Assembly (NCBI RefSeq): GCF_036013645.1
Contig: NZ_CP107869.1
Span: forward strand, 5,952,001-6,016,000
Direction: 5' to 3'
DNA length: 64,000 bases
DNA from: Streptomyces sp. NBC_00490
GTDB taxonomy: Bacteria > Actinomycetota > Actinomycetes > Streptomycetales > Streptomycetaceae
Below are positions 1 to 64,000 of the stretch, in pieces. The notes beneath the pieces were generated by a model. The model saw only the letters and a list, made by a program, of their open reading frames with translations. It was not told the origin of the DNA and did not search any database. The translations under genes and the position numbers were made by a program. How positions within the stretch are numbered: the stretch's first letter is position 1; each line of letters begins with the position of its first letter.

Positions 1-2
1 TG

Positions 3-260
3 GGCCAGCTCGGTGAGGAACTGGGCGTGGAGGAGCTGAAGGACCTCTCGGCCTCCCTCGCCCTGGTCGCGGACGACGGCGCGAAGGTGCGTGAGTCGCT
101 CGCCTCCCGCGCCGAGACCATGCGACACCGCGAGATGGCCGAGATCGAGGGCAGCGCGGGCGAGAAGTCACAGTCGATGCTCGTCGCCCAGCTGCTGCTG
201 TGCGCCGGCTTCCTGGTGTTCCTGATCTACCCGGCCGCCATGCGGGTCTTCCAAGTCTGA
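3..260 (+). CDS. Type II secretion F-family (TadC-like) protein, C-terminal end
   Basis: Partial gene; the start lies left of the window. About 85 residues are visible and end at a TGA. They include a polar helical stretch (VRESLASRAETMRHREMAEI) and a last hydrophobic helix, LLLCAGFLVFLIYPAAM. This arrangement is the usual C-terminus of TadC/GspF-type inner-membrane platform proteins, which anchor the assembly ATPase of Tad/Flp pili. The assignment rests mostly on context, because four pilin-type genes follow in the same direction. TadA, TadB and TadZ would be expected further left, outside the window. Confidence 0.75.
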   Translation, partial: GQLGEELGVEELKDLSASLALVADDGAKVRESLASRAETMRHREMAEIEGSAGEKSQSMLVAQLLLCAGFLVFLIYPAAMRVFQV

Positions 261-302
261 CACCGCCTCAACCCTCGCAAGCCTCTGAAAGGACAACTGA
301 CC

Positions 303-554
303 ATGAACGAGCGGAACTTCAGCACGGGGATCCCGGCGGTGGACTTCCTCGTCACTTTCCTCCAGGGCCGCGTGCAGCGTGCCCGCTCCGGCGAACTCGA
401 CCGCGGTGCCTCCGCCGTCGAGTGGGTCATCATCTCCGCGGTCGTCGTGGCGATCGTCGGCGTGGTCGCCGCGATCATCAACCGGGCCCTGGAAGGCGGC
501 GCAGAGAAGGTCGAGAACTGCATCAACGGCGCCAACCAGAGCGGCACCTGCTGA
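303..554 (+). CDS. Small Flp-like pilin / prepilin-type protein
   Basis: 83 residues, ATG start with AAAGGAC about 8 bases upstream. A basic and polar leader of about 38 residues is followed by GASAVEW and then a hydrophobic helix (VIISAVVVAIVGVVAAII). A small residue before the hydrophobic helix and a Glu about 5 residues into the mature end are typical of type IV and Flp prepilins cut by an A24 peptidase; such a peptidase is encoded at 17288. The protein ends with two cysteines (ENC...GTC) that could pair. It probably forms the pilus shaft or a minor pilin of the Tad system. No TadE-length C-terminal domain is present. Confidence 0.7.
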   Translation: MNERNFSTGIPAVDFLVTFLQGRVQRARSGELDRGASAVEWVIISAVVVAIVGVVAAIINRALEGGAEKVENCINGANQSGTC

Positions 555-586
555 AGCAGCGGAATCGAAGAAGGTACGGGGGTCTG

Positions 587-1030
587 GTGCAGCGCATGCG
601 GGCATGGGTACGCCGTCGGCGGGAAGCCGCGTCACGCGGCGACTCCGGCATGACCGCGATCGAGTTCGTGCTGCTCACCCCCGTCCTGTTCTTCATGATC
701 TTCGCCACCGTGCAGTTCGCGCTGTACTTCTTCGCCGACCACGTGGCCCAGGCGGCCGCCCAGGCCGGTGCCCGCAAGGCGCGTGCCACGGCGCACGACG
801 AGCCGGGCGCGTGGCGGGGCAAGGCGCGGGACGTGGTGGACGACTACATCAGCCAACTGGGCCCGAGCCTGGTGCTGTCACCGGACGTGGAAATGGTGCA
901 GCCGGAGCAGAACACGGTGGGTGTGGAGATCACGGCACGGGTCCCGTCGGTCTTCCCCGGCCTGGATCTCACCGTGCACGCCCAGTCGGTCGGCCCGGTG
1001 GAGCGGTTCGTGACGGAGGACGGCAACTAG
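587..1030 (+). CDS. TadE-family pseudopilin
   Basis: About 147 residues from GTG 587; ATG 596 is an alternative in-frame start. After a short basic leader (RRRREAASRGDSG) comes MTAIEFVLLTPVLFFMIFA, the TadE signature: a Gly-type cleavage position, a Glu at +5 and a hydrophobic pilin helix. The remaining 100 residues are soluble. TadE-like pseudopilins are processed by the prepilin peptidase and help assemble Flp pili at the membrane. The stop codon is directly followed by the ATG of the next gene, so the two are co-transcribed and probably translationally coupled. The open frame continues upstream of 587, but that part reads as the shadow of the pilin gene. Confidence 0.8.
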   Translation: MQRMRAWVRRRREAASRGDSGMTAIEFVLLTPVLFFMIFATVQFALYFFADHVAQAAAQAGARKARATAHDEPGAWRGKARDVVDDYISQLGPSLVLSPDVEMVQPEQNTVGVEITARVPSVFPGLDLTVHAQSVGPVERFVTEDGN

Positions 1031-1450
1031 ATGTCCTCTCTCAAGCGCCGCCTGCACGACGACCGGGGCCTGTCCGCCATCGAGGTCGTCATCCTGGCCC
1101 CGGTGATGATCCTCTTCATCCTCGTCCTGGTTGCCTTCGGGCAGATGGTGGAGGGCCGGGGTGCCATCGACGGCGCCGCCCGCGACGCGGCCCGGGCGGG
1201 CTCCCTCCAGTGGGACGTCGGCAACGCCATGGCGGAGGCGCGCAAGGCGGCCGAGGCCGACCTGACCGACGTCTGCGTCGGCCCGGTGACGGTGGACAAG
1301 ACCAGCGCCGGCTTCGAGGACGCCGAACTCTTCACGGTCGAGGTCAGCTGCCGGGTGAAGGGTCTGGCCATCGTCGGCCTGGACATCAAGACCACGATGT
1401 CGGGTTCCTTCACGGCCCCGCTCGACCCGTTCAAGAGGAAGGCGGGATGA
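1031..1450 (+). CDS. TadE-family pseudopilin, second copy
   Basis: 139 residues; the ATG abuts the preceding stop codon with no gap. The N-terminus is basic (SSLKRRLHDDRG) followed by LSAIEVVILAPVMILFILV, again a prepilin helix with Glu five residues after the Gly. The soluble part contains GRGAIDGAARDAARAGS, the conserved small-residue helix of TadE proteins. Two cysteines (DVCVG and VSCRV) could form a disulfide outside the membrane. It probably works with the preceding TadE-like protein as a heteromeric minor pilin. It overlaps the next gene by 4 bases (ATGA). Confidence 0.8.
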   Translation: MSSLKRRLHDDRGLSAIEVVILAPVMILFILVLVAFGQMVEGRGAIDGAARDAARAGSLQWDVGNAMAEARKAAEADLTDVCVGPVTVDKTSAGFEDAELFTVEVSCRVKGLAIVGLDIKTTMSGSFTAPLDPFKRKAG

Positions 1451-1923
1451 GGAACTTGAGCGTTCCTGCCGCTGTCCGCACCTGGCTGGACTCCCGCCGC
1501 GCCCACCTCGACGACCGCGGCTCAGGCGCCGGCGCGGTCATCATCTTCGCCCTGGTCTTCATCTCGCTGTCCGCCTTCGTGATCGACGGCGGCCTCTCCA
1601 TCTCCAAGCGGGAACGCGCGGCGGACATCGCCGAACAGGCGGCCCGCTACGCCGCCCAGGACATCGACACCGACGCCCTCTACGAGAACGAGGGCGGCGA
1701 AGCACCGATCAACTACGAGAACTGCGACGCCCGCGTCAAGGCCTTCGCCCGCGAGATGGACATGTCCGGCGCGGACATCGCCGCGACCCACTGCGTGGCG
1801 GCGGACGTCGACCAGGTCCAGGTCGAGGTGCAGCTGACGTACTCGCCGGTTTTCGTCGGCATGTTCTACAGCGGCGACGTGGTCGTCCACGGCCAGGCGG
1901 TGGCGGAGAACGAGGTCGGCTGA
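1447..1923 (+). CDS. TadG-like pilus assembly / pseudopilin protein
   Basis: 158 residues from ATG 1447, which overlaps the TGA of the preceding gene. The N-terminal region has a basic stretch, then DDRGSGAGAVIIFALVFISL and an FVIDGG motif just after the membrane helix. This is the Tad-like or TadG N-terminal domain, in which Val-Asp-Gly-Gly follows the helix. The protein is short for TadG (often 350 or more residues) and lacks a von Willebrand domain, so it represents only the membrane and pseudopilin part. It is the last gene of the visible Tad cluster; no clear terminator follows. Confidence 0.78.
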   Translation: MRNLSVPAAVRTWLDSRRAHLDDRGSGAGAVIIFALVFISLSAFVIDGGLSISKRERAADIAEQAARYAAQDIDTDALYENEGGEAPINYENCDARVKAFAREMDMSGADIAATHCVAADVDQVQVEVQLTYSPVFVGMFYSGDVVVHGQAVAENEVG

Positions 1924-2323
1924 CGCCGTCCACCCGCCTCACCGACCGACAGGCTCGTGATCACGCCGGACCCTCCCAGATCTTCTCCGGACCCGAGTAC
2001 GTCATCCTCCAAAGCGGCGTCTGCGATCGGTGGATGGTCGTGAAGCGGACGGGGCCCTGGTTCCGCTGGCCTTCCGCAAACCCTCGGTCGCGTAAGTGGC
2101 GCTCAGCCACTGCGTCTCCAACTTGTCCTGTACTCGCAGCCGTACCCGCATCCGCTGACGATCCGCGGCGACGCCTCCTCCAGCGAGCAGTTGAAGGCCG
2201 GCGCGATCACGGCCGTACCGAGCGGCCACTCACCGCGCTCGAACGCGGCGTCCACCTCGGCGGGGTCGGCGATGCCCGACACCCCCTCGCCGGTCTTCCA
2301 GTCGACCATCCCGCGAACCTGGC
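1924..2323. other. Gene-poor 400-base stretch with decayed coding sequence
   Basis: No intact gene. The minus strand carries the fragment described at 2160-2309. Downstream of it on the same strand but in another frame (about 2150 to 1961) is a further open stretch ending PLWRMTYSGPEKIWEGPA-stop, which looks protein-like but was not assigned. The picture is of a degenerating gene or fused remnants behind the ssgA-like gene. Confidence 0.5.
2160..2309 (-). pseudogene. Truncated paralogue of the unknown gene at 6423
   Basis: Reading from ATG 2309 on the minus strand gives about 50 residues with WKTGEGVSGIADPAEVDAAF, GTAVIAPAFNC and ASPRI. The gene at 6423 reads WETGKGLLGMDDPAEVDAAL, GAAVIGLALNC and VSPRI at the same spacing. 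Similarity stops after SPRI (about base 2160), where the reading frame runs into unrelated residues, while the intact copy continues for more than 100 residues. The fragment begins 15 bases after the stop of the ssgA-like gene and lies in the opposite orientation to the full copy. It is best read as a broken duplicate, not a working gene. Confidence 0.7.
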
Positions 2324-2737
2324 TCACACCCCGCCCAGCAAAGACGCCAACCCACGCTCCAGGGCCGGTTCCAGGGGCTCGCCGCCCGGTTCCATGACGG
2401 CGTACGAGCGGAGCAGGAACCGGTGCAGCGCCGGCGTCTCGAAGACGACGAGCGCGACGCCCTCCAGGGAGCGGAACTCCACGGCGGTGCGGGACGGGCC
2501 GTATGGGTGGACGTGGACGTTGCCGACGCCGGCCGGGCAGCCGAGGCCCTCTTCCAGCAGGCCGCGGGCGAAGGTCCAGGTGACCTCCTCGCCGTCGAGG
2601 GAGATCCAGGGCGGGAAGACGAAGTGGACGGCCAGGGGGTCGTCCGAGGTGTAGCGGAGGGTCACGGGGACCGCCAGCTCCTCGTCGTCCTCGGTGAGCA
2701 GACGCGCGCCGGTGGGCTGTTCCAGGGCGAAGTACAT
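2324..2737 (-). CDS. SsgA-like (SALP family) sporulation and cell-division regulator
   Basis: 137 residues, the usual length for SsgA-like proteins, which occur only in morphologically complex actinobacteria and steer septum placement, spore-wall synthesis or autolysin activity. Family landmarks are LRYTSDDPLAVHFVFP near residues 28-43, the RGLLEEGLGCPAGVGNVHVHP segment near 60 and FETPALHRFL near 105. Which of the family members (SsgA to SsgG) it corresponds to cannot be told from the sequence alone. The gene is transcribed away from the ECF sigma gene at 2924, and the 186 bases between them contain a BldD-like inverted repeat. Confidence 0.88.
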   Translation of the reverse strand: MYFALEQPTGARLLTEDDEELAVPVTLRYTSDDPLAVHFVFPPWISLDGEEVTWTFARGLLEEGLGCPAGVGNVHVHPYGPSRTAVEFRSLEGVALVVFETPALHRFLLRSYAVMEPGGEPLEPALERGLASLLGGV

Positions 2738-2818
2738 GGACGGGCTCCGATGTGGGGCTGGTTGGGCCGATACGTGTGTACGAGCGACTGGAGGGGTCTC
2801 TGATTACGTCGTTGCGGG

Positions 2819-2834
2819 AGTGACGTGCATCACT
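2819..2834. promoter_or_regulatory. Candidate BldD-type operator AGTGACGTGCATCACT
   Basis: Inverted repeat AGTGA-N6-TCACT in the divergent promoter region between the ssgA-like gene and the sigma-factor gene. The published BldD consensus is AGTGA-Nm-TCACC, and BldD controls many sporulation and sigma-factor genes in Streptomyces. Position and sequence fit; binding itself is inferred. Confidence 0.45.
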
Positions 2835-2923
2835 TTCTGCGATGGCTGAAACTTTGTTTGAATATTTTGCCATCTAGCCTTACAAATCCTCAGCCCTAGA
2901 GCAGGTCCCTGGAGCGTTTCGCC

Positions 2924-4765
2924 ATGTCCGACGTTTCCACCGCCGTTTCCACCGCCGACTACGCCCGGATCTACGAGGAGCAGCAGCCGCGTCTCGTCGC
3001 GTATGCCCGCTCCCTCACCCGGAACGCCCACACCGCCGAAGACCTCGTCGCCGAGGCGCACTTCCGGGTCTGGCGACGGCTGGCCGCGGGGCACCGGATC
3101 GGCAACGTGCCGGCGTATCTGATGACGACCCTGCGGCATCTGGCGAGCGCCGCGGGGAGTGCCGTACGGGAGACCCCGCTGGATCCGCAGGCCGGCGAGC
3201 AGGCCGAGGCCGGGCGGCACGGGGACGATCCGGCGGAGCACGTGTCCTCCGTCGACATGGTGGTGCGGGTGCTGGGGCAACTGCCCGAACGGTGGGTCAA
3301 GGCACTGTGGTTGGCCGAGGCGGAGGGGCAGCCGCTCGCGGCGATCGGGCCGCAGCTCGGGACCAAGGAGGGCGCCACCGCCGTACTGCTGCACCGGGCG
3401 CGGGAAGGGATGCGGCTGGCGTTTCTGCGGACGCAGACCGGTGCGCCCGACGATCCCGCGTGCCAGGTGCACTGGGCTCGTATGCCTGCCTATGTACGGG
3501 GTTCCGCCACCGCCCGGCAGTCCGAGCGGCTGCTCGGGCATGTGGACGCGTGCGACGACTGCCGGGCGCGGCTGGCGGCGCTGATGAGCGCCAACAACCG
3601 GCTGCCGGCGCTGGTCGGGCCCGCGCTGCTGGTGTTCGCGGTGGGCGGGACCGGCAAGTTCCTGCTGGGGTTCGCGGGTACGGCGACCGCCTTCGGCGGG
3701 TCCGGTGGCGGGCTGCTGGACGGAGTGCGGCACGGCTCGGTCGGGGTGTCCAAGGCCGCTGCCGCCGCAGGGGCCGTGGTGGTGGGGGCCGCCGCGGTGT
3801 TCCTCGCCCTCGGGCCTGTCGAGTCCGGTTCGATTCCGGCTCAGCGGCAGCCGGTTGCCGAGGCGCCGGTGGCCCAGGTTCCGGTCGCGGAGGCGCCGAC
3901 GCCGGCAACGGGTGACGGGGTGGAGGGCGGTGGTACGGCGGAGGGGGCGGCCGAAGTTCAGCGCGGGGTGCGGGTTCGGGCCGAGGGCGCGAGTGGGGGC
4001 GTACCCGGTGTGACGGAGGCGAAGGAGGGGCCGGTGGACATTACGCCGTCGCCCGCCGGGACCGCGCCGCCGGAGGAGCCTGGGGGCGCGACGCCGGGGG
4101 ATACGGATCCGGCACCGCCGACGCCAGGAGGGGAGGCTGAGGACCCGGAGCCTCCGGCACCGCCGGTCGAAGACTCCCCCAGGACGCCGGAACCTCCCGT
4201 CGAGGAACCCCCGAAAGCACCGGAGCCGCCCGCCGAGGACCCTCCGAAGACACCGGAGCCTCCCGTCGCGGAACCTCCGAAGACACCGATACCGCCCACC
4301 GAGCAGCCACCCACCGCACCGGCCCCGCCTACCGAGGAGCCCGGCCACGACTCCCCCGAGGCACCGACGCCTCCCGCCGAGGGCACCCCCGAACCGGGGA
4401 CCCCGACCACACCGGCGCCCGACCCCGCGCCGGACCCGGCACCCTCGACCCCGGTGGATCCACAGCCGGTTGAGGACCCGAGCCCGGCACCGGCCGATCC
4501 GAGCCCGGCACCGGCCGATCCGAGCCCGGCACCGACCGACCCGAGCCCCGCACCGGCCGACCCAGACCCCACGCCGGTCGCCCCGCCGGTCGAGGACCCG
4601 ACGCCGGTCGCACCGCCCGTTCAGGACCCGGGCCCGGTCGCCCCGCCGACCGAGGACCCGGTGCCGACCGCCCCCGGCCCCGCGGACCCGCCCATCACGA
4701 CCGACCCGGGCCCCGCCCCCGTATCGCCCGGGGGCGACTGCGCGGAGCCCACGCCGGGCGGCTAG
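2924..4765 (+). CDS. ECF sigma factor fused to a zinc-finger, membrane and Pro-rich extracytoplasmic tail
   Basis: 613 residues, three times a normal ECF sigma. Residues about 12-80 form sigma region 2 (YEEQQPRLVAYARSLTRN, AEDLVAEAHFRVW) and 105-165 region 4 (LGQLPERWVKALWLAEAEGQ ... AVLLHRAREGM). Residues 175-215 carry a zinc-finger anti-sigma motif (Cys180; His206-x3-Cys210-x2-Cys213). Two hydrophobic segments follow (about 228-257 and 277-297), then a 300-residue Pro/Glu/Asp/Thr-rich region with four tandem PSPAPAD-type repeats. Sigma, its inhibitor and a membrane anchor therefore sit on one chain, as in the ECF52/53-like groups of Actinobacteria. The tail probably spans or contacts the wall; no carbohydrate-binding domain was recognised. 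How the sigma part is released is unknown. Confidence 0.85.
   Translation: MSDVSTAVSTADYARIYEEQQPRLVAYARSLTRNAHTAEDLVAEAHFRVWRRLAAGHRIGNVPAYLMTTLRHLASAAGSAVRETPLDPQAGEQAEAGRHGDDPAEHVSSVDMVVRVLGQLPERWVKALWLAEAEGQPLAAIGPQLGTKEGATAVLLHRAREGMRLAFLRTQTGAPDDPACQVHWARMPAYVRGSATARQSERLLGHVDACDDCRARLAALMSANNRLPALVGPALLVFAVGGTGKFLLGFAGTATAFGGSGGGLLDGVRHGSVGVSKAAAAAGAVVVGAAAVFLALGPVESGSIPAQRQPVAEAPVAQVPVAEAPTPATGDGVEGGGTAEGAAEVQRGVRVRAEGASGGVPGVTEAKEGPVDITPSPAGTAPPEEPGGATPGDTDPAPPTPGGEAEDPEPPAPPVEDSPRTPEPPVEEPPKAPEPPAEDPPKTPEPPVAEPPKTPIPPTEQPPTAPAPPTEEPGHDSPEAPTPPAEGTPEPGTPTTPAPDPAPDPAPSTPVDPQPVEDPSPAPADPSPAPADPSPAPTDPSPAPADPDPTPVAPPVEDPTPVAPPVQDPGPVAPPTEDPVPTAPGPADPPITTDPGPAPVSPGGDCAEPTPGG
4478..4561 (+). 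repeat. Four tandem 21-base units coding PSPAPAD/T-D
   Basis: Unit CCGAGCCCGGCACCGGCCGA plus T repeats at 4478, 4499, 4520 and 4541 with a few substitutions in the last two. It lies in frame inside the Pro-rich tail of the sigma fusion, so length changes by slippage would keep the frame. Confidence 0.85.
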
Positions 4766-4771
4766 CCGCCG

Positions 4772-4806
4772 ACGGCCTGACTTCGCCCCGCGGATCGTCA
4801 GGCCGT
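4772..4806. terminator. Bidirectional hairpin terminator
   Basis: ACGGCCTGAC (4772-4781) and GTCAGGCCGT (4797-4806) form a perfect 10-base stem with a 15-base loop. It sits between the convergent sigma-fusion gene and the small gene ending at 4814 and can serve both. A second palindrome, GGCGGCTAGCCGCC (4757-4770), overlaps the sigma stop codon. Confidence 0.7.
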
Positions 4807-4813
4807 TACCGTC

Positions 4814-5146
4814 CTAGCTGCTCTTGGAGTCCTTCTCCTCGGTCTTCATCCCCTCGTCGGCCTGCTTCGCGAGCTCGTCGTCGAGCTTCTTGAACTCGCG
4901 GACGACGGCGTCCGACATCTTCGCGAGCGCGTCCAACTGCTGCGTGATGTCCTCGCGGCCGTCCTCCCAGTTGGACTCGAAGTCGTCGAGGGAGTCGTTG
5001 ACGCTGCCGTCGCCGATGTCGTCCCTGTACTGCTCGAAAAGCTTCTTGGTGTGGTTGAGCCGGGTCTTGATCGACCGCAGCTGGCGGCCGTAGTCCTCCA
5101 GCTGGCTCAGCGGAATGGCGAGGTCGCTCTTGCCGCCCTGTCCCAT
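4814..5146 (-). CDS. Small helical WXG100/ESAT-6-like protein
   Basis: 110 residues from ATG 5146, chosen because GGGGGAG lies 6-7 bases upstream; an in-frame upstream start would add an unlikely 14-residue leader. The sequence is almost entirely helical and polar: LSQLEDYGRQLRSIKTRLNH, then DFESNWEDGREDI, then LAKMSDAVVREFKKLDDELA. The N-W-E-D segment between two helices resembles the W-x-G turn of WXG100 proteins, although Gly is replaced. Such proteins are exported by, or act as partners for, type VII (ESX-like) secretion. It ends in a charged tail, EEKDSKSS. It neighbours the Rhs toxin island, whose large protein also starts with a WXG100-like segment. No secretion machinery is in the window. 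Confidence 0.6.
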   Translation of the reverse strand: MGQGGKSDLAIPLSQLEDYGRQLRSIKTRLNHTKKLFEQYRDDIGDGSVNDSLDDFESNWEDGREDITQQLDALAKMSDAVVREFKKLDDELAKQADEGMKTEEKDSKSS

Positions 5147-5241
5147 TCTGGACTCCCCCGATCTCGTAGTCTGACGTGCACGGTACAACGGAAAGATTCC
5201 GGCGAGAGTGAACGAGCAAACGGGGAAGGTCGGTCGGCAAC

Positions 5242-5889
5242 ATGGCCCGCTACATGGAGGCGCTCACGGTCGAACGCGGGGGTTTCCGTATCAAGGTCCC
5301 CGAGTCGTGGTGGGAGTTCGACGTACGACCGGAGTCCCGGGACGACTCGATCCGCCGCATGGTGAACGAACGCGTCCAGCAGCACCCGGAGCTCGCCCAG
5401 TACCGCGACACCTACGTGGACTTCCTCCGCAAGGCCGCGGCGGACGCGTGGAAGTCGGGCGCGCTGTACTGCGGCTGCATGGCGGAGAGCTTCGGCGGTG
5501 ATACGCCCATCACGGGCTCGGTGACGGTGTCGATGGTCGGCGGTCGCAACGAGCGGGGCGAACCCCTGTCGAACGACCCCTCCGTCATCGCCGGCCAGCT
5601 TGCCGTCAAGGAAGCCAAGAAGGAGGGCGACTCCTGGCGGAAGGTGACGACCGTCGACATCCCGGGGGTCGGGCCGGCGGCACGGACGTACGGCGTCGAG
5701 GACATCGTCGTACCCGACGACGCGCTCAACCGGACCATCCGGGCCGTACTGATGCAGACGTACATTCCCGTGCCGGGGCAGGAGGGCAAGGTCGCGCTGG
5801 TGGCGGGGAGCAGCCAGGTGCTGGACCTGGCTGACTCCTTCTTCGACATCTTCGACGCGATCACGTCGACGTTCCGGTTCAGCGGCTGA
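5242..5889 (+). CDS. Unknown protein beside the WXG100-like gene
   Basis: 215 residues; no signal peptide or membrane helix. The N-terminus reads VERGGFRIKVPESWWEFDV, followed by a helical region (MVNERVQQHPELAQYRDTY) and a beta-rich C-terminal half (SVTVSMVGGRN, GKVALVAGSSQVLD). It looks like a soluble alpha/beta protein. It diverges from the WXG100-like gene at 4814 with about 95 bases between their starts, so the two may share control. A role with the toxin island is suggested only by position. No family was recognised. Confidence 0.6.
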   Translation: MARYMEALTVERGGFRIKVPESWWEFDVRPESRDDSIRRMVNERVQQHPELAQYRDTYVDFLRKAAADAWKSGALYCGCMAESFGGDTPITGSVTVSMVGGRNERGEPLSNDPSVIAGQLAVKEAKKEGDSWRKVTTVDIPGVGPAARTYGVEDIVVPDDALNRTIRAVLMQTYIPVPGQEGKVALVAGSSQVLDLADSFFDIFDAITSTFRFSG

Positions 5890-6052
5890 CAGCGGCGGTG
5901 GCGCGGGTTCCGAGAAGGGGTTGGCGTACGACGTGTTCGGCCCGCTGTGGGCGGTGCCTCCCTGGGGCTGAGCCGGGCACCTGTCTCGTCGTATCCGCCG
6001 TTCAGCTTGCGCAGGCTGTGGCCGGGATGAAGGCGTGGGTGACCGTCGGACC

Positions 6053-6400
6053 ATGGCCATCACTGGTGAGTGGGGCGGTGAGCAAGTGCATGAAAAGATC
6101 CCGCTCGTGCCTCAGACGATCGTCCGCAGCCGCTCCCTGGAACAGCTCGGCGGGCATAGCTGGCCGGACCCGCCCCCGGACACGACCGCCATGGTCATGA
6201 ACATTCATGAGCTGCGCCGCCGTCCGGCCGGCCTGCTCGAACCGCATGAGCTCGCTCGCCTGATCGGCCAGGACATTGGCCTGCCCTGGCTGCTTCCACT
6301 GGCTGTGGAGTTCCTCCGGGACACCGCCCCCCGTCAGGCGGCCGGCGACGTGAAGCGTGAATTGGAAGCCTTTCTCTCCACCCGTCCAGAAGAGACGTGA
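6053..6400 (+). CDS. CdiI-type contact-dependent inhibition immunity protein
   Basis: About 115 residues from ATG 6053; GTG 6086 with GGTGAG upstream, or GTG 6035, are alternative starts. The core reads RSLEQLGGHSWPDPPPDT, then IHELRRRPAGLLEPHELARL, then LIGQDIGLPWLLPLAVEFL. This follows the pattern of the CdiI_3-type immunity family: a Leu-Glu-x-Leu...W..P opening, a h-L-R-x-x-P segment and I-G-Q-x-I-G-L...L-P-L-A. The C-terminal part after residue 100 is shorter than usual in the family, so it may be a trimmed copy. Its cognate toxin is not adjacent; the Rhs gene downstream carries a different toxin with its own immunity gene. It is best seen as an orphan immunity gene in the island. Confidence 0.72.
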   Translation: MAITGEWGGEQVHEKIPLVPQTIVRSRSLEQLGGHSWPDPPPDTTAMVMNIHELRRRPAGLLEPHELARLIGQDIGLPWLLPLAVEFLRDTAPRQAAGDVKRELEAFLSTRPEET

Positions 6401-6422
6401 AGATGCCGAACAAATCCGACAA

Positions 6423-6905
6423 GTGGTGGTTGCGATAACACCCGCCTGGAACTGGGAGACCGGCAAGGGCCTGCTCGGCATGGACGACCCCGCCGAGGTG
6501 GACGCCGCGCTCGACCGTGCCGACCGGTACCTCGGCGCGGCGGTGATCGGCCTCGCCCTCAACTGCCCGCCGGAGGTGGTGTCACCGCGGATCATCCGGG
6601 CACTGGAACTGCTGCCCGGCCCGGGGCGGGACTTCCCCTTCACGGCGACCGCCCACCTGGCCCGGCTCGACGGCCGACTGACTCCGGAGCTGTACGCCGC
6701 CCTCCGCGCGGAGGGCCTCGGCGGAGCCGCCGATCACGCGATCGACGACACGCTGTCGTTCGTGCCGTTCCGGGACCTGCCGCTGTGGCTGAAGCGGCGG
6801 CGGGTGTACGTGACGGTGCGGGAGACGTTGCTGCGCTGGTGGCTGCGCCCGGTGGAGGCGGTCGGCGAAGCGTGGCGGGCCGTGCGAGGCTCTCGGTCCG
6901 GCTGA
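6423..6905 (+). CDS. Unknown helical protein, possible immunity protein
   Basis: About 160 residues, taken from GTG 6423 or 6426; the true start is uncertain because no strong ribosome-binding site is visible and the frame is open upstream. Sequence landmarks are WNWETGKGLLGMDDPAEVDA, AAVIGLALNCPPEVVSPRII, TATAHLARLDGRLTPELYAA and LSFVPFRDLPLWLKRRR. The alternation of short amphipathic helices resembles HEAT-like immunity proteins of Rhs loci, but no family was confirmed. A broken copy of the first 50 residues lies at 2160-2309. It sits between the CdiI-like gene and the Rhs toxin gene, all on the same strand. Confidence 0.6.
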   Translation: MVVAITPAWNWETGKGLLGMDDPAEVDAALDRADRYLGAAVIGLALNCPPEVVSPRIIRALELLPGPGRDFPFTATAHLARLDGRLTPELYAALRAEGLGGAADHAIDDTLSFVPFRDLPLWLKRRRVYVTVRETLLRWWLRPVEAVGEAWRAVRGSRSG

Positions 6906-6989
6906 GCTTCACGTCGAACGGGAGTGCCCTGTAAGTTCGCGTGTGCACATAGCTGTTGTTCGTGATGCGCAGGTGACGGGGGTCGCACT

Positions 6990-9900
6990 ATGGCGGGGCA
7001 TCGGCCGGCGGATTGGCACGTCCTCGACTTGGACAAGGATCCGACGCCGGGGGATCCGGACCGGGTCCGGAGTCTGGCCAGGACGCTGCATGATTTCGCC
7101 GACGACGTCTCCGACGCGCTCCGCCTCGTGAAGGGCATGTCGGACGAGGACACCCTGCTGCAGTGGGCCGGCAAGTCGGCGGAGGTCTTCAAGGACGAGT
7201 TCGGCGGGGTTCCGAAGAACCTGAAGAAGCTGAAGAAGTCCTACGAGTTGTGCGGGAACGCGCTGGCGGATTTCTGGCCGAAGCTGGAGCGTGCCCAGGC
7301 GCTGGCTGACAAGGCGCTCGCCAAGGCGCGTGAGGCGCAGGCGAATCTGTCCTCGGCCAAATCCCGTCTTTCCTCGGCTGATTCGTGGGTGACCCGGGCG
7401 AGCAAGGAAGCCGACAAGTACAAGGACGATCCCACCGGCAGCAAGTCCGACGCGGACAAGCCCGACGAGTCCAAGGTCAGGGCCGCCACCCGGGATGCCC
7501 AGCACGCCAAGTCCGCGCAGAGCAGCGCCCAGTCGGATGTCGACAGTGCGCAGGATGCCCTGGACGCGGCGAAGAAGATGGCCGCCGACGCCCGCAAGAT
7601 GCGTGAGGACGCCGCCCGCGAGGCCAAGACGAAGATCGACGAGGCTTCCGACGCCGGGATCCAGAACCGGTCCTGGTGGGAAGAGGTCGGGGACTGGTTC
7701 ACCGACAACTGGGACAACATCGTCACCGTCTGCAAGGTCGTCGTCGCGGTCGTCGGTATCGTCGCGATGATCATCGGTGGTCCGATCCTCGGCGCGATCG
7801 TCCTCATCGCCGCGCTCGTCGTGCTCGCGGACACGCTCTACAAATACTCAAAAGGCCAGGCGTCCCTATGGGATGTGGGCCTGGCCGCGCTGGACTGCAT
7901 ACCCGGCATGAAGGGCCTGACCACGCTCGGCGGCCTTGCCAAGGGCCTCAAGGGCGGCATGGCCGCGATGAAGGGGCTCAAGGGCGGCCTGAAGGGCATG
8001 GGGCTGGCCGTTCGGGGCCTGGGCAAGAATGCCCGGACCATGGTCACCGACGGCGCCAAAGGCGCGTACGACCGAGCCAAGAACCTTGTGAAGTCCAAGG
8101 GCAGTGACCCGGTCGACATGGCCTCGGGCGCAATGTATCTGCCGCAGACCGACGTGGATCTGCCTGGCCTGCTGCCCCTGGCGTTCACCCGCCGGGTCGC
8201 CTCCGACTACCGCTGTGGATGGTGGTTCGGCCCCACGTGGGCCTCCACCGTCGACCAGCGCCTCGAAGTCGATGACGCCGGCATCGTCCTCGTCACCGAG
8301 GACGGTCTGCTCCTCACCTACCCCCACCCCTCGAACTCGCACGTGTCGGTCCTGCCCGAGACCGGCCCTCGCCGGCCCTTGACCCGACTGGACGACGGCG
8401 GATACCGCGTCGACAGCCCGCTCACCGGCCACGCACACCACTTCTCCCGCCCCACCGCCGACGGCAGCGCCCTGTTGGCACGCGTCAGCGACCGCAACCA
8501 GCACACGATCACCTTCGACTACGACGAGAACGGCACGCCTCTCGCGATCCGTCACTCCGGCGGCTATCACCTCAAGATCACCACCGACGACGGCCGCGTC
8601 ACCTCCCTGAGCCTGGCCGGGGCGGCCGAGGACGGCTCGGACGTCGTGGTCAAGCGCTATGGCTACACCGACGGCAACCTCACCTCGGTCACCAACTCCT
8701 CCGGTCTGCCGCTCCGGTTCACCTACGACGAGCGACTGCGCATCACCTCGTGGGAGGACACGAACAACAGACGCTACCTCTACGCATACGACGACCAGGA
8801 CCGCTGCCTCGCCGAGGGCGGCGAGGCTGGGCACATCGCGATCACCCTCGCCTACGACGGGACCGATCCGTCCTGGCCCGACTGCCGTGTCACCACCCTC
8901 ACCACCGCCGACGGTGCCGTCTCCCGCTTCGTTGTCGACGATCGTTGCCTGGTTGTCGCCGAGATCGACGCGCTGGGTGGCACAGTCACCACCACCTACG
9001 ACGCTCATCAGCACGTCATTGCGACGTCGGATCAACTCGGCCACCGCACGGGCTTCGTGAACAACGATGCGGGGCAGCCGGTCGAGGTTGTTCGGCCCGA
9101 CGGATCGGTCGTGCGCGCGGTCTACGACGACCGGTATCTCCTCACGGCCGTCACGCTGCCGGACGGTGCCCACTGGCAGTACACCAACGACGAACGTGGA
9201 AACGTCACCGCCATCACGGATCCTCTCGGTGCGACCTCCCACTTCATTCGCGGAGCGGACGGCAGCCTCATCGAGGCCCGGGACGCATCTGGCCGTGCCT
9301 CCGCTTATACGAACAACGCCGCTGGTCTCCCGCTCACGGTCACGGACGGTCTTGGTAACACCACGAGCTACAGGTACAGCGCCTTCGGCCTGGCCATCGC
9401 CGTGACTGACGCGCTCGGCCACGAGACCTGCTTCGAACGGACCGTCGAGGGCCTGCCCACCAGGCGTGTCCAACCCGATGGGTCGTGCGAGACGTGGGAG
9501 TACGACGGCGAGGGCAACTGCGTCCGTCATGTGGACGCCGTCGGCCATGCGACCACCTTCGAGTACACCCACTTCGACCGGCTCAGTACCCGCACCGGCC
9601 CAGGAGGTGAGCTCCACACATTCACCCACGACGCGGAACTCCGCCTCACCTCGGTGACCAACCCTCAGGGTCTGACCTGGAACTACAGCTATGACACGGC
9701 TGGGCAACTCCTGTCAGAATCCGACTTCGACGGGCGCACCACCCGCTACGCCTACGACGCCGCGGGCCGCCTGGTCGCCCGGACCAATGCCCTTGGGCAG
9801 AGCATCCGTTACCAGCGGGACGCGCTGGGGCGGATCACCGCGAAGGATGTCGATGGCACGACCACCGTGTACGCCTACACGGCGAACGGTTCGCTGACCG

Positions 9901-11561
9901 AGGCCGTCGGTCCCGACAGCAGCCTTCGGGTGGAACTCGACGCGCTCGGCCGTCGTGTCAAGGAGGTCGTCGACGGCCGGACCATGAGCTTCGCCTACGA
10001 CGCCGCCGGGAACCGGACACTGCGCACCACCCCTTCGGGCGCCCGCAGCACCTGGGAATACGACGACGCGGGACGCGCCGCCCGGCTGGCCACAGCGGGT
10101 CACGTCATCGACTTCGTGCACGATGCGGCAGACCGGGAAATCACCCGCCGGATAGACAGCGCACTCACCCTCAGTCACGGCTACGACAGCCTCGATCGCC
10201 TGGTCAGGCAGGCGAGCACGGCCCCGGGAGAGCATCGGGTCGCCGAGCGTTCCTACACCTATCGACCCGACGGTTACCTCACAGCGATTCAGGATTCCCG
10301 CACGGGCAGCCGGCGCTTCGATCTCGACGCTCAAGGCCGTGTGACAGCGGTGCACGCCGAGGGGTGGAACGAGCGCTATGCGTACGACTCCGCGGGCAAC
10401 CAGACCGAGGCCGACTGGCCGGCGAAGCATCCTGGCCACGAGGCTGCCGGACCGCGCGAGTACTCGGGAACGCGACTGACGCGAGCGGGCCGAGTTCACC
10501 ACGAGCACGATGCCCAGGGACGTGTGGTGGTACGACGCAAGACCCGGCTCTCCCGCAAGCCCGACGTCTGGCGTTACGAGTGGGATGCCGACGACCGGCT
10601 CACTGCCGTCACCACACCGGACGGCAGCCGCTGGCGCTACACCTACGATCCCCTGGGACGGCGGACCGCGAAGCTCCGGCTCGGCGCCGACATGGAGACC
10701 GTCCTGGAGCGCACCGTCTTCACGTGGGACGGCAACACCCTCTGCGAACAGACCACCGAGCACGGCGACACGGGCGGCCACACCACGCTCACCTGGGACC
10801 ACGACGGTCTCTCTCCCCTGAGCCAGGCCGAGCGGATCTGGGCAGCGGAAGCTCCGCAGGAGACGATCGACGAGCGCTTCTTCGCCATCGTCACCGACCT
10901 CGTCGGCACCCCGACCGAACTGGTTTCCCCGGATGGCGAGATCGCCTGGCACACACGGTCCACCCTGTGGGGAAACACTGCCTGGAACAGGGGCGCGAGC
11001 GCGTACACACCGCTGCGATTCCCCGGCCAGTACCACGATCCGGAGACCGGCCTCCACTACAACCATCACCGTCACTACGATCCCGAGACGGCCCGCTACA
11101 CCAGCCCCGACCCCCTCGGCCTGCTCCCGGCGCCGAACCCCGTCACGTATGTCCACAACCCCCACACATGGTCGGACCCGATGGGCCTCGCGCCCTTGTG
11201 CCATCAGCACGGTGGCGACACCGGCAGTCCCGACGGCCCCGGCCTTCTCCCCGGCCCTGCCCCTCAGAGCGCCACGGACATGCTGAACAAGGTCAACGCC
11301 CGCCCCGGAGGCATCGGGAAGGTCGACGGTTACCATGGCAACGCGAACTGGGGTAACAACAAGTCTCAACTGCCCGGGGGTAAGTACAAGGAATGGGACG
11401 TCAACGCCAAGGTCGACCTCCCGCAGTGCAGCGCGCCCGGCTGTGGCAAGGAAATCAGAGGCCCTGAACGCCTGCTGACGCCGAAGGACGGTCCCGGTCC
11501 CGCGTATTACACGCCAGACCACTATGGAACTTTCTACTACGTTGGTGAATTCACAGGGTGA
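6990..11561 (+). CDS. Rhs/YD-repeat polymorphic toxin with barnase-like RNase C-terminus
   Basis: 1523 residues; ATG 6990 with GGGGG seven bases upstream. Residues 1-100 are WXG100-like (LLQWAGKSAEVFKDEFG), suggesting type VII export. Residues 100-225 are coiled coil, 247-282 hydrophobic. From about 371 comes the DUF6531-type linker (DPVDMASGAMYLPQTDVDLP), then YD/Rhs repeats to about 1340. The Rhs core (RFPGQYHDPETGLHYNHHRH) spans 1343-1402 and ends DPMGL, the usual junction before a variable toxin. Residues 1403-1523 resemble guanyl-specific RNases: GNANWGNNKSQLPGG, Glu1468 in KEWDV, Arg1490 and Arg1494 in IRGPERLL, His1511 in YYTPDHYGTF, matching barnase Glu73, Arg83, Arg87 and His102. Two Cys (CSAPGC) lie in an insertion between Glu and the first Arg. 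The barstar-like gene follows after 7 bases. Inference: an interbacterial RNase effector encapsulated by its Rhs shell. Confidence 0.9.
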   Translation: MAGHRPADWHVLDLDKDPTPGDPDRVRSLARTLHDFADDVSDALRLVKGMSDEDTLLQWAGKSAEVFKDEFGGVPKNLKKLKKSYELCGNALADFWPKLERAQALADKALAKAREAQANLSSAKSRLSSADSWVTRASKEADKYKDDPTGSKSDADKPDESKVRAATRDAQHAKSAQSSAQSDVDSAQDALDAAKKMAADARKMREDAAREAKTKIDEASDAGIQNRSWWEEVGDWFTDNWDNIVTVCKVVVAVVGIVAMIIGGPILGAIVLIAALVVLADTLYKYSKGQASLWDVGLAALDCIPGMKGLTTLGGLAKGLKGGMAAMKGLKGGLKGMGLAVRGLGKNARTMVTDGAKGAYDRAKNLVKSKGSDPVDMASGAMYLPQTDVDLPGLLPLAFTRRVASDYRCGWWFGPTWASTVDQRLEVDDAGIVLVTEDGLLLTYPHPSNSHVSVLPETGPRRPLTRLDDGGYRVDSPLTGHAHHFSRPTADGSALLARVSDRNQHTITFDYDENGTPLAIRHSGGYHLKITTDDGRVTSLSLAGAAEDGSDVVVKRYGYTDGNLTSVTNSSGLPLRFTYDERLRITSWEDTNNRRYLYAYDDQDRCLAEGGEAGHIAITLAYDGTDPSWPDCRVTTLTTADGAVSRFVVDDRCLVVAEIDALGGTVTTTYDAHQHVIATSDQLGHRTGFVNNDAGQPVEVVRPDGSVVRAVYDDRYLLTAVTLPDGAHWQYTNDERGNVTAITDPLGATSHFIRGADGSLIEARDASGRASAYTNNAAGLPLTVTDGLGNTTSYRYSAFGLAIAVTDALGHETCFERTVEGLPTRRVQPDGSCETWEYDGEGNCVRHVDAVGHATTFEYTHFDRLSTRTGPGGELHTFTHDAELRLTSVTNPQGLTWNYSYDTAGQLLSESDFDGRTTRYAYDAAGRLVARTNALGQSIRYQRDALGRITAKDVDGTTTVYAYTANGSLTEAVGPDSSLRVELDALGRRVKEVVDGRTMSFAYDAAGNRTLRTTPSGARSTWEYDDAGRAARLATAGHVIDFVHDAADREITRRIDSALTLSHGYDSLDRLVRQASTAPGEHRVAERSYTYRPDGYLTAIQDSRTGSRRFDLDAQGRVTAVHAEGWNERYAYDSAGNQTEADWPAKHPGHEAAGPREYSGTRLTRAGRVHHEHDAQGRVVVRRKTRLSRKPDVWRYEWDADDRLTAVTTPDGSRWRYTYDPLGRRTAKLRLGADMETVLERTVFTWDGNTLCEQTTEHGDTGGHTTLTWDHDGLSPLSQAERIWAAEAPQETIDERFFAIVTDLVGTPTELVSPDGEIAWHTRSTLWGNTAWNRGASAYTPLRFPGQYHDPETGLHYNHHRHYDPETARYTSPDPLGLLPAPNPVTYVHNPHTWSDPMGLAPLCHQHGGDTGSPDGPGLLPGPAPQSATDMLNKVNARPGGIGKVDGYHGNANWGNNKSQLPGGKYKEWDVNAKVDLPQCSAPGCGKEIRGPERLLTPKDGPGPAYYTPDHYGTFYYVGEFTG

Positions 11562-11568
11562 TTCAGAA

Positions 11569-12111
11569 ATGACCGATTTCGATATCACAGGGACTTCGGA
11601 GCCTTGGGTCCTCTTCGTTCCCCAGGGAGATGTTGAGGTCCGTCGGCAGCTGGCACATCTGGAGGCGAAGGGCGGGCATGTCCATCGCTTCGATTCCCGC
11701 GATCTGGTGACTGAGCGCGGGATCTATGCCGCCTTCGCCGAAGTGTTGCAGTTCCACGGCTACTTCGGCTGGAACTGGGACGCGATGGTGGACTGCCTGG
11801 ACGACCTGTGCGGCGCGGTGACCGGCGGAGTAGGGATCGCCGCCGTCATCGATGAGGCGGACCGGCTGCTGGAGGTGGAACACTTCCCACTGTTCGTATC
11901 GGTCCTCTGCCAAGGAGCCGACCGCGCGAACTCAGCGGTCGACCTGGATGGATTCCCCTTGGACAGACCCGCCATCGCCGAACATTTCGTTCTCGAGTTC
12001 CGCGAGTTCGATGCGGAGAAGATCGCCCGCCTGGTGAGCCAGCCGGACCTGACAGTCACCACGGGAGACGGATTTGTGGGGGCGGCACTCAACCCCGACG
12101 AATGGCATTGA
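11569..12111 (+). CDS. Barstar-family RNase inhibitor (immunity protein)
   Basis: 180 residues from ATG 11569, seven bases after the toxin stop. The barstar core is clear: FDSRDLVTERGIYAAFAEVL (residues 41-60) and FHGYFGWNWDAMVDCLDDL (62-80), the F-G-x-N-W-D-A signature of the helix that plugs the RNase active site. The C-terminal 100 residues extend beyond classical barstar (about 90 residues) and contain DEADRLLEVEHFPLFVSVL, resembling longer barstar-related proteins of Streptomyces. Its position directly behind a barnase-like toxin makes the toxin-immunity pairing very likely. It is probably translated in coupling with the toxin and acts in the cytoplasm. Confidence 0.9.
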   Translation: MTDFDITGTSEPWVLFVPQGDVEVRRQLAHLEAKGGHVHRFDSRDLVTERGIYAAFAEVLQFHGYFGWNWDAMVDCLDDLCGAVTGGVGIAAVIDEADRLLEVEHFPLFVSVLCQGADRANSAVDLDGFPLDRPAIAEHFVLEFREFDAEKIARLVSQPDLTVTTGDGFVGAALNPDEWH

Positions 12112-12244
12112 GCCGGTATCTCCCTGCGGGAGCAAAGAGAAAAAAGGGAATCCGGGGGTATAGCCATGCATTGTCAGGGTGACGTGCTTGCCGGATACGG
12201 ACAGACGTGTCGACTGTGTGGAACAGTCCTCAAGGGACGGCGCG

Positions 12245-13315
12245 TCAGCGGTTGATCGACTGGATCTCCTGGACGTTCATGTCCTGCGTCGTCTCGAAGG
12301 TCCCGTCCGGCAGGTCGCCGCCGGTGCCGTTCGCGCCCTGCCAGGTGATCTGCCAGGTCACCGAGGCGGACAGGCGGTACGGCGTGCCGTCCGTGGCCTT
12401 GAGGTAGCGGATGCCGCAGGGCGGGGTCCGGTCGGAGTCGCCTCTTTGGTAGGGCGTGCCGATCGATCCGTCCTCGTTGATCTCGCAGTTGCCCGAGGCG
12501 GGGATGGCCTGCGCGTACTCCGTGCCCGGGTTCAGGTGCAGGGCGACCGGCTTCGCGGTGGTCTCCGCCCACAGGCCTGTGTTCGGGAGCTCCGCGCGAA
12601 CCTTGATCTCCCTGAAGGTCCCCTTGTCCAGCCAGACCCAAGTCGGGGCGTTGACCGTGGACTTGGTCGCCGGCTTCAGCTCGATCTCGGTGCCCGGGAC
12701 CTTGACCTTGTCGTACGCGTACTCGGCGAGGGTCTTCGGGGTGGGGGCGTTCGGTACGTCGGGGATCTCGCCGGCGTTCTGCCAGAACATGACGCGCTCA
12801 CAGCCGAACGAGTCCGGGTCGGAGGGGTCCCGGGCCACACCGCGCCAGAAGTAGCCCTTCTTGCCGATGTTGTAGTTGTCGTAACCCCCGCGGGACACCA
12901 GCGCGTTGTCCTCGTAGTTGTACGCGACCTTGCTGTCCCGGTAGTGGTCCGTCCACAGCTTCTGGCCGCCCCACATTTCGTGGGGGCTGACATATCCGAG
13001 CGGATTGTTCCCCTCCGAGAACGCCTTGAGCTGTTCCGGTGTGTAGACGGGCTCGTACCAGCAGGGCGGCGGCTCCCAGTTCACGTCCGTCGAGGAGATG
13101 CTGCCGGTCTTGCCGCCGGTGGGGCCGCTGACCTGGGTGACCTTGATCCGGGATACGGCGGCGGACAAGTCACCGTTGCTGTCGGCGTTGCCCGACGCCG
13201 GGGGAGGAGTCGTGTTGTCGGCGGGCCCGTTCGCGTGGGCCGTGCCGCCGGTCCACAGCACCGCTGCCGCTCCCATGAGACCGCACCGTCGCAGCAATCG
13301 TCGCGAGGGCGTCAC
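12245..13315 (-). CDS. Exported protein of unknown function
   Basis: 356 residues from GTG 13315, which overlaps the stop of the upstream lipoprotein gene by 4 bases. The N-terminus (PSRRLLRRCGLMGAAAVLW ... TAHA) is a signal peptide with twin basic residues. The mature protein is rich in Trp, Tyr and Pro (WEPPPCWYEPVYTPEQLKAF, GYFWRGVARDPSDPDSFGCE, TWVWLDKGTFREIKVRAELP, YRLSASVTWQITWQ), giving an exported beta-rich fold with four or more Cys that could form disulfides. No known domain was recognised. It is co-transcribed with the lipoprotein gene and the two probably act together at the cell surface. Confidence 0.75.
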   Translation of the reverse strand: MTPSRRLLRRCGLMGAAAVLWTGGTAHANGPADNTTPPPASGNADSNGDLSAAVSRIKVTQVSGPTGGKTGSISSTDVNWEPPPCWYEPVYTPEQLKAFSEGNNPLGYVSPHEMWGGQKLWTDHYRDSKVAYNYEDNALVSRGGYDNYNIGKKGYFWRGVARDPSDPDSFGCERVMFWQNAGEIPDVPNAPTPKTLAEYAYDKVKVPGTEIELKPATKSTVNAPTWVWLDKGTFREIKVRAELPNTGLWAETTAKPVALHLNPGTEYAQAIPASGNCEINEDGSIGTPYQRGDSDRTPPCGIRYLKATDGTPYRLSASVTWQITWQGANGTGGDLPDGTFETTQDMNVQEIQSINR

Positions 13316-13968
13316 GGCCGGCACTCCTTCGCCTTGCCGATCACCTCGATGGTGAAGGCTCTCCACACTTCCGAGGAGCCGGACGGGGGGATCATGCGCA
13401 GCCGGAACGTCTGGTAACTCGCCAGGTTCTCCTCCGAGGAGAGGACCTTCCCGCTCTTGATCTCCTTGCCGTAGAACTTGGCCTGGTTCCGGCAGAACGT
13501 GACCAGGACGCCCTGGCCACCGCTCAGGGTGCTGACCTCTTCGTCGTAGTACTTGTCCGTCCCGGTGACGGTCCAGCCGCCCTTCTTCCAGGTCTCGATC
13601 TGGGACTTGGCGTACTGCGCGGCCTGGTTGAGCGAGTAGTACCGGTACGCCGGGTCGTTCGGGTCCTGCTGGTCGATGCCGTGGTCCAGCGCACGGATGT
13701 AGTTCTGCGCGCCGACGAGCGCCGCCGCGTGCTTCGCGTCGGACGGCTCATCGAAGTCGAAGACCAGATCGAGGTCCTTCGGAACGCTGATGTCGGGTGC
13801 GCCTACCGGCGTCGACGGGGATGCCGAAACCGACGGACCCCCCGACTCCCTGTCCGCCCCCTTGATGTCATCCGAAGGCCCCCCGTCACCCCCACCGCAC
13901 GCGGTGAGCAGAAGGGTCGCCGTCATGGCGAACGCGGCGGCGGTGACGGGCAGGGCGCGGCGGGCCAC
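13312..13968 (-). CDS. Lipoprotein of unknown function
   Basis: 218 residues from GTG 13968, chosen because GGGGGAG lies 6 bases upstream; longer in-frame starts lack a ribosome site. The signal peptide ends MTATLLLTACGGGDGG with lipobox LTAC, so the protein should be lipid-anchored outside the membrane. A Ser/Pro/Asp linker precedes a domain with FDEPSDAKHAAALVGAQNYI, YYSLNQAAQYAKSQIETWKK and GWTVTGTDKYYDEEVSTLSG. The pattern of helices then strands resembles Streptomyces lipoproteins with NTF2-like folds, but this is a guess. It is the first gene of a two-gene unit with the exported protein at 12245. Confidence 0.75.
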   Translation of the reverse strand: MARRALPVTAAAFAMTATLLLTACGGGDGGPSDDIKGADRESGGPSVSASPSTPVGAPDISVPKDLDLVFDFDEPSDAKHAAALVGAQNYIRALDHGIDQQDPNDPAYRYYSLNQAAQYAKSQIETWKKGGWTVTGTDKYYDEEVSTLSGGQGVLVTFCRNQAKFYGKEIKSGKVLSSEENLASYQTFRLRMIPPSGSSEVWRAFTIEVIGKAKECRP

Positions 13969-14285
13969 GGTGGATCTCCCCCGGAGGTCGGCGTGTGCAA
14001 CGGGGAACGAAGCTATCAGGGGCGAGTGAGGGTTCCTTAACTGCCTGCGGGGGATTGTGCAGAGAGCGTGAGGGTGTGGCGTGGCGATTGCGAACGGCAG
14101 CACAGGCCAGAGGTCAAAGAGGTGCCAACTCGGGCATGTCCGGCAGGTCGTGAGGAAGTGATCCGAGAGGTTGTCCACAGGGCCCTGCCCGACCTTCGAC
14201 GCCGTACATAAGATCTCTGTAGGCTCAGTACACCCCTCAGCACACCCACACCCACTCCCTTCACACACCACCCAGGACACCCGCC
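13969..14285. other. Divergent intergenic region (317 bases)
   Basis: Separates the lipoprotein gene (minus) from the LysM/BTAD gene (plus) and must hold both promoters. CATAAGAT at 14207-14214 resembles a -10 element for the plus-strand gene, but no convincing -35 was found. No repeat or RNA element recognised. Confidence 0.5.
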
Positions 14286-17200
14286 ATGCCGCGACGCCGC
14301 ACTTCCAGCTCGTCAAGCTCGACGGGAAGCTCGACGGGCAGCCCGAGTACCCCGAGGAACCGGACCCCGCAGGCCGTGCGGATCCGGCGGCGTTCGTTCG
14401 GGGACTTCGTCAAGGCGTTCTTCGCGTTCGTCGCGCTGCTGGTGCTGGTCGTGGGAGTGCCGGGCGCGCTGGCCGTGTCCGTCGGGTGGCCGCTGCCTCA
14501 CGGGGTGCCTGAGCTGGAGTGGCTCCAGAAGCCCATCACCACCGGCACCTTCCTGAACATCCTCACGGTCATCGTGTGGCTCGCCTGGGCCCAGTTCACC
14601 GCCTGTGTGCTCGTCGAGATAAAGGCCGCCGTCTCCGGCATCGGCGTCCCCGGCCGCGTTCCCGGCTCCGGCCCCAGCCAGCTCCTCGCCCGGCAGCTCG
14701 TCGCCGCCCTCCTGCTCGTCGGCGCCACCGCCGCCAGCCTCACCCCGGGGCTGTCCCAGCTCGGGCACGACATGGAGGGGAACCAGCGGGGCACCGTCGC
14801 CGCCGCACAGCAGACCCCCGGCGGCGGCCTCTTCGCCCAGCAGCAGGAGCAGGCCGCGAGCACTGCCGCCGCCCTCGCCGAGCAGGCCGCCGGCGCCGCC
14901 GCGCACGCCGACGCCGGGGGCAGCGCGTCCAAGGCCGACGACACGAAGTACTACCGGATCCAGCCGCCCGAGGGCCGTCACCACGACTCCCTCTGGGAGA
15001 TCGCCGAACGGCACCTCGGTGACGGACGCCGGTACAAGGAGATCTTCGATCTCAACAAGGACCGGGTGCAGCCGGACGGTTCCAAGCTGTCCGAGGCCAG
15101 CCTCATCAGGCCCGGCTGGATCATGGAGATGCCGGGCGACGCCCGGGGCGGGGACCTCGTCGAGATGCCCGAGGCGTCCGGAGGCTCCGCCGCCCAGCAG
15201 CAGATCCACGACTACGGCAAGAGCGGCGACCACGCCCAGGGCGGCGGCGCACAGCAAGGCGGCGGAGCCCAGCAGGGCGGCGGCACCGGCCACGCCTCCC
15301 TCCCGGAGCAGCGCCCCGCCCCCGACCAGCAGACCGACCGGCAGACCGGCCACCAGGAGCAGCACCAGCAGCACGCCACCTCCACGAACGCCGCCTCCGA
15401 CGCCTTCGGCCTCCCGCAGGCCCTCGTCGGCGCCCCCCTCCTCGCCGCCGGACTCCTCGGCGCCCTCGGGCGTCGCCGCCGGCAGGCCCTGTGGCAGTCG
15501 GCCTTCGGTGCCGTCGGCGGCCGGCGCGGCATGGAGCCGCCCACGCCGACCGGGGACGCCGCCGACGCGCAGGACGCCCTGCTCGTGGGCGCCGACCCCG
15601 AAGGCGTACGACTGCTGGACCGCTCCCTGCGCGGGCTCGCCGCCTCCCTCGCCGCCGAATCGCGCCCCCTGCCCACCGTCTACGCGACCTGGCTCAGCGG
15701 CAACGGCGACCTCCACCTCCAGCTCGCCCAGCCGTCCGGAAACCCGCCGGCCCCCTGGCAGCTCGGCCAGGACCAGACGTTCTGGATGCTCGCGCGCGCC
15801 GACGCCGAGCGGTACGAGGACCTCGACGCGGCCGCCCCCTACCCCGGCCTCGTCAGCCTCGGCACCCTGGACGACTCCCGGCTGCTGCTCAACCTGGAGT
15901 CGGTGCCCGGCATCGTGTCGCTGAGCGGCAGCGAGGCCGACCGTGCCGCCGTCTTCGCCTCCGTCGCCGCCGAACTGGCCACCAACGGCTGGTCGGACCG
16001 CATGACCATCACCCTCGTCGGCTTCGGCGAGGACCTCACGCCCCTCGCGCCCAACCGGCTGCGGCACCTCGAAGGCATCGCCGACCTCGTCGAGACCATG
16101 GAGGCCGAGACCCGGCAGCGGCGCGGCGCGCTGGGCGCCGCCGGACACGACTCGGTCCTCACCGGGCGTACCGGCCCCGCCCAGCACACCCGTTGGGCCC
16201 CGCACCTCGTCCTCCTCGCCGCCGAGCCCTCCGCCGACGACGCGATGAAGCTCGCCGAACTCGCCGCGGACGCCGGCCGGCTCGGCATCGGCTACCTCGT
16301 CGGCACCGAGAGCGGCGATCTGCCCGGCGCCGCCTGGGAGATGGAGATCACCGGCGAGGGCAAGCTCCTCGCCCCGCTGCTCGGCCTCGAACTCGACGCC
16401 CAGCTCCTGCCCGTCCCCCTCCAGCGCGCGGTCGTCGAACTGTTCATCGAGTCCGACCCGGAGCGCGAACCGCAGGGACCGGCCACCGCACCCCCGTTCC
16501 TCGTCGACGTCAGCGAGCAGGGACGGCCCGCGGTGTACGCGCGGCTCGTCGGACCGTACGAGATCATCGGCCTCGACACCCCCGACGGCGACCGCAGTGC
16601 CCTGCTCCACGAGGCGCTCGCCCTGCTGCTCCTGCACCGCGAGGGTGTCCACCCGCGCGTGCTGTCCTCCGCGCTGTGGCCGCGCGGCGTCACGGACGAC
16701 GTACGAGAAGCCCTCCTCGAACGGCTCCGGGCCTGGCTCGGCACCGACCCCGACGGCTCGCCGCGTCTCAGGACCGACAGCACCGGGCGGCTCACGCTCG
16801 CCAAGACCGTCGTCTCCGACCTCGACGTCCTGCGCTCCCTCTACCACGAGGCCACGCAGGGCCGCGGCGTCGACAGCCGCGTCGTGCGCGGCCGGCTGCT
16901 CACCGACGCGCTCGTCCTGGTGCGCGGCCCGCTCCTCGCCGACCGGCCCGAGGGGCGCTACCGCTGGCTCACCCACGAGATCATCGACGCCCAACTCCCG
17001 CTCCTCGTCGCGGACATCGGCCTCGCGCTGTCCGAGTTCCACCTGGTCAAGGACCGCGCGGAGAAGGCCATCGAGGCGCTCGGCGCCGCCCTCAACTCCG
17101 CGCCCGGCGACGAGCGCCTCTGGCACGAACTGCTCCGCGCCACCCACGCCACCGGTGACACCGACCGGCTCCAGGCCCTCGCCGCCGACCTCATCACCCG

Positions 17201-17291
17201 CAGCGGCGCCCGTGGCCTGCCGCCGCGCACCGAGGCCCTGCTCGACGAGCTCCTGCCGACGTGGCGCGATGGCGTCGCGGCCGTGGGATGA
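14286..17291 (+). CDS. Membrane protein with LysM and bacterial transcriptional activator (BTAD) domains
   Basis: 1001 residues. A Ser-rich basic start (about 1-40) precedes hydrophobic segments at about 43-65, 80-105 and 130-155. A LysM domain (about 222-275) reads YYRIQPPEGRHHDSLWEIAE ... DLNKDRVQPDGSKL ... IRPGWIMEMP. A Gln/Gly/His-rich linker with GGGAQQ repeats and another membrane segment (LVGAPLLAAGLLGALG, about 377) follow. The C-terminal 500 residues are cytoplasmic and end in a winged-helix/BTAD region of tetratricopeptide type (ALALLLLHREGVHPRVLSSA; KAIEALGAALNSAPGDERLW). A protein combining wall-binding LysM and a SARP-type output domain could relay envelope state to gene expression. 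It overlaps the prepilin peptidase gene by 4 bases, linking it to the Tad pilus system. Confidence 0.8.
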   Translation: MPRRRTSSSSSSTGSSTGSPSTPRNRTPQAVRIRRRSFGDFVKAFFAFVALLVLVVGVPGALAVSVGWPLPHGVPELEWLQKPITTGTFLNILTVIVWLAWAQFTACVLVEIKAAVSGIGVPGRVPGSGPSQLLARQLVAALLLVGATAASLTPGLSQLGHDMEGNQRGTVAAAQQTPGGGLFAQQQEQAASTAAALAEQAAGAAAHADAGGSASKADDTKYYRIQPPEGRHHDSLWEIAERHLGDGRRYKEIFDLNKDRVQPDGSKLSEASLIRPGWIMEMPGDARGGDLVEMPEASGGSAAQQQIHDYGKSGDHAQGGGAQQGGGAQQGGGTGHASLPEQRPAPDQQTDRQTGHQEQHQQHATSTNAASDAFGLPQALVGAPLLAAGLLGALGRRRRQALWQSAFGAVGGRRGMEPPTPTGDAADAQDALLVGADPEGVRLLDRSLRGLAASLAAESRPLPTVYATWLSGNGDLHLQLAQPSGNPPAPWQLGQDQTFWMLARADAERYEDLDAAAPYPGLVSLGTLDDSRLLLNLESVPGIVSLSGSEADRAAVFASVAAELATNGWSDRMTITLVGFGEDLTPLAPNRLRHLEGIADLVETMEAETRQRRGALGAAGHDSVLTGRTGPAQHTRWAPHLVLLAAEPSADDAMKLAELAADAGRLGIGYLVGTESGDLPGAAWEMEITGEGKLLAPLLGLELDAQLLPVPLQRAVVELFIESDPEREPQGPATAPPFLVDVSEQGRPAVYARLVGPYEIIGLDTPDGDRSALLHEALALLLLHREGVHPRVLSSALWPRGVTDDVREALLERLRAWLGTDPDGSPRLRTDSTGRLTLAKTVVSDLDVLRSLYHEATQGRGVDSRVVRGRLLTDALVLVRGPLLADRPEGRYRWLTHEIIDAQLPLLVADIGLALSEFHLVKDRAEKAIEALGAALNSAPGDERLWHELLRATHATGDTDRLQALAADLITRSGARGLPPRTEALLDELLPTWRDGVAAVG

Positions 17292-18019
17292 CGACCTTCC
17301 TCGTGATCGCCGCCGCGCTGTGGGGCGCGGCGGCGGGTGCGTTTCTGCCGAAACCCGCCTATCGGTTCTCCGTCCCGTCGGAGGAGGAGTGGCGGACCAC
17401 CTGCCCGCGTGAGCATCCCCTCGGGGGGTGGATCGGATGGGCGCGCTGCCAGCAGTGCGAACAGCGTGAACAGTCCTACGGCCCTCCCGTGGCCCTGCTC
17501 TCCGCCCTCACCGCCCTCGGCTGCGCCGCCCTCGCCGCCGCGACCGGCACCCGGCCCGAGATCGCCGTCTGGCTGCTGCTCGCCCCGGTCGGCGTACTGC
17601 TGGCCGTGGTCGACCTGCGGGTGCAGCGGCTGCCCGACGTCCTGACCCTGCCGCTCGCGGGCGCCGCCCTCGCGCTGCTGGGCGCGGTGTCGTTCGTGCC
17701 CGAGCACACCGGGGACTGGCTGACAGCGCTCCTGGCCGCCCTCGCGCTCGGCGGCGGCTACTTCGTGCTGTTCCTGATCAACCCCGCCGGCATGGGCTTC
17801 GGCGATGTGAAGCTCGCGCTCGGGGCAGGGGCGGTGCTGGGCTGGTACGGCTGGCCGACGGTCATGCTGGGGACCTTCGCCGGGTTCCTGCTGGGGGCGC
17901 TGTACAGCGGCGCGCTGGTCGTCGCGCGGAAGGCGGGGCGCAAGACGTCGATCCCGTTCGGACCGTTCCTGATCATGGGGGCGTTCGTCGGGGTGCTGAT
18001 CGGCGCGTACGCGGCCTGA
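17288..18019 (+). CDS. A24-family prepilin peptidase
   Basis: 243 residues from ATG 17288, overlapping the preceding stop (ATGA). It is a polytopic membrane protein with the two catalytic aspartates of type IV prepilin peptidases: Asp109 in VVDLRVQRLPD and Asp173 in the GFGDVKLALG signature (GxGDxK). The N-terminal cytoplasmic loop has CQQC but lacks the second Cys pair of methylating PilD enzymes, so it is probably a peptidase without the N-methyltransferase part. It should cleave the pilin and TadE-like proteins encoded at 303-1450. Its separation from them by 15 kb suggests that the pilus locus has been split. Confidence 0.88.
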   Translation: MTTFLVIAAALWGAAAGAFLPKPAYRFSVPSEEEWRTTCPREHPLGGWIGWARCQQCEQREQSYGPPVALLSALTALGCAALAAATGTRPEIAVWLLLAPVGVLLAVVDLRVQRLPDVLTLPLAGAALALLGAVSFVPEHTGDWLTALLAALALGGGYFVLFLINPAGMGFGDVKLALGAGAVLGWYGWPTVMLGTFAGFLLGALYSGALVVARKAGRKTSIPFGPFLIMGAFVGVLIGAYAA

Positions 18020-18110
18020 CGTGTGCCTCGCAAAACCGCTGGCGTAGGCTGGCGCAGTCCGTCCATTACGGATGGTTCCGTCCACAACCCTTGACGAAAG
18101 GGACGCTCCG

Positions 18111-19310
18111 GTGACCGAGAAGGCCGACCTTCAGTCCGTCCTCGACCGCGCCGCATCCGGTGGGCGGATCACTCCGGAGGAGGCGCTCGACCTCTACCGC
18201 GACGCCCCGCTGCACGCGCTCGGCGCGGCCGCCGACGCGGCCCGACGCCGTCGGTACGCCGGGACCGAGCACATCGCGACGTACATCATCGAGCGGAACA
18301 TCAACTACACCAACGTCTGCGTGACGGCGTGCAAGTTCTGCGCGTTCTACGCCCCGCCCACGGCCAAGGACAAGGGCTGGACCCGCGACCTCGAGGACAT
18401 CCTGCGCCGCTGCGCGGAGACCGTCGAGCTGGGCGGCACGCAGATCATGTTCCAGGGCGGGCACCACCCGGACTACGGCGTGGAGTACTACGAGAAGCAC
18501 TTCGCGGCGATCAAGAAGGAATTCCCGCAGCTGGTCATCCACTCCCTCGGCGCGTCCGAGGTCGAGCACATGGCCCGCATCTCCAAGGTGAGCGTGGAGG
18601 AGGCGATCCAGCGCATCCACGCCGCCGGTCTCGACTCCTTCGCCGGCGCCGGCGCCGAGCTGCTGCCCGAGCGCCCCCGCAAGGCCATCGCCCCTCTCAA
18701 GGAGTCCGGCGAGCGCTGGCTGGAGATCATGGAGACCGCGCACAACCTGGGCGTGGAGTCCACCTCCACGATGCTCATGGGCACCGGCGAGACCAACGCC
18801 GAGCGCATCGAGCACCTGCGGATGATCCGTGACGTACAGGACCGCACCGGCGGCTTCCGGGCCTTCATCCCGTACCTCTACCAGCCGATGAACAACCACC
18901 TGAAGGGCCGCACGCAGGCCACGATCTTCGAGTACCTGCGGATGATCGCGATCGCCCGGCTCTTCATGGACAACATCGCCCACATCCAGGGCTCCTGGCT
19001 GACCACCGGCCAGGACGCGGGCCAGCTCACGCTGCACTACGGCGCGGACGACCTCGGCTCGATCATGCTGGAGGAGAACGTCGTCTCGGCGGCCGGTGCC
19101 AAGCACCGCTCCAACCTCCAGGAAATGATCGACATGATCCGTACGGCGGGACGGGTCCCGGCCCAGCGCTCCACGACGTACGAGCACCTCGTCGTCCACG
19201 ACGACCCGGCGAACGACCCCGTCGACGCGCGGATCGTGTCCCACATCTCCTCGACGGCGATCGAGGGCGGCACGGCACATCCCGAGCTGAAGATCCTCAC
19301 GTCCAACTGA
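18111..19310 (+). CDS. mqnC: Cyclic dehypoxanthinyl futalosine synthase (radical SAM)
   Basis: 399 residues from GTG 18111; GAAAGGGA seven bases upstream decides this start. MqnC turns dehypoxanthinyl futalosine into its cyclic form in the futalosine route to menaquinone. The radical SAM cluster motif Cys70-x3-Cys74-x2-Cys77 lies in NVCVTACKFCAFYAPP, followed by family landmarks TQIMFQGGHHPDYGVEYYE, SLGASEVEHMA, GAGAELLPERPR, MLMGTGET and RAFIPYLYQPMNN. Length and motifs fit the MqnC/MqnE/CofH group; the HHPDYG stretch favours MqnC. The other futalosine genes are not here, as is usual for Streptomyces, where they are scattered. It is followed after 6 bases by the amidohydrolase remnant. Confidence 0.95.
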   Translation: MTEKADLQSVLDRAASGGRITPEEALDLYRDAPLHALGAAADAARRRRYAGTEHIATYIIERNINYTNVCVTACKFCAFYAPPTAKDKGWTRDLEDILRRCAETVELGGTQIMFQGGHHPDYGVEYYEKHFAAIKKEFPQLVIHSLGASEVEHMARISKVSVEEAIQRIHAAGLDSFAGAGAELLPERPRKAIAPLKESGERWLEIMETAHNLGVESTSTMLMGTGETNAERIEHLRMIRDVQDRTGGFRAFIPYLYQPMNNHLKGRTQATIFEYLRMIAIARLFMDNIAHIQGSWLTTGQDAGQLTLHYGADDLGSIMLEENVVSAAGAKHRSNLQEMIDMIRTAGRVPAQRSTTYEHLVVHDDPANDPVDARIVSHISSTAIEGGTAHPELKILTSN

Positions 19311-19316
19311 CGTACC

Positions 19317-19766
19317 GTGCTGACGATTCACGCCGCGGACGAGGTCCGCTTCACCTGGGACGACCCGGACCCGATCAAAGACGGTGCTGTGGCCGTCGAG
19401 GGCATCCGGGTCGCCGCGGTGGGGCCGCTGGCGGAGGTGCAGGAGCAGTTTCCCGGTGCCAGGGTGCGGCGGTGGCCGGGCGTGCTGGGACCGGGTCGCA
19501 TTCACGAGGGCCCGCTCCCGGCGGCTCCGAGCCCGCGCGAGCGCGTCCACGCGGTGCTGAAGCTGGGAGCGGTGGCGGTGATCGCGGAGCACGCCGATAC
19601 GCCCGAACTCCGCGCGGCGGCAGAGCGGAACGACGTCGTCGTGCTGCGCCGCACACAGCCGACGGCGATCATCCCGACGGGCCGCGCGGACCTGGCCGTC
19701 TTCGACGAGACCGGCGAGTGCATCGCGACGGTGTGCGCGGGCCGCCTGGTCCACAGACGCCGCTAG
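19317..19766 (+). CDS. Barrel-less amidohydrolase-like (imidazolonepropionase-like) protein
   Basis: 149 residues from GTG 19317. The first 60 residues match the N-terminal half of the composite beta-sandwich of amidohydrolases (IKDGAVAVEGIRVAAVGP ... VRRWPGVLGPGRIHEG), but at the point where the metal-binding His-x-His should begin the TIM barrel there is only IHEGPLP. The last 35 residues (AIIPTGRADLAVFDETGECI ... VCAGRLVHR) match the C-terminal half of the same sandwich. About 60 residues of linker replace the 250-residue barrel. It has no visible metal ligands and is unlikely to be an enzyme. It lies 6 bases behind mqnC, so it is co-expressed with it; a binding or scaffolding role in menaquinone synthesis is speculative. 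Confidence 0.75.
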   Translation: MLTIHAADEVRFTWDDPDPIKDGAVAVEGIRVAAVGPLAEVQEQFPGARVRRWPGVLGPGRIHEGPLPAAPSPRERVHAVLKLGAVAVIAEHADTPELRAAAERNDVVVLRRTQPTAIIPTGRADLAVFDETGECIATVCAGRLVHRRR

Positions 19767-19790
19767 TCGGAGCATCCCGCAGCCGACCCC

Positions 19791-20795
19791 CTACTCCGCG
19801 AACGCCTCCGCGAACGCACCCGAACTCTGCTTCACCCCGCTGCAGTTGGTCAGCTCGTCACCCTCGTCGTCACACTGCTGGTCCCGGAACGTCGACCACA
19901 TCGACACCCACCCGATCTCCTTCTCCTCGGCGAAGGACCGCACTTGGGCCGCGTCCGACAGCGTGAACGTCTCGTTGTCGACGTCGTTGACCCCGATCAT
20001 CGACGTCAGCGCGATCGCCCGCCACGCGACCGCGTCCGACGTCCCGAAGACATCCTTCAGCTGGGTGTGCGCGGCCTTCGCCGAGGTGATCGCGTAGTCG
20101 CCCATGTCCTCGTCGTACGTCTCGCCGTAGTTCATGGTCATGAGGTTGATCGTCGAGACCTGTACGGCACTGTTGTTGGCGGACTCCAGCAGCGCGAGGC
20201 TGTCGTCGTCGAGCCCCGACGGCATCACGGGCAGCGTGAACGACACGGTGAGGTCGCCGCGCGACTTCTGCAGCAGCGCGATCGCCTCCGACCGCAGCTC
20301 CACCGACGCGGAGTCCGTCAGCGCGTCCCCCTCGACGTCGAAGTCGGCCTGGGTGGAGCCGGCCGCGTCGAGGGCCTCGCCGTACGCCTGCGCGAGCGCC
20401 GTCGCACTGCCGCAGCTCTCGGCCAGCTCCTTGCCGGACGCCCCGCCGAAGGAGACCCGCACACTCGCGCCGTTCTCCTTGAGCTCCGAGATCCGGGTGG
20501 CCACCGAGGAGTCGCCGATGGCGTGCGAGTCGTTCCACGTCGGGGCGCAGTCGCCGCCGTCCGCGATCACGAAGGCCAGGTTGTACGTCGTCGGAGCGCC
20601 GGCGGAGTCGTTGCCGGAGGCTTCCGTGGCGCTGACGTAGGGGGCGTACGACGTGCTCGCCGAGGTCTCCTCGGAAGCCTCGGCGGACTGGGCCGGCGTC
20701 GCTTCCGAGGTGGTGTCGGTGTCCGCGGAACAACCCGCCGTGGCCAGGGCAAACAGGCAACTCAGCCCGGCCGTCGGCCTCAGGAAACGCCGCAT
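19791..20795 (-). CDS. Secreted GH18-like chitinase-family protein
   Basis: 334 residues from ATG 20795. A signal peptide ends LATAGC, an imperfect lipobox, so it may be anchored or simply secreted. A Ser/Thr/Glu-rich linker precedes a GH18-type barrel: YNLAFVIADGGDCAPTWND (first strand), VRVSFGGASG (the S-F-G-G strand), DFDVEGDAL with Asp151-x-Asp153-x-Glu155 equal to the catalytic DxDxE, and INLMTMNYGETYDEDMG. The catalytic Glu155 is present, so it is likely active on a GlcNAc-containing polymer, possibly chitin. It is divergent from the glycan locus starting at 21103. Confidence 0.85.
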   Translation of the reverse strand: MRRFLRPTAGLSCLFALATAGCSADTDTTSEATPAQSAEASEETSASTSYAPYVSATEASGNDSAGAPTTYNLAFVIADGGDCAPTWNDSHAIGDSSVATRISELKENGASVRVSFGGASGKELAESCGSATALAQAYGEALDAAGSTQADFDVEGDALTDSASVELRSEAIALLQKSRGDLTVSFTLPVMPSGLDDDSLALLESANNSAVQVSTINLMTMNYGETYDEDMGDYAITSAKAAHTQLKDVFGTSDAVAWRAIALTSMIGVNDVDNETFTLSDAAQVRSFAEEKEIGWVSMWSTFRDQQCDDEGDELTNCSGVKQSSGAFAEAFAE

Positions 20796-21102
20796 TCGGC
20801 ATGCACCCGCTCTCGTGATTTCTGTCTCAGGGTGGAAACAAACTGTGTTGGGCGAGTGGAAATGTCTCACACGGGACTGAGCTTCATGAGGACAGGATTC
20901 ACCCAGCGGGCGCATGGGCACGCACGAACAAAACGGGTGATCCGGGCACCCAGAGCGGGCATTCAACCCCTTTCCTCTCCACGGGAGTTACGCAGCCGTT
21001 CCAGCGAACTCTCAGAGAAGAGACAGGTTAAGACGTTTCTCATACGCGCCTCACATGAATTCCTGAGTTTCGGACACATAAAGACTCTCTAACGTCCGGG
21101 GA
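20796..21102. other. Divergent promoter region (307 bases)
   Basis: Lies between the GH18-like gene and the glycan locus. The plus-strand side ends with CATAAAG and CCGGGGA close to the start of the small membrane protein gene, a possible -10 and ribosome site. No defined operator or RNA element was recognised. Confidence 0.45.
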
Positions 21103-21504
21103 ATGCATTCCGAGCCTGCCATCGAAAACCGCGCCGAACGTGGTCGCCGCCGCAAACGCCGTGGCGACGGAGCCGCCGACGGGCCCGTGTTCGTTGACAA
21201 CTCCGGACGCCGCTCCAAGCTGCTGCGCCGGATCGGTCTTCTCGTCGGTGTCCTGTGTGTGGGGTACGCCGTCGTCCTGGGCCTCGCCTTCATGGGCATC
21301 GGCACCTCGAACCCGTCCTCGCTGCTGCCCTTCGGGAGCGGCCAGGGCCAGGGCGGTCCGGGCGCCCGGAACGGCAACGGACCCGGCACCCAGCCACAGG
21401 GCGGCATCGGCAACAGCGTGCGGCCCAGCGGCTCTCCGCCCGCGCTGCCGTCGGGCGTGCCCACCCCGTCCGTCTCCCCGTCCGCCTCCGCGACCGCCGA
21501 CTGA
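21103..21504 (+). CDS. Small membrane protein heading the glycan locus
   Basis: 133 residues. A cytoplasmic basic N-terminus (ENRAERGRRRKRRGDG) is followed by one membrane helix (IGLLVGVLCVGYAVVLGLAF, about residues 44-64) and a 70-residue Gly/Pro/Ser-rich outer tail (GQGQGGPGARNGNGPGTQ ... PSVSPSASAT). It has no recognised domain. Nineteen bases separate it from the deacetylase-glycosyltransferase gene, so it is in the same operon. The pairing of a small membrane protein with a deacetylase-GT2 protein is reminiscent of MatA/MatB of S. lividans, which make poly-N-acetylglucosamine needed for pellet formation. That likeness is from memory and based on architecture. Confidence 0.7.
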   Translation: MHSEPAIENRAERGRRRKRRGDGAADGPVFVDNSGRRSKLLRRIGLLVGVLCVGYAVVLGLAFMGIGTSNPSSLLPFGSGQGQGGPGARNGNGPGTQPQGGIGNSVRPSGSPPALPSGVPTPSVSPSASATAD

Positions 21505-21523
21505 CCGGAGCGCAGCCACCCTC

Positions 21524-23794
21524 ATGACTACGACGACTCCCTCCCGCGGCCGTCGCCGCGCCCCCTCGCGCCTGGGACGGGCGGCGGGCAAGGCCGCGGC
21601 GCTCCAGAAGCCGCGCGTCCTCCTCGCCGGCCTGCTCCTGCTCGCGCTGACCAGCGTGATGCTGCTCGACGGCTATCTGCGCGCCGAGGTCGGCGGTGAC
21701 GAGCGGGTCCGCGACGGGGCCAGCTCCAGCAAGGTGCCGGACACGATCCTCGACGGCGGCCCGATCGTCAGCTTCCGCGGCGGCTCGGCGACGAGCGTCT
21801 CCGTCCCGGACAAGACGATCGCGCTGACCTTCGACGACGGCCCCAACCCGACGTACACGCCAAAGGTGCTGGAGATCCTGGAGAAGTACGACGTCCCCGC
21901 CACGTTCTTCGTGGTCGGCTCGATGGTCTCGCGCTACCCGGGCATCGTGAAGGACATGGTCGAGCAGGGCAACGAGGTGGGCATCCACACCTTCACCCAC
22001 GTCGACCTCTCCTACCAGAGCGACGCCCGGGTCAACCGCGAGATGCAGCAGACCCAGTTGGCCCTCGCGGGCGCGGCGGGCATCACGACCACGCTGTTCC
22101 GGGCGCCGTACTCCTCGGAGACGGACGCCATCGACAACTACAGCTGGCCCGTCTACGAGAAGCTCGGCGCGGACGGCTACACCAGCGTCTTCGTCGACAC
22201 CGACAGCGACGACTGGAAGAAGCCGGGCGTCTCGAAGATCGTCAAGTGGGCGACACCGGACGGCGACGACGGGGCGTCCGTGCTCTTCCACGACGCCGGT
22301 GGCGAGCGCTCGCAGACGATCAAGGCGCTGCCCGAGTACATCGTGAAGATGAAGGCGAAGGGGTACACCTTCACCACCATCAGCGGGGTCATCGAGAAGG
22401 AGCAGTCGGCGAACGGCCAGCAGGCGGCCGGCGGACCGGCGGCTGCGAACAGTCAGCAGCCCGGCGGAGGCACGGGTAACGGCAACCTCCAGGCCGCCCA
22501 CCGCGAGGCGGGCGGAGCGACCCTCTACGAGGGCAAGGCACTGCTCGCGGCCGTCGCCGTCGCCGAGTACGCCGTACCCACGCTGTCGGTCGGCCTCATG
22601 GTCGTCGGCGTCGCCGTCATGGGGCGGTTCGGGATGATGCTGATCCTCGCCCGCCGCCACTACAGACAGCGCAACAAACGCCGCTTCGGCTGGGGACCGA
22701 CGGTCACCCGGCCGGTGAGCGTGATCGTCCCGGCGTACAACGAGAAGGAGTGCATCGCCAACACCCTCAGGTCGCTGGCGCGGAGCACCCATCCGATCGA
22801 GATCATCGTCGTCGACGACGGTTCGACGGACGGCACCTCCGAGATCTCGCTCAACGCGGCCCACGAGCTGGGCATGACGAACGTCCGGGTCATCCGGCAG
22901 GAGAACGCGGGCAAGCCGGCCGCCCTCAACAACGGGGTGCGCAACGCCACTTACGACATCGTCATCATGATGGACGGCGACACCGTCTTCGAGCCGGACG
23001 CCGTGCACCAGCTGGTGCAGCCCTTCGCCGACCCGGACGTCGGCGCGGTCGCCGGCAACGCCAAGGTCGGCAACCGGGACACGATCATCGGCGCCTGGCA
23101 GCACATCGAGTACGTGATGGGCTTCAACCTCGACCGCCGTATGTACGACCTGCTGCGCTGCATGCCGACGATCCCCGGCGCGATCGGTGCCTTCCGCCGT
23201 GAGGCGGTCCTCCAGGTCGGCGGCATGAGCGAGGACACGCTCGCCGAGGACACCGACATCACCATCGCCATGCACCGCGCGGGCTGGCGGGTCGTCTACC
23301 AGGAGCACGCCAAGGCCTGGACGGAGGCGCCGGGTTCGCTCAAGCAGCTGTGGTCGCAGCGCTACCGCTGGTCGTACGGCACCATGCAGGCGCTGTGGAA
23401 GCACCGCAAGTCCCTGACCGACAAGGGGCCTTCGGGCCGCTTCGGCCGGGTCGGGATGCCGCTGGTGGTGATCTTCCAGATCGTCACGCCGGTCTTCGCG
23501 CCGCTGATCGACGTCTTCACCGCGTACTCGATGATCTTCATCGACTTCCGGGCGGCGCTGCTGGCCTGGCTCGCGGTGCTGGCGGTGCAGCTGGTCTGTG
23601 CCGCGTACGCCTTCCGGCTGGACAGGGAGAAGTACCGCTATCTGCTGATGATGCCGCTCCAGCAGCTGGCCTACCGGCAGATGATGTACCTCGTCCTCAT
23701 CCACTCCTGCATCACGGCCCTCACGGGCGGCCGGCTGCGCTGGCAGAAGCTGAAGCGGACCGGCGAGGTCGGGACGCCGGCGGGGGCGAGCTGA
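21524..23794 (+). CDS. Bifunctional polysaccharide deacetylase / family 2 glycosyltransferase
   Basis: 756 residues. After one N-terminal membrane helix (about 30-50), residues 95-290 are a NodB deacetylase with all motifs: TFDDGPN (Asp104, Asp105), HTFTH (His155, His159), RAPYS, DSDDW and VLFHD. Two membrane helices (about 340-378) lead to a GT2 domain (from about 398): VIVPAYNEKE, VVDDGSTDGT, MMDGDTVFE (DxD), AEDTDIT and QRYRWSYGT (QxxRW). C-terminal membrane helices complete the synthase channel. The enzyme should polymerise and partly deacetylate an N-acetylhexosamine chain at the cell surface, like PgaB/PgaC or MatB combined. Its last base overlaps the acyltransferase start. Confidence 0.92.
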   Translation: MTTTTPSRGRRRAPSRLGRAAGKAAALQKPRVLLAGLLLLALTSVMLLDGYLRAEVGGDERVRDGASSSKVPDTILDGGPIVSFRGGSATSVSVPDKTIALTFDDGPNPTYTPKVLEILEKYDVPATFFVVGSMVSRYPGIVKDMVEQGNEVGIHTFTHVDLSYQSDARVNREMQQTQLALAGAAGITTTLFRAPYSSETDAIDNYSWPVYEKLGADGYTSVFVDTDSDDWKKPGVSKIVKWATPDGDDGASVLFHDAGGERSQTIKALPEYIVKMKAKGYTFTTISGVIEKEQSANGQQAAGGPAAANSQQPGGGTGNGNLQAAHREAGGATLYEGKALLAAVAVAEYAVPTLSVGLMVVGVAVMGRFGMMLILARRHYRQRNKRRFGWGPTVTRPVSVIVPAYNEKECIANTLRSLARSTHPIEIIVVDDGSTDGTSEISLNAAHELGMTNVRVIRQENAGKPAALNNGVRNATYDIVIMMDGDTVFEPDAVHQLVQPFADPDVGAVAGNAKVGNRDTIIGAWQHIEYVMGFNLDRRMYDLLRCMPTIPGAIGAFRREAVLQVGGMSEDTLAEDTDITIAMHRAGWRVVYQEHAKAWTEAPGSLKQLWSQRYRWSYGTMQALWKHRKSLTDKGPSGRFGRVGMPLVVIFQIVTPVFAPLIDVFTAYSMIFIDFRAALLAWLAVLAVQLVCAAYAFRLDREKYRYLLMMPLQQLAYRQMMYLVLIHSCITALTGGRLRWQKLKRTGEVGTPAGAS

Positions 23795-25116
23795 TGAGCT
23801 GGGAGCAGCAGGGGTACCGGCAGCAGGGGTACGGATACGGGTACGGGGACGGGCAGGGGTACGGCGGCTCTCAGCAGCCGCAGTACGCACAGCCACAGTA
23901 CGTCCAGCCGGCGTATCCGCAACCGACCTATCCGCAGCAGCCGTACGTGGACTACGGGCAGCCCGTGGCGGTGGAGGAGACGGCTCCGCTGCCGGCGGTC
24001 GAGCCGGAACCAGAGCCCGAAGTAGCGGTCGTAGGGGAAAGGCCCGCGGGGGAGGCGGCGGAGGAGAAGCCGCCGCCGAAGCCCGCTGGCCGCGACCGCT
24101 ACTTCGACACCCTCCGGGCCGTCGCGCTCATCCGGGTCGTCACCTATCACACCTTCGGGTGGGCCTGGTGCGGGATGGTCTTCCCCTCCATGGGGATCAT
24201 GTTCGGCCTGGCCGGGACCCTGATGGCGAAGTCGCTGGAGCGGCCCGCGCCGAAGGTCGTGCGGAGCAGGCTCCGCCGGCTGCTGCCCCCGTTCTGGTTC
24301 TGGGGCTTCTTCGTGGTCCTCGCGATGCTGGTCCACGGCTGGATGCCGCACTGGGAGATCGTCTACTGGATCGTGCCGTTCGGTGATCCGCCGGGGAGCC
24401 GGTGGGGCGTACAGGCCTGGGAGATCCTCTGGTACCTGCGGACGTATCTGTGGTTCGTGCTGCTGTCCCCGCTTCTGCTGAAGGTGTTCCGGGCGGCGCC
24501 GGTCCCGGTGCTCTTCCTGTCCCTGGCGCCGATCCTGGTCCTCACCTTCGTGTGGTCCGGGCCGCAGGGGCGGCTCGGCAACGAGATGTGGGACTTCTCG
24601 ACGTACCTCTTCTGCTGGATCCTCGGCTTCGCGCACCGCGACGGTGTGCTGCGGAGGATGAAACCGGCGCTCGTGGTCGTCCTGGCGCTCGCCGCGATCG
24701 GCTACGGCGGCTGGTACGCCTTCTCCCACCAGGGCGAGGTCGGCACCTACGACCTCGACGAGATCCCGCTCGCGCAGGCCTTCTGGTCGGCCGGGTTCGT
24801 GATGCTGCTGATGTGGGCCAAGGCGTACTTCGCGATCGACTTCGCGTGGCTCACCCGCTTCCGGCGGCTCGACCGGGTCGTGACGGTCTTCAACGCGCGC
24901 GCGGTGACGATCTACCTCTGGCACGAGATCGCCTTGATACTCGCCGTGCCGCTGATCGACCAGTTCTGGAACGTGCCGGCCTTCGAGAGGTATCTGCCGC
25001 TGGAGAGCCAGTGGTTCATGTTCGGGGTCGGGTGGGTGCTGATCGCGGTGTCCGTCCTGGCCTGCGGCTGGGTGGAGGACGTGGCGGCGCGGAAGAAGCC
25101 GAAGCTGCTGCCGTGA
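23794..25116 (+). CDS. Membrane acyltransferase (acyltransferase family 3)
   Basis: 440 residues from ATG 23794, overlapping the previous stop (TGATG). The first 90 residues form an unusual Gln/Gly/Tyr-rich cytoplasmic tail ([18 protein letters not shown], then repeated QPxYxQP). The rest is a polytopic acyltransferase-3 domain: [20 protein letters not shown] with the catalytic-site His, [14 protein letters not shown], then [17 protein letters not shown], and late helices ending near [16 protein letters not shown]. Such proteins O-acylate sugars with acetyl or succinyl groups. In this operon the likely substrate is the glycan made by the preceding synthase, analogous to IcaC in the ica locus. 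Confidence 0.88.
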
Positions 25117-25162
25117 GCGGGGCCTCGGCCGTTTCCCCGGGGGCGGCTGCAAGAATGGGCCC

Positions 25163-25858
25163 GTGACCCGCGCTTCCCTGAACAAGCAGCCGCACGAAGT
25201 CGCCTCGATGTTCGACGACGTGGCGGAACGGTACGACCTGACGAACGACGTGCTGTCGCTCGGCCAGGACCGGGCGTGGCGCAAGGAGGTCGCCAAAGCG
25301 GTCGACGCCCGGCCCGCGCAGAAGATCCTGGACCTGGCGGCAGGGACGGCCACCTCGTCCCTGCCCTTCGCGCGGACCGGCGCCTACGTCGTCCCCTGCG
25401 ACTTCTCGCTGGGCATGCTCAAGGTCGGCAAGAAGAACCATCCGTGGCTGCCGCTGACGGCGGGCGACGCGACGAAGCTGCCCTTCAGGGACGACACCTT
25501 CGACGCGGTCACGATCTCCTTCGGGCTGCGCAATGTGCAGGACTTCGACGCCGGGCTGCGGGAGATGTACCGGGTGACCAAGCCCGGCGGCCGGGTCGTG
25601 ATCTGCGAGTTCTCGCACCCGACCTGGGCGCCCTTCCGCACGGTCTACACCGAGTACCTGATGCGCGCCCTGCCGCCGGTGGCCCGCGCGGTGTCCTCCA
25701 ACCCCGACGCGTACGTCTACCTCGCCGAGTCCATCCGCGCCTGGCCGGACCAGTCCGCGCTGGCCGAGCGTCTGCAGAAGGCCGGCTGGTCGAAGGTGGC
25801 GTGGCGGAACCTGACCGGCGGGATCGTGGCCCTGCACCGCGGGTTCAAGGCGGGCTGA
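25163..25858 (+). CDS. menG: Demethylmenaquinone methyltransferase
   Basis: 231 residues, GTG start. MenG/UbiE methylates demethylmenaquinone with S-adenosylmethionine in the last step of menaquinone synthesis. Visible landmarks: [20 protein letters not shown] (the UbiE N-terminal signature), motif [17 protein letters not shown] at residues 55-70, [19 protein letters not shown] and [19 protein letters not shown], then [10 protein letters not shown]. Length is typical. It lies in a menaquinone and respiratory neighbourhood with mqnC, a geranylgeranyl reductase-like gene and nuo. It converges on the PASTA gene with only 4 bases between the stops. Confidence 0.95.
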
Positions 25859-25862
25859 GGGT

Positions 25863-26213
25863 TCAGGGCGGGCCGATCCCGACCGTGCAGGGGTCGCCGG
25901 GTTCGTCCAGCTCGCGCTGGAGCCCGCCGCCCGACGGGTTCGGCACGCGCGGCTCGCGCATGCCTCCGCCGCCGTCACCCGGACCGAAGTCGAACCACAC
26001 GTAGACCATCGACTCCCGCGGCACCTCGGCGCCGGGCTGCGGGTACTGGCGTACGACGTAGTCGACGACGGCGAGGTGGAAGTCCTGGCGGTCCGGCGCA
26101 TTGATGAACAGGCCCTGTGCCCTGGCCGTCTCGCGCGCGTCGACGGCCATCAGACCGACCAGACGAGGGACGCGCACTTCGGGCGTTTTGGGTGTTATTC
26201 GCACAGATGTCAC
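25863..26213 (-). CDS. Small PASTA-domain protein
   Basis: 116 residues from GTG 26213, with GGGGG upstream. One PASTA domain (about residues 12-78) reads VRVPRLVGLMAVDARETARA, FINAPDRQ, VDYVVRQYPQPGAEVPRES and MVYVWFDFGPG, with the usual V-P-x-L-x-G start and the Q-x-P-x-x-G-x-x-V turn. There is no signal peptide, membrane helix or kinase domain, so unlike StkP/PknB receptors it appears cytoplasmic. The C-terminus is Gly/Pro-rich with one Cys. Its ligand and role are unknown. Confidence 0.82.
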   Translation of the reverse strand: MTSVRITPKTPEVRVPRLVGLMAVDARETARAQGLFINAPDRQDFHLAVVDYVVRQYPQPGAEVPRESMVYVWFDFGPGDGGGGMREPRVPNPSGGGLQRELDEPGDPCTVGIGPP

Positions 26214-26297
26214 CCCCAGCGGTATGGGCAGGGTAACCGCACTGGGGCGCTACCTGGAAGCGCTGAGTGTTTTTCTGTAGCCGATTATCACTCTGCG

Positions 26298-26835
26298 TCA
26301 CAGATCAAGGCGGAAGCACAGCGCGTCCTCCGGCAGCCGCGGATGCGGGAACCTCTCCGCGAGCTTCATGCCGAGCCGCCGGGTGACCGCGACGGACCGT
26401 TCGTTGCCGGGTCTGACCAGCGCCACGACATGGGAGACGCCCGCCGCCCGCAGCCGTTCCAGCGTCATCTGCGCGGCGGCGGTGGCGTACCCCTTGCCCC
26501 AGTGCGCCCGCCCGAGCCGCCAGCCGATCTCGATCTCCCCCTTGGGCCCCAGTCCTGCGGCCACGGCTGGGCGCCGGTGCTGTGCCTTCTGGGGGGATAC
26601 CCCCCAGACCCCCCGCGATGACCTGCCCGTTCTCATCGACCATGGTCCACAGACAGAACCCCCGCTCGGCGTCGTGCCGACGCTGGCGGGCGGTGAGTTC
26701 CTCGTAGACGGACAGCTCCGCCGACCTGCCTCCGTGGAACTCCATGACGTCCCGGTCGTCGAAGATCCGGTGCCAGGCGACGGCGTCCTCGTCGGTGGGG
26801 ACGCGCAGCCTTACTACGGGGAGAGCTCGGTTCAC
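26298..26835 (-). pseudogene. Frameshifted GNAT N-acetyltransferase gene
   Basis: From GTG 26835 the first part reads LPVVRLRVPTDEDAVAWHRI, DRDVMEFHGG and CLWTMVDENGQVIAG, the N-terminal half of a RimJ/RimL-type acetyltransferase. The C-terminal half (GPKGEIEIGWRLGRAHWGKG, YATAAAQMTLERLRAAGVSH, NERSVAVTRRLGMKLAERFP) is in a different frame and ends at 26298. Between them lies a GC-rich insertion with a perfect hairpin at 26588-26608. Both halves are well conserved, so the break is probably recent. As written the gene cannot make a full acetyltransferase; a sequencing slip in the G/C runs is the alternative. Confidence 0.78.
26588..26608. repeat. Palindromic element TCTGGGGGG-ATA-CCCCCCAGA
   Basis: Perfect 9-base arms with a 3-base loop, inside the broken GNAT gene. 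Similar GGTCTGGGGG...CCCCCAGA hairpins recur in Streptomyces intergenic regions, where they act as terminators or mobile palindromic repeats. Its position within a coding region at the frame break points to insertion. Confidence 0.8.
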
Positions 26836-26932
26836 GGGGCAGCCCTTCAGCCGGGTGATCAATCGTGCTGAATAGACTGCCCATGTCCAGTGCCGGTCGG
26901 CACGCAGATTGCGAACCAGGGGAGATCCCGCC

Positions 26933-28231
26933 GTGACAGCCGTGACTGAGCCCCTCTCCGAAAACACCGCCGATGTCATCGTCGTCGGCGCGGGGCCGGC
27001 CGGCTCCACGACCGCGTACTACCTCGCCAAGGCCGGACTCGACGTGCTTCTCCTGGAGAAGACGGCGTTCCCGCGCGAGAAGGTCTGCGGCGACGGCCTC
27101 ACCCCGCGAGCCACCAAACAGCTGGTGGCCATGGGCATCGACATCTCCGAGGAAGCGGGCTGGCTGCGCAACAAGGGCCTGCGCATCATCGGCGGCGGCG
27201 TCCGCCTCCAGCTGGACTGGCCGGAACTCGCGTCCTTCCCGGACTACGGCCTCGTCCGCAAACGCGACGACTTCGACGAGCAACTCGCCCGCCAGGCGCA
27301 GAAGGCGGGCGCCCGGCTCTACGAGCGCTGCAACGTCGGCGCCCCGATCATCGACGACCGCACCGGCCGCATCACCGGCGTGCACGCCAAGCTCGGCGAC
27401 ACCGGCGAGAAGCGGGAAGTCACCTTCCACGCGCCGCTCGTGGTCGCGGCCGACGGCAACTCCACCCGGCTGTCCCTGGCGATGGGCCTGCACCGCCGCG
27501 AGGACCGTCCGATGGGCGTCGCCGTCCGCACGTACTTCGAGTCGCCGCGCCACGAGGACGACTACCTGGAGTCCTGGCTGGAGCTGTGGGACCGCCGTGG
27601 TCCCGAGCCCCGGCTGCTGCCGGGCTACGGCTGGATCTTCGGCATGGGTGACGGCACCTCCAACGTCGGCCTCGGCGTGCTCAACACCTCCGACTCCTTC
27701 AAGGAGCTCGACTGGCGCGAGGTGCTGAAGGCCTGGTGCGCGTCGATGCCGGAGGAGTGGGGCTACACGCCGGAGAACATGACGGGCCCGATCCGCGGCG
27801 CCGCCCTGCCGATGGCCTTCAACCGCCAGCCGCACTACACCAAGGGCCTGCTTCTGGTCGGCGACGCCGGCGGCATGGTGAACCCCTTCAACGGCGAGGG
27901 CATCGCCTACGCCATGGAGTCCGGCAACATCGCCGCCGACGTCATCGTCCAGGCCCACGCCCGGGCGACGCCGGCCCAGCGGGAGATCGCGCTCCAGCGC
28001 TACCCGCAGGTCCTCAAGGACACCTACGGCGGCTACTACACGCTGGGCCGTGCCTTCGTGAAGCTCATCGGCAACCCGAAGGTCATGAAGATCGCGGCCC
28101 AGCGCGGCCTGACCCACCCCCTGTTGATGAAGTTCACCCTGAAGATGCTGGCCAACCTCACCGACCCCTCGGGCGGCGACGCGATGGACCGCATCATCAA
28201 CGGGCTGAGCAAGGTGGCCCCCAAGGCGTGA
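26933..28231 (+). CDS. Geranylgeranyl reductase-family FAD enzyme (menaquinone side-chain reductase-like)
   Basis: 432 residues from GTG 26933, with AGGGGAGA about 8 bases upstream. The dinucleotide-binding motif VIVVGAGPAGSTTAYYLAKA starts at about residue 15; EKTAFPREKVCGDGLTPRA follows, the Cys-Gly-Asp-Gly signature of the geranylgeranyl reductase family, and LLLVGDAGGMVNPFNGEGIA is the second FAD motif. Family members reduce double bonds of isoprenoid chains: archaeal lipids, chlorophyll phytyl chains, or the menaquinone side chain (MenJ of mycobacteria). Streptomyces make partly saturated menaquinone MK-9(H4-H8), and menG and nuo are adjacent, so menaquinone is the likely substrate. Confidence 0.88.
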   Translation: MTAVTEPLSENTADVIVVGAGPAGSTTAYYLAKAGLDVLLLEKTAFPREKVCGDGLTPRATKQLVAMGIDISEEAGWLRNKGLRIIGGGVRLQLDWPELASFPDYGLVRKRDDFDEQLARQAQKAGARLYERCNVGAPIIDDRTGRITGVHAKLGDTGEKREVTFHAPLVVAADGNSTRLSLAMGLHRREDRPMGVAVRTYFESPRHEDDYLESWLELWDRRGPEPRLLPGYGWIFGMGDGTSNVGLGVLNTSDSFKELDWREVLKAWCASMPEEWGYTPENMTGPIRGAALPMAFNRQPHYTKGLLLVGDAGGMVNPFNGEGIAYAMESGNIAADVIVQAHARATPAQREIALQRYPQVLKDTYGGYYTLGRAFVKLIGNPKVMKIAAQRGLTHPLLMKFTLKMLANLTDPSGGDAMDRIINGLSKVAPKA

Positions 28232-28598
28232 ACCAGGCGGTGCGCCTCGACGGTGGCGGCCCGGCGTGCGGAGTCCTCCTCGCGCTGGGCCGCCACCTGT
28301 CGTAGGGCGCGGATGACCGCGACTCGGCCCGGCCGGGCGGCTCGGCCGGTCCTCGGACCCGGCTGTGACGGGTCTGGGCGGCCCTGAGCCGGGGGACCGC
28401 GGGCAACTCCTCATCCACCCCGCGGGCGCGCTCCGCAGCCGCCCCACGGCCCGCACAAAGGCGTCGGCGAGTCAGCGCGGCGGCCGGCCGGCCGTCAACG
28501 CGCTGCCCAATGTGGACAATCCGGGGGAAAAGGCGGAAGGGCCGCTGCCCCCGAGCGGCTGCGGCCCTTCCGACGTTCGTGACGCGTGTGCGTGCTCG
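28232..28598. other. Convergent intergenic region (367 bases)
   Basis: Lies between the reductase gene and the NlpC/P60 gene. Apart from the terminator hairpin at 28534-28572 nothing was recognised; short open frames here have no ribosome site or family likeness. Confidence 0.5.
28534..28572. terminator. Hairpin terminator for the NlpC/P60 gene and possibly the reductase gene
   Basis: CGGAAGGGCCGC (28534-28545) pairs perfectly with GCGGCCCTTCCG (28561-28572), with a 15-base loop. It lies 27 bases past the end of the minus-strand NlpC/P60 gene and can also stop transcription from the left. Confidence 0.8.
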
Positions 28599-29390
28599 TC
28601 AGAGTACGCGCACCGCGCCCGACGCCGGATATCCGGACAGGTCCTGAATGACGACACCCTTGGAGGGGTTGGCCGCGTCCAGGTACTGGCCGTTACCGAT
28701 GTAGACGCCCACGTGGTAGGCGGAACCCTTGCCGCCCCAGTAGAGGATGTCGCCGACCTGGATCTGCGACAGCGGGATGTCGGTGCCCTGCATCGACTGG
28801 TCCTGCGAGACCCGCGGCAGCTCGACGCCGACCTGGTTGAACGCGGCCTGGACCAGGCTGGAGCAGTCCCACGCGTTGGGCCCGGTGGCGCCCATGACGT
28901 AGGCGTCGCCCACCTGTGCCTTGAGGAAGGCGATGACGGTCGCGACGCTGCCGCTGGCGGGCGCCGAGGCGGTCGTGGTGGTGGAGAGGGTGGTCCGCTC
29001 CGAGGAACGCGAGACGGCGGCCTCCGCGGCGGCCTTGCGGGCCTCCTCCGCCTTCTTCTTGGCCTCGGCCTTCTTCTTCGCCTCGGCGAGATCCTTCTTG
29101 GCCTCCTTGGCGGCAGCGGCGGCGGCCGCGTCGCGCTCGGCCTGGAGCTCGTAGTTCGCGGCCGCCTGCTGCGTGGCGTCCGCGGACTCGGCGACCTGGA
29201 CGGCCAGGTCGGCCGTGAGGGTGGGCAGTTCGAGGGTCTGCGTCACCGGCTCGGCGGCGCTCGCCGAAGCCGACGCGCCCGCCGCTGCCATGCTGAGGAC
29301 GCCACCGGCGACGCCGGCGCGCATCGCCATGGATGTCGTCGCGCTGCGGCGCGGCTTCCGGTGGCTACGTATGTGAGCGGTGTGGGACAT
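28599..29390 (-). CDS. Secreted NlpC/P60 (C40) peptidoglycan endopeptidase
   Basis: 263 residues from ATG 29390; a longer in-frame start at 29447 is possible. The signal peptide has a long basic n-region (HIRSHRKPRRSATT) and ends near ASAAEP. A helical, Lys/Ala/Glu-rich coiled coil (about 75-150; KKAEAKKKAEEARKAAAEAA) precedes the NlpC/P60 domain, with the catalytic Cys in NAWDCSSLVQAAF, His in SAYHVGVYIGNGQYLDA and a polar third residue after it. Such enzymes cut D-Glu/meso-diaminopimelate bonds in stem peptides and act in growth and spore germination. The gene stands alone, divergent from nuoA. No c-di-AMP riboswitch was found in its leader. Confidence 0.9.
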   Translation of the reverse strand: MSHTAHIRSHRKPRRSATTSMAMRAGVAGGVLSMAAAGASASASAAEPVTQTLELPTLTADLAVQVAESADATQQAAANYELQAERDAAAAAAAKEAKKDLAEAKKKAEAKKKAEEARKAAAEAAVSRSSERTTLSTTTTASAPASGSVATVIAFLKAQVGDAYVMGATGPNAWDCSSLVQAAFNQVGVELPRVSQDQSMQGTDIPLSQIQVGDILYWGGKGSAYHVGVYIGNGQYLDAANPSKGVVIQDLSGYPASGAVRVL

Positions 29391-30134
29391 GAGACCAAGC
29401 GGTATCAGGGGCTCCTCCATACCTTCAAGAAACGTGTGCTGCGCCACAGTTGTTCAATGGGTGCCCAGAATTCCCGGTGCACCGCCCTTTATTGACGCCG
29501 TAACGGACATTGCGGACGCGACCCAACACGGCCTTGATCACGTACTTTCATGTTTACGTCCGAATTGCCCCGCGCCTACCACCGGTTGGGACAAGTGGCC
29601 AAGCCCGGTTCTCGGAGGCCTCTCGCCGATGTGGCGGAGGTCACGCAACGGTTACAGCGGCGGCTGCGTCTCGCGCACACATCACGCCCTCATCCGCTCG
29701 TGAATGTGTGCACGCGTCCACACGGCGCCTCGCGACTCCTCCTGATGTGTGAACGCGGCTCACTATCAAGCGGTCGAGTCCAGCGCCAATTTGCATGCAA
29801 GAGAACTCTCTTGATATGGAGACGCCTACTCTCAGCTGCGCCGACGAGCCAGAATGTCACCTCTGGTGATCACTCGGACGCTTCGCGTACGAAGATCACC
29901 GCTCATCCGACTTCATGATCCTTCGTCAGGTGGTGGAGATCACAAAGCTTGTGCAATACCCCGTGTCGCAGATCACAGACCGGCGGGCATAAGATGCGGG
30001 TCAGTTGGGCTTGTGACCTGCTTCACATGTTCGCGATCTTCGCCGGGACGGGCGGGACTTGCGGGACGGGTGGGGCGGCAGCGAACTCAACGCCATCGCC
30101 AGCAGTCAGTGCCGACTGAGAGGAGCGAGGAGCG
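29391..30134. other. Long divergent intergenic region (744 bases) ahead of nuoA
   Basis: No gene could be supported. The nuo-proximal 200 bases hold regulatory signals: an imperfect palindrome CACAAAGCTTGTG (29941-29953), TAAGAT near 29990 as a possible -10, and a Rex-type operator at 30012-30027. The NlpC/P60-proximal 450 bases are less GC-rich than the genes and show no recognised element. Confidence 0.5.
30012..30027. promoter_or_regulatory. Rex operator-like site upstream of nuoA
   Basis: TGTGACCTGCTTCACA matches the Streptomyces Rex operator TGTGAACGCGTTCACA at both conserved arms (TGTGA and TCACA). Rex senses the NADH/NAD+ ratio and is known to repress cydABCD and nuo in S. coelicolor. 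The site lies about 110 bases before the nuoA start, just past the likely -10, so binding would block transcription. Confidence 0.78.
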
Positions 30135-30494
30135 GTGAACGCGTATGCGCCCATCCTCGTACTGGGAGCCCTCGGGGCAGGCTTTGCGATCTTCTCCGTG
30201 GTCATGGCCACGCTGATCGGTCCGAAGCGGTACAACCGGGCCAGGCTCGACGCCTACGAATGCGGGGTCGAGCCGACCCCCACGCCGGCCGGCGGCGGGC
30301 GCTTCCCCATCAAGTACTACCTGACGGCGATGCTCTTCATCGTCTTCGACATCGAGATCGTCTTCCTCTACCCCTGGGCCGTCACCTTCGACGCCCTGGG
30401 TGTTTTCGGGCTCGTGGAGATGCTGCTCTTCGTGCTCACCGTCTTCGTTGCGTACGCGTACGTGTGGCGGCGCGGCGGCCTGGAATGGGACTGA
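30135..30494 (+). CDS. nuoA: NADH-quinone oxidoreductase subunit A
   Basis: 119 residues, GTG start with GAGGAGC upstream. Small membrane subunit of complex I with three helices. Landmarks: [20 protein letters not shown] with the conserved Cys-Gly-Val-Glu-Pro loop near the quinone channel, [20 protein letters not shown] with the acidic residues of the second helix, and [10 protein letters not shown]. First gene of the nuoA-N operon, whose promoter region carries a Rex-like operator. Confidence 0.95.
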
Positions 30495-30508
30495 GAGGCC
30501 TCTAACTC

Positions 30509-31063
30509 ATGGGACTCGAAGAAAAGCTGCCGAGCGGCTTCCTGCTGACCACCGTCGAGCAGGCCGCGGGCTGGGTGCGCAAGGCGTCCGTCTTCCCCGC
30601 CACCTTCGGCCTCGCCTGCTGTGCCATCGAGATGATGACCACCGGCGCCGGACGCTACGACCTGGCCCGCTTCGGTATGGAGGTCTTCCGCGGCTCACCC
30701 CGCCAGGCCGACCTCATGATCGTCGCCGGCCGGGTCAGCCAGAAGATGGCCCCGGTCGTCCGGCAGGTCTACGACCAGATGGCGAACCCGAAGTGGGTCA
30801 TCTCCATGGGGGTCTGCGCGTCCTCGGGCGGCATGTTCAACAACTACGCGGTCGTCCAGGGCGTCGACCACATCCTCCCCGTCGACATCTACCTCCCGGG
30901 CTGCCCGCCACGGCCCGAGATGCTGCTGGACGCCATCCTCAAGCTCCACGAGAAGATCCAGGGCTCCAAGCTCGGCGTGAACGCCGAGGAGGCGGCCCGC
31001 GAGGCGGAGGAAGCGGCGCTCAAGGCCCTGCCCACCATCGAGATGAAGGGGCTGCTGCGGTGA
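30509..31063 (+). CDS. nuoB: NADH-quinone oxidoreductase subunit B
   Basis: 184 residues. It carries the terminal 4Fe-4S cluster N2, which passes electrons to the quinone. The four ligands are visible: tandem Cys37-Cys38 in [11 protein letters not shown], Cys103 in [10 protein letters not shown] and Cys132 in [12 protein letters not shown]. The C-terminal 30 residues are a charged helix ([18 protein letters not shown]). It overlaps nuoC by 4 bases (GTGA), implying coupled translation. Confidence 0.96.
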
Positions 31064-31806
31064 GCGACGCGAACGGCGCTGGCGACGGCGCGAACCCCGA
31101 GAAGGACCTCAGCGGCCAGAACCTCCCCGGCCAGCGCGGCCAGGGCGGCGAGGAGATCCGCGTCCAGCGCGGCATGTTCGGCGCCGACAGCGGCGGCGAC
31201 ACCTCCGGCTACGGCGGCCTGGTGCGCTCGGTCCGGCTGCCGGGCCCCGCGGCCCGCCCCTACGGCGGCTGGTTCGACGAGGTCGCCGACGAACTCGAGG
31301 GAGCACTGGAGGAGCAGGGACTCCTGCCCGACAACGCCATCGAGAAGACGGTCGTCGACCGCGACGAGCTCACCTTCCACATCGAGCGCGAGCACCTGCT
31401 GCGCGTCGCCCGCACCCTGCGCGACGACCCGGCCCTGCGCTTCGAGCTCTGTACCGGCGTCAGCGGGGTGCACTACCCGCACGACAAGGGCCGCGAGCTG
31501 CACGCGGTGTACCACCTGCGCTCGCTCACCCACAACCGGCTGATCCGCCTCGAGGTCAGCGCCCCGGACGCCGATCCGAAGATCCCGTCCCTGGTCTCCG
31601 TCTATCCGACCAACGACTGGCACGAGCGTGAGACCTACGACTTCTTCGGGATCGTCTTCGACGGTCACCCGGCCCTGACGCGGATCATGATGCCGGACGA
31701 CTGGCAGGGCCACCCGCAGCGCAAGGACTACCCCCTCGGCGGCATCCCCGTCGAGTACAAGGGCGCCCAGATCCCGGCTCCGGACCAGCGGAGGTCGTAC
31801 TCGTGA
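31060..31806 (+). CDS. nuoC: NADH-quinone oxidoreductase subunit C
   Basis: 248 residues from GTG 31060. Peripheral-arm subunit that packs against NuoD. The first 60 residues are a Gly/Asn/Gln-rich extension ([20 protein letters not shown]). The 30-kDa family domain reads [39 protein letters not shown], and the signature [20 protein letters not shown] then [19 protein letters not shown]. It is separate from nuoD, unlike the fused NuoCD of E. coli. Overlaps nuoD by 4 bases. Confidence 0.95.
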
Positions 31807-33125
31807 GCACGCAGTCAGCATCAGCCCGGGAGACCACCGAGGGCACCGTCTACACGGTCACCGGTGGCGACTGGGACGAGGTCGTCCAGTCCGCGGCCCG
31901 CGCCGACGACGAGCGCATCGTCGTCAACATGGGCCCCCAGCACCCGTCCACGCACGGAGTGCTCCGCCTGATCCTGGAGATCGACGGCGAGACGGTCACC
32001 GAGGCCCGCTGCGGCATCGGCTACCTCCACACCGGCATCGAGAAGAACCTCGAGTACCGCACGTGGACGCAGGGCACCACGTTCGTGACGCGCATGGACT
32101 ACCTGACGTCCTTCTTCAACGAGGCCGCCTACTGTCTCGCCGTCGAGAAACTCCTCGGCATCGAGGACCAGATCACCGAGCGGGCCAAGATCATCCGGGT
32201 GCTCCTGATGGAGCTGAACCGGCTCTCCTCGCACCTGGTGTGCATCGCCACCGGCGGCATGGAACTCGGCGCCACCACGATCATGATCTACGGATTCCGT
32301 GATCGTGAAATGATTCTCGACATCTACGAGCTCATCACGGGCCTGCGGATGAACCACGCGTTCATCCGCCCCGGCGGACTCGCGCAGGACCTGCCGCCCG
32401 GCGCGGTGGACCACATCCGCGAGTTCGTGAAGAAGATGAGGAAGAACCTCCCGGAGTACGACAAGCTCGCCACCGGGAACCCCATCTTCAAGGCCCGTAT
32501 GCAGGACATCGGCTATCTCGACCTGGCCGGCTGCATGGCCCTCGGCATCACCGGCCCGATCCTGCGCTCCACCGGTCTGCCGTTCGACCTGCGCAAGGCA
32601 CAGCCGTACTCCGGTTACGAGACCTACGACTTCGACGTCGCGACCGCCGACACCTGCGACTCCTACGGCCGCTTCCTGATCCGCCTCGAGGAGATGCGCC
32701 AGTCCCTCAGGATCATCGAGCAGTGCCTGGACCGGCTCCAGCCCGGCCCGGTCATGGTCGCCGACAAGAAGATCGCCTGGCCCGCCCAGCTCGCCCTGGG
32801 CCCCGACGGGCTCGGCAACTCCCTCGACCACATCAAGAAGATCATGGGCACCTCCATGGAGGCCCTGATCCACCACTTCAAGCTGGTCACCGAGGGCTTC
32901 CGGGTCCCGCCGGGGCAGGCGTACGTGGCCGTCGAGTCGCCCAAGGGCGAACTCGGGGTGCACGCCGTGTCCGACGGCGGCACCCGCCCCTACCGGGTCC
33001 ACTTCCGCGAGCCGTCCTTCACCAACCTTCAGTCCATGGCGGCGATGTGTGAGGGCGGCCAGGTCGCCGACGTCATCGTCGCCGTCGCGTCCATCGACCC
33101 CGTGATGGGAGGCGTCGACCGGTGA
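31803..33125 (+). CDS. nuoD: NADH-quinone oxidoreductase subunit D
   Basis: 440 residues from GTG 31803. The 49-kDa subunit forms the quinone pocket with NuoB. Landmarks: [20 protein letters not shown] with the conserved His of the HPSTHG loop, [39 protein letters not shown] with the quinone-contact Tyr, [17 protein letters not shown] and, at the C-terminus, [17 protein letters not shown], the family ending. A 30-residue N-terminal extension contains [12 protein letters not shown]. Overlaps nuoE by 4 bases. Confidence 0.96.
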
Positions 33126-33994
33126 CCACCTCTTCTTCCGAGCAGGGCGTCAGCCTGGGCATGCCCGAACTGCCCGCGCCCGCCTACCCGGACGACGTTC
33201 GAGCCCGGCTGGAGGCGGACGCGCGCGAGGTCATCGCCCGCTACCCCGACTCCCGGTCCGCGCTCCTGCCGCTGCTGCATCTCGTGCAGTCGGAGGAGGG
33301 CCATGTCACGCGCACCGGGATGCGGTTCTGCGCGGACGTGCTGGGCCTGACCACCGCCGAGGTCACCGCGGTCGCCACCTTCTACACCATGTACCGGCGC
33401 AGGCCGAGCGGTGACTACCAGGTGGGCGTCTGCACCAACACCCTGTGCGCGGTGATGGGCGGTGACGCGATCTTCGAGGAGCTCCAGGAGCACCTCGGCG
33501 TCGGCAACGGCGAGACCACCGAGGACGGCAAGGTCACGCTGGAGCACATCGAGTGCAACGCGGCCTGCGACTTCGCGCCCGTCGTGATGGTCAACTGGGA
33601 GTTCTTCGACAACCAGACCCCCTCCAGCGCCAAACGCCTCGTCGACGACCTGCGCGCGGGCCGGACCGTCGAGCCCACGCGCGGGGCGCCGCTGTGCACC
33701 TTCAAGGAGACCGCGCGGATCCTCGCCGGCTTCCCCGACGAGCGGCCAGGAGCCGTCGAGGCGAGCGGCGGCGCGGGACCCGCGTCACTGGTGGGCCTCC
33801 GCCTGGCCAGAGGAGAGGCCGCACCCGCGCGCGTGGTCCACCCGCGTGACGGCGGCCCGCACGACGAACCGCACGACAGGGCCGTACACGACCCGTCACC
33901 GACACAGCACCTGAGCTCGCACGACGCGCCTCAGGACACGTCGGCCTCCGACCCGGCCCACCCGGCAGGGCCTACCGCCGAGGAGGGGGAGTGA
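33122..33994 (+). CDS. nuoE: NADH-quinone oxidoreductase subunit E with His-rich tail
   Basis: 290 residues from GTG 33122, against about 160-240 for most NuoE. Residues 20-200 are the thioredoxin-like 2Fe-2S domain: [18 protein letters not shown], then [14 protein letters not shown], and cluster N1a ligands in [12 protein letters not shown] (Cys-x4-Cys) and [15 protein letters not shown] (Cys-x3-Cys). The last 80 residues are a low-complexity tail rich in His, Asp and Pro ([29 protein letters not shown]). The tail could bind metal or be a disordered linker; no role is known. Overlaps nuoF. Confidence 0.94.
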
Positions 33995-35343
33995 TGACCT
34001 TGGCACCCGAACTGAAAGACACCAGCCCCGAGAAGCTGCTCGCACCCGTGCTGTCGGCCTTCTGGGACGAGGACAAGTCCTGGTCTCTGGACGTCTACCG
34101 AAGGCACGAAGGATACGAGGGGCTCCGCAAGGCGCTCGCCATGTCACCGGACGACCTGATCGCGTACGTCAAGGACTCCGGTCTGCGCGGCCGCGGCGGC
34201 GCCGGATTCCCCACCGGAATGAAATGGCAGTTCATTCCCCAGGGTGATGGAAAGCCGCACTATCTGGTTGTCAACGCCGACGAATCGGAGCCGGGAACCT
34301 GCAAGGACATCCCGCTCCTGTTCGCGAACCCGCACAGCCTCATCGAGGGCATCGTCATCGCGTGTTATGCCATCAGGTCGTCGCATGCCTTCATCTATCT
34401 GCGGGGTGAAGTCGTCCCCGTCCTGCGGCGGTTGCACGAGGCCGTGCGCGAGGCCTACGAGGCGGGCTTCCTCGGCGAGAACATCCTGGGCAGCGGGCTC
34501 GACCTGGAACTCACCGTGCACGCGGGCGCGGGCGCGTACATCTGCGGTGAAGAGACCGCACTGCTCGACTCGCTCGAAGGCCGCCGGGGTCAACCGCGGC
34601 TCCGTCCCCCTTTCCCCGCCGTCGCGGGCCTCTACGCATGCCCGACTGTGGTGAACAACGTCGAGTCGATCGCGTCGGTTCCCGCGATTCTGCAAAAGGG
34701 CAAGGACTGGTTCAGGTCGATGGGCAGCGAGAAGTCCCCGGGCTTCACGCTCTACTCGCTCAGCGGCCATGTCACCAGCCCCGGCCAGTACGAGGCCCCG
34801 CTCGGCATCACCCTGCGCCAGCTCCTGGAGATGAGCGGCGGAATGCGGGCCGGACACCGGCTGAAGTTCTGGACGCCGGGCGGCTCCTCCACGCCCATGT
34901 TCACCGACGAGCACCTCGACGTCCCCCTCGACTACGAGGGAGTCGGTGCCGCCGGTTCCATGCTCGGCACCAAAGCCCTCCAGTGCTTCGACGAGACGAC
35001 CTGCGTCGTCCGCGCCGTCACCCGCTGGACCGAGTTCTACGCCCACGAGTCCTGCGGCAAGTGCACACCCTGCCGCGAAGGCACCTACTGGCTCGTGCAG
35101 TTGCTGCGCGACATCGAGGCCGGCAAGGGCGTCATGTCCGACCTCGACAAGCTCAACGACATCGCCGACAACATCAACGGCAAGTCGTTCTGCGCCCTCG
35201 GCGACGGTGCCGCCTCGCCGATCTTCTCCTCGCTCAAGTACTTCCGCGAGGAGTACGAGCAGCACATCACGGGCCGCGGCTGCCCCTTCGACCCGGCCAA
35301 GTCGACGGTCTGGGCCGACTCCCGCACGGAGGTGAACGCATGA
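33994..35343 (+). CDS. nuoF: NADH-quinone oxidoreductase subunit F
   Basis: 449 residues from ATG 33994; GTG 33991 is an in-frame alternative, but AGGAGGGGGA is better spaced for the ATG. NuoF oxidises NADH and carries FMN and the N3 4Fe-4S cluster. Landmarks: [20 protein letters not shown] (FMN and NADH site), [31 protein letters not shown] and the cluster ligands in [15 protein letters not shown] with the fourth Cys in [12 protein letters not shown]. All are intact. Overlaps nuoG by 4 bases. Confidence 0.96.
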
Positions 35344-37844
35344 CGGTGACCACGAGCGCTCCCTCCGGTGGGGGAGAGGCGGCGGTCCCGCCGGAAGATC
35401 TCGTCTCGCTGACCATCGACGGCGTGGAGATCAGCGTGCCCAAGGGCACCCTGGTCATCCGCGCCGCCGAACAACTCGGCATCGAGATCCCCCGCTTCTG
35501 CGACCACCCCCTCCTCGACCCGGCCGGCGCCTGCCGCCAGTGCATCGTCGACGTCGAGGGCCAGCGCAAGCCGATGGCGTCCTGCACCATCACCTGCACC
35601 GACGGAATGGTGGTGAAGACCCACCTCACCTCGCCGGCCGCGGAGAAGGCCCAGCACGGTGTGATGGAACTCCTCCTCATCAACCACCCGCTGGACTGCC
35701 CGGTCTGCGACAAGGGCGGCGAGTGCCCCCTGCAGAACCAGGCCATGTCGCACGGCCAGTCCGAGTCCCGCTTCGAGGGCAAGAAGCGGACCTACGAGAA
35801 GCCCGTACCGATCTCCACACAGGTGCTCCTCGACCGCGAGCGGTGCGTGCTGTGCGCCCGCTGCACCCGCTTCTCCAACCAGATCGCGGGCGACCCGATG
35901 ATCGAACTGGTCGAGCGGGGCGCACTGCAACAGGTCGGCACCGGCGAGGGCGACCCCTTCGAGTCGTACTTCTCCGGCAACACCATCCAGATCTGCCCCG
36001 TCGGCGCGCTCACCTCGGCGGCGTACCGCTTCCGCTCGCGCCCCTTCGACCTGGTCTCCACCCCGAGCGTCTGCGAGCACTGCTCCGGCGGCTGCGCCAC
36101 GCGCACCGACCACCGGCGCGGCAAGGTCATGCGCAAGCTCGCGGCCAACGACCCCGAGGTCAACGAGGAGTGGATCTGCGACAAGGGGCGGTTCGGATTC
36201 CGCTACGCGCAGCAGCGCGACCGCCTGGAGACGCCCCTGGTGCGCAACGCCGAAGGCGTCCTCGAGCCCGCCTCCTGGCCCGAGGCCCTGGAGGCGGCCG
36301 CCCAGGGGCTCGCCGCGGCCCGCTCCCGGACCGGAGTCCTCACCGGCGGCCGGCTCACCATCGAGGACGCCTACGCGTACAGCAAGTTCGCGCGCGTGGC
36401 GCTCGACACCAACGACATCGACTTCCGCGCACGCGTGCACAGCGGTGAGGAGACCGACTTCCTCGCCGCGCGGATCGCCGGACGCGGCCGCGACCTCGAC
36501 GGTACGGGCGTCACCTACACCGCACTGGAGAAGGCGCCCGCCGTCCTGCTGGTCGGGTTCGAGGCCGAGGAGGAGGCGCCCGGCGTCTTCCTGAGGCTGC
36601 GCAAGGCCTGGCGCAAGCACGGGCAGCAGGTGTTCGCGCTGGCCACGCACGCGACGCGCGGTCTGGAGAAGGCCGGCGGCACGCTGCTGCCCGCCGCTCC
36701 CGGCACCGAGACCGAGTGGCTGGACGCCCTCGCGGGCGGGGTCGGCCTGGACGGCGACGGGGCCCGGGCCGCCGAGGCGCTGCGCTCCGAGGGCGCGGTA
36801 CTCGTCGTCGGTGAGCGGCTGGCCGCCGTGGCGGGCGGACTGACCGCCGCCGTACGGGCCGCGTCCGCGACCGGCGCGCGGCTGGTGTGGATCCCGCGCA
36901 GGGCGGGAGAACGCGGGGCGGTCGAGGCGGGCGCGCTGCCGTCGCTGCTGCCGGGCGGACGTCCGGCGACCGACCCACGCGCGCGTGAGGAGGTCGCCAC
37001 CGCCTGGGGCGTCGCCGAACTCCCGCACCGCTACGGCCGCGACACCGGCCAGATCGTCGAGGCCGCCGCCACCGGAGAACTCCGGGCGCTGGTCGTCGCG
37101 GGCGTCGAGGTCGCCGACCTCCCGGACCCGGCACGCGCACGTGAAGCACTTCACGAGGTCGGCTTCCTGGTCTCGCTGGAGCTGCGGCCCAGCGAGGTCA
37201 CCGAGCACGCGGACGTGGTCCTGCCGGTTGCCGCGGTCGTCGAGAAGGCCGGCACCTTCCTCAACTGGGAAGGCCGGGTGCGCTTCTTCGAGGCCGCGCT
37301 CAAGCCGGAGCAGATGACCCGCCGCCTCGCGCCCACCGACGCGCGCGTGCTGCAGATGCTGGCCGACGCCATGGACGTCCACCTGGGTCTTCCGGACCTC
37401 AGGACCGTGCGCGCCGAGATCGACCGGCTCGGCGCCTGGGACGGACCCCGGGCCACCGAACCGCTGGAGACCGGCGCCCAGTTGCCGCGGCCGGCCGCCG
37501 GAGAGGCCGTGCTGGCCGGGCACCGGCTGCTGCTCGACCAGGGCCGTCTCCAGGACGGCGACGAGGCGCTCGCCGGGACGCGGCACGCGGCCCACGCGCG
37601 CGTGTCGGCCGCCACCGCCGCCGAGGCCGGGGTGAAGGACGGCGACCTCCTCGCCGTGACCGGTTCCGCCGGCGTGGTCGAACTCCCGCTGCAGATCACC
37701 GAGATGCCCGACCGCGTGGTCTGGCTCCCCCTGAACTCCGCGGGCAGGGGAGTCGCCTCCGACGCCGGCGCGGTGCCCGGCTCACTCGTCCGCATCGGCC
37801 CGGCGACGCTCGCCGCCGAAGCCCCCAAGGAGGTGGAGGCATGA
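35340..37844 (+). CDS. nuoG: NADH-quinone oxidoreductase subunit G
   Basis: 834 residues from ATG 35340. N-terminal 2Fe-2S domain: [20 protein letters not shown]. Then [20 protein letters not shown] with the His/Cys-ligated cluster, [19 protein letters not shown] and [11 protein letters not shown]. The formate-dehydrogenase-like Cys set [11 protein letters not shown] ... WICDKGRF is also present, so the extra N7 cluster found in some bacteria should form. The molybdopterin-type domain that follows (about 250-834) has lost cofactor function and is less conserved (for example [20 protein letters not shown]). Overlaps nuoH by 4 bases. Confidence 0.94.
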
Positions 37845-39193
37845 GCCCGTACCTCGCCGCTGAAGACCTCTCGCTGTTCGGCACCGACCCCTGGTGGCTG
37901 GTCGTCCTCAAGGCGGTCTTCTGCTTCGCCTTCGTGGTGCTGTCCGTGCTGCTCGCCATCGTCTGGGAACGCAAGGTCGTCGCCTGGATGCAGCTGCGCA
38001 TCGGCCCCAACCGGAACGGCCCCTGGGGCATGCTCCAGTCGCTCGCTGACGGCGTGAAACTGATGCTCAAGGAAGACCTCGTCGTCAAGCGCGCCGACAA
38101 GGTCGTCTACATCCTCGCGCCGATCATCATGACCGTGCCGGCCTTCATGGCGATTGCGGTGATCCCCTTCGGCCCGGCCGGCAACGAGATCTCGATCTTC
38201 GGCCACCGCACCACCATGCAGCTCACCGACCTGCCGATTGCGATGCTCTACATCCTCGCGACCGCCTCCGTGGGCATCTACGGCCTCGTCCTCGCCGGCT
38301 GGAGCTCCGGATCGACGTATCCGCTGCTCGGCGGCCTGCGCTCGTGCGCGCAGATGATCTCCTACGAGATCGCCATGGGTGCGGCGTTCGCCTCCGTGTT
38401 CCTCTACTCGGGCTCGATGTCGACGTCCACGATCGTCGAGCAGCAGCAGGACCGCTGGTACATCCTGTTGCTGCCGGTCTCCTTCGTCCTCTACATCATC
38501 ACGATGATCGGCGAGACCAACCGCGCCCCCTTCGACATGCCGGAGTCCGAGGGCGACCTGGTCGGCGGCTTCAACACCGAGTACACGTCCATCAAGTTCG
38601 CGCTGTTCATGCTCGCCGAGTACGCGAACATGATCACCGTCTCGGCCGTGGCGACCACGCTGTTCCTCGGCGGCTGGCGGGCTCCCTGGCCGGTCAGCAC
38701 CTTCTGGGAGGGCGCGAACCACGGCTGGTGGCCGATGCTCTGGTTCGTCCTCAAGGTCCAGGCGTTCCTGTTCATGTTCATCTGGGTGCGCGCCTCGCTC
38801 CCACGGGTGCGCTACGACCAGCTGATGAAGCTCGGCTGGAAGGTCCTCATCCCGGTCTCCGTGGTGTGGCTGATGCTCGTCGCGACCGTGCGGACCCTGC
38901 GCAACGAGAACTACGACTTCGCCGACATCGCCCTCTACGTCGCCGGCGGTGTCCTGGCGCTCCTGCTGCTGTCCTTCGTCGCGGACATGTTCCGCAAGCC
39001 GAAGGAGGAGCCCGCCCCGCCCGTCGGCTTCGACCCGATGGCCGGCGGATTCCCCGTACCGCCGCTGCCCGGACAGGAGTTGCCACCCGTGCCCAGGCGC
39101 CGCCCGCGCCGGGAGCGGGAGCTGATTGTCAGTGGCGGGCCCGATACTCAGAGTGACGGATCTCTGGATGGAAAGGAGGCGTCCGATGGCTGA
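37841..39193 (+). CDS. nuoH: NADH-quinone oxidoreductase subunit H
   Basis: 450 residues, longer than the usual 325-350. Membrane subunit linking the quinone site to the proton channels. Landmarks: [20 protein letters not shown] with the conserved Glu-Arg-Lys and R-x-[56 protein letters not shown] and [15 protein letters not shown]. After the last helix there is a 65-residue cytoplasmic Pro/Arg-rich tail ([30 protein letters not shown]). The tail overlaps the start of nuoI by 8 bases. Confidence 0.95.
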
Positions 39194-39788
39194 GGAGCCC
39201 AAGGAGACCGATCCCGGTTTCCAGAATCCGGTAGCCGGCTTCGGCGTGACCTTCAAGGCCATGTTCAAGAAGCGGCTGACCGAGCAGTACCCCGAGCAGC
39301 AGAAGACCACCGCTCCCCGTTTCCATGGACGGCATCAGCTCAACCGCCATCCGGACGGCCTGGAGAAGTGCGTCGGCTGCGAGCTGTGCGCCTGGGCCTG
39401 CCCCGCCGACGCGATCTACGTCGAGGGCGCGGACAACACGGAAGAGGAGCGCTACTCGCCGGGCGAGCGGTACGGGCGCGTCTACCAGATCAACTACGCC
39501 CGCTGCATCCTGTGCGGCCTGTGCATCGAGGCGTGCCCCACGCGCGCGCTGACGATGACCAACGAGTTCGAGCTCGCCGACTCCAGCCGCGCCAACCTCA
39601 TCTACACCAAGGAGCAGCTGCTCGCCGGGCTCGAAGAGGGCATGGTCGACTCGCCCCACTCGATCTTCCCGGGGACGGACGAGCAGGACTACTACCGGGG
39701 CCTGGTGACCGAGGCCGCGCCCGGCACGGTCCAGCAGGTCGCCGTCTCCAAGGGAGAGCGCCCGGAAGAAGAGGAGGTCGGCGCATGA
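39186..39788 (+). CDS. nuoI: NADH-quinone oxidoreductase subunit I
   Basis: 200 residues from ATG 39186. Ferredoxin-like subunit holding clusters N6a and N6b. The two 4Fe-4S motifs are [16 protein letters not shown] (Cys62, 65, 68, 72) and [16 protein letters not shown] (Cys107, 110, 113, 117). An N-terminal helix ([20 protein letters not shown]) attaches it to the membrane arm. A C-terminal extension of about 60 residues ends in an acidic tail, EEEEVGA. Overlaps nuoJ by 4 bases. Confidence 0.96.
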
Positions 39789-40627
39789 GCATGCAGCTCG
39801 CCGCCTACTCCACCTCCACCGGCGAGGCCTTCCAGTTCTGGGTGCTCGGCACCGTCGCCGTGATCGGCGCCCTGTGCACCGTCCTCATGAAGAAGGCCGT
39901 GCACAGCGCGCTCTGTCTCGCCGGCACCATGATCATCCTGGCGGTGTTCTACCTCGCCAACGGCGCCTACTTCCTGGGCGTCGTACAGATCATCGTCTAC
40001 ACCGGCGCGATCATGATGCTGTTCCTCTTCGTGGTGATGCTCGTCGGCGTCACCGCCGCGGACTCCCTGAAGGAGACCATCAAGGGCCAGCGCTGGCTGG
40101 CCCTGCTCTGCGGCCTCGGCTTCGGCATCCTGCTCATCGCCGGCATCGGCAACGCCTCCCTGACCGAGTTCAACGGGACGGCGCAGGCCAACGCCAACGG
40201 CAACGTGGAGGGACTCGCCACCCTCATCTTCACCACGTACGTGTTCGCCTTCGAGATCACCGGCGCCCTGCTGATCACGGCCACCATCGGCGCCATGCTG
40301 CTCACCCACCGCGAGCGCACCGAGCGGGCCAAGACCCAGCGCGAGCTGGCCGAGCAGCGCGTCCGCGAGGGCAAGCACCTTCCGCCGCTGCCCGCACCCG
40401 GTGTGTACGCCCGGCACAACGCCGTGGACATCGCGGGCCTGCTGCCCGACGGCACCCCCTCCGAGCTCACCGTCAACAAGACGCTGCGCGAGCGCGGCCA
40501 GATCCGTGACGTCTCGACCGAGGCGCTCAACGATCTGCGCGCACTGGAACAGCGCGCCGAGGAGCGCCTGGAGCGGACCGACACGGCACCGGCGAACCTC
40601 AAGCGGACCGAGGAGGCGTCGAAGTGA
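39785..40627 (+). CDS. nuoJ: NADH-quinone oxidoreductase subunit J
   Basis: 280 residues; E. coli NuoJ has 184. Five membrane helices with [40 protein letters not shown] and [20 protein letters not shown] with the pi-bulge helix typical of this subunit. The C-terminal 100 residues are a charged cytoplasmic extension ([39 protein letters not shown]) predicted to be coiled coil. Overlaps nuoK by 4 bases. Confidence 0.94.
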
Positions 40628-40923
40628 ACCCCGTCAACTATCTCTACCTCGCGGCACTGCTGTTCACGATCGGCGCCACCGGCGTACTGATCAGGCGCAA
40701 CGCCATCGTCGTGTTCATGTGCATCGAGCTCATGCTCAACGCCTGCAACCTGGCGTTCGTCGCCTTCTCCCGGATGCACGGCAACCTCGACGGCCAGATC
40801 ATCGCCTTCTTCACGATGGTCGTCGCCGCCGCGGAGGTCGTGGTCGGGCTCGCGATCATCGTGTCCCTGTTCCGCTCCCGCCACTCGGCCTCGGTCGACG
40901 ACGCCAGCCTGATGAAGCTCTGA
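40624..40923 (+). CDS. nuoK: NADH-quinone oxidoreductase subunit K
   Basis: 99 residues, GTG start. Mrp-type membrane subunit with three helices. The conserved acidic residues in the helices are present: [19 protein letters not shown] (Glu near position 38) and [19 protein letters not shown] (Glu near position 74), both needed for proton pumping in other species. Standard length. Followed after 14 bases by nuoL. Confidence 0.96.
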
Positions 40924-40937
40924 GGGGTCGCTGAATC

Positions 40938-42902
40938 GTGGAGAACCTGATTGCGCTGCTGGTGGCGGCGCCCCTGCTCGGAGCGGCCGTACTGCTGTGC
41001 GGCGGCCGGCGGCTCGACGCCGTCGGCCACTGGATCGGCACCGCCCTCGCGGCCGCCTCCTTCGTGATCGGCGCCGTACTCTTCGCCGACCTGCTCGGCA
41101 AGAACGCCGAACACCGGACCCTGACGAGCCACCTGTACAGCTGGGTCCCGGTCGAGGGCTTCCAGGCGGACATCGCCTTCCGCCTCGACCAGCTGTCGAT
41201 GACGTTCGTGCTGCTGATCACCGGCGTCGGCTCGCTGATCCACCTGTACTCCGTCGGGTACATGGAGCACGACGAGCGGCGCCGCCGCTTCTTCGGCTAT
41301 CTGAACCTGTTCCTCGCGGCGATGCTGCTGCTCGTCCTCGCCGACAACTACCTTCTGCTGTACGTCGGCTGGGAGGGCGTCGGTCTCGCCTCCTACCTGC
41401 TGATCGGCTTCTGGCAGCACAAGCCCAGCGCCGCGACCGCCGCGAAGAAGGCCTTCCTGGTCAACCGCGTCGGCGACGTGGGCCTGTCGATCGCGATCAT
41501 GCTGATGTTCACGACGTTCGGGACCTTCGCCTTCGGACCGCTCCTCGGCAGCCATGAGGAGCCCGGGCTGGTCACCGGCGCCTCCGAGGCCACCCTCACC
41601 GGCATCGCCCTGATGCTGCTGCTCGCCGCCTGCGGCAAGTCCGCCCAGGTGCCGCTGCAGTCCTGGCTCGGGGACGCGATGGAGGGCCCGACCCCGGTCT
41701 CGGCCCTCATCCACGCCGCGACCATGGTGACCGCGGGCGTCTACCTGATCGTCCGTTCCGCCAACATCTTCAACCTCGCTCCGGACGCCCAGCTGGTCGT
41801 CACCATCGTCGGTGCCGTCACGCTCCTGTTCGGTGCGATCGTCGGTTGCGCGAAGGACGACATCAAGAAGGCGCTGGCCGGCTCGACCATGTCGCAGATC
41901 GGCTACATGGTCCTCGCCGCGGGCCTCGGCCCCATCGGCTACGTCTTCGCGATCATGCACCTGGTGACGCACGGCTTCTTCAAGGCCGGGCTGTTCCTCG
42001 GCGCCGGTTCGGTCATGCACGGCATGAACGACGAGGTCGACATGAGGAAGTACGGCGGCCTGCGGAAGTACATGCCGATCACCTTCGTCACCTTCGGCCT
42101 CGGCTACCTCGCGATCATCGGCTTCCCGGGTCTGTCCGGCTTCTTCTCCAAGGACAAGATCATCGAGGCGGCCTTCGCCAAGGGCGGCACCGAGGGCTGG
42201 ATCCTCGGCGGCGCGGCCCTGCTGGGCGCGGCCATCACGGCGTACTACATGACGCGCGTGATGCTGATGACGTTCTTCGGGGAGGAGCGCTGGAGGAACC
42301 AGCCCACCCGCTCTCCCGAGGCACCGAGCGCGGAGCCCGCCGCCGAGCACCACGGCGAGCACGCGGAGCCGCACCCGCACGAGTCGCCCAGGTCCATGAC
42401 GATCCCCATGATCGTGCTGGCCTTCGGATCGGTCTTCGCGGGCGCCTTCTTCAGCATCGGTGACCGCTTCCTGCACTGGCTCGAGCCCATCACCGGGCAC
42501 GACCACGGCGACTCGCCGCTCAGCGCGGCCACGGTCACCAGTGCCACGGTCGCCGTGATGGTCATCGGCGTCACCTTCGCCTACCTCCAGTACGGCCGAC
42601 GCCCGGTCCCGGTCGTCGCCCCGCGCGGATCCCTGCTCACCCGGGCCGCCCGCCGCGACCTGCTCCAGGACGACTTCAACCACGTCGTCCTGGTCCGCGG
42701 CGGCGAGCACCTCACCCGGTCCCTGGTGTACGTCGACCACACCCTGGTCGACGGCGTGGTCAACGGTACGGCGGCCTCCATGGGCGGCCTCTCCGGACGG
42801 CTCCGCAAACTGCAGAACGGCTACGCGCGGTCGTACGCGGTCTCGATGTTCGGCGGTGCGGCAGTGCTGATCGCCGCGACCCTGCTGATGAGGGCGGTCT
42901 GA
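40938..42902 (+). CDS. nuoL: NADH-quinone oxidoreductase subunit L
   Basis: 654 residues, GTG start. Largest antiporter-like proton channel at the tip of the membrane arm. Landmarks: [20 protein letters not shown] with the conserved Glu, [20 protein letters not shown] with the broken helix, [20 protein letters not shown] with the channel Lys, [19 protein letters not shown] and [19 protein letters not shown] charged His/Glu-rich loop ([16 protein letters not shown]) interrupts the C-terminal part before the long lateral helix. Followed by nuoM after 5 bases. Confidence 0.95.
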
Positions 42903-42907
42903 TACCG

Positions 42908-44479
42908 ATGTCCTTTCCTCTGCTGACAGCGACGGCGGCGCTCCCGGCGATCGGCGCGATCGCCACGGCCGCCGTACCGGCCGCGCAACGCACCGCAGCC
43001 AAGTGGCTCGCGCTGCTCGTCTCGCTGGCGACCCTCGTGCTCGCCGCGATCGTCCTGGTCCGCTTCGACCCGGACGGCGACCGTTACCAACTCACCGAAT
43101 CCCACTGGTGGATCAAGGACTTCGGGGTCAAGTACGAGCTGGGCGTGGACGGCATCGGGGTGGCGCTCGTCGCGCTGACCGCGCTGCTGATCCCGTTCAT
43201 CATCCTCGCGGGCTGGCACGACGCCGACCCGCTGGAGACCGGGAACACCCGGTGGCGGCCGACGCAGGGCTTCTTCGCCCTGATCCTGGCCGTCGAGGCG
43301 ATGGTGATCATCTCCTTCGAGGCCACCGACGTCTTCCTCTTCTACATCTTCTTCGAAGCCATGCTCATCCCGATGTACTTCCTCATCGGCGGCTTCGGGG
43401 ACCGGGCCCACGCGGGCACCGACGAGAAGGCGGCGGCCCAACGCTCGTACGCCGCGGTCAAGTTCCTCCTCTACAACCTGGTCGGCGGTCTGATCATGCT
43501 GGCCGCGGTGATCGGCCTGTACGTGGTCGCCGGGAACTTCAGCCTGCAGGAGATCGCCGAGGCGCGGGCCAACGGCTCGCTCGACATGGCGACGAACACC
43601 GAACGCTGGCTGTTCCTCGGCTTCTTCTTCGCCTTCGCGGTGAAGGCGCCGCTGTGGCCGCTGCACACCTGGCTGCCCAACGCGATGGGGGAGGCCACCG
43701 CTCCGGTCGCCGTCCTCATCACGGCGGTCGTCGACAAGGTCGGCACCTTCGCGATGCTCCGCTTCTGCCTCCAGCTCTTCCCGGAGGCCAGCAAGTGGGC
43801 GACGCCCGCGATCCTCGTCCTGGCGGTGATCAGCATCGTCTACGGGGCGCTGCTCGCGGTCGGCCAGCGGGACATCAAGCGGCTGGTGGCGTACGCGTCG
43901 ATCTCGCACTTCGGCTTCATCATCATGGGCATCTTCGCGATGACCAGCCAGGGCCAGTCCGGCGCGACGCTCTACATGGTCAACCACGGTATCTCGACGG
44001 CCGCGTTGATGCTGGTCGCCGGGTTCCTGATCTCGCGGCGCGGCTCGCGGCTCATCGCCGACTACGGCGGGGTGCAGAAGGTCGCCCCGGTGCTCGCCGG
44101 CACCTTCCTGATCGGCGGACTGGCGACGCTGTCGCTGCCGGGGCTCGCACCCTTCGTGAGTGAGTTCCTGGTCCTGGTCGGCACGTTCTCGCGCTACCCG
44201 GCGATCGGGATCATCGCCACCTTCGGCATCGTCCTCGCCGCGCTCTACACCCTCGTCCTCTACCAGCGGACGATGACGGGCCCGGTGAAGCCCGCGGTCG
44301 CGACAATGCCCGACCTGCGGGTGCGGGAACTGGTGGTGGTCGCGCCGCTGGTCGTCCTGCTGATCTTCCTGGGCGTCTACCCGAAGCCCGTCACCGACAT
44401 CGTCAACCCGGCGGTCAAGGCGACCATGTCCGACGTCCAGAAGAAGGACCCCCAGCCCGAGGTGGAGGCGGCCAAGTGA
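42908..44479 (+). CDS. nuoM: NADH-quinone oxidoreductase subunit M
   Basis: 523 residues. Antiporter-like proton channel subunit. Landmarks: ELGVDGIGVALVALTALLIP, FFEAMLIPMYFLIGGFGDR with the conserved Glu, KAPLWPLHTWLPNAMGEATA with channel Lys and His, DIKRLVAYASISHFGFIIMG, and SLPGLAPFVSEFLVLVGTF with a late Glu. The C-terminus is charged and Pro-rich (KKDPQPEVEAAK). Overlaps nuoN by 4 bases. Confidence 0.95.
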   Translation: MSFPLLTATAALPAIGAIATAAVPAAQRTAAKWLALLVSLATLVLAAIVLVRFDPDGDRYQLTESHWWIKDFGVKYELGVDGIGVALVALTALLIPFIILAGWHDADPLETGNTRWRPTQGFFALILAVEAMVIISFEATDVFLFYIFFEAMLIPMYFLIGGFGDRAHAGTDEKAAAQRSYAAVKFLLYNLVGGLIMLAAVIGLYVVAGNFSLQEIAEARANGSLDMATNTERWLFLGFFFAFAVKAPLWPLHTWLPNAMGEATAPVAVLITAVVDKVGTFAMLRFCLQLFPEASKWATPAILVLAVISIVYGALLAVGQRDIKRLVAYASISHFGFIIMGIFAMTSQGQSGATLYMVNHGISTAALMLVAGFLISRRGSRLIADYGGVQKVAPVLAGTFLIGGLATLSLPGLAPFVSEFLVLVGTFSRYPAIGIIATFGIVLAALYTLVLYQRTMTGPVKPAVATMPDLRVRELVVVAPLVVLLIFLGVYPKPVTDIVNPAVKATMSDVQKKDPQPEVEAAK

Positions 44480-46125
44480 GCGCAACAGCCGTCCACAGCC
44501 TGTGGACAACCGCGGCCGATCCGATCTCGAAGATCGATACGCCGAAGATCGAATACGCACAATTGTCACCCACGCTGATCGTGCTCGGCGCGGCGATCAT
44601 CGGGGTGCTCATCGAGGCGGCGGTACCGCGCAAGCAGCGGTACTACGCCCAGGTGTTCGTCTCCGCAGTAGCGCTGATCTCGGCCTTCGCCGCGGTCGTC
44701 GCGCTCGCGCAGGGCGGATACGCCACCACCAAGGCGGGCATCGTCGCCATGGGCGCGATCGCCGTCGACGGACCGGCACTCTTCCTCCAGGGCACGATCC
44801 TGCTGGCGGGACTGGTCGGCCTGTTCACCTTCGCCGAACGGCGCCTGGACCCGGTGGAGCACGGAAAACAGGTCGACTCCTTCGCCGCGCAGGCCGCCTC
44901 CGTACCGGGCAGCGACAGCGAGAAGGCCGCGGTGAAGGCCGGGTTCACCACCACCGAGGTGTTCCCGCTGCTGCTGTTCGCCGTCGCCGGCATGCTGATC
45001 TTCCCGGCGGCCAACGACCTGCTGACGCTGTTCGTCGCGCTGGAAGTCTTCTCCCTGCCGCTGTACCTGATGTGCGCCCTGGCCCGCCGCAAGCGGCTCA
45101 TGTCGCAGGAGGCCGCGGTCAAGTACTTCCTCCTCGGCGCCTTCGCCTCCGCGTTCACCCTGTTCGGCATCGCACTGCTGTACGGGTACGCGGGCTCCGT
45201 GTCGTACGCGAAGATCGCCCAGGTCGTCGACGGCACGGTCACGAACGTCGACCCGGCCCTCGCGGACACCATGGGCAACGACGCGCTGCTGCTGATCGGC
45301 GCCGCGATGATCGTCATGGGCCTGCTGTTCAAGGTCGGCGCGGTCCCCTTCCACATGTGGACGCCGGACGTCTATCAGGGCGCTCCGACGCCGGTGACCG
45401 GGTTCATGGCGGCGGCGACCAAGGTGGCCGCGTTCGGCGCGCTGCTGCGGATCCTCTACGTCGTACTGCCGGGCCTGCGCTGGGACTGGCGGCCGGTCAT
45501 GTGGGGCGTCGCGATCGTCACCATGCTCGGCGGTGCGATCGTCGCGATCACGCAGACCGACATCAAGCGACTGCTGGCGTACTCGTCGATCGCGCACGCG
45601 GGCTTCATCCTCGCGGGCGTCATCGCGACCACGCCGGACGGCGTCTCGTCCGTCCTCTTCTACCTGGCGGCGTACTCGTTCGTCACGATCGGCGCGTTCG
45701 CCGTGGTGACGCTGGTACGCGATGCCGGAGGTGAGGCGACGCACCTGTCCAAGTGGGCCGGCCTCGGACGCCGTTCGCCCCTCGTGGCCGCCGTGTTCGC
45801 GGTGTTCCTGCTGGCCTTCGCCGGCATTCCGCTGACCTCCGGGTTCGCCGGGAAGTTCGCCGTGTTCAAGGCGGCGGCGGAAGGCGGCGCGGCGCCGCTG
45901 GTCGTGGTCGGCGTGATCTCGTCGGCCATCGCGGCGTTCTTCTACATCCGCGTCATCGTGCTGATGTTCTTCAGCGAGCCGCGGCCCGAGGGCCCGACGG
46001 TCGCCGTGCCGTCGCCGCTGACGATGGCGGCGATCGGGATCGGCGTGGCGGTCACGCTGGTGCTCGGTGTGGCGCCGCAGTACTTCCTGGACCTGGCGAA
46101 CCAGGCGGGAGTGTTCGTGCGCTGA
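44476..46125 (+). CDS. nuoN: NADH-quinone oxidoreductase subunit N
   Basis: 549 residues from GTG 44476. Third antiporter-like channel, last gene of the operon. Landmarks: LFVALEVFSLPLYLMCALAR with the conserved Glu, KYFLLGAFASAFTLFGIALL, KVGAVPFHMWTPDVYQGAPT with channel Lys and His, TDIKRLLAYSSIAHAGFILA and LLAFAGIPLTSGFAGKFAVF. An insertion of about 50 residues (ERRLDPVEHGKQVDSFAAQA) precedes the third helix group. A strong hairpin follows 30 bases downstream. Confidence 0.95.
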   Translation: MSATAVHSLWTTAADPISKIDTPKIEYAQLSPTLIVLGAAIIGVLIEAAVPRKQRYYAQVFVSAVALISAFAAVVALAQGGYATTKAGIVAMGAIAVDGPALFLQGTILLAGLVGLFTFAERRLDPVEHGKQVDSFAAQAASVPGSDSEKAAVKAGFTTTEVFPLLLFAVAGMLIFPAANDLLTLFVALEVFSLPLYLMCALARRKRLMSQEAAVKYFLLGAFASAFTLFGIALLYGYAGSVSYAKIAQVVDGTVTNVDPALADTMGNDALLLIGAAMIVMGLLFKVGAVPFHMWTPDVYQGAPTPVTGFMAAATKVAAFGALLRILYVVLPGLRWDWRPVMWGVAIVTMLGGAIVAITQTDIKRLLAYSSIAHAGFILAGVIATTPDGVSSVLFYLAAYSFVTIGAFAVVTLVRDAGGEATHLSKWAGLGRRSPLVAAVFAVFLLAFAGIPLTSGFAGKFAVFKAAAEGGAAPLVVVGVISSAIAAFFYIRVIVLMFFSEPRPEGPTVAVPSPLTMAAIGIGVAVTLVLGVAPQYFLDLANQAGVFVR

Positions 46126-46154
46126 CCCGGGGTGCCCGTACCCCGGAGCCTGTA

Positions 46155-46193
46155 CGGCGGCCCCGGTTCCCTTCGAGGGAACCGGGGCCGCCG
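46155..46193. terminator. Strong bidirectional terminator after nuoN
   Basis: CGGCGGCCCCGGTTCCCT pairs with AGGGAACCGGGGCCGCCG (18-base perfect stem) around a 3-base loop. It lies between nuoN and the convergent gene ending at 46202, so it closes both units. Confidence 0.9.
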
Positions 46194-46201
46194 CGTTGCG
46201 C

Positions 46202-46774
46202 TCAGGACGTCCCGTCGAGGTCGTCGAGGCTGGCCACCCAGTCAGGCAGGGTGGCCGTGGTGGTCGTGGTCGCCGGTGTCGGCGCGCCCGGACACGTCAC
46301 GGTGGGGTTGAAGGGTTCGAAGAACCCGTCGGGGTTGTCCTCGTAGATCCACGCGTGAAGCGTGTAGTAGCCGGGCACCTCGGTGCTGCGGAACGTCTCG
46401 CCGAACAGCGTCGGCGCGGCCTGTCCCGTGTTCTTGACGGCCCATGCCACTCCGACCAGATCACGGTCGCTCGTGTCGGAGCCGCCTTGGTACAGCAGGA
46501 CCTCCGGCTTGCCGGCATCGACGACGTCGTCGGCGAGGTACTCCGCGTTGACGTACCGGTAGCCCATCTCGGGCACACAGGTGTCGGTGCGGGCCCAGCC
46601 GTCCGGCGGGGCGAGCGGCTCGTAGGCGGATGTGGCGGTGTTCGTGTACGTCGGGACCAGGTCCACCCAGACGAACGGGTCGGGCTCGGGCGCCGCCTGC
46701 GCGGGGGCGGCGGTCAGGGAGAGAGCGCCGGCTATCGCCATGGTGATGGCGGCCTTGAGGGGCCGAGAGGACAT
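46202..46774 (-). CDS. Secreted protein of unknown function
   Basis: 190 residues from ATG 46774 with AAGGAG seven bases upstream; longer in-frame starts lack this site. A classical signal peptide (RPLKAAITMAIAGALSLTAA) is cut near AQAAPEP. The mature protein of about 160 residues is rich in Tyr, Asp and Pro (FVWVDLVPTYTNTATSAYEP, VPEMGYRYVNAEYLADD, GYYTLHAWIYEDNPDGFFEP) with two Cys that could pair, and ends in a Thr-rich stretch. It looks like a small extracellular beta-sandwich. No family recognised. It is single and convergent with nuoN. Confidence 0.75.
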   Translation of the reverse strand: MSSRPLKAAITMAIAGALSLTAAPAQAAPEPDPFVWVDLVPTYTNTATSAYEPLAPPDGWARTDTCVPEMGYRYVNAEYLADDVVDAGKPEVLLYQGGSDTSDRDLVGVAWAVKNTGQAAPTLFGETFRSTEVPGYYTLHAWIYEDNPDGFFEPFNPTVTCPGAPTPATTTTTATLPDWVASLDDLDGTS

Positions 46775-47017
46775 GATGGGGCTCCTTGAAGCGGAAGAGG
46801 CGCGCGTTCCTGTGAGACACGCCGTCCGGTGAGGGGCGGGTCTCCCCTGACCCGCCCGAGCAGCATGTCCCGGCGACCACGACGGCGCCATGTGACGGAG
46901 GCCATTCGCATGACCGCGGAGAGTCACGGGACGAGCCTGTGGATAACTCCGGCGTTGTCGGTGCGGACCCCTATCGTGGACGCAGTGGTCGAGGGACCAC
47001 GTACGGGGGACAGGGCT

Positions 47018-49021
<2,004 letters not shown>

Positions 49022-49049
49022 GAACGGGCCGCGGGCGCCGATTCCGCCT

Positions 49050-49084
49050 CCGGCGCCGGAGACGGACAGGGGCTCCGGCGCCGG
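49050..49084. terminator. Hairpin between recQ and the AprA-like gene
   Basis: CCGGCGCCGGAG (49050-49061) pairs with CTCCGGCGCCGG (49073-49084), an 11-base loop. It lies in the 68-base gap between two convergent genes. Confidence 0.7.
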
Positions 49085-49089
49085 CCTGG

Positions 49090-51921
49090 TCACAGTGCTC
49101 GGGTCGCGTACGCCCTGACGTCCGCGTCCGAGTCCGTCGTCGCCGTGGCCAGGGCCGCGCGGGCGTCCCCGGTGGCCGTGTGGCGGGTCAGGGCCAGGAC
49201 CGCCGCCTTGCGGACGTCGGCGTTCGGGTCGGCGAGGGTCTTGGCGAGGGCGGGGACGGCGACATCCGGGTCGGCCGCGGACAGGGCGGTCGCCGCTCCG
49301 GACCGTACCTGCCAGGCCGGGTCGTCGAGGGCGGTCACCGCACGGGCGGCGAGGGGTCCGTGGCAGCCCGTGGTGCCCAGTGCGGCGTAGGCGGCGGCAC
49401 GGACCAGGGCGTCGGCGTCCGCGGTGAGGTCGGCGAGAGCGGTGAGAACGGCAGCGACGGGATGTTCCGTCGACACCGTCGCCAGGCTCTTGGCGATCGC
49501 GACCCGGACCTCGCGGGACGGCTCGGACGGTGCCGCGTGGGCGAGTTGCTCCGCGGCGTCGACCGAGACGAGGGCGCGTACCGCCTCGATGCGGACGGCG
49601 ATGTCGGGGTCGGTCAGCGAGCCGGCGAACAGCTCCGTGTCGCCCAGCCGCAGGGCGCGCAGCACGTCGAGGGCGGCTGCGCGGACGACCGGGTCGGGCT
49701 CGGCGAGGGCGGCGGCGAGGCCGTCGCGGAGGGCGGGTTCGGGCGGCAGCGTCTCGACGAGCTCGCGCAGTGAGGCCGCGGCGGCGGCGCGTACCTCGGC
49801 GGCGGAGTCGCGGAGGGCCTCGGCCAGGGCGGGGCCCGTCCCCAGCGGCAGCGCCTCCGTCAGCACGGCGACGGCCTCGCGTCGCACGGCGGGCACCGGG
49901 TCGCTCAAGTACGGCCGCAGGGCGCCGAGTTCGGGCTCCTGCTCGGCGAGGGCGACGAGTTCGAGGAGGCGGGCGGAGGAAGTCTCGGGGGTGGGGTGGG
50001 TGGGGAGGGGGAGGGGCCCCCTCCCCGACAGCGACGCTGGCTCCGACACCGACACCGACTCCGCCGCCCCCACCGACTCCGCCCCACCCGCCCCCACTGG
50101 CACCCCCGCCGCCATCGGCGCTCGGTCCCGGGAACCGGCCGTCGCCACGTCCTCCGGATGCACCTCGCCCAGCTGCCGGGAGGGACCGCCAGTGGGGGCG
50201 AACTCGTCGACGGGGACCAGGTAAGGGGCCACGGGACGGGCCGTGAACTCCATCGTGCCGGAGGGGGACTTGTGCAGGTCGAGGTGGTGGAACCAGGAGG
50301 CGTCGTCGCGCTGGGGGTGGTCGAGGCGGTCGTGGTAGAGGCCCCAGCGGGACTCCGTGCGGGCCAGGGAGGCGCGCGCGGCCATTTCCGCGCAGTCGCG
50401 GATGAAGGAGACCTCGGCGCAGCGCATCAGTTCGTGCGGGGTGCGGGCGCCCATCTCCGCGATGTCGGTGTGCATCCGCTCGAAGGCTTCCAGGGCGAGC
50501 GAGAGACGGGCGCCGGACTTCGGCGGGGCGACGTAGTCGTTCACGAAGCGGCGCAGCTTGTACTCGACCTGGGGCTGCGGCGGGCCGTCCGGGTTGCGCA
50601 GCGGGCGGTAGATCAGCTCGTGGGCCTCGCGGAGTTGGTGAAGAGGCAACTCGCCCTCGTAGGGCCGGAACCGGGCGGCGTCCGCGCCCGCCAGGTCGCC
50701 GAAGACGAAGGCGCCGATCATGTAGTTGTGGGGGACGCAGGCGAGGTCACCGGCGGCGTAGAGGCGGGGGACGGTCGTACGGGCGTGGTCGTCCACCCGT
50801 ACTCCCGAGGCCGAATGCCCGCCGCACAGGCCGATCTCGGAGATGTGCATCTCGATGTCGTGGGTGCGGTAGTCGTGGCCGCGGCCGGAGTGGAAGGTGC
50901 CGCGGGAGGGACGTTCCGTGGAGTGCAGGATCGACTCCAGGGCCGATATCGACTCCTCCGGCAGATGGCTCAGCTTCAGGTACACCGGGCCCCGGTCCGA
51001 GGCGACCTCCGCCGCGAATTCCGCCATCATCTGGCCCGACCAGTAGTCGGAGTCGACGAAGCGTTCGCCGTGCCGGTTGACCTGGTAGCCGCCGAAGGGG
51101 TTGGCGACGTAGGCGCAGGCGGGGCCGTTGTAGTCCTTGATCAGCGGGTTGATCTGGAAGCACTCGATGCCGGTGAGCTCGGCGCCCGCGTGGTACGCCA
51201 TGGCGTAGCCGTCGCCCGCGTTCGTGGGGTTCTCGTAGGTGCCGTACAGGTAGCCGGAGGCCGGAAGGCCCAGGCGGCCGCAGGGGCCGGTGGCGAGGAT
51301 GACGGCGCCCGCGCGGACCGTCACGAAGGCGCCGGTGCGGGTGTTGAAGCCGACCGCGCCCACGGCCCGCCCGTCCTCGGGAGCGGTGAGCACCCGGACC
51401 GGCATCACCCGGTTCTCGATGCGGATCCGCTCCCGCATCTCGCGTCGGCGCAGCTGCCGGTACAGGACCTTCTTGACGTCCTTGCCCTCCGGCATGGGCA
51501 GCACGTAGGAGCCGGAGCGGTGGACCTGGCGGACCGCGTACTCGCCGTGCTCGTCCTTCTCGAACTTCACACCGTAGGACTCCAGTCGCTGCACCATGGC
51601 GAAGCCGCGGGTGGCGGTCTGGCGGACGGTGGACTGGTCGACGATGCCGTCGTTGGCGCGGGTGATCTCGGCGACGTAGTCGTCGGGCTCGGCGCGGCCC
51701 GGGACGACCGCGTTGTTGACGCCGTCCATGCCCATGGCGAGGGCGCCGGAGTGCCGGACGTGGGCCTTCTCCAGGAGGATCACGTCGGCGCCGTGCTCGG
51801 CGGCGGTCAGGGCGGCCATGGTGCCGGCGGTGCCGCCGCCGATGACGAGGACGTCGCAGCTCAGCTCCTCGGCGTCGGTGAGTGCGGGAATCTCCAAGGG
51901 GGTGTTCACGGAGGCGGTCAC
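49090..51921 (-). CDS. AprA-like flavoprotein (fumarate reductase/adenylylsulfate reductase family) with HEAT repeats
   Basis: 943 residues, GTG start. Residues 20-600 are an FAD-binding flavoprotein: LVIGGGTAGTMAALTAAEHG, VILLEKAHVRHSGALAMGMD, GVNNAVVPG, GAVILATGPCGRLGLPASGY, NAGDGYAMAYHAGAELTG and VPRLYAAGDLACVPHNYMIG then FVFGDLAG. The capping and Apr-like signatures resemble the alpha subunit of adenylylsulfate (APS) reductase more than succinate dehydrogenase. A Pro/Ser linker (about 600-645) joins a C-terminal domain of seven or eight HEAT-like repeats (648-943; for example DPDIAVRIEAVRALVSVDAA and DPNADVRKAAVLALTRH), absent from AprA. It is the last gene of a cluster with a dicluster ferredoxin and an ABC importer. 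Substrate unknown; an organosulfur or sulfite-type redox reaction is inferred. Confidence 0.85.
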   Translation of the reverse strand: MTASVNTPLEIPALTDAEELSCDVLVIGGGTAGTMAALTAAEHGADVILLEKAHVRHSGALAMGMDGVNNAVVPGRAEPDDYVAEITRANDGIVDQSTVRQTATRGFAMVQRLESYGVKFEKDEHGEYAVRQVHRSGSYVLPMPEGKDVKKVLYRQLRRREMRERIRIENRVMPVRVLTAPEDGRAVGAVGFNTRTGAFVTVRAGAVILATGPCGRLGLPASGYLYGTYENPTNAGDGYAMAYHAGAELTGIECFQINPLIKDYNGPACAYVANPFGGYQVNRHGERFVDSDYWSGQMMAEFAAEVASDRGPVYLKLSHLPEESISALESILHSTERPSRGTFHSGRGHDYRTHDIEMHISEIGLCGGHSASGVRVDDHARTTVPRLYAAGDLACVPHNYMIGAFVFGDLAGADAARFRPYEGELPLHQLREAHELIYRPLRNPDGPPQPQVEYKLRRFVNDYVAPPKSGARLSLALEAFERMHTDIAEMGARTPHELMRCAEVSFIRDCAEMAARASLARTESRWGLYHDRLDHPQRDDASWFHHLDLHKSPSGTMEFTARPVAPYLVPVDEFAPTGGPSRQLGEVHPEDVATAGSRDRAPMAAGVPVGAGGAESVGAAESVSVSEPASLSGRGPLPLPTHPTPETSSARLLELVALAEQEPELGALRPYLSDPVPAVRREAVAVLTEALPLGTGPALAEALRDSAAEVRAAAAASLRELVETLPPEPALRDGLAAALAEPDPVVRAAALDVLRALRLGDTELFAGSLTDPDIAVRIEAVRALVSVDAAEQLAHAAPSEPSREVRVAIAKSLATVSTEHPVAAVLTALADLTADADALVRAAAYAALGTTGCHGPLAARAVTALDDPAWQVRSGAATALSAADPDVAVPALAKTLADPNADVRKAAVLALTRHTATGDARAALATATTDSDADVRAYATRAL

Positions 51922-51932
51922 CAGGGGGCCTT

Positions 51933-53168
51933 TCAGGTACCGAGCGAGGTGAGGACTTCGCGCCGCAGGGCCAGGCGCGCGGGATCTTCGTGGGCCGTAC
52001 GGTCACGCGGGTGGGGTATGTCGCGTACGGCGGTGAGGCGGCCGGCGCCGAGGAGGGCCACGCGGTCGCCGAGGAACAGGGCCTCGTCCACGTCGTGGGT
52101 GACGAAGACGACGGTCGCGCCCGTGCCCCGCAGCACCTCCACGAGCAGGTCCTGCATGCCGGCGCGGGTCTGGGCGTCGAGCGCGCCGAAGGGTTCGTCC
52201 ATCAGGACGGCGCGGGGCGCTCCCGCGAGGGCCCGGGCCAGCTGGGCGCGTTGGCGTTGCCCGCCGGAGACACGGTGCGGCAGGTGCCGGGCCCGGTCGG
52301 CGAGTCCTACGCGGTCCAGCCAGGATTCGGCCTGGGCGCGGCGTTCGGTGCGGGGGACCCTCTTGACGGCGAGGGGGAGTTCGACGTTGGCCCGCAGGGT
52401 GCGCCAGGGCAGGAGGGCGTCCTCCTGGAAGACCAGGGCGCGGTCCGCGGCCGGGGCGGTGATCGGGTGGCCGTCCTGCTCCACGGTTCCGTCGAGCGGG
52501 GGCAGCAGCCCGGCGAGGGTGCGCAGCAGCGTCGACTTGCCGCAGCCGGAGGAGCCGACGACGGTCAGGATCTCGCCGGGCGCGATGTCCAGGTCGACAC
52601 CGGACACGGCGGGGGCGCCGGGGCGTCCGAGACCGGCGCCGGTGAGGGTGAGGCGGGTGCCGCGGACCGGGGCGGCGGCCGGAGCCTCGCCCCCGGAGGC
52701 GGGCCGCTCGGGGGTGGCGCCCGTCCTGGTGCCGGACGCGTGCGCGGTGGTGCCGGTGACGCCGGTCGGCCCGGAAGTCTTCGAGGTCGCGCCGGTCGTG
52801 CCGGGTGTCGTGGATGCCTCCGAGGTTGCGTCCGTCGTCCTGGTTGTCCTGGACGTCAGCGAGGCCGCGCCGGTCTGCCCGGAAGCCTCCGAGGTCGTCG
52901 CGGTCGCCGCGGTCGCCGCGGTCGTACCGATCGCCCTGGACGCCTCCGAGGCCGGGTCCGTTGTGCCGGTTGTTCCGGACGTCGGCGAGGTCGCGTCGGT
53001 GGACGTGGTTGTGCCGGAAGCCTTCGAGGTCGTGGCGGTCGTGCCGGTTGCCCCGGAAGCCGCCGAGGTCGTGCCCTTCGTGCCCCTCACCGTGGGCGCC
53101 TCCGAGCCCGTGCCCGCCGCGGCCGACCCTTCACCGATCGTGCCGGTCGTCTCAGACGAGGTGCTCAT
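51933..53168 (-). CDS. ABC transporter ATPase (SsuB/TauB-like) with long Thr/Ser-rich N-terminus
   Basis: 411 residues. Residues 170-411 are a complete ATPase of the nitrate/sulfonate/taurine group: Walker A GSSGCGKST (205-213), Q-loop VFQEDALLPW, signature VSGGQRQRAQLARAL, Walker B VLMDEPFGALD and switch VTHDVDEA. Residues 1-168 are low complexity, with imperfect repeats of about 15 residues (TSEAS...SGTTGTTD), almost only Thr, Ser, Ala and Gly. A normal SsuB starts at about residue 170; no start codon is well placed there, so the tail seems translated. The gene overlaps the permease gene by 17 bases and ends 11 bases before the AprA-like gene. Confidence 0.9.
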   Translation of the reverse strand: MSTSSETTGTIGEGSAAAGTGSEAPTVRGTKGTTSAASGATGTTATTSKASGTTTSTDATSPTSGTTGTTDPASEASRAIGTTAATAATATTSEASGQTGAASLTSRTTRTTDATSEASTTPGTTGATSKTSGPTGVTGTTAHASGTRTGATPERPASGGEAPAAAPVRGTRLTLTGAGLGRPGAPAVSGVDLDIAPGEILTVVGSSGCGKSTLLRTLAGLLPPLDGTVEQDGHPITAPAADRALVFQEDALLPWRTLRANVELPLAVKRVPRTERRAQAESWLDRVGLADRARHLPHRVSGGQRQRAQLARALAGAPRAVLMDEPFGALDAQTRAGMQDLLVEVLRGTGATVVFVTHDVDEALFLGDRVALLGAGRLTAVRDIPHPRDRTAHEDPARLALRREVLTSLGT

Positions 53169-54135
53169 CGCGTGCCTCCTCGGTCCTGGGGTGGGGGCCC
53201 TTGTCCTTGGGCCTGTCGTGCACGGCTCCCTCGTCCGGGGCCCCGGTGTCCATGAACCCCGGGGCCGGCGGAGCCGGCGGCACCGTTCTCGCGGACCCCG
53301 CAGCTCTCGGTCGAGGGGTCGTCCCCACGTCGTACGACGTCCGTGGCAGCCACCGTGTGAGTCGGCGGCCCAGTGCCTCGACCGCCGTGGAGGTGAGCCA
53401 GCCGAGGATGCCGATCGTGACCATGCCGACGAAGACGCCGGGGTAGTCGACGACCGTGTAGTCCTGCCAGGTGCGGTAGCCGACGCCGTACTGGCCGGAG
53501 ATCATCTCGGCGGAGATCACGCAGATCCATGAGACGCCGATGCCGACCGAGAGACCGCCGAAGATGCCGGGAAGCGCGCCCGGCAGGACGACCGAGGCGA
53601 GGATTCGTGACCGTCCGCCGCCCATTGTCAGCACCGCCTCCTCCCAGGCGGGGGTGAGTGCGCGGACCGCGTGCCGGGTGGAGACGAGGACCGGGAAGAA
53701 CGCGGCGGTGAAGGTGATGAAGACGATGCCCTGTTCGTTGGAGGGGAACAGGAGGATCGCTACGGGGACCAGGGCGATCGCCGGGATGGGGCGGATCACC
53801 TCGAGGACCGGTCCGAGCAGGTCCTCGGCGAGGCGGGAGCGTGCCACGAGCACGCCCGTCGCCACACCGAGCACCGCGGCGAGCAGGAAGCCGCTCAGGA
53901 TGCGGGTGAGGCTGTCGGTGAGGTCGGTCCAGTAGTCGGGGCCGGCGAGCCGGTCGGCGAAGGTGCGGGCGACGTCGGTGACGGTGGGGAACTGCGAGAA
54001 GCGCAGCCACAGGTCGATGTCGAAGCTGGTCAGCAGCTGCCACACGCCGAGGGCGACCGCGAGCGAGGCGGCCCGCAGGGTGAGGCGGCCGGCCCGGCGT
54101 GGATACCGGGGCGCCCGCCGCGCGTACCGGCTCAC
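53152..54135 (-). CDS. ABC transporter permease (SsuC/TauC-like)
   Basis: 327 residues from GTG 54135, which overlaps the end of the binding-protein gene by 4 bases. Six membrane helices with the EAA loop (AVRALTPAWEEAVLTMGGGR, then VVLPGALPGIFGGLSVGIGV) typical of nitrate/sulfonate/taurine permeases. LEVIRPIPAIALVPVAILLF is the family hallmark before the third helix. The C-terminal 70 residues are an unusual Pro/Arg-rich tail (GTTPRPRAAGSARTVPPAPP ... DRPKDKGPHPRTEEARDEHL). Forms the importer with the neighbouring ATPase and lipoprotein. Confidence 0.92.
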   Translation of the reverse strand: MSRYARRAPRYPRRAGRLTLRAASLAVALGVWQLLTSFDIDLWLRFSQFPTVTDVARTFADRLAGPDYWTDLTDSLTRILSGFLLAAVLGVATGVLVARSRLAEDLLGPVLEVIRPIPAIALVPVAILLFPSNEQGIVFITFTAAFFPVLVSTRHAVRALTPAWEEAVLTMGGGRSRILASVVLPGALPGIFGGLSVGIGVSWICVISAEMISGQYGVGYRTWQDYTVVDYPGVFVGMVTIGILGWLTSTAVEALGRRLTRWLPRTSYDVGTTPRPRAAGSARTVPPAPPAPGFMDTGAPDEGAVHDRPKDKGPHPRTEEARDEHLV

Positions 54136-55475
54136 GACGCCTGCTCCAGCGCGGCGGCGTACGGGACGACGCGGGCGCCCTCGTGTGCGCCGATGTACGC
54201 CTGTGCGGTGGCCGGGGCGACGAAGGGCAGCAGATCCTTGCCGTCGCTCACCCAGAGCGCCTTGTCGGCGAACCACAGGGTGCCGGTGGTGGCGTCGGGG
54301 ACGTACGCGGCGCGGATGCCGGACCTGTGCTCGGCGACGTAGGCCAGCAGTTCGGCCGGGGTGCTGAAGGCGCGGGTCCTGGAGGCGCCCTTGGGCCAGA
54401 CCTCGCCGGCGGAGGCCGGGGGAGCGGTGGCGAGCCGCTTCGCGTAGTCGGCGCCCAGGGCCTTCTTGACGTACTGGTCGTCGACGAAGGCGTCCACGTC
54501 CACGTCGCCGGTCAGTTTGGCCGACTTCAGGACCGAGACGTCCTCCTTCAGGGCGGAGATCAGCTGGGGCTTGATCGCCGGGTCGAAGGTGGAGATGCCG
54601 TGGGCGCCGTTGTAGAGGTAGACGACCTCGGCGGGCAGGCCGGTGGCATCGGCGACCTTCTCGGCGGCGGCCACGGGGTGCTCGTCGAGGTAGTCCGTGG
54701 CCTCGGCCTGGGCCTTGAGGAAGGCCTCCAGGACGGCGGGGCGCTCCTTGGCGAAGTCCTCGCGGGCGGTGACGCCGTGGAAGGTGGGGAGGTTCAGCTG
54801 GGCCCCGTCGTAGAGGGCTTTCGCCTTGCCCTGGTAGGCGAGCAGGCCGGGCCAGGCGACGAACTGGGAGAGCGCGTCCGTGCTGCCGGCGGAGAGGGCG
54901 GAGGCGCCCACCGCGGGCTGCTGGTTGAGCTTCTCGATGCCCTGGTCGGGGTCGATGCCGGCGCGTTGCAGGGCGCGGACGAGGGTGCCGTCGGCGGCGG
55001 AGCCGACGCTGGTGGACACCTTCTTGCCCTTGAGGTCCGCGAGGGAGGCCAGCTTGGAGTCGGGGGCGGTGACGATGGTGTTGAGGCCGCCGCGGAGGTT
55101 GTAGCCGGTGACCGAGACGAGGTGGGTCGGCTTGCCGAGCTGTTTGCCGCGGGCCGCGTTGATGAGGAGCGGGAAGTCGCCCATCGAGCCGATGTCGATC
55201 TTCCCGGCGGTCATCTGGGCGGTGATGGGGGCGCCGGTGGCGTAGTCCTGCCAGTCGACCTTGTAGGTCTTGCCGTCGCCCAGCGAGTTGAGCTGCTTCT
55301 CGAAGGAGCCGAGGGAGCGCAGCAGGGTGCCGGCGGTGACGGTGTTGATGGTCTTGGACTGGTAGCCGACGGTGACGGTGACCGTGGAGCCGTCGCCGGC
55401 CCGGGCGCTGCCGCCGCAGGCCGTCAGGGGAGCGAGCAGCAGCACCAGGGAGGCGGCGATTGCCTTGTGTTTCAT
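54132..55475 (-). CDS. ABC substrate-binding lipoprotein with NosL-like C-terminal domain
   Basis: 447 residues. Lipobox LTAC|GG at the end of the signal peptide. Residues 35-360 are a periplasmic-binding-protein fold of the nitrate/sulfonate/taurine group: VGYQSKTINTVTAGTLLRSL, GKIDIGSMGDFPLLINAARG, LKGKKVSTSVGSAADGTLVR, LNQQPAVGASALSAGSTDAL. The last 80 residues (368-447) differ: FSTPAELLAYVAEHRSGIRA, YVPDATTGTLWFADKALWVS and LLPFVAPATAQAYIGAHEGA follow the pattern of the NosL C-terminal domain (dipped phrase YV-D...W..A..A..V...PF...A..F...HGG). The copper-binding CGM part of NosL is not present. The fusion suggests a substrate- or metal-handling step outside the membrane. Confidence 0.88.
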   Translation of the reverse strand: MKHKAIAASLVLLLAPLTACGGSARAGDGSTVTVTVGYQSKTINTVTAGTLLRSLGSFEKQLNSLGDGKTYKVDWQDYATGAPITAQMTAGKIDIGSMGDFPLLINAARGKQLGKPTHLVSVTGYNLRGGLNTIVTAPDSKLASLADLKGKKVSTSVGSAADGTLVRALQRAGIDPDQGIEKLNQQPAVGASALSAGSTDALSQFVAWPGLLAYQGKAKALYDGAQLNLPTFHGVTAREDFAKERPAVLEAFLKAQAEATDYLDEHPVAAAEKVADATGLPAEVVYLYNGAHGISTFDPAIKPQLISALKEDVSVLKSAKLTGDVDVDAFVDDQYVKKALGADYAKRLATAPPASAGEVWPKGASRTRAFSTPAELLAYVAEHRSGIRAAYVPDATTGTLWFADKALWVSDGKDLLPFVAPATAQAYIGAHEGARVVPYAAALEQAS

Positions 55476-55491
55476 GGGAGTCGGGGGCCTT

Positions 55492-55719
55492 TCACCGGAG
55501 CAGATAGGGCATGTTGACCGTGACGGCTCCGGTGGGACAGCGGGCCGCGCAGGGGCCGCAGTACCAGCATTCGTCGACGTGCATGTAGGCCTTGCCGCTG
55601 CTGTCGTCGATGGCGAGGGAGTCCAGCGGGCACATGTCCACGCAGAGCGTGCAGCCGTCGATGCACTTCGACTCGTCGATGGTCACGGGCACGTCGGCCC
55701 GCTGGGGCGCCAAGGGCAT
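55492..55719 (-). CDS. Small 4Fe-4S dicluster ferredoxin (AprB-like)
   Basis: 75 residues. Two cluster motifs: CIDGCTLCVDMCPLDS (Cys-x3-Cys-x2-Cys-x3-Cys-Pro) and CWYCGPCAARCPTGA (Cys-x2-Cys-x2-Cys-x3-Cys-Pro). The x3 spacing of the first and the intervening SSGKAYMHVDE resemble the ferredoxin part of APS reductase subunit AprB, but the AprB beta-sheet and C-terminal tail that wrap AprA are missing. It probably delivers electrons to, or takes them from, the AprA-like flavoprotein at the other end of the cluster. Sixteen bases precede the binding-protein gene. Confidence 0.92.
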   Translation of the reverse strand: MPLAPQRADVPVTIDESKCIDGCTLCVDMCPLDSLAIDDSSGKAYMHVDECWYCGPCAARCPTGAVTVNMPYLLR

Positions 55720-55807
55720 GGCTGTCTCCAGAGATGTCCTGAGATTTTCCGCGCGGTGGTGAACCGGGCGGGATCTGCCGAACGATGAAGAGGTGGGAGG
55801 GGGGTGG

Positions 55808-56608
55808 TCACAGGGAGCGGTGCAGCAGGCCGCTCATGGTGATGCGGTCGCCGCGGAAGCGGATGAACTCCAGGTCGACCGGGCGGCCGTCGGCGAGGTG
55901 GGTGAGGCGTTCCAGCATGAGGACGGCCGCGCCGCGCGGGGCCTCCAGTACGGCGGCGGAGTGGGTGTCCGCGTTCACCGCCTCCAGGGTGATCTCGGCG
56001 TGGCCGAGGCGCTGACCGGTGATCGTCTCCAGGAGGCGGAAGACGTCGGTGTTCTCCAGGTCGGCGCCGAGCAGGGCGGTGCCGATGTCGAGCGGGATGT
56101 AGGTGAGGTCCAGGGAGAGGGGAAGGCCGTTCAGGCGGCGCAGGCGTTCGATGTAGAGGACGTCGGTGCCGGGTGTGACCTGGAGGCGTTCGGCCACCGG
56201 GGCGGGTGCGGGGGCGGGGCCCATCGTGCGGACCTCGTTGGTGACGGTGCCGTGTTCGTGGAGGGTTTCCGCGAGGCCCATCAGTCGGTCCAGGCCGTGG
56301 GGGTACTTCTGCGCGACGACCACGGTGCCCACTCCGGGCAGGCGGTCGACGAGACCTTCGGCGCGCAGCAGGTCCAGGGCCAGGCGGACCGTGTTGCGTG
56401 AGGCCCGGTAGTCGGTGGCCAGGGTCGACTCGTGGGGGAAGGTGTCGTCCGTGAAGCCGCCGGTGAGGATCTGGTGGCGCAGGAGGTCGGCGAGTTGCCG
56501 GGCCTGGTCCGCGCGCAGCCGGCGGCGCGCACGGTGGGCGGCGACGGTGGTCGCGCCCTGGCCGGCGTGGTCGCGGATGCGGTCGGAGGGAGGCATGCCA
56601 GGAACCAT
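55808..56608 (-). CDS. GntR-family regulator with UTRA domain
   Basis: 266 residues; ATG 56596 is an alternative start. Residues about 30-100 are the GntR winged helix (DQARQLADLLRHQILTGGFT, SRNTVRLALDLLRAEGLVDR, GVGTVV). Residues 115-262 form the UTRA ligand domain of the HutC subfamily (VLYIERLRRLNGLPLSLDLT, YIPLDIGTALL, HSAAVLEAPRGAAVLMLER, LEFIRFRGDRI). It heads the six-gene import-and-redox cluster on the minus strand and is the natural regulator of it. The 88 bases before the ferredoxin gene should hold the operator, but no clear palindrome was found. Confidence 0.9.
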   Translation of the reverse strand: MVPGMPPSDRIRDHAGQGATTVAAHRARRRLRADQARQLADLLRHQILTGGFTDDTFPHESTLATDYRASRNTVRLALDLLRAEGLVDRLPGVGTVVVAQKYPHGLDRLMGLAETLHEHGTVTNEVRTMGPAPAPAPVAERLQVTPGTDVLYIERLRRLNGLPLSLDLTYIPLDIGTALLGADLENTDVFRLLETITGQRLGHAEITLEAVNADTHSAAVLEAPRGAAVLMLERLTHLADGRPVDLEFIRFRGDRITMSGLLHRSL

Positions 56609-56717
56609 AGCGAGGAGGTAGGAAAAGGGGTGTTGCGGCAGTGTTGCGCCACCTGCCGGGGTGTCAGGCGCGCGGCTGACCTGCGTAAACGGCTGCCGTT
56701 GAGCAAGATCTGCCAGG

Positions 56718-57659
56718 TCAGGCCAGTGCTGTCAGCCCTGGGCCGAACGCGATCAGGAGGGGCAGCAGGGGGACCAGGGCCGCCACTGCCGCCGTGAGTG
56801 CCCGGTGTCGGCGCAGCAGGCGCGGCCGGGGTTCCAGCAGCCGGTCGACCCGTTCGCCCAGCAGGCGGTGGCTGGAGGAGCAGGACAGGACGCCCCGGTG
56901 CTGGTTCAGCTCGATCAAGGCCAGGGCGGTGGTGAGGTGGCCGCAGCGGCGGGAGGCCGTGTCGTCGGCGGCCAGTTCGACCAGGCGGTGGGTCTCGTCG
57001 CAGAAGTGGGCGAACACGGGCACGCGGGGGAAGCCGGTGGCGAGGGCGGTCGAGAGGTGGAGCAGCCAGTCGTGGTGGGAGCGGGCGTGGTCGCGCTCAT
57101 GGGTGAGGACGGCGTCCAGCTGGTGGTCGGTCAGGCGGTGCAGGGCGCCGGTCGTCACCACGAGCTGGGGCGGGCTGCCCGGCATCCACCAGGCGTCGGG
57201 GTATTCGTCCTCCAGTACCAGCAGGGGGCCGCGCGCGGCCTTCTCCAGGCCGCCGGGCAGTTCGGGGGCGCGTTCGCGCAGCTGCGCCCTGGTCACGCCG
57301 CGGTGGCGGCGCGCCTCCACGAGCTCGCGGGCCAGCATCGCGGTCGTCCAGGCGGCCCCGCAGGCCAGCAGGAGGGTCAGCAGGGCCGCCCAGACGGGGG
57401 CGGCGGACAGGTCGTAGGCCGCGGTCACCGCCGGTGGCGCGGGGGCGAAGACATGGTCGCGGACCGTGTGGAAGACGGCGGCGGCGCCGAGCACCAGGGC
57501 CGTCAGACAGCACATCAGGACGGTGGCGACCAGGCACTGCCACACCCAGAGCCCCACCACGGGTTCCCGTTCGGGCCAGGCGGCCCGGGTCAGCGCACGG
57601 GGGGCGGGCACGGCGGCGGCCAGCGCGACGGCGCTCAGCAGGAGCAGGCAGAACGTCAT
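56718..57659 (-). CDS. M56-family (BlaR1/MecR1-like) membrane metallopeptidase
   Basis: 313 residues. Four membrane helices: the N-terminus, about 38-62, about 87-110 and the C-terminus (ALTAAVAALVPLLPLLIAFG). The zinc motif THERDHARSHH places His187, Glu188 and His191 on the cytoplasmic side, with LVELAADDTASRRCG as the downstream Glu segment. Family members cleave BlaI-type repressors or other regulators after sensing cell-wall stress. The sensor domain of BlaR1 is absent and no BlaI-like gene is adjacent in this window, so its target is unknown. Confidence 0.88.
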   Translation of the reverse strand: MTFCLLLLSAVALAAAVPAPRALTRAAWPEREPVVGLWVWQCLVATVLMCCLTALVLGAAAVFHTVRDHVFAPAPPAVTAAYDLSAAPVWAALLTLLLACGAAWTTAMLARELVEARRHRGVTRAQLRERAPELPGGLEKAARGPLLVLEDEYPDAWWMPGSPPQLVVTTGALHRLTDHQLDAVLTHERDHARSHHDWLLHLSTALATGFPRVPVFAHFCDETHRLVELAADDTASRRCGHLTTALALIELNQHRGVLSCSSSHRLLGERVDRLLEPRPRLLRRHRALTAAVAALVPLLPLLIAFGPGLTALA

Positions 57660-57728
57660 TCCACGGGCTCCGGATCCGGTCGGTGGAGGAGGCGGCTACA
57701 GGTGGGCCGACGTGTTCGTCAGCTGTGT

Positions 57729-57758
57729 CGCCCGCCGCCAGTATGACGGCGGCGGGCG
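57729..57758 (-). terminator. Hairpin terminator after the fumarylacetoacetase gene
   Basis: CGCCCGCCGCC (57729-57739) pairs with GGCGGCGGGCG (57748-57758) around an 8-base loop. It lies 58 bases past the stop of the minus-strand gene at 57817. Confidence 0.7.
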
Positions 57759-57816
57759 GTGCATGGCATACCTCGGGAGGCCTCCCGTTCCGTACTTCAA
57801 CCCGCCGTCGGCCACG

Positions 57817-59034
57817 TCACCGCGACACCACCTGCCCCACGACCTCACCCAGCCCCACCCGCACCCCGTCCGGCCCCGGTGCCCACGCCGACAGGGTCAC
57901 CACGTCCCCGTCCTCCAGGAAGGTCCGTTTGCCGTCGGGGAGTTCGAGGGTGTCGCGGCCGTTCCAGGTCAGTTCCAGCAGGGAGCCGCGTTGGTGCTCG
58001 GAGGGTCCGCTGACGGTTCCGGAGCCGTAGAGGTCGCCGGTCCGCAGGGAGGCGCCGTTCACCGTCATGTGGGCCAGTTGCTGCGCGGCGGTCCAGTACA
58101 TGGTGGAGAAGGGGGGCTCGGAGACCAGGTGCCCGTTGATCGACACGGAGATACGGAGGTCGTAGCCGCCCGGACCGTCCCCGGGGGCCGAGTCGTCGAG
58201 GTACGGCAGCAGTTCGTGGGTCCGCTCCGGTGGCGCCACCCGCGCCTCCTCCAGCGCGTCCAGCGGGGTGATCCACGCGGAGACCGAGGTGGCGAAGGAC
58301 TTGCCGAGGAACGGGCCGAGGGGGACGTACTCCCAGGCCTGGATGTCGCGCGCGGACCAGTCGTTGAGGAGGCACAAGCCGAAGACGTGCTCGCGGAAGT
58401 CGCCCAGCGCCACGGGCGAGCCCATGGCCGAGGGCACGCCGACCACGAAGCCGACCTCCGCCTCGATGTCCAGGCGGACCGACGGGCCGAAGACGGGTTC
58501 CGTGTCCGAGGGGGCCTTGCGCTGGCCGGACGGTCGTACGACGTCCGTCCCCGACACCACGACCGTGCCCGAGCGGCCGTGGTAGCCGATCGGCAGGTGT
58601 TTCCAGTTGGGGGTCAGGGAGTCCGCGGCGTCGGGGCGGAAGATCTGGCCGACGTTGCGGGCGTGGTTCTCGGAGGCGTAGAAGTCGACGTAGTCCGCGA
58701 CCTCGAAGGGCAGGTGCAGGGTCACCGAGGAGAGCGGGTGCAGGAACTCCTGGACGACCGACTGGTGCGAGGGCACGGTCACCCATGCCGTCAGGGCCCG
58801 CCGTACGTCCGACCACGTGGTGCGGCCCGCCGCGAGCAGCGGGTTCAGGGACGGCCGGGCGAGCAGGGTGGCGTACGGGGAGCCCAGGGCGTGGGCCGCC
58901 GCGCCGGCGTCGAGTACGTGGTCGCCGAGCCGGACGCCGACGGTCCGGTCGCCCTGCTCTCCCACGGAGAAGACGCCGTACGGAAGGTTGTGCGGGCCGA
59001 AGGGGTCGCCCTCGGGGAGATCGAAGGGGGGCAT
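57817..59034 (-). CDS. fahA: Fumarylacetoacetase
   Basis: 405 residues from ATG 59034; a longer in-frame start would add 40 residues without family likeness. The enzyme hydrolyses fumarylacetoacetate to fumarate and acetoacetate, the last step of tyrosine breakdown. Landmarks: DLPEGDPFGPHNLPYGVFS at the N-terminus, YVDFYASENHARNVGQIFRP, LPIGYHGRSGTVVVSGTD with the catalytic His, LDIEAEVGFVVGVPSAMG, LNDWSARDIQAWEYVPLGPF and LGKSFATSVSAWITPLDAL. Length is typical. It is not accompanied by other tyrosine genes here. Confidence 0.95.
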   Translation of the reverse strand: MPPFDLPEGDPFGPHNLPYGVFSVGEQGDRTVGVRLGDHVLDAGAAAHALGSPYATLLARPSLNPLLAAGRTTWSDVRRALTAWVTVPSHQSVVQEFLHPLSSVTLHLPFEVADYVDFYASENHARNVGQIFRPDAADSLTPNWKHLPIGYHGRSGTVVVSGTDVVRPSGQRKAPSDTEPVFGPSVRLDIEAEVGFVVGVPSAMGSPVALGDFREHVFGLCLLNDWSARDIQAWEYVPLGPFLGKSFATSVSAWITPLDALEEARVAPPERTHELLPYLDDSAPGDGPGGYDLRISVSINGHLVSEPPFSTMYWTAAQQLAHMTVNGASLRTGDLYGSGTVSGPSEHQRGSLLELTWNGRDTLELPDGKRTFLEDGDVVTLSAWAPGPDGVRVGLGEVVGQVVSR

Positions 59035-59202
59035 GGGGTGCTGCCTCGCTCTCAATCGCTGCGTGTGCCATGTGGTCGCGCCACACGTTACGGCCGAGTC
59101 GCTGGTCTTGGCAGGGCCTGAAGAATCCTTAATGTCCGGATAGGGCGGCGGCATGGAGTTCGCGGCACCGCGGCCGGTGAGGCGTACGGCGGCTGCGCGC
59201 GG

Positions 59203-59823
59203 TCAGGAGTCGGGCAGCTGGGCCCGCTGCCACGCCATGAACTCCTCGATCAGTTCAGGCGGGTTGGCGGCCTCGGTGGCATGGAGCTCCCAGCCGGGGC
59301 AGTCCATGTCGAACACGACCACGGGTATCGGACGGCCGAAGGTCTTCTCGATCACTCCGTCGGCGTGCAGATGGCGGGCGAGGTCGATGACGGCGTCGTA
59401 GAAGTGCAGACGGAGAAGGTCCGACCTGGCCTCGACCTCGCCCTCGTCGACCTCTCCCTCGTCCCCCTCGTCCCCCTCGTCCCCGGAGTCGAACCAGGCG
59501 CCGAGTCGCCGGACCTCCGCCTCGTGGACCCGGGCGCCGACCGGGTCCACGGGGACGTTCCCGAGTTTCTCGAAACCCTCGAGGATCCAGCAGGCGTAGT
59601 TCCAGCGGGCCTCGCCGGGGTCTTCCGGTCGCCGCTCCCGTTCGTACTGGCTCTCCGTGTTGTAGCCGATGTCGACGTAGGGGTGACGCTCGTCGTAGTC
59701 GACGCGCCAGATGTTGAAGGCCAGGGTGTAGATCTCGGCCTTCAGCTCATCGGGTATGCGCTCCAGCACGCCGACCGCGGCCGTCCGCAGATGGTTCAGA
59801 AAGGTCTCCGGCTGATCCGTCAC
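59203..59823 (-). CDS. Unknown protein with acidic insertion
   Basis: 206 residues from GTG 59823. The body is soluble alpha/beta: VTDQPETFLNHLRTAAVGVL, then RWNYACWILEGFEKLGNVP, then FYDAVIDLARHLHADGVIE, then IPVVVFDMDCPGWELHATEA. Residues 112-132 form an acidic repeat (DSGDEGDEGDEG...EGEVEA) not expected in a compact fold. DUF4303-like immunity or stress proteins of Streptomyces share this style, but no family could be confirmed. The start lies 70 bases past the stop of the galactanase gene, on the same strand, so it may be co-transcribed. Confidence 0.65.
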   Translation of the reverse strand: MTDQPETFLNHLRTAAVGVLERIPDELKAEIYTLAFNIWRVDYDERHPYVDIGYNTESQYERERRPEDPGEARWNYACWILEGFEKLGNVPVDPVGARVHEAEVRRLGAWFDSGDEGDEGDEGEVDEGEVEARSDLLRLHFYDAVIDLARHLHADGVIEKTFGRPIPVVVFDMDCPGWELHATEAANPPELIEEFMAWQRAQLPDS

Positions 59824-59894
59824 CCCGCGAGCATCCCACCCGCGCTGGCACGGCTCCACCGGGTAAAGCCCGGTCAGCGCCCCGCCGAGGAGAG

Positions 59895-61043
59895 TTACGA
59901 CCGGTAGCGGCCCAGCGTCCGCAGCCCCGGCAGTGCCCTGTCGTCGAAGTCGAACAGCGCCAGGTTCTCCCAGGCGTTGCCCGATCCCGGGTCCTGCGGG
60001 TTCCAGCCGCTGCCTGCGCGGTAGGTCCACGCGCCTTCCCAGTAGCAGTAGCCGAGGCCCTGTCCGCCGGGGACGGCGGCGGCGAGGTCGGCGACCGCGC
60101 GCAGCCAGGCGGCCTGGCCCTCGGGGGTCGCGGGGAAGCCGGGGGTGAGCTGCGAGGGGCTGTTGAGGATGTCGTTGATGTCGTCCTCGCTGCCCAGCGT
60201 GAACGGGTACGCGGTCTCGGCGATCACGACCGGCTTGCCGTAACGGGCGGTGAGGTCCGCGAAGTTGGCGGCGGCGGTCTCCAGGGTGCCGTGCCAGAAC
60301 GGGTAGTACGACTGGGCGATGATGTCGAAGTCGAGGCCGTAGGACACCGCGGTGTCGAACCACCAGCGGGACGTGCCGTTGTCGCCGCCCGCGGCGATGT
60401 GCAGCATCGTGCGGATACGCGGCGAGGTGTCGCGGGCGGCGCGCAGGCCGGACTTCAGGAGGGCGGCCAGGTTGCCCCAACCCCCGCTGTCGCTGCCCCA
60501 GTTCTTGCCCTCGGGCCAGAGCATGCCGCCGTTGATCTCGTTGCCGACCTGCACGAGGTCGGCCGGGGTGCCCTGCCGCTTCAGGGCGCCGAGCACATCG
60601 GCCGTGTGGTCGTAGACGGCGCGCGTCAGACCCGTGATGTCCAGGTCCGCCCACGCGGCCGGCTTCGTCTGGTGCGCCGGGTCGGCCCAGGTGTCGGAGT
60701 AGTGGAAGTCGATCCAGATGCCGATGCCGGCCCGTCTCAGACGGCGGGCGAGCGGCAGGACGCGGGCCTTGTCGTTGTAGCCGTCGACCGGGTTCACCCA
60801 GACCTTCAACCGGGCGTGGGTGATGCCCGCGTGGGCGAGGAGGCGGACCGGGTCCTCGCGGCGGCCGTCGGCCGTGCGGTACACGGCGCCGTGGTCCTCG
60901 TTCTTGGGCAGCGAGGAGATGTCCATGGCCCGGATGTCCAGCCCACGGCGACCGCCCGCGGAGGCGGCCGCGGGTGCCGCCCCCAGCACGGGAACGGCCA
61001 GCGCGGCGGCTCCCGCAGCGGTGAGAACACTGCGTCTGCGCAT
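59895..61043 (-). CDS. Secreted arabinogalactan endo-beta-1,4-galactanase (GH53)
   Basis: 382 residues. The signal peptide MRRRSVLTAAGAAALAVP resembles a Tat signal with weak twin-arginine. The GH53 barrel starts LDIRAMDISSLPKNEDHGAV, with ARLKVWVNPVDGYNDKARV and WIDFHYSDTWADPAHQTKPA. The acid/base Glu169 lies in VQVGNEINGG and the nucleophile Glu276 in VVIAETAYPF, both as expected for clan GH-A. No binding module follows. It cuts plant type I (arabino)galactan. The upstream region contains two inverted operator-like sites that suggest sugar-responsive repression. Confidence 0.94.
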   Translation of the reverse strand: MRRRSVLTAAGAAALAVPVLGAAPAAASAGGRRGLDIRAMDISSLPKNEDHGAVYRTADGRREDPVRLLAHAGITHARLKVWVNPVDGYNDKARVLPLARRLRRAGIGIWIDFHYSDTWADPAHQTKPAAWADLDITGLTRAVYDHTADVLGALKRQGTPADLVQVGNEINGGMLWPEGKNWGSDSGGWGNLAALLKSGLRAARDTSPRIRTMLHIAAGGDNGTSRWWFDTAVSYGLDFDIIAQSYYPFWHGTLETAAANFADLTARYGKPVVIAETAYPFTLGSEDDINDILNSPSQLTPGFPATPEGQAAWLRAVADLAAAVPGGQGLGYCYWEGAWTYRAGSGWNPQDPGSGNAWENLALFDFDDRALPGLRTLGRYRS

Positions 61044-61104
61044 GTTCTGTTCCTCTCAAAGCGCTCAGGTCGACGTAGCCAAAGGATCAGCACGGCTCGC
61101 GTAT

Positions 61105-61120
61105 CTGTGAGCGTGCACAG
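61105..61120. promoter_or_regulatory. Operator-like site CTGTGAGCGTGCACAG
   Basis: 16 bases with palindromic ends TGTG...CACA and a central CG, typical of LacI-family operators. An exact reverse complement lies 99 bases away at 61204. It lies about 60 bases ahead of the galactanase start. Confidence 0.6.
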
Positions 61121-61203
61121 AATCAGGAGTCCCGGCAATCCGCGAGCAACATGTAGGTAACCCGACGTCCCCTTCCTTGACAAGGGGTTGAAACGCTTCT
61201 CTG

Positions 61204-61219
61204 CTGTGCACGCTCACAG
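61204..61219. promoter_or_regulatory. Operator-like site CTGTGCACGCTCACAG (inverted copy)
   Basis: Exact reverse complement of the site at 61105-61120. The two lie about nine helical turns apart on either side of the likely galactanase promoter, an arrangement suited to repression by DNA looping. Confidence 0.6.
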
Positions 61220-61384
61220 CGACAGCGGGCTCGCTCGCGCGCTCGGCCGGTTCGCCTTCGATCGTGACTGCTGACGAGAGGCTCGACCTGGGCGTCGAAC
61301 CGGAGCCGACGTCAACGGATGTGAAGGGTGCAGCCGTCCGGTTCGCGTCGAGTCGCTGGGGGTTTCCATCCGTATTCTCTGATC

Positions 61385-62197
61385 ATGGCCGCACCCACCG
61401 CATATTCACTCGTCGCCACTGACCTGGACGGAACCCTGCTCCGGGGCGACGACACGCTCTCCGACCGTTCGCTCGCCGCGCTCGCGCGAGTGGCGGAGGC
61501 CGGGGCCCGGCATCTGGTGGTGACCGGCCGGCCGGCCCCGAGAGTGCGGCCGCTCCTCGACGACCTGGGCAGCACGGGGCTCGCGGTGTGCGGGCAGGGC
61601 GCGCAGGTGTACGACGCCGGCGCGGACCGTCTGCTGTGGTCGGTGACCCTGGACCGGGAGTTGGCCGAGACCGCGCTCGGCAAGATCGAGGCCGAGGTCG
61701 GTCAGGTGTACGCAGCCGTCGACCAGGACGGCGTCGACGGCCTCACGCTCATCGAGCCGGGCTATCTGATGCCGCACCCCACCCTCCCCGCCGTACGGGT
61801 CGACCGCCGCGACGACCTGTGGTGCGCGCCCATCAGCAAGGTCCTGCTCCGCCACCCCGCCCTGTCCGACGACGAGTTGGCGGCGACGGCCCGTGGAGTC
61901 GTCGGTTCCCTCGCGACGGTGACGATGTCGGGCCCCGGCACCGTCGAACTCCAGCCATGCGGCATCACCAAGGCGACGGGCCTCGCCCTGGCCGCCGATC
62001 ACCTGGGCCTCGGCCCCCAACACACCATCGCCTTCGGCGACATGCCCAACGACATCCCCATGTTCGACTGGGCGGCTCACGGGGTCGCGATGGCCAACGC
62101 CCACCCCGAACTCAAGGCCGTGGCCGACGAGGTGACGATGTCGAACGAGGACGACGGCATCGCCGTCGTCCTCGAAAGACTCTTCCGACAGGCTTAG
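61385..62197 (+). CDS. HAD-superfamily Cof-type phosphatase
   Basis: 270 residues from ATG 61385; an in-frame upstream start adds 19 residues without family likeness. Motif I is ATDLDGTLLR (Asp13, Asp15), motif II in HLVVTGRP, motif III Lys in ITKATGLALAADHLG and motif IV GDMPNDIPMFDWA. The C2B cap lies between motifs II and III (residues about 85-190). Cof/YbiV proteins dephosphorylate sugar phosphates, flavin mononucleotide or pyridoxal phosphate; the substrate cannot be told here. It ends 12 bases before the convergent transglycosylase gene. Confidence 0.92.
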   Translation: MAAPTAYSLVATDLDGTLLRGDDTLSDRSLAALARVAEAGARHLVVTGRPAPRVRPLLDDLGSTGLAVCGQGAQVYDAGADRLLWSVTLDRELAETALGKIEAEVGQVYAAVDQDGVDGLTLIEPGYLMPHPTLPAVRVDRRDDLWCAPISKVLLRHPALSDDELAATARGVVGSLATVTMSGPGTVELQPCGITKATGLALAADHLGLGPQHTIAFGDMPNDIPMFDWAAHGVAMANAHPELKAVADEVTMSNEDDGIAVVLERLFRQA

Positions 62198-62212
62198 GCC
62201 CCTGTCGGCCTA
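62185..62212. terminator. Overlapping bidirectional hairpins containing both stop codons
   Basis: CCGACAGG (62185-62192) pairs with CCTGTCGG (62201-62208); TAGGCC (62195-62200) can alternatively pair with GGCCTA (62207-62212). The HAD stop (62195-62197) and the transglycosylase stop (62210-62212) lie in the structure, so two convergent genes share one compact terminator. Confidence 0.6.
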
Positions 62213-62692
62213 GTACGCGCCCCACACGTTGTCGATCGACCCGTACCGCTGCGCCGCGTAGTTGCAGGCGGCGGTGATGTTGGCGACCGGGTCGTAGGGG
62301 TCCCACGAGGTGCCGGACACGTGGTACGCCTGGAAGGTGGGGTCGATCACCTGGAGCAGGCCCTTGGAGGGGGTGCCGGCGGCCGCGTTGGAGTCCCAGT
62401 TGTTGATGGCGAAGGGGTTGCCGGACGACTCGCGGATGATGTTGCGGTAGATGCTGTCGTACGACCCGGGGATGCCGTTCTGGGCCATGACCTGGAGCGA
62501 CGCCCGGATCCAGCCGTCGAGGGTGTCGGTGTAGCCCAGCGAGGTCGCCGTGGCCACGGTCGGGGTGGCGGCGGAGGCGCTGGTCGCGCCGATGACCGGG
62601 AGCGCGAGCACCGCGATGCCGGTACCGGCGACGGCGAGCTTGCGGGCGAGGCGGGACGTTCTGGTGCGACGGTGCTGAGCGGCAGCAGGCAT
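62210..62692 (-). CDS. Small secreted transglycosylase-like (SLT) cell-wall protein
   Basis: 160 residues from ATG 62692, with GAGAGGAAACC upstream. A signal peptide (RLARKLAVAGTGIAVLALPV) ends near ASAATP. The SLT-like domain has the catalytic Glu88 in IIRESSGNPFAINNWDSN, then SKGLLQVIDPTFQAYHV and ANITAACNYAAQRYGS, matching short lytic transglycosylase-fold proteins of Streptomyces (Swl/SceD-type). It should cut glycan strands during outgrowth. Its leader contains a c-di-AMP riboswitch, the known control of such hydrolases in Streptomyces. Confidence 0.9.
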   Translation of the reverse strand: MPAAAQHRRTRTSRLARKLAVAGTGIAVLALPVIGATSASAATPTVATATSLGYTDTLDGWIRASLQVMAQNGIPGSYDSIYRNIIRESSGNPFAINNWDSNAAAGTPSKGLLQVIDPTFQAYHVSGTSWDPYDPVANITAACNYAAQRYGSIDNVWGAY

Positions 62693-62708
62693 GACGGTTT
62701 CCTCTCCT

Positions 62709-62860
62709 GCGCCTGCGAGGTGAGCTGTCGGGTTCGGGCGGGAGCTGCCCGGCCGGGCCGCCGTACGGCGACACGACTTCACCCCAAGCCGGTCCGTTAT
62801 GTCCGGCGACTTACCTGGTTCCCCCGCTCCTGCCGTGAGTTCTCGTAGGTGAGCGGTCTC
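62709..62860 (-). promoter_or_regulatory. c-di-AMP (ydaO-type) riboswitch
   Basis: On the minus strand the leader of the SLT gene shows, in order, AGCGGGGGAACC (62828-62817), CTTGGGGTGAAGT (62788-62776) and CCGAACCC then GACAGCTCACCTCGCAGGCG (62737-62710). These are the conserved blocks of the ydaO family in Actinobacteria, with correct order and spacing, ending 17 bases before the start codon. In Streptomyces this riboswitch turns off resuscitation-promoting and lytic enzyme genes at high c-di-AMP. The exact 5' edge is approximate. Confidence 0.9.
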
Positions 62861-63172
62861 CGGGCGGCGGCAGGATTCGGCGTTCCGCCCGGCCGGGAAC
62901 GTATGCGAGAGCACATGTCCGGAACAAGTACCGGATTCACACAACAGGCCCATTGACCTCGGTCTGAGGCGTATGGGGTGCTTGATCCTTTGCGACCGCC
63001 AATCACCAACTGGCTTTCGGGCAAAGCGGATCGGCGGAGGTGATCTCACAGGCCGTCCACAGGATGAAGTGACTCAAGTCACTGAAGATGAAGTCCGGCC
63101 GCAAATCGGGCAATTAGCCTTAACCGGCCGTTCTCGGAATGTCCCAGGGGAGTTGACGCCGAGCGGCTCGGA
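62861..63172. other. Upstream region of the riboswitch (312 bases)
   Basis: Should hold the promoter of the SLT gene on the minus strand. It includes less GC-rich sequence near 62920-63110. No further gene or defined element recognised. Confidence 0.4.
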
Positions 63173-63500
63173 CTACTCGGGCTCGTCGAAGGTGATGCCG
63201 TCCGCCGACTCACGGGATCGCACCGAAAGTTCGAGAAAACTGCCCGGCGAACCGGATGCGGTGCCCGGGCGGGAAAGCGTGCCCGATGCCGTTCAGCTCG
63301 AACGCCACCTCCTCGGACGTCCCCGGCTCCCACGACACCGCCCGGTCCCGCCCGTGCCGCGCCGACAGCTCAGCGCACCCCGGGGGCCAGCGTCGACGAA
63401 CCGTCCGGCGCCACATCGCGGAGCCGGTCCTGCCCTCTGTGACCCTGCCCGGCCGGCGACGCGGGAAGCCCGCTCGTCCACCGCGCGGGCGGAGCCACGC
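63173..63500 (-). pseudogene. Remnant of a CocE/NonD-family (X-Pro dipeptidyl-peptidase type) hydrolase
   Basis: Minus strand fragments in different frames match the C-terminal jelly-roll of the family: DRLRDVAPDGSSTLAPGV (about 63435-63380), then SWEPGTSEEVAFELNGIGHA with FPPGHRIRF (about 63330-63250), and finally SADGITFDEPE with a stop at 63173. The order is right, but stops and frame changes separate them, and the catalytic domain is not recognisable upstream. This is the 3' end of a decayed gene. Its left limit (about 63500) is approximate. Confidence 0.65.
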
Positions 63501-63802
63501 CCAGGCCCACCCGGGTCATCCGCTCGGCGAGCCGGCCCCGCCCGAGGGCGACACCGCCTTCTTCGGTCGGCCGAAAGGCCTGCTCGCCCTGGTATCCACG
63601 TCTGCTTCCGGGGAAGTCGGAAGATATCCGTTCTTTTCAGGTGATCAAAAACATACCGGTCGTGATCCGATACCACCCGTGCTGCACGGGTGGGCGGCAG
63701 CGGTGATCGAAACGTGACCGGATACGCTGACTTGAGTGAGGGCAGCGACCTATCGACAAACCGTGTAATCGCCAGTAGACACCAGCAGACAGGAGACCCC
63801 TC
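63501..63802. other. Leader region of the polyprenyl synthase gene
   Basis: Contains the possible 5' remainder of the decayed hydrolase and, from about 63700, the promoter region of the gene at 63803. CGTGACCGGATACGCTGACTT precursors near 63715 resemble a promoter segment, but no clear -10/-35 pair was assigned. Confidence 0.35.
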
Positions 63803-64000
63803 GTGACCGTCGTCGGGCCGTTCGGGCTGAGCGTGCGGGACCAGGCTCTGGAAGCCGATGTCCAGGCCGGATTGGCGGCCGTCGAGGAGGGTTTGCTCGA
63901 AGCCACCAAGAGTGAGGTCCCGTTCATCACGGAGGCCGCGCAGCACCTCGTACGGGCGGGCGGAAAGCGCTTCCGTCCGCTGCTCGTGATGCTCGCCGCC
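63803..64000 (+). CDS. Polyprenyl diphosphate synthase, N-terminal part
   Basis: 66 residues visible; the gene continues beyond the window. GTG 63803 is preceded by AGGAGA at 7 bases. The start LSVRDQALEADVQAGLAAVE, then FITEAAQHLVRAGGKRFRPL and LVMLAA, gives the GGKRxRP motif that binds isopentenyl diphosphate in trans-prenyltransferases. The family makes the C40-C45 chain of menaquinone among other products; the respiratory neighbourhood favours the menaquinone side chain. The DDxxD motifs lie outside the window. Confidence 0.88.
   Translation, partial: MTVVGPFGLSVRDQALEADVQAGLAAVEEGLLEATKSEVPFITEAAQHLVRAGGKRFRPLLVMLAA

Follow-up and report, generated by a model that had tools for sequence, protein, structure and literature searches.

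A conserved Streptomyces operon combining a sulfonate-type ABC importer with an AprA-like flavoprotein and a dicluster ferredoxin

Organization and conservation of the locus

ORF and profile analysis of the window (the whole 64,000-nucleotide stretch of Streptomyces sp. NBC_00490 DNA analyzed in this study) revealed six closely spaced genes, all on the minus strand, at positions 49090–56608. A preliminary description of this DNA had listed six such genes, combining an importer with an Apr-like flavoprotein, a dicluster ferredoxin and a GntR regulator. All of these components were found to be present; what the description had missed were the fusion of the flavoprotein to HEAT repeats, the NosL-like domain, the spread of the system over several phyla and its analogy with asfAB.

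The gene at 55808–56608 encodes a GntR/UTRA regulator (Pfam UTRA, 1.4e-35; GntR, 1.6e-12), whose start is probably the second ATG, at 56596, since the first falls inside a conserved TATGGT box. It is followed by the genes of a 75-aa AprB-like dicluster [4Fe-4S] ferredoxin (55492–55719; Fer4 families, two 4Fe-4S motifs) and of a substrate-binding lipoprotein with a predicted SsuA/TauA-like fold (54132–55475). The SsuC/TauC-like permease gene (53152–54135; BPD_transp_1, 4.5e-19) has a GTG start which overlaps the stop of the binding-protein gene, and the best NCBIfam matches of its product (SaoP, NtrB, TauC and SsuC) all score below cut-off. The permease stop is in turn overlapped by the gene of a TauB/NtrCD-like ATPase (51933–53168), which scores 209.5 bits against TauB of NCBIfam, below the cut-off; its conserved domain (ABC_tran, 7.2e-30, residues 189–327) extends from approximately 52673 downwards and is preceded by a repetitive T/S/A-rich tail, and a tandem repeat is located at 52761–53084 within the gene. 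The remaining ORF (49090–51921, 943 aa) encodes a fusion of an AprA-like FAD domain (50197–51921; residues ~1–575), a low-complexity linker and HEAT repeats (49090–49989; residues ~645–943; HEAT_2, 8.8e-24).

Upstream of the regulator gene lies a conserved promoter- or operator-like element (56630–56652, minus strand; GTGGCGCAACACTGCCGCAACAC) containing a direct repeat of GCAACAC with an 11-bp step. Of the 81 regions that precede GntR, 55 contain its core, GTGGCGCAA, without mismatch and 73 contain it with no more than one; its distance from GntR is variable outside Streptomyces. Definition of a regulon by operator search was abandoned: with up to three mismatches allowed, the element is represented by a single site in the whole genome (a reversed control pattern also gave one site), and the search therefore yielded no co-regulated genes.

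We fetched 80 actinobacterial loci, two of which (under 6 kb) were left out of the part count. All seven parts (GntR, ferredoxin, binding protein, permease, ATPase, FAD and HEAT) are present in 76 of the 78 loci scored, which indicates that the grouping of these genes is more than chance, and in all 78 the HEAT part lies in the same ORF as the flavoprotein. The module also occurs in Proteobacteria and Cyanobacteria (at least three phyla overall), there with HEAT as a separate gene; HEAT is likewise annotated separately at 18 of the family's 19 annotated plasmid loci, Tsukamurella being the one that differs. Within Streptomyces the flavoprotein is present in 51 of 150 species (one of the 51 being a partial match). 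One scan detected at least 587 stretches encoding relatives, and nine pattern matches in viral contigs included no relative. Another carrier of the module is Acidithiobacillus caldus, an oxidizer of inorganic sulfur, in which the binding-protein gene appears interrupted; we counted this carriage against an organosulfur-scavenging role.

The flavoprotein and its ferredoxin partner

The flavoprotein is a full member of two NCBIfam families, NF010374 (PRK13800; 1663.2 bits over residues 9–943, cut-off 1196) and NF006131 (PRK08275; 858 bits, cut-off 587), both named fumarate reductase/succinate dehydrogenase flavoprotein subunit. This name is contradicted by residues and by the tree. The histidine of HP[TS] and the arginine of an RG that precedes GERF/GERY, which we take to be functional residues of SdhA, FrdA and L-aspartate oxidase, have no counterpart here: NPL replaces HPT, and the corresponding region has no RG. 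In an unrooted tree of 42 rows, a branch with 100/100 support sets the four other FrdA-superfamily proteins of the genome apart from the remaining 38 rows, composed of the flavoprotein family and of APS and PAPS reductases. After the protein's own two models, NCBIfam ranks the APS reductase alpha subunit highest (258 bits), ahead of SdhA/FrdA (136) and NadB (117). Identity as SdhA, FrdA or L-aspartate oxidase was rejected on the residues and the branch, and the grouping with fumarate reductases or L-aspartate oxidases, envisaged in the preliminary description as the outcome contrary to its reading, was not what the tree and the order of NCBIfam scores revealed. A predicted model of the full-length protein (mean pLDDT 65, residues 212–303 and 305–374 below 50) was set aside.

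The cut-offs for AprA are not reached either (TIGR02061, 127.3 vs 641.75 bits; NF005331, 258.1 vs 557). Arg265 of Archaeoglobus fulgidus AprA is presumably the substrate (APS-binding) arginine, and we likewise take the roles of Asn74 and His398 from AprA structures. The position of Arg265 is occupied by leucine (Leu260) in all 135 family rows and by arginine in all 15 AprA-type reductases; that of Trp234 carries tyrosine (135/135) and tryptophan (15/15), respectively. The equivalents of Asn74 and His398 (N69 and H369) are kept in 135 of 135 family rows, and three cysteines (Cys254, Cys269 and Cys366), absent from all 15 reductases, are invariant in the family. Judged by its residues, the window flavoprotein is very probably not an APS reductase, because the Arg265 position is uniformly leucine and three family-specific cysteines are present. 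The same substitution supports the earlier suggestion that the substrate is other than APS.

The ferredoxin has PDB matches that include AprB (3gyx_B, 1jnr_B) and the beta subunit of PAPS reductase (8a8o_C), with other ferredoxins scoring higher. Its motif is CWYC, and CW-x-C was found in all 100 ferredoxin rows counted (99 of the family and one from a reductase locus, L020) as well as in 8/8 AprA-type loci examined; the tryptophan beside the second cluster is an AprB-like trait.

The identity of the flavoprotein with AsfA was also considered and rejected. In Cupriavidus metallidurans, whose megaplasmid was examined at 780–830 and 890–945 kb, the pair at the right map position (Rmet_4334/5, by this position probably AsfA/AsfB) falls in another clade of the tree, the probable AsfA showing approximately 27% identity. 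The record of strain CH34 was absent from the 54-record match list of the family. When AsfA-like rows were added, the tree no longer resolved the deep order of the groups. Asf-type genes are linked to the flavoprotein family in some genomes, and AsfA co-occurs with it at p 0.017 without the one partial match (150 genomes, kinship and genome size ignored); this comparison takes two 150-genome samples as identical, and the main count treats the partial match as present.

The binding protein and the gene neighborhood

The predicted model of the binding protein (pLDDT 88.5) has a fold nearest to those of SsuA and TauA, with NrtA/CmpA folds only 3–5 Z units behind, and SsuA and TauA ranked first in all three comparisons made; the score against the subfamily model SsuA_fam (TIGR01728) is 142.9 bits, below the cut-off of 163.5. 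Gln39 aligns with the sulfonate-ligating Gln36 of Xanthomonas citri SsuA and is invariant (28/28), and the second side-chain ligand of SsuA, Ser141, is replaced by alanine in 19 and by threonine in 9 of the 28 proteins. The idea of an organosulfur substrate, put forward in the preliminary description, thus gains support from an SsuA/TauA-like binding protein with an invariant sulfonate-ligating glutamine.

The C-terminal part of this protein (residues ~353–447; 54132–54419, minus strand) appears weakly NosL-like in sequence. PF05573 (cut-off 24) matches the whole protein at E 0.017 (15.9 bits) and its last 115 residues at E 0.00047 (20.9 bits). Matches at E ≤0.1 were obtained for 17 of 28 family members (best 1.3e-6), and the Methylocystis homolog (L055) exceeds the cut-off with 28.1 bits.

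Sulfur-linked genes were noted, from annotations, at 11/19 annotated family loci and in 2/6 arbitrary control stretches of the same plasmids; since the controls also show such genes, this evidence is weak and we do not rely on it. Relatives of one TauD were found close to the cluster at 3/80 loci, and the number expected from six TauD genes per 10.8 Mb is not far lower. DUF971, for its part, is linked to Fe-S assembly. Our literature searches, which left most subscription journals outside their coverage, returned no paper that we recognized as treating the module, and the cluster is unnamed in passages of PMC8557817, PMC8305402, PMC6759348, PMC6971185 and PMC4591350.

Proposed function and comparison with known systems

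We lean, with restrained confidence, towards dedicated organosulfur scavenging, in which a sulfonate-like compound is imported and then reduced, driven by ferredoxin, for sulfur supply. In the importer half of this reading, which is fairly well supported, the lipoprotein, permease and ATPase would take up a sulfonate-like anion. The flavoprotein with its ferredoxin would then, in the cytoplasm, reduce the imported compound, or the first product of its breakdown, at the FAD, using electrons from the ferredoxin pool, and the sulfur, freed as sulfite or sulfide, would enter cysteine synthesis. The HEAT domain probably serves as a scaffold for the flavoprotein–ferredoxin pair or in its maturation, and the GntR/UTRA regulator would control the operon through the direct-repeat element before its own gene. 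The APS-binding arginine has been lost and three invariant cysteines gained, and the enzyme therefore probably performs new chemistry on an imported organic compound, from which sulfur is probably taken in a manner so far undescribed.

It is conceivable, at a tentative level, that the family represents a so far unrecognized, oxygen-independent, ferredoxin-driven desulfonating reductase of aerobes living in soil, the APS site of its AprA ancestor rebuilt as a cysteine-lined pocket which cleaves the imported sulfonate. Cys254, Cys269 and Cys366 would line this pocket, and FAD, together with the thiols or with a metal or Fe-S site that they coordinate, would act on a C–S or S–O bond. Such a reductase would, if real, be a third route of desulfonation, next to those through oxygenases (SsuD, TauD) and, in anaerobes, glycyl-radical lyases.

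We regard it as unlikely that the pair is an electron-transfer module for a monooxygenase encoded elsewhere and leaves the sulfonate untouched. In passages of PMC4267179 and PMC2864759 this role is proposed for asfAB, acting with ssuD to desulfonate arylsulfonates, an SsuD-like gene whose score of 469.8 bits is below the cut-off of 518.2 lies elsewhere in the genome, and 7/80 actinobacterial loci have relatives of one LLM monooxygenase no more than 10 kb away; however, the equivalents of Asn74 and His398 are kept in 135/135, as expected of a substrate-converting enzyme, the conserved module lacks a monooxygenase, and the probable AsfA belongs to a different clade. Rather improbable is an action of importer and enzyme on another, non-sulfur compound of the nitrate, bicarbonate or thiamine-precursor class, given that SsuA and TauA came first in three comparisons, that the sulfonate-ligating glutamine is invariant, and that thi and glnK neighbors each occur at just 1/19 annotated loci. 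Recruitment of a true APS/PAPS reductase, or of a sulfite-oxidizing AprAB, for assimilation would agree with the common sequence family, the ferredoxin partner and the N74/H398 equivalents, and an assimilatory FAD-type PAPS reductase exists in Methanothermococcus (passages of PMC10322725). We consider it very improbable in view of the replacement of Arg265 and Trp234 in every family row, a TIGR02061 score of 127 bits (cut-off 641.75), the lack of a sulfate importer, ATP sulfurylase or APS kinase among the six genes, and the two ordinary PAPS_reduct-family genes located outside the cluster.

If organosulfur scavenging is indeed the function, an AprAB-like reductase with an altered active site would give aerobes a new means of freeing sulfur, and several hundred genes that automatic annotation calls fumarate reductase would have to be renamed. 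According to passages of PMC4267179, more than 95 percent of soil sulfur is organic, and the sulfonate desulfonation described there is oxygenase-based.

With SsuABC/TauABC the window system has in common the binding-protein fold, the sulfonate-ligating glutamine and a TauB/SsuC-like ATPase and permease; it differs in the C-terminal NosL-like domain and in having no SsuD or TauD among its conserved genes. AprAB, the dissimilatory APS reductase of sulfate respiration, and the Methanothermococcus PAPS reductase (PDB 1jnr, 2fja, 8a8o) share with it the FAD domain with the Asn74 and His398 equivalents and a dicluster ferredoxin partner with CW-x-C. In contrast to them, it carries other residues at the Arg265 and Trp234 positions as well as three cysteines specific to its family, and it has HEAT fused or alongside, an importer in the operon, and a short ferredoxin of 75 aa (104–166 aa in the PDB chains compared).

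The closest functional counterpart is asfAB of arylsulfonate desulfonation, for which passages of PMC4267179 and PMC2864759 describe an electron chain of reductase and ferredoxin that serves oxygenolysis. HEAT and NosL-like parts go without mention in the asf passages of PMC4267179, the regulator described in print is of the LysR type, whereas that of the window operon is GntR, and the ferredoxin motif of the probable C. metallidurans AsfB is CQTC instead of CW-x-C. Like the window system, asfRABC combines a flavoprotein and a ferredoxin with a sulfonate-type binding protein, an ABC importer and a dedicated regulator.

Organization of the cluster and its upstream element

The six genes are located on the minus strand of the 10.8-Mb host genome (56608 to 49090) in the order GntR/UTRA regulator, dicluster ferredoxin (75 aa), SsuA-like lipoprotein, permease, ATPase and flavoprotein (943 aa), the last of which terminates in HEAT repeats. 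Because the start of the permease gene overlaps the stop of the binding protein gene, and the start of the ATPase gene overlaps the stop of the permease gene, the cluster, as read from its sequence, looks like an operon. Upstream of the GntR gene, just ahead of a TATGGT box and a probable start, lies GTGGCGCAACACTnCnGCAACAC. The core of this element was found, exact, in 55 of 81 regions upstream of GntR, and the full element occurs only once in the genome when up to three mismatches are allowed, which is consistent with a dedicated local regulator acting at a putative operator.

A degenerate 39-bp tandem array (52761–53084; 8.1 copies, 63% matches) within the ATPase coding region encodes part of a T/S/A/G-rich tail of approx. 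160 aa preceding the ATPase. Since shorter ATPases are found elsewhere (an annotated gene of 753 bp in Tsukamurella and an ORF of 251 aa in the related locus L102), the real start of the ATPase may lie downstream of this tail. Short GC-rich tandem repeats (50025–50104) code for the low-complexity linker that joins the FAD part of the flavoprotein to its HEAT repeats. The upstream region (56718–59154) carries genes for an M48-type membrane peptidase and a fumarylacetoacetase, which are also close to the cluster in a subset of Streptomyces loci; no functional tie to the cluster was seen.

Distribution of the module

The flavoprotein was found in 51 of 150 Streptomyces species (50 exceeding the family cut-off). 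Among 396 Actinomycetota genomes there were 13 matches at 1e-100, 12 of them exceeding the cut-off; the remaining match, L020, belongs, like L149–L161, to the APS-reductase-type proteins encoded by small Actinomycetota genomes. With NF005331 at 1e-60, 32 of the 396 genomes matched, 12 via the window family and 20 otherwise.

At least 587 relatives are present in named genomes, and the best 80 of these, all actinobacterial, were analyzed as loci. Two were too short for the module test; in 76 of the remaining 78 the module is complete (regulator, ferredoxin, all three parts of the importer, flavoprotein and HEAT), the exceptions being L096 (no regulator at the threshold used) and L120 (which begins within the ATPase gene). 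The family also turns up in plasmid-collection records from Alpha-, Beta- and Gammaproteobacteria, Acidithiobacillus, Cyanobacteria and other Actinobacteria. Of 54 records with a match at 1e-30, 48 match over almost the full length, five match in part, and one, from Ilyobacter, is annotated as APS reductase. The aligned proteobacterial and cyanobacterial copies are 57–61% identical to the window protein. At the 19 annotated family loci the ferredoxin is always within the cluster, HEAT is encoded by a separate gene in 18, and a DUF971 (10) or Mrp/NBP35 (4) gene, judged by reading the annotations, adjoins the module in 14. Mrp/NBP35 is, by its Pfam name, an iron-sulfur carrier family, and DUF971 is likewise linked to Fe-S assembly. 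In A. caldus pTcM1 (L139, 16065–20324), ISAtc1 apparently interrupts the binding protein gene of the importer; in two further A. caldus plasmids the match covers only 24% of the flavoprotein query.

The flavoprotein and its partner ferredoxin

After its own two models, the flavoprotein scored highest with APS reductase alpha (258 bits), followed by TfrA (151), SdhA/FrdA (136) and L-aspartate oxidase (117), and its best sequence match among solved structures was the PAPS reductase alpha subunit (8a8o). In a 42-row unrooted tree the family formed a single clade (100/99), and a 100/100 split, falling where long branches meet, separated the four other FrdA-superfamily proteins of the genome from the family plus APS/PAPS reductases. 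When three AsfA-like rows were added, the family, the APS/PAPS reductases, the other proteins of the genome and the AsfA-like proteins each formed one clade, the branching order of the four groups not being resolved in this tree.

We aligned 135 family sequences (20 from plasmid records and 115 others), mutually distinct over residues 70–550, with 15 APS/PAPS-type sequences, and derived AprA numbering by hand from an alignment to solved structures. The positions considered were Asn74, His398, Arg265 and Trp234, which we take to have functional roles in AprA. All 135 family sequences retain Asn74 and His398, whereas Arg265 is replaced by Leu and Trp234 by Tyr in every one (Arg and Trp in 15/15 APS/PAPS-type sequences). 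Cys254, Cys269 and Cys366 are each present in all 135 family sequences and in none of the 15 APS/PAPS-type sequences. In sequence they are near the aligned substrate-pocket residues of AprA; given the poor quality of the full-length model, we infer that they may line the pocket in space. The ferredoxin shares a CW-x-C motif with AprB. Among solved structures, both AprB and the PAPS reductase beta subunit are related to it, although neither ranks best.

Proposed role and comparison with asf

The best-supported reading, which we favor by a modest degree, is an operon for sulfonate-type import and ferredoxin-linked reduction, serving sulfur supply. Within this reading the enzyme may attack the sulfonate itself or may just supply electrons. 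That the enzyme is a cysteine-lined reductive desulfonase seems rather unlikely.

The genes asfA and asfB are described as encoding a reductase and a ferredoxin which, together with an importer and a regulator of the LysR type, are needed for the use of aromatic sulfonates as a sulfur source (PMC4267179). Soil studies use asfA as a marker gene (PMC9694294), and the names AsfA/AsfB are given to Rmet_4334/5 of C. metallidurans CH34 (PMC2864759). To place Rmet_4334/5 on the megaplasmid, we counted onward from an ORF that resembles aconitase, called by eye and taken as Rmet_4240, and arrived at 928 kb. The flavoprotein encoded there is approx. 27% identical to the window flavoprotein and scores 56 bits on NF006131 (cut-off 587); the window protein is thus not the probable CH34 AsfA placed in this way.

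The two types of genes are nevertheless associated across genomes. Eight of 150 Streptomyces carry AsfA-type genes, and the window family is present in six of these eight vs 45 of the other 142 (Fisher p 0.019). An AsfA-type gene lies within 10 kb of the family in two of the 80 loci (L079 and L102), and adjoins it in S. fredii NXT3 (L142), where it is broken, with pieces in different frames (9648–11214). In one Streptomyces genome (G495, contig 35) the AsfA-type gene is likewise broken, here into two parts, of which one contains an internal stop. It is as if, where AsfA-type genes are broken near the family, the two systems were able to substitute for each other.
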